The position numbers and the translations under genes were made by a program. Below the pieces are notes generated by a model, which saw only the letters and a program-made list of their open reading frames with translations, ran no database searches and had not been told where the DNA came from. From Bacteroidota bacterium (GTDB taxonomy: Bacteria > Bacteroidota > Bacteroidia > Palsa-965): a DNA stretch of 32,357 nt. Positions 1-32,357 of the stretch are shown here, piece after piece (position 1 is the stretch's first letter; every line of letters begins with the position of its first letter). The DNA lies in the NCBI GenBank assembly GCA_013298545.1, contig JAAFIA010000021.1, positions 1 through 32,357 of the forward strand, in the 5' to 3' direction.

Positions 1-531
1 CGCAAAGGTCAGGAAATTGCACTCAATCCGCCGCATCACGACGACGACGACGATGATTATCGCCGTCCCGCAAAAGCGCAGCCTAAAAAAATGAGCGAAT
101 CGCGCATCGCCGGATTTATTGACGATCCGCATCAACGCATCGTATATATCTACGATCCGCAAGTGCGTTGGATCATTCACATTGAACTCATGCGCATTGT
201 GGATGAGGATGTGAAAATCATGTATCCCAAAACAACGAAAATTGTTGGGGCTGCTCCAAAACAATACAAACAAGTTATTCTTCCGCCAGTTGATGAAGAT
301 GATGAAGATGTGGAGGATGATGAAGAAGACAAAAAGAATAAAAATCGGGCCTTTACCGCTGAAGAGGAATTTGAAGAAGATCACGACTTAGAAGGAACAG
401 AAACTGATCCTGATGCGGTTGTTGAAGAAGGGGAAGCCGAAGCGGGTGGAGAAGAGGAAGCGAGTGAAGAAGAAGCTGGCGATGATTTTGGATTCTCCGA
501 TTTTGGCAGCGAAGGCGGCGAAGATTATTAA
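1..531 (+). CDS. pRiA4b ORF-3-like / IS1096 TnpR-like protein, 3' part (5' end outside window)
   Basis: The frame is open from base 1, so this is the C-terminal 176 residues of a longer protein; the ATG at 91 is internal. Residues 37-90 contain a block (RIVYIYDPQVRWIIHIEL, then an MYPK-TTKIVGAAPKQY segment) that I recognise as the end of the plasmid pRiA4b ORF-3 domain, whose usual form is LYVYDF..W.F.IEL...YP...G..P. After it comes a very acidic, low-complexity tail rich in Asp and Glu, also common in the Bacteroidota versions. The biochemical function of the family is unknown. Despite the 'IS1096 TnpR' name used in databases, nothing here suggests a transposon. It lies 34 bp before miaA in the same direction and is probably cotranscribed with it. 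The family call is from memory of the motif, so fairly but not fully sure. Confidence 0.72.
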   Translation, partial: RKGQEIALNPPHHDDDDDDYRRPAKAQPKKMSESRIAGFIDDPHQRIVYIYDPQVRWIIHIELMRIVDEDVKIMYPKTTKIVGAAPKQYKQVILPPVDEDDEDVEDDEEDKKNKNRAFTAEEEFEEDHDLEGTETDPDAVVEEGEAEAGGEEEASEEEAGDDFGFSDFGSEGGEDY

Positions 532-565
532 TAGCTATTCAGACCAACCAGAAAAAAGGGAATCG

Positions 566-1474
566 ATGAAACCACTTCTGGTGATTGTTGCAGGCGCTAC
601 GGCTGTTGGAAAAACGGCTGTATCTATTCAATTGGCAAAACATTTCGATACCGAAATCCTTTCGGCAGATTCGCGCCAATTTTTTCGCGAAATTCCGATT
701 GGTACTGCTGCACCTTCAATCGCAGAGCAAAATGGTATTGTACATCATTTCATTGGCTCGCACACGATTGCCGAATCGGTTGATGCTGGACGTTTTGAAC
801 GCGAAGCGATGGTTGTTTTGGAGGAATTGTTCACCCGAAAAAAAATAGCATTTGTTTGTGGCGGATCTGGCTTATACATAGATGCCTTATGTCATGGATT
901 TGATGCTTTGCCGCTCGGAAGTTCAGAAATTCGCGAAGCGTTACGAAAGCAATTGGAAACATCGGGCATCGCTAGTTTACAGGAAGAATTGCAAGCAAGC
1001 GATCCAGTATATTTCGAACAAGTCGATCAGCAAAATCCGGTGCGGTTGATCCGGGCCTTGGAAATTATTCGGCAAAGCGGAAAAAAATATTCTGAATTGC
1101 GTTCGGGGAAAAAAGTGGAACGGCCCTTTCGTGTCTTAAAAATTGCGTTGGATATGGATCGTGCTGTCTTATACGAGCGCATCAACAAGCGCGTGGATGC
1201 GATGGTTGCGCAAGGGCTTGAAGCGGAGGCGCGGGCGGTGTTGCCGTTTCGCAATTTTAATGCCCTACGCACAGTTGGTTACAAAGAGTGTTTCGATTTT
1301 TTCGATAGAAAAATGGATTGGACGACAGCCGTTGATTTAATCAAACAACATTCGCGAAATTATGCCAAACGCCAAGGCACATGGCTGCGGCGCGATCAGG
1401 AAATGAATTGGTTTCAAGCAAACGATTGGAACGCTATTTTAACCTGTATCGAACAACAAATGAAGACTGATTGA
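566..1474 (+). CDS. miaA: tRNA dimethylallyltransferase MiaA
   Basis: This enzyme transfers a dimethylallyl group from DMAPP to N6 of A37 in tRNAs that read UNN codons. The 302-residue protein has the P-loop GATAVGKT at residues 10-17, then the conserved SADSRQFF segment (34-41) and IPIGTAAPS, which are the family's substrate-binding motifs. The C-terminal RTVGYKE and HSRNYAKRQGTWLRR segments are also typical. Length fits the family (about 300). The frame runs open upstream to 413, but that part overlaps the preceding gene and encodes a lysine/arginine-rich shadow of its acidic tail. The ATG at 566 puts the P-loop at the usual distance from the N terminus, so I chose it. It follows the pRiA4b-like gene by 34 bp. 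The P-loop has Ala where Pro is commoner (GPTAVGKT). Confidence 0.96.
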   Translation: MKPLLVIVAGATAVGKTAVSIQLAKHFDTEILSADSRQFFREIPIGTAAPSIAEQNGIVHHFIGSHTIAESVDAGRFEREAMVVLEELFTRKKIAFVCGGSGLYIDALCHGFDALPLGSSEIREALRKQLETSGIASLQEELQASDPVYFEQVDQQNPVRLIRALEIIRQSGKKYSELRSGKKVERPFRVLKIALDMDRAVLYERINKRVDAMVAQGLEAEARAVLPFRNFNALRTVGYKECFDFFDRKMDWTTAVDLIKQHSRNYAKRQGTWLRRDQEMNWFQANDWNAILTCIEQQMKTD

Positions 1475-1578
1475 TTTTATGCCGAACAATGAATTACCAA
1501 TCTTTGTTAATTGAACGAGAATGCAAAATAATTCGGTATCGTCGGCGTTCAAAAACGCATTTCACAACTTGCAATACC

Positions 1579-1586
1579 TAACTTTG
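1579..1586 (+). promoter_or_regulatory. -7 box TAACTTTG before the RND exporter gene
   Basis: A perfect match to the Bacteroidota -7 consensus TAnnTTTG lies 16 nt before the ATG at 1603. No convincing -33 TTG is at the right distance. The 128-bp gap between miaA and the exporter holds nothing else except a weak hairpin near 1546-1559 (GCGTT/AACGC) without a good T-run. Confidence 0.5.
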
Positions 1587-1602
1587 TCCAGCAGTTAACC
1601 CA

Positions 1603-3918
1603 ATGGTCGATCTTTTACGCAAACATTTTCGCTTAATCAGTTGGATCGCTCTTTTTTTGGTGGGCGGAATTTCTGCGCTTTCGTTATACGAATTGCGCAA
1701 CATTAAATTTGATTACGATTTTGAAAGTTTCTTCCCAGACGAAGACAACGACCTCGAAGCATACTTAGAATACCGCAAAACATTTGAATATGACAATGAG
1801 TTTGTTCTTGTTGCCATTGAAAATAAACAAGGTGTCTTTCGTCCTGATTTCTTAGATCGTGTGCGTACGTTGAGCGATTCGCTGAAAGAAATGAAGGACA
1901 TGACGAGCGTTGTGTCGCCAACAAACCTCACCAATACCATCATCAGCGATCTTGGGCCAATTCAAACGCCCTTATTGCACATCGATCAACCGGAAGTCTT
2001 ACCCGCCGATTCGGTTCAGGTTTACCGTTCAGAAGAATTGGTTGGTTCCTTCTTTTCGCTCGATGCCAAATCACTTTGTTTGTTTTTAAAAACTACGGAA
2101 GGTATTTCCAAAGAAGCATCGGATTCGCTGCTTACCAAAATGGAGAAAGCCATTGCCATCGGAAAATTTGACCGTGTGCATATTGCCGGAAAGATGAACG
2201 GGCAAAAAGTGTATCTGGATAAATTGCGAAACGAGTTTATTATCTTCTTCATTGCTTCTTTCTTCCTGGTGGTCTTGTTTTTATTCATTTCGTTTCGCTC
2301 ACTCTGGGGAATTTGGGTTCCTGTGGTGGTGGTTTTGCTTTCTATTCTCTGGACCTTGGCCTTAATGACGTTCTTAGGAAAAGCACTCGATATTATGACG
2401 GTACTTTTACCAACAATGATGTTTGTGGTAGGCATGTCAGATGTTGTGCATATTGTAACGAAATACCTCGAAGAAATGCGCGACGGAACAGGTGATCGTT
2501 TTGACGCATTGATTAAAACCATTAAAGAAGCTGGATTCCCAACATTCATTACGTTAATTACAACTGCTTTAGGTTTTTTAACGTTGATCAATTCGCACAT
2601 CAAACCTATTCGCGACTTTGGTTTTTATACTTCGCTGGGTGTATTCATTGCATTTGTGCTTTCTTATACCATTCTTCCTGTTGTTTTACACACAATTCGC
2701 ATTCCGAAATTGCGTCTGGAAAGCGAAACTTCTGGGTTCTGGAACAAACGTTTACACCAATTGCTCTTATGGATTTTTAATCATCAGAAATGGATTGCTG
2801 GCGGTACTTTGCTCTTTATTCTTATTGCCTTGTTTGGTATCTCCAAATTACAGATGAACAATTTTTTAATCGAAGGACTAACACGCAACGATGAATTACG
2901 CAAGGATTTTGACTTTTTTGAAAAACAGTATTCTGGTGTAAGACCGTTTGAACTTTTGATTACGCCACGCGATACAAGCCATTCGGTGATGGATGTAGCC
3001 GAATTGCGCGCGCTCGATAAACTAGATAAATTCTTGCACACAAAATATGGTGTGGGTTTTATCATTTCACCTTTATCGTTGGTGAAAAGTTACCACAAGG
3101 CACAAAATAACGCTGATCCGGCATTTTATAAATTACCTCAAGATTCAACGGATATAGTTGATATAACAAGTAATTTGTCGCGTTTTAGAAAGCGGAAAGA
3201 AATAAAAACACTGCTTACGAAAGATGGCAAGAAAGGCCGTATTACGGGCAAAATGCACGATATCGGAAGTTTGAAAATTAGGAAGCTCAATACTGAACTC
3301 GAAGCATTTCTAAAACAGAAGGAATTACAACCGATTCGTGTAGAAATTACAGGAGCGGCGCACATGTTGGATAAAAACAATGAGTATCTGGCCATCAATA
3401 CGCTACAAGGTTTAGCACTTTCTATTCTTGTTGTGGCGGTGATCATTGCTATCATTCACCGCAATTTGCGCATGGTCGTTATTGCCGTAATTCCGAATTT
3501 AATTCCCATCATTTTTATTGGTGGCTTGATGGGTTTCACGGGCATCGAAATTCGATCATCCACATCCATTATTTTCTCGATTGCGTTTGGTATTGCAACC
3601 GACGATACGATTCATTTTCTTGCGCGATTAAAACTCGAAATGCAAAAAGGAATACCACTGCTTTACGCCGTTAAACGCACCTTCTTATCCACCGGAAAAG
3701 CGGTCATTGTAACCTCGCTGATTCTCTGCGCCGGATTTTTCACACTGATTTGTTCGGGATTTGAAAGCACGTATCATTTTGGCTTGCTTGTCAGCATTAC
3801 GCTGTTTGTTGCCGTGCTTACGGATTTATTGCTCTTTCCGGTACTTGTGCTTTGGCTGATGCCGAAGCAGCAAAAGGCGTTAAGCAAACCACCACATGGC
3901 ACTTCGAGCAGCAATTGA
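1603..3918 (+). CDS. RND superfamily exporter (MMPL / SSD type)
   Basis: This is a 771-residue inner-membrane protein with the layout of MMPL/hydrophobe-type RND transporters. One N-terminal membrane helix (about 14-33) is followed by a periplasmic loop, a helix bundle (about 212-360), a second helix and loop (about 391-600), and a second bundle (about 605-760). The two halves repeat: GMSDVVHIVTKYLEEM in the first bundle corresponds to GIATDDTIHFLARLKLEM in the second, the place where these transporters carry proton-relay acids. The FDYDFESFFP motif just after the first helix is typical of the Bacteroidota members. The substrate is not known; lipids or hydrophobic compounds are the usual suggestion for the family. 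Its last 39 bp overlap the 3' end of the convergent radical SAM gene. Confidence 0.88.
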   Translation: MVDLLRKHFRLISWIALFLVGGISALSLYELRNIKFDYDFESFFPDEDNDLEAYLEYRKTFEYDNEFVLVAIENKQGVFRPDFLDRVRTLSDSLKEMKDMTSVVSPTNLTNTIISDLGPIQTPLLHIDQPEVLPADSVQVYRSEELVGSFFSLDAKSLCLFLKTTEGISKEASDSLLTKMEKAIAIGKFDRVHIAGKMNGQKVYLDKLRNEFIIFFIASFFLVVLFLFISFRSLWGIWVPVVVVLLSILWTLALMTFLGKALDIMTVLLPTMMFVVGMSDVVHIVTKYLEEMRDGTGDRFDALIKTIKEAGFPTFITLITTALGFLTLINSHIKPIRDFGFYTSLGVFIAFVLSYTILPVVLHTIRIPKLRLESETSGFWNKRLHQLLLWIFNHQKWIAGGTLLFILIALFGISKLQMNNFLIEGLTRNDELRKDFDFFEKQYSGVRPFELLITPRDTSHSVMDVAELRALDKLDKFLHTKYGVGFIISPLSLVKSYHKAQNNADPAFYKLPQDSTDIVDITSNLSRFRKRKEIKTLLTKDGKKGRITGKMHDIGSLKIRKLNTELEAFLKQKELQPIRVEITGAAHMLDKNNEYLAINTLQGLALSILVVAVIIAIIHRNLRMVVIAVIPNLIPIIFIGGLMGFTGIEIRSSTSIIFSIAFGIATDDTIHFLARLKLEMQKGIPLLYAVKRTFLSTGKAVIVTSLILCAGFFTLICSGFESTYHFGLLVSITLFVAVLTDLLLFPVLVLWLMPKQQKALSKPPHGTSSSN

Positions 3919-5268
3919 TTTTAGGCGCAATTTGCTCAAGTGAAAGAATGACGCATTTTTTTGAGCTTTATGTAAAGCCACTTCATTGTACACCCAACGC
4001 ACGGCATAATCATAAAATTTGCGCGAATAGGTGCGTTTAAAATCAATATCGCGGTCGGTAGATGAATCCCATTCCAGATCAGTTAAAAAACGATTTTCTA
4101 CTTCTGCATACAACGGTGTTCCTTTAATGGGATAAGCAACCGTTAGTGTAAAATAATCAGGATCTGATTCGGTTAAATGGCGAATGGTTTCTTTGATATC
4201 GTCGCGCGTTTCGCCAGGATAGCCAAGCATGATAAACGTTCCGGCTTCTAATCCTTTTTTGCGCGCCAAGCGAATCATTTCACGCACTTGATTGACATCA
4301 ACGCGTCGATCCATTGCATCAATGATGCGTTGCGACCCGCTCTCTGCGCCAATCCATACCCGCTTGCAACCGCTTTCTACGAGCATATCAATGACTTCTT
4401 CACTCATGCGGTCGGCACGCGTAATGATTTCGTATGCGACGTTCAGCTCACGCGCGCGGATCTCGTCTGCAAATTCGCGCAGCCATTTGTGGCTGATGGT
4501 AAACACATCGTCCACAAACCAAATCATATCAAACTGATAATTTTTTTGCAAATACGCCAATTCGTCGCAGACCCGTTTGGCACTCATACGTCGGTAGCTC
4601 AATCCATAAACGGCGCGGCTACACCATTTGCAGGTGTAAGGACAACCGCGCATGGTACTAACCGATGCAGAACTATGTCCATGCCGCGATTTCCAAGCAT
4701 CGAAATAGCGCTGCAAGTCAATTTTTTTTCGGTTGGCAAAAGGTAGTTCATCAATTTGCTTGATGAGTGCCCGCTCTTCGTTTTCTATTTTTTCTCCAGC
4801 CTCATTTCTCCAGATCAATCCACGAATCAAGGCTAAATTTTTGGAATCGGGTTGCTCAAAATATTGTATCACTTCAAGCATGGTTTCTTCTCCTTCGCCA
4901 ATAACAATGGCGTCAGCACCATGTTTCAGAAAATTATCGGCATGGTTTCGTACTTCTGGGCCGCCTAGAATAATTTTGGTGTGTTTCAATTTCGGATGTT
5001 CGCGAATGACGCGCATCACACGCAAGACATTAATCTTCGTCATGAGGTTGACGTAAATACCAACAACGTCTGGACAAAATTCTTCGAGTCGATTTTTTAG
5101 CAAATCAAAATTCTGAAACGTGCTGTCGAAGACTTCATTATCGTACCCCTGTTTTTCGAGCCAAGCCGAAATGCTTAAAATACCAAGTGGTACATAAGGT
5201 TTCATGATGGCCTGTTCTTTGGCATCTTCTTCCAGAAAGTAACCGTGTGTAAGCAGAATACGCATCAT
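3880..5268 (-). CDS. B12-binding radical SAM protein (second copy in operon)
   Basis: The protein has 462 residues. Residues 1-135 look like a cobalamin-binding Rossmann domain (KPYVPLGILSISAWLEKQGY, then LGGPEVRNHAD and GADAIVIGEGEETMLE). The radical SAM core follows, with the cluster motif CPYTCKWC (C209, C213, C216, spacing CxxxCxxC). The GAESGSQRIIDAMDR and LGYPGETRDDIKETI segments are typical of class B (BchE/HpnR-like) enzymes. No DxHxxG motif is seen in the B12 domain, which is common in this class. The substrate is unknown; class members methylate, cyclise or rearrange unactivated carbon. This is the last gene of a four-gene operon, 12 bp after the methyltransferase. ATG codons at 5268 and 5265 are both possible starts. 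Its 3' end overlaps the exporter gene on the other strand by 39 bp. Confidence 0.9.
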   Translation of the reverse strand: MMRILLTHGYFLEEDAKEQAIMKPYVPLGILSISAWLEKQGYDNEVFDSTFQNFDLLKNRLEEFCPDVVGIYVNLMTKINVLRVMRVIREHPKLKHTKIILGGPEVRNHADNFLKHGADAIVIGEGEETMLEVIQYFEQPDSKNLALIRGLIWRNEAGEKIENEERALIKQIDELPFANRKKIDLQRYFDAWKSRHGHSSASVSTMRGCPYTCKWCSRAVYGLSYRRMSAKRVCDELAYLQKNYQFDMIWFVDDVFTISHKWLREFADEIRARELNVAYEIITRADRMSEEVIDMLVESGCKRVWIGAESGSQRIIDAMDRRVDVNQVREMIRLARKKGLEAGTFIMLGYPGETRDDIKETIRHLTESDPDYFTLTVAYPIKGTPLYAEVENRFLTDLEWDSSTDRDIDFKRTYSRKFYDYAVRWVYNEVALHKAQKNASFFHLSKLRLKSIAARSAMWWFA

Positions 5269-5275
5269 AATTGGC

Positions 5276-5283
5276 CAAAGTTA
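5276..5283 (-). promoter_or_regulatory. possible internal -7 box TAACTTTG before the second radical SAM gene
   Basis: TAACTTTG on the minus strand begins with the stop codon (TAA) of the methyltransferase gene and ends 7 nt before the ATG at 5268. It fits the TAnnTTTG consensus and the same close spacing seen at other genes here. It may give the last gene a private, near-leaderless transcript. No -33 element is clear. Confidence 0.3.
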
Positions 5284-6087
5284 ATCATCGTTTCGTCGCA
5301 ACACGATTAAAAAATGATCGCCACGCGCTGCAAGACTTTCGCGGTTGCCTAGAGCATTTTCTAGCCAGTTGAAGGACTGCAAGAGTCTAGGTTTGCTTTT
5401 AAAAAAATGTTCCAAGTATGAAGGCGGAATCATCCAACCCACAGCACGTTTGCGTTCAACACGAAAATAGGGTTGAACAAATTTCTCAATTTCATCAGGC
5501 GCATAATACCAGATTGGAAACGTATGGCCGTTGATGATCGTTTGAACTTCACCTTTTTGTGAACGCCTTGCGGCTTCGTTTGGTTTGTTTTTGCGTTTAA
5601 AATATACTCGCTCCCACCAACAATCGCGGCTCATGATCACCCACACGCAAACGCCATTGGGTTTTAAGAGTTCTTTCAGGCTTGCTGCTAATTCATTGAT
5701 ACGTTTTGCATCAATGCAATTCAGTCCACCAAAATTAGAGAAGATGAAGTCGAACCGCTTACCCGCGAATTGTTTTCCAATCGATCCAAAATCGCAAGCC
5801 AATGCTTCGAGCGGTTGATTTGCTTTGGCCGCTTTCGCGCGCGTCAGCGCCATCATATTTTCCGAGAGATCCGTTGTGGTTACGGTAAGTCCACGTTTTG
5901 CAAATTCGAGTGCGTCAACGCCCGTTCCACCATTCAGTTCAAGTACCGTTTGTATTTTTTCTTTGCGCAAAATAGCATCAACAACTTGCCATACACGGTT
6001 GCGCTGCATTTTTCCGATGGTGGTTTCCGAAAATTCAAGATCGTACTGTGCTGCTGCGGCATCAAAAGCTGCTTTAGTTCCAGTCAT
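5281..6087 (-). CDS. class I SAM-dependent methyltransferase
   Basis: The protein has 268 residues and a Rossmann-type methyltransferase fold. Motif I is VLELNGGTG (48-56), followed by an acidic residue at the end of strand 2 (TTTDLSENM, D73) and the motif IV region FDFIFSNFGGLNC. The start MTGTKAAFDAAAAQYDLEF resembles the AFD..A..YD opening of small-molecule (UbiE/BioC-like) methyltransferases rather than nucleic-acid enzymes. It overlaps the upstream radical SAM gene by 14 bp and is 12 bp from the downstream one, so it very likely acts on the same metabolite. The acceptor cannot be predicted. The C-terminal half (about 170-268, with IWYYAPDEIEKFVQPYFRV) is typical of this group. Confidence 0.88.
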   Translation of the reverse strand: MTGTKAAFDAAAAQYDLEFSETTIGKMQRNRVWQVVDAILRKEKIQTVLELNGGTGVDALEFAKRGLTVTTTDLSENMMALTRAKAAKANQPLEALACDFGSIGKQFAGKRFDFIFSNFGGLNCIDAKRINELAASLKELLKPNGVCVWVIMSRDCWWERVYFKRKNKPNEAARRSQKGEVQTIINGHTFPIWYYAPDEIEKFVQPYFRVERKRAVGWMIPPSYLEHFFKSKPRLLQSFNWLENALGNRESLAARGDHFLIVLRRNDD

Positions 6088-7531
6088 GATTGATGCGCTT
6101 GAGTTTTTGATGTTCGTTAAAAACTACGGGAACATAATACATGAGCGAAGCCGCCCGCCGCATATTTTTAGCATTCAATCGGAAACGCAACAAATTGCGT
6201 AAGCCTTCGTAGCCTTGATGTTTGCGGTAATTTTTATGCACATAGCGGTGCAATTGCTTATAAAAATCGGGCGCATACGTATTGCGGAACATGAGCGTCA
6301 GATCGTCTGAATCACTCCAGTTTTGCTTGTTTTTTAAATCGGCTTTTACCTTTTCATAAAAACCTGTTCCCGGAAGTGGATACGAAACAGAAATACCAAT
6401 ATCGTCGGGCAATAATTCATTCAACAACGCAATTGTTTTCTGAATATCGCTCATGGTTTCGCCTAAATAGCCAAACTGCAAAAAGAAGGCCGATCGAATC
6501 TGGTGTTTTTTTAATAGCTGTGTGGCTTGCCGAATTTGATCAATCGTTGTTCCTTTATCCATTGCATCAAGAATGGTTTGCGAACCGCTTTCTGCACCCA
6601 TCCACACCGTTTCGCAGCCCGCACGCTTCAACGCCGCAACATAATTTTCCGCTACAAGCAAATCAGCGCGCGATTGAATCATGAACCGGAATTTTAAGTT
6701 TTCTTTTTCAACCAAGTCGGCAAAACGAATCACCCAATCGGGTTTTAAGCCAAAAATATCGTCGCTAAACCAAACATGATCAAACCCATAACGCGTTTGC
6801 AAGAGTTGCAATTCTTCAACAACTTGTTCCGGCGATCGCGAATTGTAGCGGTTGCCATAAATTGGTTTTGCACACCAATTGCATTTATACGGACAACCAC
6901 GCGTTGTGGCAAGATTGATTGAAAAGTAACCGTGTTTATTTTTCCAGATCGCTTTATATGCCGCTATATCGGCAAGATCCCAAGCCGGAAGCGGCAAGGC
7001 ATCAAGCTCTTTCATGACTTTGCGTTTGGCGGTACGCACAAGTTCGGTGTTATTCAGAAATGCTAACCCTTCGATTGCCTCTGGCGTATTGTCCTTGCGT
7101 TCGTACATCTTCACCAATTCGAGTAAAGGCATTTCGGCTTCGCCTCGAATAACAATGTCTGCTCCTTCGCGCAAATACTGTTCGTCGTGATCGGTAGAAT
7201 CGCTGCTGCTGACAATGACTTTGCATCCAAACGCTTTGGCCATTTGCTGCATTTTGAACGCCGCCTCACGCATATTGGTAAGGCACATTTTGGTCAAGTA
7301 ATTGAATCCATCATCGTAGATGACAAAAATATCGGGCTGGTGTTTTTCAAGTTCGGCTTGCAATAAATCGGGCGATGCAATGAGTTGTGTATCAAACAAA
7401 GCAACTTCATATCCAGCTTCGCGCAAAACGGCAGCAGCCCAGAGTGTTCCGAGTGGCGGATAGGGTTTGGCAACTTCCCATTGTTTGGGATCAAATTGCA
7501 TGAAATACGAATGCGAAAAGAGAATTTTCAT
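6074..7531 (-). CDS. B12-binding radical SAM protein (first copy in operon)
   Basis: The protein has 485 residues and the same layout as the operon's other radical SAM protein: an N-terminal cobalamin-binding domain (KPYPPLGTLWAAAVLREAGY, then REGADIVIRGEAEMPLLELV), then the 4Fe-4S motif CPYKCNWC (C213, C217, C220). Further shared blocks are WMGAESGSQTILDAMDKGT and FGYLGETMSDIQKTI. The two enzymes are clearly paralogues, but similarity is moderate and patchy, so they probably do different steps. It starts inside the last codon of the nucleotidyltransferase gene (4-bp ATGA overlap) and ends inside the methyltransferase gene (14-bp overlap), which implies translational coupling. Reaction and substrate are unknown. 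Confidence 0.9.
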   Translation of the reverse strand: MKILFSHSYFMQFDPKQWEVAKPYPPLGTLWAAAVLREAGYEVALFDTQLIASPDLLQAELEKHQPDIFVIYDDGFNYLTKMCLTNMREAAFKMQQMAKAFGCKVIVSSSDSTDHDEQYLREGADIVIRGEAEMPLLELVKMYERKDNTPEAIEGLAFLNNTELVRTAKRKVMKELDALPLPAWDLADIAAYKAIWKNKHGYFSINLATTRGCPYKCNWCAKPIYGNRYNSRSPEQVVEELQLLQTRYGFDHVWFSDDIFGLKPDWVIRFADLVEKENLKFRFMIQSRADLLVAENYVAALKRAGCETVWMGAESGSQTILDAMDKGTTIDQIRQATQLLKKHQIRSAFFLQFGYLGETMSDIQKTIALLNELLPDDIGISVSYPLPGTGFYEKVKADLKNKQNWSDSDDLTLMFRNTYAPDFYKQLHRYVHKNYRKHQGYEGLRNLLRFRLNAKNMRRAASLMYYVPVVFNEHQKLKRINHDWN

Positions 7532-8454
7532 GCTTCGTGCAATTGATAGGCAAATACATCAAACTCAAAACCTTTTAATTCGAGTGTAGCGCGTTTAGAC
7601 AGCATTTGTTGGCGTACTTTTTCTTGAAATCCTTGTGGATGATGTTTCGATACATGTTTGCGCGAACGAAAATTGAGATCGAAATCAGATTCTTGAATGT
7701 GTTGGAATTTTTTTTGCCAACGGCGAATCGTTATGCGAAAGAAACGTTCATCGAGCCATTCGCCCATTTTTCCAGAGAATAAATTTTCTAAACGCGCTTG
7801 CCAAGATGTGATGTTTAATGCAGGTATGGCTTGTTTATTTGCTTCCCAATTCGGATAAAACGTATTGATCCATTTGTTTGCCGAGATGAGTTGCTCTCGG
7901 ATTTCGGTGTTGTACATTGGGCGGGCAAAAACCAATTCCGTAGCGACGAAAAGATTTTGATCGGGAATGGCCAAATGATCGGTATCGATGAAATAATTGA
8001 CACAAAAATATTTGCGTGAATTGAGTAAAAAGAACTTTTTGTATGCGATGAGGATTGTGCGCGCAAGCCACAGGCGGCCAGGTTTGGTAACAATAAAGAA
8101 ATCAATATCACCATCTGCATCCATCGTTCCTTTAGAAAGCGATCCACTAATAAAAACACCTCGAACAAAAGGAAACCGCGCAATTTTTGCAGCGTTTTGA
8201 ACCGCTTTCGCTTCGGCTTCCTGCGCACGTTTATTGCGTTCTAGGCGCAATGTTACCCATTGTTCGTGGTCAGCCAAATGCCAAAATCCGTTTGTTTCAG
8301 CAATTAGATTCAATTTTTTTAAGTGGTGTAGTGCTTCATCCAATTCCGACGTGGAGATTTTCGTGTATTGGCAGTACAGTAAAATTTCATGATGGGTGAG
8401 TGGATGTTTGAATACATCGAAATACAACAACGTATTTAAAACAGAAGAGGTCAT
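7528..8454 (-). CDS. nucleotidyltransferase-fold protein with N-terminal helical domain
   Basis: The protein has 308 residues. Residues 1-65 look like a winged-helix-type module (LLYFDVFKHPLTHHEILLYC, then LKKLNLIAETNGFWHL). Residues 97-125 carry the nucleotidyltransferase signature: G104-S105 followed by D116-I117-D118 (GSLSKGT...DIDFF), matching hG[GS]x9-13Dh[DE]h of the pol-beta superfamily. The target (small molecule, protein or RNA) is unknown. The frame extends upstream to 8571, but that start would lie upstream of the likely promoter (8519-8549), so I chose the ATG at 8454, which gives the usual beginning of the family. It is the first gene of the four-gene operon and overlaps the next by 4 bp. 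Confidence 0.83.
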   Translation of the reverse strand: MTSSVLNTLLYFDVFKHPLTHHEILLYCQYTKISTSELDEALHHLKKLNLIAETNGFWHLADHEQWVTLRLERNKRAQEAEAKAVQNAAKIARFPFVRGVFISGSLSKGTMDADGDIDFFIVTKPGRLWLARTILIAYKKFFLLNSRKYFCVNYFIDTDHLAIPDQNLFVATELVFARPMYNTEIREQLISANKWINTFYPNWEANKQAIPALNITSWQARLENLFSGKMGEWLDERFFRITIRRWQKKFQHIQESDFDLNFRSRKHVSKHHPQGFQEKVRQQMLSKRATLELKGFEFDVFAYQLHEA

Positions 8455-8518
8455 TGTGCATGATTTCTTTTCTGCCGAATCAGTATTACGGTGTATTGCA
8501 TTTTCTGTTTTCACACCA

Positions 8519-8549
8519 TGAAAGTACGGTGAATGCTTAAATTCACAAA
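8519..8549 (-). promoter_or_regulatory. promoter of the radical SAM operon
   Basis: On the minus strand TTTG (8549-8546) is separated by 19 nt from TACTTTCA (8526-8519). This fits the Bacteroidota promoter TTTG-N(17-23)-TAnnTTTG with one mismatch at the last base. Transcription should begin near 8512, leaving a leader of about 58 nt before the ATG at 8454. No hairpin or riboswitch-like fold is obvious in that leader, though a cobalamin riboswitch would have been reasonable and is not seen. Confidence 0.6.
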
Positions 8550-8571
8550 ATGAAATGTTCAAAGCATCCAC

Positions 8572-8605
8572 AAAAAACCTGAATTTGTCCTGTTCAACGA
8601 ATTCG
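8572..8605 (-). terminator. weak rho-independent terminator after the HemK-like methyltransferase
   Basis: On the minus strand GAATTCGT and ACAAATTC can pair with one mismatch around a short loop, followed by AGG and six Ts. It lies just after the methyltransferase gene that ends at 8629 and before the operon promoter, where a terminator is expected. The stem is AT-rich, so this is tentative. Confidence 0.4.
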
Positions 8606-8628
8606 TCTTGTTGATGGGCTGTACTTAT

Positions 8629-9291
8629 TTAATAAGCGCGAATAGCAAAAATAAAATTCTCTTCCCACCTGATTTTTTTCTGTGCAACCAAGGCCATTTC
8701 AAATGCATTGGTACGAGCAATGGATTCAATTCCAGCAAGATCACATTCGTCTGAAAGAATCATCCAAATTATTCCATCGGCAGTTAAGTGATTTTTAACT
8801 TGTTTGAAAAAGAATTGGAAGTACTCGAGCTGCTCGCCGCAATACCACGCATGTTGTTCGGGTGTTGCGGGGTATTTTTTGAAATAAGGTGGATTGACAA
8901 CAACCCGATCAAATTCTTGTTCGGGTACGTTTTGAAAAAGGTCGGATAAAATGGTTTGTACAGTTAACTTATTTGCTATGGCATTTGCTGCTGTGGCTTG
9001 TATGGCATCTGGCAAAAGATCGACTGCGCTAACGATTGCTCCTTTTTTGGCTGCAACGAGCGAGAGCATGCCCGAACCGCAGCCCATATCACATAAACGC
9101 AATTTGTCGATGCTTTGACCTTCGAGAAAGTCGGAGAAAAAACTGGTACTGAAGAAAAAGCCGGGATGAAAAACGCCGACTGGAATGGTCATGGTAATAC
9201 CATTCCGCGAATACTTGCGCGGTTTTTTCAAATACCATTGAACAACCGGTTTCCAAGTGCGGTTGGCCAGTTTTTTGAAAACGCCATTCAT
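8629..9291 (-). CDS. HemK/PrmC-like class I methyltransferase (NPPY)
   Basis: The protein has 220 residues. SAM-binding motif I is CDMGCGSG (67-74), an acidic residue sits at D91 (SAVDLLPDAI), and the catalytic NPPY is at 133-136 in VVVNPPYFKKYP. NPPY is the signature of N-methyltransferases acting on glutamine side chains or on exocyclic amines of bases. The FHPGFFFSTSFFSDFL segment before motif I is common in the small HemK-related Bacteroidota proteins. It lacks the N-terminal helical domain of PrmC, so it is not PrmC itself. The target is unknown. The frame opens upstream to 9342, but the ATG at 9291 lies 2 bp after the stop codon of the preceding lipoprotein gene, which fits an operon start, so I chose it. 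Confidence 0.83.
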   Translation of the reverse strand: MNGVFKKLANRTWKPVVQWYLKKPRKYSRNGITMTIPVGVFHPGFFFSTSFFSDFLEGQSIDKLRLCDMGCGSGMLSLVAAKKGAIVSAVDLLPDAIQATAANAIANKLTVQTILSDLFQNVPEQEFDRVVVNPPYFKKYPATPEQHAWYCGEQLEYFQFFFKQVKNHLTADGIIWMILSDECDLAGIESIARTNAFEMALVAQKKIRWEENFIFAIRAY

Positions 9292-9293
9292 GC

Positions 9294-9515
9294 TTATCGT
9301 TTGATTTCCAGTTCTGCAAGTGTTCGCGAGCAAACAGGACATTTCCCTGGATTGTCATACGTTTTTCCAGCAATGCAATGATGTGGGCACTCGTATTTCT
9401 TGATTTGCTGATCGGCTTTTGTAGCTTGTTCTTTCTTCGTTTCAGGGCTTTGATTAGTACAAGAAACCGCAAACGTAAGCGAAGCGGATAAAAGAAGGAG
9501 GTTGAGTAATTTCAT
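9294..9515 (-). CDS. small lipoprotein with heavy-metal-binding-type Cys motif
   Basis: The protein has 73 residues. MKLLNLLLLSASLTFAVSC is a lipoprotein signal peptide with the lipobox Cys at 19. After a charged linker comes YECPHHC...PGKCPVCSRTL. This resembles the short heavy-metal-binding domain (YTCPMHP...PGKCPKCGM) found in copper efflux proteins, but the Met-His-Pro is replaced by His-His-Cys, giving CPHHC and CPVC and perhaps a tighter four-Cys zinc or copper site. It would be membrane-anchored. A TTG at 9524 would add three residues, but the ATG at 9515, 6 nt after a TATCTTTG box, is preferred. It is followed 2 bp later by the NPPY methyltransferase; no functional link is evident. 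Confidence 0.78.
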   Translation of the reverse strand: MKLLNLLLLSASLTFAVSCTNQSPETKKEQATKADQQIKKYECPHHCIAGKTYDNPGKCPVCSRTLAELEIKR

Positions 9516-9521
9516 GATTCT

Positions 9522-9529
9522 CAAAGATA
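9522..9529 (-). promoter_or_regulatory. -7 box TATCTTTG of the small lipoprotein gene
   Basis: A perfect TAnnTTTG on the minus strand ends 6 nt before the ATG at 9515. With the usual distance from box to transcription start, the mRNA would begin within 0-3 nt of the start codon. Confidence 0.55.
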
Positions 9530-9576
9530 AAAGTTATCATGTTATGAAACGAATAAATCTATTTACAGGCTTTTCT

Positions 9577-9584
9577 TAACTTTA
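9577..9584 (+). promoter_or_regulatory. -7-like box TAACTTTA before rmuC
   Basis: TAACTTTA differs from TAnnTTTG at the last base and lies 7 nt before the rmuC ATG at 9592. The 62-bp region between this divergent pair (9530-9591) holds no other feature that I can see. Confidence 0.4.
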
Positions 9585-9591
9585 TCGGGCA

Positions 9592-11004
9592 ATGACTATC
9601 ATTTTTCTTCTCATCGGGCTGGTGCTCGGATTTGTTTTGGGTTGGTTATTATCCCGCATGAAAAATACGCCTGGTGCTGATTTACGAACACTCGAATTGG
9701 ATCGTTCCAATGCGGCTCTTCAAGCTCAATTAACGAGTGTTACGGGAGAAAAGCAACGTTTGTTGGAAGAGAAAAATCAAGAACGAATTGCCGCAGAAAA
9801 TAGCCTGCAAAAATTGCGTCAAGAACTGGATAAAGACATGCAATTGACTCAACAACGCATTGTTGAATTAACCAATCAGCTTGGAATACGAACAACGGAG
9901 AATACTGGTTTGCAAGAGAAATTAAATGAGCAAAAAGTAGAACTGCAGAAATTGCAAGAACAATTTACGGCAGCATTTGAAAATTTGGCCAATCGTATTT
10001 TTGAAGAGAAATCGAAAAAATTTACGGAACAGAATCGGACGCAGATTGATGATATTTTAAAACCCTTGGGCGAGAAAATTAAAGATTTTGAAAAGAAAGT
10101 TTCGGATGGGTTTGAAAATGAAATTCGTGAGAAAGCTTCGTTGAAAGAACAATTGAGTCAATTGCATTTGCTCAATCAACAAATGAGTAAGGATGCCCAA
10201 AACCTGACAAATGCCTTGAAAGGAGAATCGAAGACGCGCGGCAATTGGGGCGAATTTATTCTGGAAAGTATTCTCGAAAAATCGGGATTGGTGCGTGATC
10301 GCGAGTATTTTTTGCAGCAAAGTTTAACCACAGAAGATGGTAAACGGTTGCAACCAGATGTCGTTATTCATTTACCTGAAGGAAAACATTTGGTGATCGA
10401 TTCTAAAGTATCGCTTGTGGCTTATGAACGCATTACTTCTAGCGAAACAGACGAAGAGCGTATGCTTGCCTTGAAAGAACATTTAGTCGCTGTGCGCCGC
10501 CACATCAAAGAATTGAGCGATAAAAATTACCACCAGTTATACGATTTGCAAAGTCTTGATTTTGTGTTGTTGTTTATTCCAGTAGAACCCGCTTTTGCAA
10601 CAGCCGTTCAAGGCGATCCCGGAATTTTTGAAGAGGCATTTGATAAAAATATTGTGATTGTTAGTCCGTCAACATTATTGGCTACACTGCGCACGGTTGC
10701 GAGTATCTGGCGACAAGAGCAACAAAATCGGCATGCCTTGGAAATTGCGCGACAGGGTGGTGCTTTGTACGATAAGTTTGTTGGGTTTACAGAAGATCTG
10801 TTGGCTGTTGGCAAAAAAATGAATGAAGCGAAAACGGGTTATGATGAGGCGATGAAAAAATTGAGTTCTGGTGCTGGAAACCTCGTCAAACGCGCAGAAG
10901 ACATTAAGAAATTGGGCGCCAAAGCAAGTAAATCGCTTCACAAAGGATTGGTCGATAATTCGGAAGATGAGTCTAAATCATTGACAGATACGATGCAGCC
11001 ATAA
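9592..11004 (+). CDS. rmuC: DNA recombination protein RmuC
   Basis: The protein has 470 residues. An N-terminal membrane helix (3-21, IIFLLIGLVLGFVLGWLL) is followed by a long coiled coil rich in Glu, Gln, Lys and Leu (about 30-200). The conserved RmuC core comes next: GNWGEFILESILEKSGL, LQPDVVIHLPEGKHLVIDSKVSLVAYE, and the LLATLRTVASIWRQEQQNRHA block. RmuC limits inversions at short inverted repeats in E. coli and has a core related to restriction-endonuclease folds; its exact activity is not settled. The gene is divergent from the small lipoprotein and is followed after 4 bp by the GWxTD gene. Confidence 0.94.
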   Translation: MTIIFLLIGLVLGFVLGWLLSRMKNTPGADLRTLELDRSNAALQAQLTSVTGEKQRLLEEKNQERIAAENSLQKLRQELDKDMQLTQQRIVELTNQLGIRTTENTGLQEKLNEQKVELQKLQEQFTAAFENLANRIFEEKSKKFTEQNRTQIDDILKPLGEKIKDFEKKVSDGFENEIREKASLKEQLSQLHLLNQQMSKDAQNLTNALKGESKTRGNWGEFILESILEKSGLVRDREYFLQQSLTTEDGKRLQPDVVIHLPEGKHLVIDSKVSLVAYERITSSETDEERMLALKEHLVAVRRHIKELSDKNYHQLYDLQSLDFVLLFIPVEPAFATAVQGDPGIFEEAFDKNIVIVSPSTLLATLRTVASIWRQEQQNRHALEIARQGGALYDKFVGFTEDLLAVGKKMNEAKTGYDEAMKKLSSGAGNLVKRAEDIKKLGAKASKSLHKGLVDNSEDESKSLTDTMQP

Positions 11005-11008
11005 CGTT

Positions 11009-12316
11009 ATGCGACTACAAAGACAATTTTTCAAGACGATTTTTTTTGCAGGTTTTATGCTTGCATCAACTTGTGTTTTTGTGTTTTTGTTGGGTGCTCA
11101 TTCTTGTCGTACCGCGAATCCTGTTGCTCGTGAGAATTTTGCTTGGCAGTATCAGCAAACAGAAGGGCGTTTAAATCCGAAGTATGTGATTCATACTAAA
11201 TCGGATACCGCAGCTAAAATTTATTTCCGCATTCCAACAAAGGAACTTTTGTATGTGCGCGAAGCCAACAACATATTTGCAGCTCGCATTTTGATTCGTT
11301 ACATCCTTCATCCGATTTCATCTGCGCCAACGGTAAGCGATAGCGGCCACGTGGTTCAAGTCATTCCGCAAGCAGAAAACGAAACGATGTTTTTAGGCGA
11401 ATTGGAAATGCACTTGCCTAAAGTTGAAAATTACTTTGTTGAAATTACTTTGCGCGATTTGAATAAATCAACCGTTACGCGTTCGGTCATTCATTTAAAC
11501 AACCAATCGCCCAATTCGGTTTCTCGTTTTATGTTGACTGAGCCAAGTAGCGAAACGCCTTTGTTTGCGCAATATGTGGCGCGTAGTAAACCCTTTTCAC
11601 TTCGGTATGCTTCGTCGGCATCACAAACATTTCATGTATCGTATTTTAAAACATGGAGTGGGCCAGCGCCACCGCCATTTGCTTATTTAGAGCAAACGCA
11701 GGCAAAGGCTGTTCCGGATAGTACGTTTATTTTTTCGACGGATGCAACGACACCGATTCAGTTTACCAAACAGGGGCGTTATTTGTTGAAAGCCGATTCG
11801 GCAATTGCGGGTGGGTTTACGATTTGTGTGTTTTATGATGGATTTCCAGAGGTGGTTACGGCATCGAATTTGCTTCAACCTTTGCGTTATATGACGGCAA
11901 AAAACGAATACAATAAGATGGCCACGGCTGCCGATGTGAAACTTGCGGTGGATGAATTTTGGTTGAACAATTCGGGGAGCGAGGAACGTGCGCGGGTTGT
12001 TATTCGTCAGTTTTATAATCGTGTAGAAGAAGCCAACCGTTTATTTACAGCACAAGCAGAAGGATGGAAAACCGATCGCGGGATGTTGTATGTTATTTTT
12101 GGGCCACCGCAAGGTGTTTACCGCAGTGCCGATTCGGAAACATGGTATTATGGCGATGATTTAGGGGCAAGTACAACTACTGGTTTTACCTTTCAATTGC
12201 AAAAAAATACGGGTTGTGCCGACGATTTTTATTTGCTGCGCAACATGAGCTACAATGCATTTTGGACACATGCGGTTGATACATGGCGGCAAGGTCGCGT
12301 TTTCTCGGGGTATTGA
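11009..12316 (+). CDS. GWxTD domain-containing protein
   Basis: The protein has 435 residues. The N terminus is a hydrophobic segment (about 11-32) ending in GAHSC33, a possible though imperfect lipobox; otherwise it is a membrane anchor. The C-terminal third carries the GWxTD domain: EFWLNNSGSEERARVVIRQFYNRVEEAN, then GWKTDRGMLYVIFGPP with G352-W353 and T355-D356, and ETWYYGDD. The role of this domain is not known; it is abundant in Bacteroidota and Acidobacteriota and the protein is probably exposed to the periplasm. It is 4 bp from rmuC and likely shares its transcript. It ends 12 bp from the convergent GT9 gene, with no terminator hairpin between. Confidence 0.88.
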   Translation: MRLQRQFFKTIFFAGFMLASTCVFVFLLGAHSCRTANPVARENFAWQYQQTEGRLNPKYVIHTKSDTAAKIYFRIPTKELLYVREANNIFAARILIRYILHPISSAPTVSDSGHVVQVIPQAENETMFLGELEMHLPKVENYFVEITLRDLNKSTVTRSVIHLNNQSPNSVSRFMLTEPSSETPLFAQYVARSKPFSLRYASSASQTFHVSYFKTWSGPAPPPFAYLEQTQAKAVPDSTFIFSTDATTPIQFTKQGRYLLKADSAIAGGFTICVFYDGFPEVVTASNLLQPLRYMTAKNEYNKMATAADVKLAVDEFWLNNSGSEERARVVIRQFYNRVEEANRLFTAQAEGWKTDRGMLYVIFGPPQGVYRSADSETWYYGDDLGASTTTGFTFQLQKNTGCADDFYLLRNMSYNAFWTHAVDTWRQGRVFSGY

Positions 12317-12328
12317 TCGGTGTTTTTA

Positions 12329-13291
12329 CTATACTCCGAATGCGTCTTCGTCAATCAAGTTCATGCACTTAAAATGACCTTTGGGGCAACTGGCATACCC
12401 AATTTTGGAACAGGGGCGGCAGGATAAATTTTTCACTTCAATTTGTTTAGAGCCTTCGCCTGGCAAGTATGGATACATACCCAATGTAGGAACTGTATTT
12501 CCCCAAACGGAATGAATCTGTTTTTTAAACGCTGCGGCAATGTGCATCAATCCCGTATCATGTGCAATCACGCGTGTAGCTTGGCGCACAAGCGAGGCCG
12601 ATTGTTGAAGGCTGTATTTTCCTGTGGCATCAAAAACGTTTTCGCCACACGCGTCCACAAGTGCGGCTGCGCGCGCGGTATCTTCTTTGCCACCCAATAA
12701 AACAACGGGCAATTCTAATTTTTGAATAATGGCAATCAGTTTTGAAACGGGCAATTGTTTGGTTGCAAACTTTGCGCCAACGGTTAATGCAATGTATCCA
12801 TTTTGATGCGAAGCTGGCAAGGTTTGCAGGTCAACTTCGGCTGTTGGGGGGATAAAAAAATCTAATCCTGCACCATCATTCGTAACGCCAAGTTTTATAA
12901 CAGCGTCGAAATAGCGATCAACAATATGGACATCGGGCATGAGGTTGATGTGCCCGAAAACCAGCAACCATTTTTTGATGTTTAATTTGGGGAAAGAAGC
13001 AGCGGGAATGTTTAGCAAACGTTTGACCTGCATCGAACGCAAGTTGTGGTGCAAATCAACCACAAAATCATAGTTTTCGCTTTTTAATAATACAGCAACT
13101 TCGCGCACATGCTTTTCAATGGTAATGACTTTATCGACGTGCGGATTGGGGTCGAGAATTTGCCGGAAGGCAGATTTGGTGAGTACATGGACTTTGGCAC
13201 CTGTTTGTTGTTTAAGGCAACGCAAAACGGGCGAAATCAAAACAATATCGCCAATGGAGCTAAAACGAACAACAAGAATTTTTTTTGTCAT
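12329..13291 (-). CDS. glycosyltransferase family 9 (LPS heptosyltransferase-like)
   Basis: The protein has 320 residues. It starts with KILVVRFSSIGDIVLISPVLRCLK, the typical N-terminal motif of ADP-heptose:LPS heptosyltransferases. Later blocks are the C-terminal nucleotide-sugar site (PVVLLGGKEDTARA, RVIAHDTGLMHIAAAF, HSVWGNTVP) and a Cys-rich end (CRPCSKIGYASCPKGHFKCM). The donor could be a heptose or another sugar. It is expected to act on the inner face of the inner membrane in LPS core or surface glycan synthesis. The frame extends to 13321, but the ATG at 13291 lies 6 nt after a TACTTTTG box and gives the usual start. It stands alone, without other glycan genes beside it. Confidence 0.92.
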   Translation of the reverse strand: MTKKILVVRFSSIGDIVLISPVLRCLKQQTGAKVHVLTKSAFRQILDPNPHVDKVITIEKHVREVAVLLKSENYDFVVDLHHNLRSMQVKRLLNIPAASFPKLNIKKWLLVFGHINLMPDVHIVDRYFDAVIKLGVTNDGAGLDFFIPPTAEVDLQTLPASHQNGYIALTVGAKFATKQLPVSKLIAIIQKLELPVVLLGGKEDTARAAALVDACGENVFDATGKYSLQQSASLVRQATRVIAHDTGLMHIAAAFKKQIHSVWGNTVPTLGMYPYLPGEGSKQIEVKNLSCRPCSKIGYASCPKGHFKCMNLIDEDAFGV

Positions 13292-13297
13292 GCGCGA

Positions 13298-13305
13298 CAA
13301 AAGTA
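13298..13305 (-). promoter_or_regulatory. -7 box TACTTTTG of the GT9 gene
   Basis: A perfect TAnnTTTG on the minus strand ends 6 nt before the ATG at 13291. This predicts a leaderless or nearly leaderless mRNA. A TTG at 13321-13319 is only 13 nt upstream, shorter than the usual spacing. Confidence 0.55.
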
Positions 13306-13322
13306 AGCAGGGATTGGGCAAT

Positions 13323-13356
13323 AAAAAAAACGAGTCGCAATTGCGACTCGTTTTTT
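13323..13356 (-). terminator. bidirectional rho-independent terminator
   Basis: A perfect 20-bp palindrome (CGAGTCGCAATTGCGACTCG, 13331-13350) is flanked by eight As on the left and six Ts on the right. As RNA it forms a strong hairpin with a U-run on either strand. It lies 16 bp after the lipoprotein gene (ends 13372) and upstream of the GT9 promoter, so its main job is to stop lipoprotein transcription. Confidence 0.85.
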
Positions 13357-13371
13357 AAAATCAGAGACAGA

Positions 13372-13962
13372 TTACTTAGCAGTCCAAGTCCATTCGTAAT
13401 CGAATGTAGATGTTCCGTTAGAATCGGTGTTAGAACCTTTTTGGGTCAAGATGATTTCTTTGCTTTTCAACTGATAGATGTCATAGATAACAGTTGGAGC
13501 ATCAAGACCAGTGTAAGTTTCTGTGCTGGTATTGCTACCAGTAGCAGTTGTAGAAGACAAAGTCATCATCATGAGTTGTGACTTGTTTTTTGCTTCACCA
13601 ACACCAGCTGTGAAATTCCATGTTCCGGTTTCAGTTGTAGTTGTTGTAGAGTTGTTGATTGTTGAAACAGTGGTAGATTTGAATGTACCGTCTTTTTCGA
13701 TGGTTACGTCAATTGTCTGACCATAAGAAAAAGTGATGCTGTTTGAAGTTTGTGTGATGGTTGTACCATCGTAAGTGAAGGTTGTTGTAGAAGAACCTTG
13801 TGTATCACTTCCTTTACCTGCAGATGCTTTCCATTCTCCAGCCATACGAGCTTTACGTGAACGGAGTGAAAGAGCAGGATCACCTTCACCTTTTTTGCAG
13901 CTTTCTAAAGCAACGCTCAAAAGAACGAGGGCAGCAACAGTAATTTTTGCGATGTTTTTCAT
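13372..13962 (-). CDS. secreted lipoprotein, lipocalin-like, function unknown
   Basis: The protein has 196 residues. A signal peptide ends in a lipobox (VALESC, Cys22), so it should be lipid-anchored. The mature part is rich in Thr, Ser and Asn and has alternating beta-type stretches (MAGEWKASAG; IDVTIEKDGTFKSTT; TETGTWNF; YQLKSKEIILTQKG; FDYEWTWTAK). This ordering, with GEW near the start and GTWNF in the middle, resembles the lipocalin-like lipoproteins of Bacteroidota, but I cannot name a family with certainty. It is a single-gene unit with a strong promoter 110 bp upstream and a strong terminator after it, which suggests high expression. Confidence 0.8.
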   Translation of the reverse strand: MKNIAKITVAALVLLSVALESCKKGEGDPALSLRSRKARMAGEWKASAGKGSDTQGSSTTTFTYDGTTITQTSNSITFSYGQTIDVTIEKDGTFKSTTVSTINNSTTTTTETGTWNFTAGVGEAKNKSQLMMMTLSSTTATGSNTSTETYTGLDAPTVIYDIYQLKSKEIILTQKGSNTDSNGTSTFDYEWTWTAK

Positions 13963-14070
13963 TTTGTGTTAGAGATTATTGGTTTTAGTTTTAAAATTTT
14001 TAATTGCGTTGTCTTGACAAATTTTGTGCCGAAAACAATTTCAGTACATCAACGTTTCTGAAATCCGGCG

Positions 14071-14101
14071 CAAAGGTAGTCATTTAGGCGACTAAACCAA
14101 A
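14071..14101 (-). promoter_or_regulatory. strong consensus promoter for the lipoprotein gene
   Basis: On the minus strand TTTG (14101-14098) is followed after exactly 19 nt by TACCTTTG (14078-14071), then C. Both elements match the Bacteroidota consensus in full; this is the best promoter in the window. Transcription should start near 14066, giving an untranslated leader of roughly 100 nt before the ATG at 13962, unusually long compared with other genes here. Confidence 0.75.
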
Positions 14102-14200
14102 TTTTACATCGTTAAATTAATGTAATGGTCTGGTTTTGTGTTATTGACGGGCTGTTTTGAAAATGGTTGCCCAAAGGCAATCAAAAACTTAAATCCGCCT

Positions 14201-14208
14201 TACTTTTG
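14201..14208 (+). promoter_or_regulatory. -7 box TACTTTTG of the tatD gene
   Basis: A perfect TAnnTTTG ends 4 nt before the GTG at 14213, placing the transcription start at or very near the start codon. No -33 TTG at normal spacing is seen. The 250-bp gap between the lipoprotein start and tatD holds only this box and the divergent lipoprotein promoter. Confidence 0.5.
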
Positions 14209-14212
14209 CGCC

Positions 14213-14980
14213 GTGCTTACAGATACTCACGCTCATTTATACTCCGAAAAGTTCGCCGCTGACCGCGAATCCATGATTGATCGGGCCATTCAGTCCGGAG
14301 TCAGCCGCTTATTTCTGCCCAATATCGACCGCGAAAGCATTCTGCCCATGCTCGATTTGGCGCAAAAATTTCCAGAAAATTGCTTTCCCATGATGGGCGT
14401 TCATCCTTGCTCTATTGGGGAGAATTATGAAGAGGAACTAGCCATTGCCGAAGATTGGCTCCAAAAAGCTTCCTTTTGTGCGATTGGCGAAATTGGCATT
14501 GATTTATACTGGGATAAAACATTTCTCAAACAGCAGCAAATCGCTTTTGCGCAACAAATCGATTGGGCTAAAGCAAGAAACCTACCCATCGTTATCCATT
14601 CGCGCAATGCGTTTCAAGAATGTTACGAGATTGTAAAAGAAAAACAGGATGGAACATTAAAAGGTGTTTTCCATTGTTTCTCCGATGGTATTCGCGAAGC
14701 TGATCTGGTGCTTGGCCTTGGTGGTTTTATGTTGGGTATTGGTGGGGTTGTTACATTTAAAAATTCGGGACTCGATGCCGTTGTTCGGCACGTTGGAATT
14801 GAACATCTGGTTTTAGAAACAGATGCGCCGTATTTAGCTCCTGTTCCTTTTCGTGGAAAGCGCAACGAAAGTGCGTATATCGTACATATATGTAGGCAAG
14901 TGGCCGAATTTAAAAATATGATGCCACAAGATGTCGCAAAAGCTACGACCGAAAATTCAAAACGTTTATTTGGCTGCTGA
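14213..14980 (+). CDS. TatD family metal-dependent hydrolase
   Basis: The protein has 255 residues with the TatD metal-site pattern: TDTHAHLY at the N terminus (metal-binding HxH), GEIGIDLYWD (Glu), PIVIHSRNA and FHCFSDG (His residues), and ETDAPYLAP near the end (Asp). TatD proteins are 3'-5' DNA or RNA exonucleases and may also act as D-aminoacyl-tRNA deacylases; the specific role here is unknown. An open frame starts at 14138, but the N terminus then has a 25-residue extension absent from the family. The GTG at 14213, 4 nt after a TACTTTTG box, gives VLTDTHAHLY directly and a normal length, so I chose it. Asparaginase follows after 20 bp. Confidence 0.9.
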   Translation: MLTDTHAHLYSEKFAADRESMIDRAIQSGVSRLFLPNIDRESILPMLDLAQKFPENCFPMMGVHPCSIGENYEEELAIAEDWLQKASFCAIGEIGIDLYWDKTFLKQQQIAFAQQIDWAKARNLPIVIHSRNAFQECYEIVKEKQDGTLKGVFHCFSDGIREADLVLGLGGFMLGIGGVVTFKNSGLDAVVRHVGIEHLVLETDAPYLAPVPFRGKRNESAYIVHICRQVAEFKNMMPQDVAKATTENSKRLFGC

Positions 14981-15000
14981 TTCTTGTAGCTTTACAACTT

Positions 15001-16059
15001 ATGGGCAAAAAAACACAACTTGCTAATCCAACTAGCGAACGCAAATCGTTGCTGCTGATATATACTGGTGGTACCATCGGTATGATTAAAGATGCACGCA
15101 CGGGACAACTCAAACCATTTGATTTTAATCGTTTGCTCGATGAAGTGCCTGAGTTGCATAAGTTTGATTTAGATATTGACTCGCATGCTTTTGATACGCC
15201 CATCGATTCTTCCGATATGCATCCTGCAATTTGGTTGCAACTGGCGCATTTGATCGGTTTTCATTACGATGCTTACGATGGTTTTGTGATTTTGCATGGG
15301 TCGGATACAATGGCTTTTACCGCATCGGCATTGAGTTTTTTGCTCGAAAATTTAGGGAAACCTGTTGTCCTTACCGGATCGCAATTGCCTATCGGAACGA
15401 TTCGCACCGACGGAAAAGAGAATTTAATTACAGCGATTGAAATAGCGGCAGCGTCTAAAAATGGGAAGCCACTGGTGCCCGAAGTTTGTGTCTATTTCGA
15501 ATACCGTCTTTACCGCGGAAACCGCACACATAAATTCAATGCGGAGCATTTTCGTGCATTTCAATCGCCAAATTATCCGTTGCTTGCCGAGGCCGGAATT
15601 CACTTGAATTACAATGAAGCGGCAATCGCAACGGCACCAACGAAAAAACTGCGTGTACATACAACACTTGATCCGCGGGTTGCGGTGTTGAAACTTTTCC
15701 CTGGCATTACACCCGAAGTTGTGGATGCGATGCTTGGCATCAAAGGTTTGCAGGCGCTTGTTTTAGAAACATTTGGTTCTGGAAACGCAACAACAGAAGC
15801 GTGGTTTGTTGATGCACTCGAAAAAGCGATTAAACGTGGTTTGCTGATTCTCAATATTACCCAATGCGCTGCGGGGCGTGTCGAACAAGGGCGTTACCAA
15901 ACCAGTTCGCAACTGAAAAAAATAGGTGTTGTTGGTGGAAGTGATATGACAACGGAAGCGGCGCTTTCAAAATTGATGTTTGTACTCGCTACAACTGCTG
16001 ATAAACGCAAAATTCCAGTCGTATTGCGTAAGTCATTGCGTGGTGAGATGACGGTGTAA
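15001..16059 (+). CDS. ansA: type I L-asparaginase
   Basis: It hydrolyses L-asparagine to aspartate and ammonia in the cytoplasm. The protein has 352 residues and no signal peptide. Motif 1 is YTGGTIG with the nucleophile Thr at 25, and motif 2 is HGSDTMAFTASALSFLLENL (99 onward). The TGSQLPIGTIRTDGKENL block is also typical. In the usual motif 2 (HGTDTM) the first Thr belongs to the second catalytic triad; here it is Ser101, a conservative change. Length and start fit the family. It is probably cotranscribed with tatD (20 bp apart) and converges with the response regulator gene 11 bp away. Confidence 0.93.
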   Translation: MGKKTQLANPTSERKSLLLIYTGGTIGMIKDARTGQLKPFDFNRLLDEVPELHKFDLDIDSHAFDTPIDSSDMHPAIWLQLAHLIGFHYDAYDGFVILHGSDTMAFTASALSFLLENLGKPVVLTGSQLPIGTIRTDGKENLITAIEIAAASKNGKPLVPEVCVYFEYRLYRGNRTHKFNAEHFRAFQSPNYPLLAEAGIHLNYNEAAIATAPTKKLRVHTTLDPRVAVLKLFPGITPEVVDAMLGIKGLQALVLETFGSGNATTEAWFVDALEKAIKRGLLILNITQCAAGRVEQGRYQTSSQLKKIGVVGGSDMTTEAALSKLMFVLATTADKRKIPVVLRKSLRGEMTV

Positions 16060-16070
16060 TTTCAAGAAAG

Positions 16071-16805
16071 TTAAAGCATGGTTTGAATGCGCCGCATCAT
16101 GTCTTCGCGATAGACACGTCCTACCGGAACTTCAAATTGATCGACCTTCACCATATCGGTACTGATTTCCATCAAGTATTTCAGGTTGATGACATACGAG
16201 CGGTGCACCCGCACAAAATTTCGTTCCTTCAATTGTTCCAACATGCTTTCCATCGATTGCCGAACAAGCAAGCGTTGATTTTCACGACCAAAAATTTCGA
16301 GGTATTTTCCTTCCGACTTGATGTAAACAATATCGGAAATTTCCATGCGGACATAGCGGTTGCCAACGCGAATAAAAAAACTTTCGGGAAGAATGGCTTC
16401 TACCAGTTGATTTTGTCGTTGATCAAGCAAAAGTCCCGATTGAATCAGTGCAATTTCAATAGCCGCATAAATGTCTTCGGCATTAAATGGTTTTACGAGA
16501 TAGGCGAGTGGTTTTGTAAAACCAGCTTGTTTTACCGTTTCAGGATCGGCATTTGAGGTCAAGTACATAAATGGAACACACAATTCATCTTGCAGTTTCT
16601 TCCCGAGTTCAATGCCATCGTGTTTGCCATGCAAGTTGATATCGAGAATGCATAAATCGGGTCGTTCCATCGGAATTCGTTTCAATGCTTCTTCCATCGA
16701 ACCGCATGGGTCGGGTACATCGTAGCCCAAGGTGTCTAAAATCATGCGGAGGTTTTCCGCAATAATAAATTCGTCTTCAACAATAAAAATCCGAAAAGGT
16801 TTCAT
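16071..16805 (-). CDS. LytTR-family response regulator (orphan)
   Basis: The protein has 244 residues. A receiver domain (about 4-120) has acidic residues VEDE (D11), phospho-acceptor D55 in LCILDINL, T83 in YLTSN and K105 in LVKPF, so it should be functional. A LytTR DNA-binding domain (about 143-240) contains ISDIVYIKSEGKYLEIF, LLVRQSMESMLEQL and NFVRVHRSYVIN. No histidine kinase is adjacent, so its partner must be elsewhere. It is divergent from the large M4 protease gene across 147 bp that contain a dyad at 16858-16880, which makes that gene a candidate target, though this is inference. Confidence 0.93.
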   Translation of the reverse strand: MKPFRIFIVEDEFIIAENLRMILDTLGYDVPDPCGSMEEALKRIPMERPDLCILDINLHGKHDGIELGKKLQDELCVPFMYLTSNADPETVKQAGFTKPLAYLVKPFNAEDIYAAIEIALIQSGLLLDQRQNQLVEAILPESFFIRVGNRYVRMEISDIVYIKSEGKYLEIFGRENQRLLVRQSMESMLEQLKERNFVRVHRSYVINLKYLMEISTDMVKVDQFEVPVGRVYREDMMRRIQTML

Positions 16806-16857
16806 GGTTTATTTCAAGCATGTAAAGAAACGAAATCTCTTCGTAAATTACGTGTTA

Positions 16858-16880
16858 GAACATATTTTATCTTTATGTTC
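16858..16880. promoter_or_regulatory. operator-like dyad between regulator and protease genes
   Basis: GAACATA (16858-16864) and TATGTTC (16874-16880) form a perfect 7-bp inverted repeat with a 9-nt spacer. A TATCTTTA sequence (16868-16875), one base off the TAnnTTTG box and facing the protease gene, lies inside it, so a bound protein could block or shape that promoter. The protease ATG is at 16953. Binding protein unknown. Confidence 0.35.
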
Positions 16881-16952
16881 AGCATGTGTTGCTTAAACCA
16901 TTTTTTCTTTATCTTTTCAAAAGTTTTGGACAAACACATTATACAACAACAC

Positions 16953-19900
16953 ATGAAGCAAACCTATTCATTTCTGCTAACACTCGGATTGAGTTCGCTC
17001 ACACTCGTTGGGCAAGCAAAAAATTATACCGGAACAGAAGCCGAGCGCCTTGTTCCGGGTGCCGATCGCGTGATTATGAGTGATCAACTCGCGACGCTGC
17101 AATTTGTGCATTACCGCGAACATGCTGGGCCTAAAGGCGAGCATCGTACTTGGTTAAAAAAGCTAACAAACTTAGGCCCTGATGCCGATTTTCAGCTTTA
17201 TCAAACCGAAACAGATAAACAAGGTTGGGTACATTACCGCTACCGCCAATTGTATAAAAATGTTCCTGTCGAAGATGGTGTGATTTATGTGCATACTAAA
17301 AATGATGAAGTGCTTTCTGTAAATGGTGAATTGTATGGTGGAATTGCCATCAATGCGGTACATTCCATTTCAGAACGGGGTGCTTTTCAGATTGCTAAAG
17401 CGGCAATGCCTGCAACGCTTTATTCTTGGGAAGACAAAAATTATCCGGTTACTCCCGATGCATCCAAACTCATGATTTATCGTGTTCCTAAACGCGGTTA
17501 TGTGCTTGCTTGGAAAGTCGATATGTTTGCTTTTCTTCCAGAGCAACAACGTTCCTTTTTCTACATCGATGCGGTAACTGGAAAAATTGCCGGACAAAAA
17601 GAACGCATTCATCACATCGATACACAAGGTATTGCCATCACGGCATACAGTGGTCAGAAACCCATCACCACAGATTCGATTGCACCAAACCAATACCGTT
17701 TACGCGAAACCGGACGCGGCGGTGGGATAACAACCAACGATCCTAATTTTATTGATCAATTTGATACAGATAACAATTGGAACAATGTGAATGCACAATT
17801 GGATCAATACTGTACCGATGCACATTATTCTGCCGAAGCTTCGTATGATTATTTGTTCAATAATTTTGGGTTGAATGCACAAGATGGTAATGGTTTACCA
17901 ATTCGTTCGCAAATTCACGACGGAGCTTATGTTAATGCTTTTTGGAATGGCTCCTTTATGGCTTTTGGTGATGGCGATGGCATCAACTATAAACCACTTA
18001 CTTCGATGGAAATTGCGGCACATGAGTATATGCACGGTGTTACCGAATTTTCAGCAGGACTCGTTTATGCCAGCGAATCAGGTGCTATGAATGAATCATA
18101 CAGCGATATTTTTGGTGCGACACTTCGTTTTGTTGAAACACCAAGCATTGCTACATGGTACATTGGTGATCAGATTGTGGTGGCAAATTCGAGCGGTACA
18201 CCTTTCCGCGATATGTCGAACCCCAATGCTTTTGGTTGTGCAGATACTTACGGTGGTTTGTATTTCAATGCGGGTGATATTGTTCACTACGATAGCGGTA
18301 TTCAAAATTTCATGTATTACTTGCTTGTAACAGGTGGTACTGGCATCAATGATATTTCAAATAATTATACTGTAACTGGAATTGGCCTCACCGATGCCAT
18401 GGCCATTATGTACCGCAGTTTAGATGTTTATCTTACACCCAATTCAACCTTCCTCGATTCGCGCACATACAGTGAACAAGCTGCCGTTGATTTGTATGGA
18501 CAATGCTCTAACCAACTTATTCAAACAGCTAATGCTTGGTATGCTGTTGGTGTTGGTGGTGTTTTTAGCGGATCTGTTGTTTCAAACTTTATTGCTACAC
18601 CAACGGTTTCATGTACAGCACCAGCAAACGTTAATTTCATCAACCAAAGCTGGAATGGAACAAATTTCCAATGGAACTTTGGTGATAACACAACGTCAAC
18701 GGCTACAAGTCCTACACATACCTACGCCAATCCGGGCACATACACCGTTACGCTCGTTGCAACAGGAACAGGTAACTGCGTAGGTGCAGATACACTCGTT
18801 CGTAACGCTTATATTACGGTTAACAATGTGCCTGGGCCAGTTGCTGCCTCTTGCACTCCTGCTACAACGAATTACTGCTGTGGTCATGGAATCAGCAATG
18901 TAACGTTCAATACCATCAACTGGAACTCAAATGATGCTGTTGATAATTATAGTGATTTTACTTGCGCCGATTCTACCCTTCTTGTGGCCGGAAGTACTTA
19001 TCCCATTTCCATCTCCACCCTCACCAGCAATGCTGCTGACGAAGCCGTGAAAGTCTGGATCGACTACAATAATGATGGCGCATTTAACAACGCAACCGAA
19101 CTAGCTTTTCAATCTGCTAATTCTGGCTTCTCTGGTTTGCATTCCGGTTACATCAATACACCACTCAATGCAACGCTTAATACACGTTTGCGTATGCGTG
19201 TCATTTCCGATGTGAGTACAAATACAATTTCAAGTTCTTGCTATTCACCGCAGCGCGGACAAGTAGAAGATTACATGGTGTATTTCGTCGCCAATGCATT
19301 ACCACCAATAGCAAACTTTACAGCAAACATAACTACCGTAGTTGTTGGTGGAAGCGTGAACTTCCAAGATATTTCATTGAATGCACCAGCTTCATGGAAT
19401 TGGACATTTAATGGAGGTAGTCCAGGAACTGCTGCTATTCAAAATCCCAATGCAATTGTTTACAATACAGCTGGTTTATACCCCGTAAAACTTGTGGTGA
19501 GTAATATCTATGGAATGGATAGTACAACACAAATTAGCTACATCAATGTGGTGAATATTGCCAATATCTGCCAAAACCAAACCATGACTTCTCCTGGTGG
19601 AATTTTGTATGATTCAGGTGGTCCCAATGGCGATTACCTCGACAATCAGAATTGTAGTTTTTTGATTGATCCGGCTTGTGCTGTTACAAACCTCACAGCA
19701 ACCATTTCGCAGTTTAACTTGGAAGCGAACTACGATTACTTGACCATCTATGATGGAAATAGTAATGCAGGGCCAATCTTGTTTAGCGGAACAGGACAAA
19801 TCAATAATATCCCCCCAATTGTGTCAACAACAGGAATGTTGTTTGTTGTCTTTACCTCCGATATTTCGGTTACACTCTCAGGCTTTGAATTGTCTTGGAC

Positions 19901-20432
19901 ATCAACACCTCTTGCTGGGCCAGCACCCGTTTCTATTTTCAGTGCGGTACCCAACAACCCGCAAAGTGGTAGCCCTGTAAGTTTCACCGATCAATCCACA
20001 AACAATCCTGTTTATTGGTCTTGGAATTTTGGTGATAATACCACTTCAGCACTTCAGAATCCAACACATACTTACACCAATGCTGGAACGTACACGGTAA
20101 CGCTGATTGCTACCAATTGCAATGGATCAGATACCACAACGTTTGTTATTACGGTTACACCGAATGGTGTGAGTGAGTATGTATTTAATGATGAATTTAA
20201 TTTGTTCCCGAATCCATTTTCAGCAAGTACAACATTGTTGCTTTCCGAAAATCTGAATCCATCTGAACTTACTGTTCAGGTAACAGATCTCACCGGACGC
20301 ACGATTATCAGCATGCAACCCAATTCGCGCCGCGTTGAAATTGGCCGCGAAGGAATGAGTACAGGCGTTTACTTCCTCGAAATTTGGAGCGAGGGCAAGC
20401 GCGTTGGGCTGCGTAAGATGATTGTCCAATAA
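16953..20432 (+). CDS. secreted M4 (thermolysin-like) metalloprotease with PKD, GEVED, CUB and T9SS sorting domains
   Basis: The protein has 1159 residues. After the signal peptide (about 1-23) comes an FTP/PepSY-type propeptide (to about 235), then the M4 domain with zinc ligands in HEYMH (H357, H361) and E381 in AMNESYSD. The H-E spacing equals that of thermolysin. H445 in IVHYDSG corresponds to the catalytic His231. Accessory domains follow: PKD (about 546-625, FQWNFGDNTTS), GEVED (about 640-776, ending GQVEDYMVYF), PKD (about 786-868), CUB (about 873-985, with YDYLTIYDG) and PKD (about 990-1072, YWSWNFGDNTTS). A type IX secretion C-terminal domain (about 1083-1159, FNLFPNPFS to GVYFLEI and KMIVQ) ends the protein. 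It should be exported by Por/T9SS and degrade extracellular protein. The frame starts at 16875, but the ATG at 16953 begins the signal peptide. Confidence 0.94.
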   Translation: MKQTYSFLLTLGLSSLTLVGQAKNYTGTEAERLVPGADRVIMSDQLATLQFVHYREHAGPKGEHRTWLKKLTNLGPDADFQLYQTETDKQGWVHYRYRQLYKNVPVEDGVIYVHTKNDEVLSVNGELYGGIAINAVHSISERGAFQIAKAAMPATLYSWEDKNYPVTPDASKLMIYRVPKRGYVLAWKVDMFAFLPEQQRSFFYIDAVTGKIAGQKERIHHIDTQGIAITAYSGQKPITTDSIAPNQYRLRETGRGGGITTNDPNFIDQFDTDNNWNNVNAQLDQYCTDAHYSAEASYDYLFNNFGLNAQDGNGLPIRSQIHDGAYVNAFWNGSFMAFGDGDGINYKPLTSMEIAAHEYMHGVTEFSAGLVYASESGAMNESYSDIFGATLRFVETPSIATWYIGDQIVVANSSGTPFRDMSNPNAFGCADTYGGLYFNAGDIVHYDSGIQNFMYYLLVTGGTGINDISNNYTVTGIGLTDAMAIMYRSLDVYLTPNSTFLDSRTYSEQAAVDLYGQCSNQLIQTANAWYAVGVGGVFSGSVVSNFIATPTVSCTAPANVNFINQSWNGTNFQWNFGDNTTSTATSPTHTYANPGTYTVTLVATGTGNCVGADTLVRNAYITVNNVPGPVAASCTPATTNYCCGHGISNVTFNTINWNSNDAVDNYSDFTCADSTLLVAGSTYPISISTLTSNAADEAVKVWIDYNNDGAFNNATELAFQSANSGFSGLHSGYINTPLNATLNTRLRMRVISDVSTNTISSSCYSPQRGQVEDYMVYFVANALPPIANFTANITTVVVGGSVNFQDISLNAPASWNWTFNGGSPGTAAIQNPNAIVYNTAGLYPVKLVVSNIYGMDSTTQISYINVVNIANICQNQTMTSPGGILYDSGGPNGDYLDNQNCSFLIDPACAVTNLTATISQFNLEANYDYLTIYDGNSNAGPILFSGTGQINNIPPIVSTTGMLFVVFTSDISVTLSGFELSWTSTPLAGPAPVSIFSAVPNNPQSGSPVSFTDQSTNNPVYWSWNFGDNTTSALQNPTHTYTNAGTYTVTLIATNCNGSDTTTFVITVTPNGVSEYVFNDEFNLFPNPFSASTTLLLSENLNPSELTVQVTDLTGRTIISMQPNSRRVEIGREGMSTGVYFLEIWSEGKRVGLRKMIVQ

Positions 20433-20445
20433 AACGTACCAACTT

Positions 20446-20483
20446 AAAAAGAGATCATTCTGAAAAGAGTGATCTCTTTTTTT
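20446..20483 (+). terminator. rho-independent terminator after the M4 protease gene
   Basis: AGAGATCATTC (20450-20460) pairs with GAGTGATCTCT (20467-20477) over 11 bp, including one G-U pair, with loop TGAAAA, followed by a run of seven Ts. It begins 14 bp after the protease stop codon. Confidence 0.85.
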
Positions 20484-20488
20484 GCGCC

Positions 20489-20496
20489 TATATTTG
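20489..20496 (+). promoter_or_regulatory. -7 box TATATTTG of the TauE/SafE gene
   Basis: A perfect TAnnTTTG lies 22 nt before the ATG at 20519 and directly after the upstream terminator. The expected -33 region falls inside the terminator stem and has no clear TTG. Confidence 0.45.
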
Positions 20497-20518
20497 TCAA
20501 AAACAATTCCGTATTGCT

Positions 20519-21304
20519 ATGAGCATTACAGCTTTTATTATCATTGCCCTTGTGGCCTTATTGGCTTCCTTGCTTACATTCTTCTCAGGATTTGGGCTGG
20601 GTACAATTTTAATGCCTTGCATTGCTTTATTTCTCCCGCTCGAACTGGCTATTGGTGTTACGGCAGTAGTTCATTTATTGACAAATATCTTCAAGTTTGG
20701 ATTGACGTTCCGCAACGTCGATCAATCGCTTTATTTGCGTTTTGGAATAGCTTCTATTGTTGGTGCTTTGCTAGGTGCGCTGTTGCTTACATTTTTAGAA
20801 AAGCAAACATTCGGTCTTTATTCATACATGATAGGCGCACGTGAATGTACCATCACATTACCCAAACTTGTTATCGGATTCGTTATTTTATTTTTTGTGA
20901 TTTACGAATCACGCAAAAATATACGCGTTAGTCAAGCGAAAACAGGTACACTCGTTACCGGTGGTTTGTTGAGTGGTTTTTTTGGTGGTTTGTCAGGCAA
21001 CCAAGGGGCATTGCGGACTACATTTTTAGCGGCGCTTGATTTGGATAAAAAAAAATTCATAGCAACAGGTATTGCCATTGCACTGGGAGTTGACGTGATG
21101 CGTTTATTGATTTATGGATTTCGAATTGAACCGAGTTCCATTGAAGCGCAATTTCCGTTGATTGCAACAGCTACACTAGCGGCTTTTGCCGGAGCTTATG
21201 CTGGAAGTAAATTGCTCAATAAAATCACCATTGCGTCTGTGCAGCAAATCGTTGCGGCGGCACTTCTTATCATCTCGTTGGCGATGATCGCTGGAATCGT
21301 CTAA
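20519..21304 (+). CDS. sulfite exporter TauE/SafE family membrane protein
   Basis: The protein has 261 residues and about eight membrane helices in two halves. The first half has LLASLLTFFSGFGLGTILMPCIALFLPLELAIGVTAVVHLLTN; the second has GGLLSGFFGGLSGNQGALRTTFLAALDLDKKKFIATG. The glycine-rich repeats (FSGFGLG, FGGLSGNQG) are the family's hallmark (formerly DUF81). Members move sulfite, sulfoacetate, taurine products or other small anions across the inner membrane; no neighbour points to a substrate. It is a single-gene unit between two terminators. Confidence 0.9.
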   Translation: MSITAFIIIALVALLASLLTFFSGFGLGTILMPCIALFLPLELAIGVTAVVHLLTNIFKFGLTFRNVDQSLYLRFGIASIVGALLGALLLTFLEKQTFGLYSYMIGARECTITLPKLVIGFVILFFVIYESRKNIRVSQAKTGTLVTGGLLSGFFGGLSGNQGALRTTFLAALDLDKKKFIATGIAIALGVDVMRLLIYGFRIEPSSIEAQFPLIATATLAAFAGAYAGSKLLNKITIASVQQIVAAALLIISLAMIAGIV

Positions 21305-21321
21305 ACCTATTTTTCAGAAAT

Positions 21322-21355
21322 AAAAAAAGCAGCCTTTTCGAGGGCTGCTTTTTTT
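21322..21355. terminator. bidirectional terminator between convergent genes
   Basis: AGCAGCC (21328-21334) pairs with GGCTGCT (21343-21349) around an 8-nt loop, with seven As before and seven Ts after. It can end transcription of both the TauE/SafE gene (+) and the DUF1761 gene (-, ends 21371). Confidence 0.85.
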
Positions 21356-21370
21356 GTAAAATGAAGTCGT

Positions 21371-21865
21371 TTAGGAGAACTGGCAAATGATACCGCCCAT
21401 AAGCATGAGCGAAATGAACCAGTAACCAACATGAATCATGATGTATTTGAATCCTTTGCGTTCAAATAGCGCGTTAATGCCAACAATAGGCAAAACAAAG
21501 AAAATAGCGGTGATGCCGCCATGCAACATACCATGCTTAAACGTACGGAAATTCTGACCGTAGTTCTTCATGAAATCATCAATATAGTTTTGAATGGCCG
21601 AGCCAGCAATACCAAAGCCCTCTTCATTAGCAAGCGTGGAATAGATTGCACTTTGATGAATGACAATGGCAGAGATAACCGTTGCTGCCATAAGCGAGAA
21701 CAAATAGGTAAGTGCAAATATGACAATCATATTGCCGCCTTTCAATTTATCTTCGGTCAAGCCAGAAGCATTCATCCATGCTGTGCCGAGGACTTTAGGA
21801 TTGTACCAGATAAATCCGATAACGAGTGGCACGAGCGCCGCGAGTAGGAGTATAAGTAAGTTCAT
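21371..21865 (-). CDS. DUF1761 domain-containing membrane protein
   Basis: The protein has 164 residues and four predicted membrane helices (about 2-20, 49-70, 113-132 and 144-162). The start LLAALVPLVIGFIWYNPKVLGTAWMNASGLTEDKLK is the characteristic beginning of DUF1761 (FxWYxPxxFGxxWMxxxGxT). The GMLHGGITAIFFVLPIVGINALFERKGFKY segment matches its second half. The central loop is longer than in many members. Function unknown. It has its own TAGGTTTG box 14 nt upstream. Confidence 0.87.
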   Translation of the reverse strand: MNLLILLLAALVPLVIGFIWYNPKVLGTAWMNASGLTEDKLKGGNMIVIFALTYLFSLMAATVISAIVIHQSAIYSTLANEEGFGIAGSAIQNYIDDFMKNYGQNFRTFKHGMLHGGITAIFFVLPIVGINALFERKGFKYIMIHVGYWFISLMLMGGIICQFS

Positions 21866-21879
21866 GTGGTTTGTTTTTA

Positions 21880-21887
21880 CAAACCTA
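21880..21887 (-). promoter_or_regulatory. -7 box TAGGTTTG of the DUF1761 gene
   Basis: A perfect TAnnTTTG on the minus strand, 14 nt before the ATG at 21865. No -33 TTG at normal distance. Confidence 0.5.
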
Positions 21888-21906
21888 CAAAAGAAATGGT
21901 ATAAAG

Positions 21907-21943
21907 CTAAAAATCGTTTGCTCTATTTAGAACAAACGATTTT
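21907..21943 (-). terminator. long near-perfect inverted repeat, probable terminator
   Basis: AAAATCGTTTG (21910-21920) pairs perfectly with CAAACGATTTT (21933-21943). Inside, TCTA and TAGA also pair, so the 34-nt element is almost a full palindrome. On the minus strand it ends in a run of Ts. It would stop transcripts of the small unit just upstream (starting near 22012) or read-through from the 82-residue gene, before the DUF1761 promoter. Confidence 0.6.
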
Positions 21944-21994
21944 GAAGCGAATGAGGGGTGGTTCATAAACAGCGTCTGCCTGAGCTTTCGCCAT
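21923..21994 (-). other. candidate 23-codon ORF within a small transcript
   Basis: Between the 82-residue gene and the DUF1761 gene, the minus strand has a TACATTTG box (22024-22017), an ATG at 21994, 23 codons (starting MAKAQADAVYEPP) and a stop at 21923 that lies inside the terminator hairpin. Together they could make an RNA of about 100 nt. I do not recognise the peptide. The RNA could equally be non-coding, or the arrangement could be chance. Confidence 0.25.
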
Positions 21995-22016
21995 CGCTTA
22001 ATTAATTTTTTCAAGA

Positions 22017-22024
22017 CAAATGTA
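22017..22024 (-). promoter_or_regulatory. -7 box TACATTTG of a candidate small transcript
   Basis: A perfect TAnnTTTG on the minus strand in the 203-bp gap between the DUF1761 and 82-residue genes. It would start an RNA near 22012 that ends at the hairpin 21907-21943. The -33 region is only T-rich. Confidence 0.35.
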
Positions 22025-22068
22025 AGCGTGGATATTAATGTAAAAAATACTTGGTTTTTTGGAAATTA

Positions 22069-22317
22069 TCAGATTGCCTGCGCACGTATAGTCTCGTACG
22101 CCTCTGCACTCACGACTTCTGCAATTTCGGTGTAGGCAAAACTTAGGTCATGAATAAAATTTCGATCAGGGAGTTGTATCGATTCGTGCATGCTACACAT
22201 CATACGCGAGCCGATTACTCGGATTTCTTCAAAACGTGTTGGCGACTCAATTTTAAACCAAGAAGCGCCATTCAGGTAACGCCTGTAAAGTGGATAAATC
22301 GTCTTGCTTGATGACAT
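22069..22317 (-). CDS. conserved hypothetical protein, 82 residues
   Basis: The protein starts MSSSKTIYPLYRRYLNGASWFKI and continues with SPTRFEEIRVIGSRMM and LPDRNFIHDLSF. It has no signal peptide or membrane segment and no Cys pair. The pattern YFKI.SPT.FEEI..IG....H......LPDRN.I.D has the feel of a small Bacteroidota-wide protein of unknown function, but I can name no family. It is divergent from the AddB-like gene over 39 bp with facing promoters. Length, good codon use and a consensus promoter support it as real. Confidence 0.7.
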   Translation of the reverse strand: MSSSKTIYPLYRRYLNGASWFKIESPTRFEEIRVIGSRMMCSMHESIQLPDRNFIHDLSFAYTEIAEVVSAEAYETIRAQAI

Positions 22318-22336
22318 CGCTTTCTGTGTAGATTTG
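22308..22336 (+). promoter_or_regulatory. promoter of the AddB-like gene
   Basis: TTG (22308-22310) is followed after 18 nt by TAGATTTG (22329-22336), a good match to the Bacteroidota promoter. The ATG at 22357 is 20 nt after the box. The -33 element lies inside the coding start of the divergent 82-residue gene. Confidence 0.6.
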
Positions 22337-22344
22337 TACGCTTA

Positions 22345-22352
22345 CAAAAGTA
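22345..22352 (-). promoter_or_regulatory. -7 box TACTTTTG of the 82-residue protein gene
   Basis: A perfect TAnnTTTG on the minus strand, 27 nt before the ATG at 22317. It faces the AddB promoter box (22329-22336) only 8 nt away, so the two polymerase footprints overlap. Confidence 0.5.
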
Positions 22353-22356
22353 CGCG

Positions 22357-25233
22357 ATGATCGACTTTCTAGATAGAACGGCGCAATTTATTCTTCAGCA
22401 TTATAGCCCGATTTTGGGCGATGTGGTGGTGGTGCTTCCCAATAGGCGCGCTGGACTTTTTCTGCGCGATAAATTGAGCAAGCAAATCGATAAGCCGCTT
22501 TGGTCGCCGCAGATCACGGCCATTGATGAGTTGATGGTGAAATTATCGGGCTTGCAAGTGGTTGATCAAACCGAATTGCTTTTTGTACTTTATTCCGTTT
22601 ATCTTCAAGATGAGGGCGATAAAGCCGAACCATTTGAAGCGTTCAACCGTTGGGCCCCTGCTTTGTTGAATGATTTCAACGAAATCGATGCGAACCTGAT
22701 TGATACAGAACAATTTTTTGCAAATCTCTATGATATTCGACGCATTGAGAATTGGAATCCCGAAGCGCCAGATCTGACGGAATTTCAGTTGCAGTATTTA
22801 CATTTTCAAAAATCGTTGGGCCGTTGGTATGTGTTGTTGCGCGATCAGTTGTTGGCCGAGTCGAAGGCTTGGTCTGGATTAGCATTTCGGACAGCAGTTA
22901 AACAGGCTACGGATAATCCTGCTGGTTTTGGTGGGAAGCGCATTGTTTTTGCGGGATTCAATGCATTGACAAAAGCGGAAGAAACCATCATGCATATTTT
23001 TCATAAGCAGGGCTTGGCCGATTTGCTTTGGGATGCGGATCGCTATTTATTGGATGATTCTTTGCAAGAAGGGGGACGTTTTTTGCGTCAGCACCAACAG
23101 CAGTTTTTCAAAAAACACAACGGCGATCCAGTTCATTTCGAGCACATCGGCAATGATTTAAAAACGCATGCAAAAAAAATTACGGCGGTTGGCGTTGCGC
23201 GGAATGTGGCGCAGGCGCGTGCGATGGCTTGGAAATTGAATCAATTTACTCCCGAAGAATTAGCATCACCCAAAACCGTTGTTGTATTGGCTGATGAACA
23301 ATTGTTGCTTCCTGCGCTTCATGCATTGCCACCGCAAACGGGCGATGTAAACGTAACCATGGGTTTTCCCATGCGTTACACACCCATTGCTACGCTTGCC
23401 GAGTATTTATTCCTCTTGCAAGAAAATGCAAACCGTTTCAATATCTATTCGCGCGAAGGTGAACGCAAATTTTATCATGCCGATCTGTTGCGACTGGTTC
23501 GGCATCCCTACATGCGACAACAATTTTGGAACAGTACGTTTCCAGAAAAACTAACTGCTTTTTTAACGGAGAAAAATATTGTCTTTATTGCGCCTGGGCA
23601 AATCAGGCAAGCACTTCCGGCGCACGAGGACGAATGCCAATTGCTTGAAATTTGGTTGCAGCCTTGGAAAACTACTGGCGAAGCATTCGATGCGATTTAT
23701 GATTTGATTGAACACTTGCGCAGTTTATTTATTGAACAAGCTAGTAAAAGCGAAGCGCGTGCAGCGCAAACAAACCTCGAACTCGAATTTTTGCATCAGT
23801 TTGCGCGTATTGTTCGTCGCTTGCGTACACTTACCGAACGTTGGCCTTTTGTGCAAGAACTACGTGCCTTGCGTTTGTTACTCATGCAAACTGTACAAAC
23901 AACGAATCTCCCTTTTTACGGCGAACCGCTTGCTGGATTGCAAATCATGGGTTTGCTCGAAACGCGTACGCTCGATTTTGATCGCGTTATTCTGCTCGCA
24001 ACAAACGAAAATATCTTGCCGAGTGCGCGTGCTCAACCTTCATTTATTGTTTATGATTTGCGTGTAGCGTTTGGTCTTCCGGTTTGGCACGAGCGCGATG
24101 CGGTGTATGCACATCATTTCTATCACTTATTGCAACGGGCGAGCGATGTTACATTAGTTTACAATACCGAACCCGATACGTTTGGAAGTGGCGAACGCAG
24201 CCGATTTGTTACACAAGTGATGTACGAGTTGCCTAAAATAAATCCGCAGGTTGACGTTGAAACGGTTTTGTTTGATACGGGAACGCCATCTTCTACCGAA
24301 GTTGAGCCTATTGTTATTCCGAAGTCGGAACGCATACAGACACGCTTGCGCGAATTGGCGACGCATGGCTTATCGCCATCGTTGCTCAATAGTTTTCGCT
24401 CGTGTAGTTTGCAATTTTATTTTCGGTACATCGCCGGATTGCGCGAAGCTGAAGATGTAGAAGAAACCATTGGCGCGGATACTTTGGGAACGGTGATGCA
24501 CGCCGCACTCGAAAATTTATTCGAACGGGTGAAGGGCGAAACACTAACGCCAACGGTATTGCAAAAACTTAAAAATTCCATTCATGTAGCTTGCCGTAAA
24601 GCATTTGAAGAATTTTGTCCGCCTGAAGAATTGGGCTACGGGAAAAATTTACTTGCTGAACGCATTGCCGAAAAATACCTCCATACATTTTTTGAAAAAG
24701 AAATTGCGCGTGCCAAAAAACTTGAAAAATCAGGATTGATCTGGAAAGTGGAAGCGCTCGAAACAGAATTGCGCAGCGAAGTTACCATCAACGGCGAAGC
24801 CGTTTTCCTGCGCGGAACAGCCGATCGTATTGACCGCGTTGGCGATACCATTCAACTCATCGACTATAAAACAGGAAAAGCGGATGATGTCGAATTGTAT
24901 GTTAAACATTGGGATGATGTGGCCACCAATACCCAAATTGGTAAAAGTGTGCAATTGCTCACGTATGCGTTGATGTACGCCGACACAACACAGTACAAAG
25001 GTTCCTTGCTTTCGGGTATCATTACCTTCCGCGAATTGTCGAAAGCACAATTGCTCAAACCCGTAAAAACACCTTCGGGCGAAACATTGACAACGGATTT
25101 GTTGGATGAATTTCGTCAAGCTCTTACGCAACTATTGCAAACCATTTTCGATCCTCAAAAGTCATTTTCACAAACTGAAGAGCGCGATACGTGCCGCATT
25201 TGTGCGTTTAACGGAATTTGTGGTAGAGAATAA
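22357..25233 (+). CDS. AddB-like helicase-nuclease subunit (PD-(D/E)XK nuclease family)
   Basis: The protein has 958 residues. The N terminus (VVVLPNRRAGLFLRDKLSK) is the AddB-type inactivated helicase start. The C-terminal nuclease domain has H715 in GTVMHAALE, D823 in GTADRIDRV and D836/K838 in IDYKTG, the RecB-family nuclease motifs. Four Cys (C683 in RSCSLQF; C946, C949 and C955 in CRICAFNGIC) match the 4Fe-4S staple of AddB and Cas4 enzymes (C...CxxCx5C). Such proteins process double-strand breaks together with the AddA helicase-nuclease, creating 3' ends for RecA. No AddA/UvrD-type helicase gene is adjacent here. Catalytic residues all appear intact. Confidence 0.9.
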   Translation: MIDFLDRTAQFILQHYSPILGDVVVVLPNRRAGLFLRDKLSKQIDKPLWSPQITAIDELMVKLSGLQVVDQTELLFVLYSVYLQDEGDKAEPFEAFNRWAPALLNDFNEIDANLIDTEQFFANLYDIRRIENWNPEAPDLTEFQLQYLHFQKSLGRWYVLLRDQLLAESKAWSGLAFRTAVKQATDNPAGFGGKRIVFAGFNALTKAEETIMHIFHKQGLADLLWDADRYLLDDSLQEGGRFLRQHQQQFFKKHNGDPVHFEHIGNDLKTHAKKITAVGVARNVAQARAMAWKLNQFTPEELASPKTVVVLADEQLLLPALHALPPQTGDVNVTMGFPMRYTPIATLAEYLFLLQENANRFNIYSREGERKFYHADLLRLVRHPYMRQQFWNSTFPEKLTAFLTEKNIVFIAPGQIRQALPAHEDECQLLEIWLQPWKTTGEAFDAIYDLIEHLRSLFIEQASKSEARAAQTNLELEFLHQFARIVRRLRTLTERWPFVQELRALRLLLMQTVQTTNLPFYGEPLAGLQIMGLLETRTLDFDRVILLATNENILPSARAQPSFIVYDLRVAFGLPVWHERDAVYAHHFYHLLQRASDVTLVYNTEPDTFGSGERSRFVTQVMYELPKINPQVDVETVLFDTGTPSSTEVEPIVIPKSERIQTRLRELATHGLSPSLLNSFRSCSLQFYFRYIAGLREAEDVEETIGADTLGTVMHAALENLFERVKGETLTPTVLQKLKNSIHVACRKAFEEFCPPEELGYGKNLLAERIAEKYLHTFFEKEIARAKKLEKSGLIWKVEALETELRSEVTINGEAVFLRGTADRIDRVGDTIQLIDYKTGKADDVELYVKHWDDVATNTQIGKSVQLLTYALMYADTTQYKGSLLSGIITFRELSKAQLLKPVKTPSGETLTTDLLDEFRQALTQLLQTIFDPQKSFSQTEERDTCRICAFNGICGRE

Positions 25234-25300
25234 ATATAAGTTGATAACAGAAAACCTTTTCCACTACTTCTTTGTTACAAACATACATCTGTATTATCCG

Positions 25301-25308
25301 TATTTTTG
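25301..25308 (+). promoter_or_regulatory. -7 box TATTTTTG of the UbiD-family gene
   Basis: A perfect TAnnTTTG ends 6 nt before the ATG at 25315, again predicting a near-leaderless mRNA. A TTTG at 25271-25274 is 26 nt upstream, somewhat beyond normal spacing. No terminator hairpin is visible after the AddB-like gene. Confidence 0.5.
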
Positions 25309-25314
25309 TAGCTT

Positions 25315-27153
25315 ATGGCTTATAGCAGTCTTCGTGCGTGTGTGAATGATTTGGAAAAACACGGGCATCTTGTTCGCATTACAGAAGAAGTAGATCCCTA
25401 CCTCGAAATGGCGGCGATTCATTTGCGTGTGCATGCTGCCGGAGGCCCAGCTATTTTTTTTGAACGTGTTAAAGGTTCTGCTTTTCCTGCGGTTTCTAAT
25501 TTATTCGGTACGCTCGAACGCAGTCGTTTTATGTTTCGGCATTCCATCGACGATGTTAAACGCATGGTAGCACTCAAATCTGATCCGATGCAAGTGTTGC
25601 GGAAACCGTTCCAAAATCTCGATGTGCCGTTTACTGCGTTGAAAGCATTGCCACGCAAAGCACGTTTTTCAAAACCTGTTCTTGCACACGAAACTACCAT
25701 CTCGCAATTGCCGCAGATTCAATGCTGGCCCAAAGATGGCGGCGCATTTGTAACCTTGCCCATCGTTTATACCGAAGACATAGATAAGCCAGGTGTGATG
25801 CATTCCAATATCGGGATGTACCGCATTCAGTTGAGTGGCAATGATTATGTGCGCGATAAAGAAATTGGATTGCATTATCAATTGCATCGTGGCATTGGTG
25901 TACATCAAAGCAAAGCCAACGCCAAAGGCCAGCCGCTCAAAGTTTCGATTTTTGTTGGAGGTCCGCCCGCCCTCACTTTCGGCGCCGTCATGCCTTTGCC
26001 CGAAGGTTTGTCTGAACTCACGTTCTCAGGCGTTTTAGGTGGCCGTCGCACACGCTATGCGTATGAAGATGGTTATGGCATTGCAACCGATTCCGATTTT
26101 GTGATTACGGGCGAAGTTTATCCCGGCGAAAATAAAATGGAAGGCCCGTTTGGCGATCATTTCGGCTATTACAGTTTGAAACATGAATTTCCGCTGCTTC
26201 GCGTACATAAAGTGTGGCACCGCAAAGATGCCATCTGGCCGTTTACTGTTGTTGGCCGTCCGCCGCAAGAAGACACTAGTTTTGGCGCATTGGTTCACGA
26301 GCTTACAGGCGAAGCCATCCCCGATGCTATTCCCGGTATCAAAGAAGTGCATGCGGTTGATGCGGCTGGTGTGCATCCCCTGCTTTTTGCCATCGGAAGC
26401 GAACGCTATACGCCATACCTCAACGAGCGCCGCCCCGCAGAAATCCTCACGCTCGCCAATCACGTGCTTGGGTTCGGACAACTCTCCCTCGCAAAATATT
26501 TATTTATTGCGGCACAAGAAGATGCGCCCGAATTGCATACACACGATATTCCTGCATTCTTGCAACACATGCTCGAACGCATCGACTTAAAAACCGATTT
26601 GCATTTTCATACCAATACAAGTATTGATACACTAGATTATAGCGGAACGGGTTTGAATGCTGGATCGAAATTGGTGCTTGCTGCTGCCGGAAATAAACGC
26701 AGAACGTTAGCAAACGAAATCCCACAGCTCCGTTTACCCGATGGTTTTCGCGAACTACAAATTATTCTTCCTGGCATTCTTTCCATCCAAGCCAATCCGT
26801 TTACAACATACGAACAAGCCACGCGCGAGTTTGAGCAATTCGACCAAACACTTACTGCACAAGCTGAAAAATTGCAAGGCTTTCCGCTCATCATCATTTC
26901 AGACGATGCGGCATTTACGGCGCAAACATTGAATAATTTTTTATGGATTGCCTTCACACGCAGCAATCCTTCGCACGATGTCTATGGCGTTGGAACAACT
27001 GTTTCGTTTAAGCATTGGGGCTGTCAAACGTCCTTGGTGATTGATGCGCGCAAAAAACCGCACCACGCACCACCATTGGAAACTGATCCAGCAGTAGAAA
27101 AACGAATTGATCGCTTGTTTACAAAAAATGCAGTGCTTGGAAAATGGGGCTAA
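25315..27153 (+). CDS. UbiD family decarboxylase
   Basis: The protein has 612 residues and the UbiD layout. The N-terminal SLRACVNDLEKHGHLVRITEEVDPYLEMAAIHLRV and GGPAIFFERV blocks are followed by the prFMN/metal region (NIGMYRIQL, HYQLHRGIGVHQ, ITGEVYPGENKMEGPFGDHFGYYS) and WPFTVVGRPPQEDTSFG. The family reversibly decarboxylates aromatic or alpha,beta-unsaturated acids using prenylated FMN made by a UbiX partner. No ubiX or menaquinone gene is next to it. Bacteroidota usually make menaquinone, so a role there is possible but not shown; the longer (about 610) form is the one usually found in this phylum. Its stop overlaps the convergent PAP2-like gene by 4 bp. Confidence 0.9.
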   Translation: MAYSSLRACVNDLEKHGHLVRITEEVDPYLEMAAIHLRVHAAGGPAIFFERVKGSAFPAVSNLFGTLERSRFMFRHSIDDVKRMVALKSDPMQVLRKPFQNLDVPFTALKALPRKARFSKPVLAHETTISQLPQIQCWPKDGGAFVTLPIVYTEDIDKPGVMHSNIGMYRIQLSGNDYVRDKEIGLHYQLHRGIGVHQSKANAKGQPLKVSIFVGGPPALTFGAVMPLPEGLSELTFSGVLGGRRTRYAYEDGYGIATDSDFVITGEVYPGENKMEGPFGDHFGYYSLKHEFPLLRVHKVWHRKDAIWPFTVVGRPPQEDTSFGALVHELTGEAIPDAIPGIKEVHAVDAAGVHPLLFAIGSERYTPYLNERRPAEILTLANHVLGFGQLSLAKYLFIAAQEDAPELHTHDIPAFLQHMLERIDLKTDLHFHTNTSIDTLDYSGTGLNAGSKLVLAAAGNKRRTLANEIPQLRLPDGFRELQIILPGILSIQANPFTTYEQATREFEQFDQTLTAQAEKLQGFPLIIISDDAAFTAQTLNNFLWIAFTRSNPSHDVYGVGTTVSFKHWGCQTSLVIDARKKPHHAPPLETDPAVEKRIDRLFTKNAVLGKWG

Positions 27154-27785
27154 TGAAATTTCGATTTTTCCCACTTCGTTAAAATCCAAAAACACACCCA
27201 TACAAATACCGGCGCTGCAATCACATCGAGCATGTAATGAACACGCTGAATAGCGAGTAAAATTCCTGCTGCTGCGGCAAGTAAAGCAAATGCCCAACGC
27301 CGCCAAACTACATTTGCAACTAAGCCATACATCAGAATTGTTGCGGTGTGTCCCGAGAAAAATAAATCTTTTAGATTGGGTCGTCCCGCATAAAATGTGT
27401 TTTGTAAAATTGGATCGCTCAATGGAATAATGCCTTCTGGCGCTTCGAGTGGAAGTAGGAGCAAGGTGAAAATCCGAATGCCCTGAATGAGCAAATACAA
27501 GCGAATGAGGCGCAACAATTCTTCCGGCTTTTGCATGCAGATGAATACACCGCCAACCGTTGCAAGGTAAGTGATGATGAAAATAGGAAGCGATAAATCA
27601 ATGGGCGGAATAAACGCATCGAGCCATCCGCGCTCAATCACAAATCCGGCGCGCGTTTCCGCATACGCAAGCGTTACAAAAAGAATCCCTAAAACACCAA
27701 TTAACAGTAACGCATCGCGAAGCAATACGTTTCGGAAATGCTTATCGCGAAACGCTTGTTTCCAATTTGTTGCAACACCACTCAC
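27150..27785 (-). CDS. PAP2 / sphingomyelin-synthase-like phosphatase-related membrane protein
   Basis: The protein has 211 residues and about six membrane helices. The active-site-type motifs are FFSGHTA (S144, G145, H146, T147) and RVHYMLDV (H183, D187), preceded by FYAGRPNLKD. The (D)LFFSGHT...HYxxDV pair is closer to the PAP2_C (sphingomyelin-synthase-like) group than to classical acid phosphatases, and Bacteroidota often make sphingolipids, so transfer or hydrolysis of a lipid phosphate head group is likely. The start is GTG at 27785, overlapping the regulator's stop as GTGA. This is the last gene of the kinase-regulator operon and may be under its control, which is inference. Confidence 0.8.
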   Translation of the reverse strand: MSGVATNWKQAFRDKHFRNVLLRDALLLIGVLGILFVTLAYAETRAGFVIERGWLDAFIPPIDLSLPIFIITYLATVGGVFICMQKPEELLRLIRLYLLIQGIRIFTLLLLPLEAPEGIIPLSDPILQNTFYAGRPNLKDLFFSGHTATILMYGLVANVVWRRWAFALLAAAAGILLAIQRVHYMLDVIAAPVFVWVCFWILTKWEKSKFH

Positions 27786-28501
27786 AGACTCATCAGTTCT
27801 TTTAGCTTCACCGCTTGTCGCCGCGAAATCTCTACTTGTTCACCCCCGCGCAACTTGACCAATAATCCGCCATTAAACCAACTCTCGATTTTTTCAACCC
27901 AATTGAGGTTGATGATGTGCTTGCGGCTCGCACGGAAAAATACTTTTGGACTCAAGCGTTCATCGAGGTAATTCAACGAACGCAAGATCAACGGTTTGTT
28001 GGTGCCAAAATACAACCGCACATAATTTCCTTCCGATTCAAATAGCCGCACATCGCTGAGTTTAACAAACCAACAACGCTCCCCATCTTTCACAAAAACC
28101 TGATCCGATTCACCCAAGGCATCGCTTCGTTCTGTTTGCTGTGCCGATTCCTGCATCCGGTCGCGCAATTTACGCACCGTGTCGGCAAGACGATCGGGCT
28201 GAACAGGTTTTAGTAAATAATCTAATGCGTTGACATCAAATGCTCGAATCGCATATTCATCGTGCGCTGTAACAAAAACAATTTGCGGCATGTGTACAAA
28301 CTCGTCGAGCAATTCAAAACCCGTTTTGCCTGGCATTTGAATGTCGAGAAACGCCACATCTGGTTTTAAGGTTTGCACTGCTTCGAGTGCAGATTTGGTA
28401 TCGCCACAATCGGCCAGAATTTCGATGCCCGGAAACTGACCAAGCATGGAACGCAATTCTTGACGGGCCAAACGCTCGTCGTCAATGATCACTACTTTCA
28501 T
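27782..28501 (-). CDS. LytTR-family response regulator
   Basis: The protein has 239 residues. The receiver domain has D7/D8, phospho-acceptor D53 (VAFLDIQMPG), T78 (VTAHDEYAIRAF) and K98 (YLLKPV). The C-terminal LytTR domain (about 135-237) has KLSDVRLFESEGNYVRLYF, LILRSLNYLDERL, FFRASRKHIINLNWVEKI and EISRRQAVKLKEL. It is the partner of the LytS-type kinase upstream, with a 4-bp ATGA overlap, and overlaps the PAP2-like gene downstream by 4 bp. Such pairs usually control a small number of local genes. Confidence 0.94.
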   Translation of the reverse strand: MKVVIIDDERLARQELRSMLGQFPGIEILADCGDTKSALEAVQTLKPDVAFLDIQMPGKTGFELLDEFVHMPQIVFVTAHDEYAIRAFDVNALDYLLKPVQPDRLADTVRKLRDRMQESAQQTERSDALGESDQVFVKDGERCWFVKLSDVRLFESEGNYVRLYFGTNKPLILRSLNYLDERLSPKVFFRASRKHIINLNWVEKIESWFNGGLLVKLRGGEQVEISRRQAVKLKELMSL

Positions 28502-29559
28502 GTGCGGGTATATTTTGGAATGACTAAATGCGTTAGAACAACATTGGGTTTTTCTTGTTGAATAGCGAATGTTGCGCGATTGCCGTAAAGCAAATCGAGA
28601 CGTTGTTGCGTATTGCTTAAACCATGTCCTGATTCTGGTTTTTGTGTTTGATCAAAAATACCGGAATTGCGAATGAAAATTTCGATTGATTCTTCATGAA
28701 GCAAGGTTTCAATTTCCAACACACCACCAGCAGGCAGTTTGGCAATACCATGCTTGATGCAATTTTCTACCAACGTTTGCAGCATGAGTGGTGGTACTTC
28801 ACGTTGTTCGCTTCCGTGCGCAATTTTCCAATCGATTTTTAAACGTTCTTCCAAGCGCACCGATTCGAGTGCGAGGTAATCGCGCACCAATTCCAATTCT
28901 TGTCCAAACGGAATGAGTCGTGCTTTGCCCAGTTGAAGCGTGTTGCGCAAAATATTGGCCAATTGTGTAACCGCTTCTTTGGCGCGTTGTGGATTTTCAT
29001 CCACCAAGGCTCGAATGCTGTTCATGGCATTGAACATAAAGTGCGGATTGAGTTGCGATTTCAACCGATTCAATTCTGTTTCGCGCGAGAGTGCTTGCAA
29101 ACGCAAGCCCTGAATTTCGGCCCGCCGAAAATTTTCGATGTAATGCACGGTAAAATAAATCAACGACCAAAAGAAAAATACAAAACTGAAATTGAGCGCA
29201 CCGAGTGTAAAACGGACACCAAACAAGCCCGTACCATCTGTGCGAATAAAAAATTCAATCGCTGTTTGTGCTAATTGCAACACAATACCCATAACAATAT
29301 TGAGTAAAAGCACACGCGGTAAAATTTGTAAAGCAGGTTTGGATAACCAGTTTTTTTGAATGACAAAGGCTCTGAATACTTCGGTAAGCAAAACACCAGA
29401 TAAAAAAATCGCACACAGGCTAATGCCTAGTGTGCGATTCAGTGTATTACTCAGCGAAAGAAAAATAAAATTCAGGATGGTGTAAAACGACCAGCCACCA
29501 TATTGGCAGATGCGGTAAATAGCCTTACGCGATAAGGATGGATTCGTTTTATTACGCAT
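28498..29559 (-). CDS. LytS/YehU-type sensor histidine kinase
   Basis: The protein has 353 residues from the ATG at 29559; a TTG one codon upstream is possible but less likely. Four membrane helices (about 20-140) form the sensor without a large outside loop. The His_kinase (PF06580) domain follows, with phospho-acceptor H173 in LKSQLNPHFMFNAMNSIRALV. The ATPase part has LMLQTLVENCIKHGIA (N box) and SGHGLSNTQQRLDLLYG (G box). It lies 9 bp after the M61 peptidase gene. With little extracytoplasmic sequence, it likely senses a membrane signal. Confidence 0.93.
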   Translation of the reverse strand: MRNKTNPSLSRKAIYRICQYGGWSFYTILNFIFLSLSNTLNRTLGISLCAIFLSGVLLTEVFRAFVIQKNWLSKPALQILPRVLLLNIVMGIVLQLAQTAIEFFIRTDGTGLFGVRFTLGALNFSFVFFFWSLIYFTVHYIENFRRAEIQGLRLQALSRETELNRLKSQLNPHFMFNAMNSIRALVDENPQRAKEAVTQLANILRNTLQLGKARLIPFGQELELVRDYLALESVRLEERLKIDWKIAHGSEQREVPPLMLQTLVENCIKHGIAKLPAGGVLEIETLLHEESIEIFIRNSGIFDQTQKPESGHGLSNTQQRLDLLYGNRATFAIQQEKPNVVLTHLVIPKYTRT

Positions 29560-29568
29560 CAAATGAAT

Positions 29569-31413
29569 TTATTTGTTGATCCAAGCTTTGCGCAATTTCT
29601 TTTGCTTCTCGGTTAAATTTTCTTGTGGCGCAAGCAAATGACGTTGTGTGATTTTGACAGGGTGTATTTTACTTTTTAATGTAATTGTTTTGTAAGAACC
29701 ATTCTCCATTTTGCGACGCACTTTCATCTTTAGCTTTTTGCCTGTCTTTACGGTTGACATGTAATCGCTGATTACTTTTCCGGCATTGCTAGCATCCATT
29801 TTTTTGCCGTTCATCGAAAGTAAAATATCGCCATCTTGATAGCCCATTTCTTTTCCAAAATCATTTACATCGGAAGCAAATAGAAATAATTGTCCTTCAT
29901 CATTCAAACCAACACCATAACCACCAAAGAGCGAATACGCTTCGATTGTTTTTTTGCGCGTGTAGTCAATTCCAACAGCATCAAAAATCTCATCAAACGG
30001 TAGCGCTTCACCGCCAATCACATATTTTTTAAAGAACTCGCCAATTTCAGGATATGTTAAAGCAACGATATCGTTGAATAGATCAGCATCTTTAAACGAT
30101 TTATCTTTTCCGTATTTTTTCGATAAATCCAGCATCATGTCTTGCGTTCCATATTTTCCATCGGAGAGTTGACGCAGTTTGATGTCTAAGCAAAGACCAA
30201 TTAATGCGCCTTTCTGATACACGTTGTTGTATTGATCTTCGTATTTGTCGAGACAGCCTTTACTCATTTCGGTAAACGAAAGCGCATCGTCGTAATTCAT
30301 GGCGCGCACCATTTCATCGTGCAATACTTCCAAATATTCGTCGAGACTTAATGAACCGTATTTGATTTGTACATGATGCGCAGCATATTCTGTCAAACCT
30401 TCGTACATCCACAAGTGTTGCGACATGCGTGGATTGTTGTAATCAAAATCACCAATTTCTTCGGAGTGAATGGTGAGTGGTGTGAGTACGTGAAAAAATT
30501 CGTGCGCCGCTACATCTTTTACTGTTCCTGCAATGTATTCCGGTTTCATTTCGCCTAAAGCATAAAACGAAGAATACGAATGTTCCAAAGCACCCATCGA
30601 ACCCGATTTAAATCCATTTGGATTTGCCGTGAGATAAATGATAAACGCATAATGATCGACAGGCAATTTTCCACCTAAATATTGACGCTGGTAGTCAAGA
30701 ATCAAACGCAACGAATCGGCAATGAATTTTGAGCTAACCAATTTGTTGGGCGAATACACCGAAATCAATACATCAGCACCACCAACGTTGATGTGTGTGG
30801 TATCAGGACGGTTGTACATCATTGGGCTGTCCACCAAATCCATGTAATTTGGAATGGTGTAGGTATCTGTATTGCCTTTGCGCGTTACTTGTTGCAATGC
30901 AGTTGAGCCATAAAATCCGTTGGGATGCGTAACGCTTACCTGATAGGTGTTGCGTTTCATGCCATCGAAATAACCGAACAAACCATGATTGTTTAAAACG
31001 TAATTTGTGTCTTGCTGAAAATTGGTACCCGCAGGTTCAAACACAAAATCTTTTTTGATGTCTGTGTCCCAGGTATCTTCGGCTTCGTAGGTGATTTTAT
31101 ATAAACTTTTTGCACCCGAAATTTTCCAGCTATTCACATCTACCGAACTGACTTGAAGTTCTTTTCCGGCTTTATCAAACGCTTTGAAATTGCGTGTAAA
31201 ACGACCAAAATCATAGACATGATACGTGCCCGGAACCATAGCCGGAAAACGGTACGTTACTTCGTCTTGACTCATTGTGGGTGTGATGAGTTCGACTGTT
31301 GCCCAATCATTTTTGATCGCTGTCAGATCGACAGAAAACTGATAGTTGGCCGTTTGTTGTGCCGCAACCTGAAGTCCGACAAATGTTGCAATTCCGAAGA
31401 ATAGATTTTTCAT
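29569..31413 (-). CDS. M61 family (glycyl aminopeptidase-like) metallopeptidase with PDZ domain
   Basis: The protein has 614 residues. A signal peptide (MKNLFFGIATFVGLQVAAQ) is followed by the N-terminal beta domain (about 24-210) and the catalytic domain with HEFFH (H304, E305, H308) and the downstream Glu in WMYEGLTEY (E338), the M61 zinc site. GSMGALEHSYSS before it is the family's conserved loop. A PDZ domain (about 495-580, DVNDFGKEMGYQDGDILLSMNGKKM) closes the protein. It is probably periplasmic or outer-membrane associated and trims peptides with N-terminal Gly or Ala. It lies 10 bp after the CPBP gene and 9 bp before the kinase. Confidence 0.93.
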   Translation of the reverse strand: MKNLFFGIATFVGLQVAAQQTANYQFSVDLTAIKNDWATVELITPTMSQDEVTYRFPAMVPGTYHVYDFGRFTRNFKAFDKAGKELQVSSVDVNSWKISGAKSLYKITYEAEDTWDTDIKKDFVFEPAGTNFQQDTNYVLNNHGLFGYFDGMKRNTYQVSVTHPNGFYGSTALQQVTRKGNTDTYTIPNYMDLVDSPMMYNRPDTTHINVGGADVLISVYSPNKLVSSKFIADSLRLILDYQRQYLGGKLPVDHYAFIIYLTANPNGFKSGSMGALEHSYSSFYALGEMKPEYIAGTVKDVAAHEFFHVLTPLTIHSEEIGDFDYNNPRMSQHLWMYEGLTEYAAHHVQIKYGSLSLDEYLEVLHDEMVRAMNYDDALSFTEMSKGCLDKYEDQYNNVYQKGALIGLCLDIKLRQLSDGKYGTQDMMLDLSKKYGKDKSFKDADLFNDIVALTYPEIGEFFKKYVIGGEALPFDEIFDAVGIDYTRKKTIEAYSLFGGYGVGLNDEGQLFLFASDVNDFGKEMGYQDGDILLSMNGKKMDASNAGKVISDYMSTVKTGKKLKMKVRRKMENGSYKTITLKSKIHPVKITQRHLLAPQENLTEKQKKLRKAWINK

Positions 31414-31423
31414 TGTAAGATAA

Positions 31424-32357
31424 TTAGTGAATTATTTTTTTGTAATTCCATTTGTACAACCACCAGCAAATGGCCAGAAACACGAGGCATTGCAGGAGTA
31501 ATGCCACATTGTCAAAACCACTCAATACTCCTTTTGAATTGTAGATGGCGTTGAGTTGAATGGCACTGCTGCTGCTGGTAACAGCAACTGTACCAAATAG
31601 ATTATTGGCAAAATGATAGCCCATAGCTACTTCCAATCCTTCATCGAGGCAAGCCACCATGCCCAGAAAAATTCCCGGCAAAATGTATTGCGGCAACACC
31701 GTTAACATGCCATACGCTTGTGCTTCTGGATTCATCAAGTGAATCAATCCAAATAACGTTCCGGTAATGAGAATGGGTAAAAATGCGGTGCGCGTTACTT
31801 GTCCAATGCCTTGCATCAAATAGCCGCGAAACAAAAATTCCTCAAGCCACGTTTGAACCGGAAAAAATAAAAGTCCGAGCACGAGTGAAATGAGAAACGG
31901 TTGTGCTTGAAACTGAAACGTAAAATGTGCGGGATAGAGCGCAATAGCAATGACTAACGTAAGAATGCTCAAGATCATCCACAGTGCGAATGAAAACCAC
32001 ATGCGTTTCCAACGAATGCGCGCTGAAGCAGTAATGATGCTTTGAAACGGTCGTTTATGAATAAATTTTACGACCACCCACAGTAAAATCATGCTGCATA
32101 CAAACATGAGCATGACGGTAATAAACGTCATTTCAATCGAACCGCCCGTCCATTTCGGATCGGTTAATTTTTCGGAGTTTTCCGTAATCTCACGCAACGA
32201 GTGCCCATGATCTTCAGCTACCGAAATGGCATAAATTGCGAAAGGAACTTGTCCTACAAAATAGCCTACAAACACAATGACAAAACCAAGCACATATTTC
32301 CACAAGTGCTTGTTATCGTCTCGGGCAATATCAAGGAATCTATTGAACAAAGGCGTA
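31424..32357 (-). CDS. CPBP family intramembrane glutamic endopeptidase, 5' end outside window
   Basis: At least 308 residues are visible. The frame stays open to the window edge, and the first in-frame start-like codon (TTG at 32350) gives FNRFLDIARDDNKHLWKYVLGF, preceded by further codons (TPL), so the real start is probably beyond the window. The protein has about eight membrane helices. CPBP (Abi) motifs are present: EEFLFRG (E170, E171 and R175 counted from the TTG), FGLIH and HFANN. In bacteria such enzymes act in immunity to self-produced peptides or in membrane protein cleavage; the substrate is unknown. It is 10 bp upstream of the M61 peptidase gene and could head the five-gene operon. 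Confidence 0.85.
   Translation of the reverse strand, partial: TPLFNRFLDIARDDNKHLWKYVLGFVIVFVGYFVGQVPFAIYAISVAEDHGHSLREITENSEKLTDPKWTGGSIEMTFITVMLMFVCSMILLWVVVKFIHKRPFQSIITASARIRWKRMWFSFALWMILSILTLVIAIALYPAHFTFQFQAQPFLISLVLGLLFFPVQTWLEEFLFRGYLMQGIGQVTRTAFLPILITGTLFGLIHLMNPEAQAYGMLTVLPQYILPGIFLGMVACLDEGLEVAMGYHFANNLFGTVAVTSSSSAIQLNAIYNSKGVLSGFDNVALLLQCLVFLAICWWLYKWNYKKIIH

Follow-up and report, generated by a model that had tools for sequence, protein, structure and literature searches.

Several described systems come close to parts of the gene set analysed here. Among radical SAM proteins, the nearest are the BchE/HpnJ/HpnR/MgmA group, in which B12-binding and Radical_SAM domains are combined, and AprD4, the radical SAM 1,2-diol dehydratase of apramycin biosynthesis, which joins a B12-like Rossmann domain to a radical SAM barrel. 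The kanamycin/ANT(4') nucleotidyltransferases and MntA share an NTase core fold with a GS..DxD signature and are tied to resistance or to a HepT partner. Wzx, Wzy_C, Wzz, GT4 and Bac_transf, known from the Wzx/Wzy-type polysaccharide loci of Bacteroidota, are frequent neighbours of the set described below; we know of no described locus of this type that carries a trio of B12-type radical SAM proteins together with such a nucleotidyltransferase. In the literature within reach of our search, which leaves out most subscription papers, no description of these nucleotidyltransferase and radical SAM families or of the gene combination was found. The enzymes come from known superfamilies; the cassette itself is undescribed and unusually rich in B12-type radical SAM proteins.

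Gene layout and family assignment

The four core genes lie on the minus strand of the window (the whole stretch of DNA analysed, 32,357 nucleotides), which is part of a 58-kb contig (C69) in a 4.5-Mb Bacteroidota genome. NT (7528..8454) encodes a nucleotidyltransferase of 308 residues, its ATG start backed by alignment, in which an N-terminal winged helix is followed by a kanamycin-NTase/MNT-like domain and a C-terminal helical region. It overlaps by 4 bp with RS1 (6074..7531), a B12-binding-fold radical SAM protein of 485 residues, which in turn overlaps by 14 bp with MT (5281..6087), a class I SAM-dependent methyltransferase of 268 residues; a gap of 12 bp separates MT from RS2 (3880..5268), a second B12-binding-fold radical SAM protein of 462 residues. 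At gene level these positions and junctions agree exactly with the original prediction, and its domain calls are borne out. NT matches Pfam NTP_transf_2 (PF01909, E 4e-6, over cut-off) and the [ST]GS and DxD motifs are present in 77/77 NT sequences, because of which the family looks catalytically intact. Both radical SAM proteins match Pfam B12-binding (PF02310) and Radical_SAM, all over cut-off (E 1e-15 and 3e-23 for RS2), and the CxxxCxxC cluster motif (C213-C217-C220 in RS1) is intact in 57/57 RS1 sequences and in all RS2 sequences but two contig-end fragments. MT carries Pfam class I methyltransferase domains (Methyltransf_25, E 4e-14). By hydropathy, none of the core proteins has a transmembrane segment.

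Just upstream of NT, on the same strand, lies MTS (8629..9291), a HemK/PRK14968-like methyltransferase with an NPPY motif (PRK14968 E 4e-27, below cut-off), whose stop is 174 bp from the NT ATG. A small heavy-metal-binding-domain protein (9294..9524, minus strand; Pfam HMBD E 5e-7) lies 2 bp upstream of MTS and is a doubtful member; a related small ORF stands ahead of MTS in a single relative (L027). The promoter proposed at 8519-8549 did not stand up: it matches the Bacteroidota consensus with a score of 8/10, no better than what a 220-bp tile of that strand typically reaches at best (65/147 tiles score 8 and 19/147 score higher).

No member of the unit exceeds the cut-off of a named NCBIfam family among the matches listed, which agrees with the earlier view that these proteins lack assignment to known pathways. 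The best NCBIfam matches of RS1, RS2 and RS3, a third B12-type radical SAM protein found in relatives, are to the BchE/HpnJ/HpnR/MgmA group, at less than half of each curated cut-off listed. Scores against cut-offs, in bits, are 158/481 for BchE, 142/578 for HpnJ, 119/650 for HpnR and 88/500 for AprD4 (RS1), and TIGR04295 (B12_rSAM_oligo) gives 106 for RS1 and 83 for RS2 with a cut-off of 400. Membership of the BchE, HpnJ, HpnR, ladderane, PhpK and AprD4 families was rejected on the ground that every score falls below cut-off. MT likewise matches no named family over cut-off among the NCBIfam matches listed. For NT, nothing was found in NCBIfam at E 0.01, and a sequence search for solved relatives gave chance-level matches only, leaving a similarity of fold to aminoglycoside nucleotidyltransferases (ANT). 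A role in anti-phage defence was rejected, PADLOC matches being weak and partial. No close plasmid-borne copy was found, the matches all being below 60% identity and the best at 27% over most of the query.

The weak profile matches to HpnJ and rSAM_ladder_B12 could be taken to mean that the unit modifies membrane lipids or a lipid carrier, its acyl, isoprenoid or hopanoid chains being methylated or linked as by HpnR/HpnJ or the ladderane-associated family. An MMPL/HAE3-type RND transporter gene (1603..3918, plus strand) is convergent with RS2 in the window, their 3' ends overlapping by 39 bp, and one relative (L025) has a member of this transporter family immediately upstream of MTS. However, these two loci are the only ones in which an MMPL gene adjoins the unit, the HpnJ and rSAM_ladder_B12 scores are far below cut-off, and no fatty-acid or isoprenoid gene family is a repeated neighbour, the exception being acyl-CoA dehydrogenase (6 loci). 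We consider a lipid substrate quite improbable.

Conservation and extent of the unit

The order NT-RS1-MT-RS2 is found again in relatives, both within the same genus and family and in other families, so that the possibility that the set is found only here, which the original prediction had allowed for, does not apply. RS1 and RS2 are 52-68% and 56-67% identical to their orthologues, respectively, NT being looser (34-51%), and the named relatives of the NT protein of the window are metagenome genomes of Flavobacteriales and Saprospiraceae. Among 395 sampled genomes of the class, 62 have NT and 56 have RS1; 55 of the 56 RS1 genomes also carry NT, against 8.8 expected if the two were independent, and seven genomes have NT without RS1. 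The phylum sample contains RS1 in 27/395 genomes, some of them outside the class. These two surveys rule out a local accident. NT and RS1 adjoin each other on the same strand in 45 loci (median gap -4 bp), 42 of which have them overlapping or within 20 bp; direct neighbours are likewise seen for RS1-MT (43 loci) and MT-RS2 (29 loci). Pairwise protein distances are correlated, with a Mantel rho of 0.54 for both NT/RS1 and RS1/RS2 (p 0.001), as expected for shared descent, although species history alone can also produce such a correlation.

Membership is graded. MT is present in 49/57 RS1 loci, and RS2 lies inside the fetched stretch in 33/57, although it may sit elsewhere in some genomes. RS2 therefore seems not to be obligatory, and the proposal that RS1 and RS2 carry out two obligatory successive steps is not supported, while their description as paralogous B12-type proteins (∼35% identical) stands. 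The phylogeny of the radical SAM proteins that the original prediction had suggested was computed by maximum likelihood; RS1 (n=73), RS2 (n=34, support 100) and RS3 (n=37) each form one group. The outgroup branches are very long, which makes placement of the outgroup unsafe, and we draw no conclusion as to whether a duplication within the unit gave rise to RS1 and RS2.

The prediction of a single coupled unit is upheld by the conserved synteny, but its proposed extent was too small. An MTS orthologue is found in 27 loci, in 22 of them directly upstream of NT and in 15 of those within 20 bp, and RS3 is directly upstream of MTS in 19 loci; MTS and RS3 thus belong to the unit in many relatives. 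NT-RS1-MT(-RS2), to which MTS and RS3 are often added, is conserved as a unit, with examples in further classes of Bacteroidota as well. Genes that frequently join it as optional members encode two more methyltransferases (F1 and F17), a nucleoside-deaminase-type amidohydrolase (F9) and a SPASM radical SAM protein (F20). 5'-Deoxyadenosine and SAH are by-products of radical SAM and methyltransferase reactions, and one possible role of the amidohydrolase may be to dispose of either. In ten loci RS3 is accompanied by F17 and/or F9 instead of MTS, and the two arrangements look largely alternative; one locus (L138) has both MTS and the amidohydrolase. Another (L074) has two NT paralogues that flank glycan genes at a distance of ∼8 kb from each other; RS1 accompanies one of them, MTS and RS3 the other. 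In the genome of the window, RS3 is on another contig (C24:43730-45220, locus L135); it is 69% identical to the L033 query, neighbours priA and has no labelled glycan genes around it. Two genes beside it there, encoding 385 and 273 residues, have no Pfam match.

Structural models and the cofactor question

AlphaFold2 models of NT and RS1 were built from three-row alignments, because of which their confidence is middling. In the NT model (pLDDT 69), residues 1-65 match winged helices and residues 72-199 match ANT(4')/kanamycin nucleotidyltransferase (Z 9.9, rmsd 3.1 over 114 residues). Identity to the kanamycin/ANT(4')/MntA proteins is 12-18%, and NT differs from them by its winged helix and its C-terminal region, as well as by its ties to glycan loci.

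The winged helix, together with a fold like that of the MNT antitoxin MntA, might suggest that the unit modifies protein or RNA, either in a RiPP-like pathway or with NT as an AMPylator or tRNA-type enzyme whose winged helix binds nucleic acid. The resemblance of MTS to HemK/PrmC-type protein methyltransferases and the structural relationship of RS1 to MgmA, a protein methylase, point the same way. However, no conserved short precursor was seen among ORFs of at least 60 residues, and NT is present in 40/197 genera, a patchy distribution unlike that of housekeeping RNA or protein modification. Such a function is, in our judgement, very improbable.

The closest structure to the RS1 model (pLDDT 65, pTM 0.69) is AprD4 (PDB 6fd2; Z 20.5, rmsd 4.1 over 383 residues), followed by TsrM, MgmA and OxsB, with TokK also matched. 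RS1 has the same layout of B12-like Rossmann domain and radical SAM barrel as AprD4; identity is 18%, and an AprD4-like reaction would be a prediction. The loop that follows the third Rossmann strand contributes, in OxsB and TsrM, a residue facing the cobalamin (PMC13331322). Its counterpart in RS1, DDGFNYLTKMCLTNMREA (residues 73-90), hardly varies in the alignment of relatives, which fits a bound cofactor, predicted to be cobalamin. A B12-type methionine synthase is encoded in the genome, which makes it probable that the cell uses cobalamin. The label 'B12-binding' thus agrees with fold and sequence, but the closest structural match of RS1 is no methylase, and AprD4 shows that a B12-type domain alone is no proof of cobalamin binding.

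The likeness of RS1 to an enzyme of apramycin biosynthesis and of the NT domain to kanamycin/ANT(4') nucleotidyltransferases is also what would be expected if the unit made a small natural product, such as a compound resembling an aminoglycoside or a nucleoside, built by the radical SAM proteins and methyltransferases, decorated by glycosyltransferases and modified by NT, perhaps for self-resistance. The nucleoside-deaminase-like amidohydrolase of some loci would suit such a pathway, as would the SPASM protein of others, with its weak match to cytosylglucuronate decarboxylase. However, no PKS, NRPS or carrier protein is recurrent among the annotated neighbour families, the repeated Wzy, EpsG, Wzz, Wzx and Bac_transf neighbours are typical of polysaccharides, and NT is found in O-antigen-type loci that have no radical SAM proteins. 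A natural product of this kind seems unlikely.

Neighbouring glycan genes and a proposed role

The recurrent neighbours of the unit are GT4, GT87 and GT9 glycosyltransferases, Wzy_C, EpsG, Wzz, Wzx/Polysacc_synt and Bac_transf, and this sets it apart from the BchE/HpnJ/HpnR/MgmA group, whose domains it shares. By family profiles, polysaccharide genes are present at 31/46 unit loci of at least 15 kb, compared with 5/40 random regions of 20 kb taken from genomes that have the unit or NT (Fisher p 2e-7). The profiles were derived from the 46-locus set and are biased towards it; with the same profiles, 11/18 loci of the phylum survey, none of them shared with that set, have such genes (p 3e-4 against the same 5/40 regions). 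GT4 is common everywhere and was therefore left out of a second tally, which gave 27/46 and 7/18 loci against 1/40. A Pfam tally of 145 neighbours showed the same trend (Wzy_C 8, methyltransferases 11-12, radical SAM 5), set against 139 random genes among the 25 families listed. About one third of the long loci have no glycan gene nearby.

A glycan gene shares a directon with a core gene in 28/88 loci, as in NT-RS1-MT-GT87-GT9-RS3 (L150), and three loci (L070, L145 and L150) have GT9 genes within the unit's own run of transcription. NT also occurs beside Bac_transf, Wzy and/or GT4 in the O-antigen-type loci L037, L066, L086 and L087, all but L066 without RS1; in L037 and L086, which lack radical SAM genes, it adjoins the initiating sugar transferase Bac_transf. 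A possible role of the NT family in glycans could be studied separately in these loci. Many relatives have glycosyltransferase genes plus a polymerase or flippase gene around the unit. In the window, no polymerase or flippase gene is adjacent to the unit. The only glycan gene seen there encodes a GT9 (heptosyltransferase-like) glycosyltransferase (12329..13321, minus strand; Glyco_transf_9 E 3e-21) ∼4 kb upstream, outside the unit's transcription unit and possibly a functional partner, so that the link to glycans rests on the relatives.

On the strength of these polysaccharide neighbours, we propose, with a probability of about one half (0.52), that the unit is a soluble tailoring cassette that modifies a sugar of a surface polysaccharide or its precursor. 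The radical SAM proteins, with SAM, an iron-sulfur cluster and probably cobalamin, would modify unactivated carbons of a sugar, or of a nucleotide- or lipid-linked sugar precursor, through either C-methylation or an AprD4-like deoxygenation. O- or N-methyl groups would then be added by MT and MTS, and NT would transfer an NMP, or possibly a phospho-alcohol, onto the sugar; for the latter, LicD and fukutin, other glycan-modifying enzymes of the NTase fold, offer an analogy. Glycosyltransferases and Wzx/Wzy- or EpsG-type machinery would build and export the chain.

This proposal is consistent with the model-based likeness of RS1 to AprD4, which acts on an aminosugar, and of the NT domain to the sugar-modifying ANT(4'), and the patchy presence of NT fits that of surface-glycan genes. 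The original prediction, that the unit builds or decorates one small molecule or lipid, is redirected in that the neighbourhood points to glycan biosynthesis instead of a free small molecule or plain lipid. Each of the three alternatives considered above accounts for part of the data, but not for the repeated polymerase, flippase and sugar-transferase neighbours. On the other hand, neighbourhood is an association and does not identify a substrate, and glycan loci are mosaic, so that a passenger pathway could sit there.

A more specific and tentative suggestion is that the product is a branched or deoxygenated, methylated sugar bearing a nucleotidyl or phosphodiester group in the surface glycans of Bacteroidota, with NT as a kanamycin-NTase-like glycan-modifying transferase. 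Most members of the large group of B12-type radical SAM proteins are uncharacterised, and a phylum-wide syntenic trio near surface-polysaccharide genes connects radical carbon chemistry with the surface glycans of bacteria in a way that can be tested. If the proposed role is correct, cobalamin-type radical carbon chemistry would act on a structural polysaccharide, and C-modified sugars that routine glycan analysis could miss would be predicted in these organisms.
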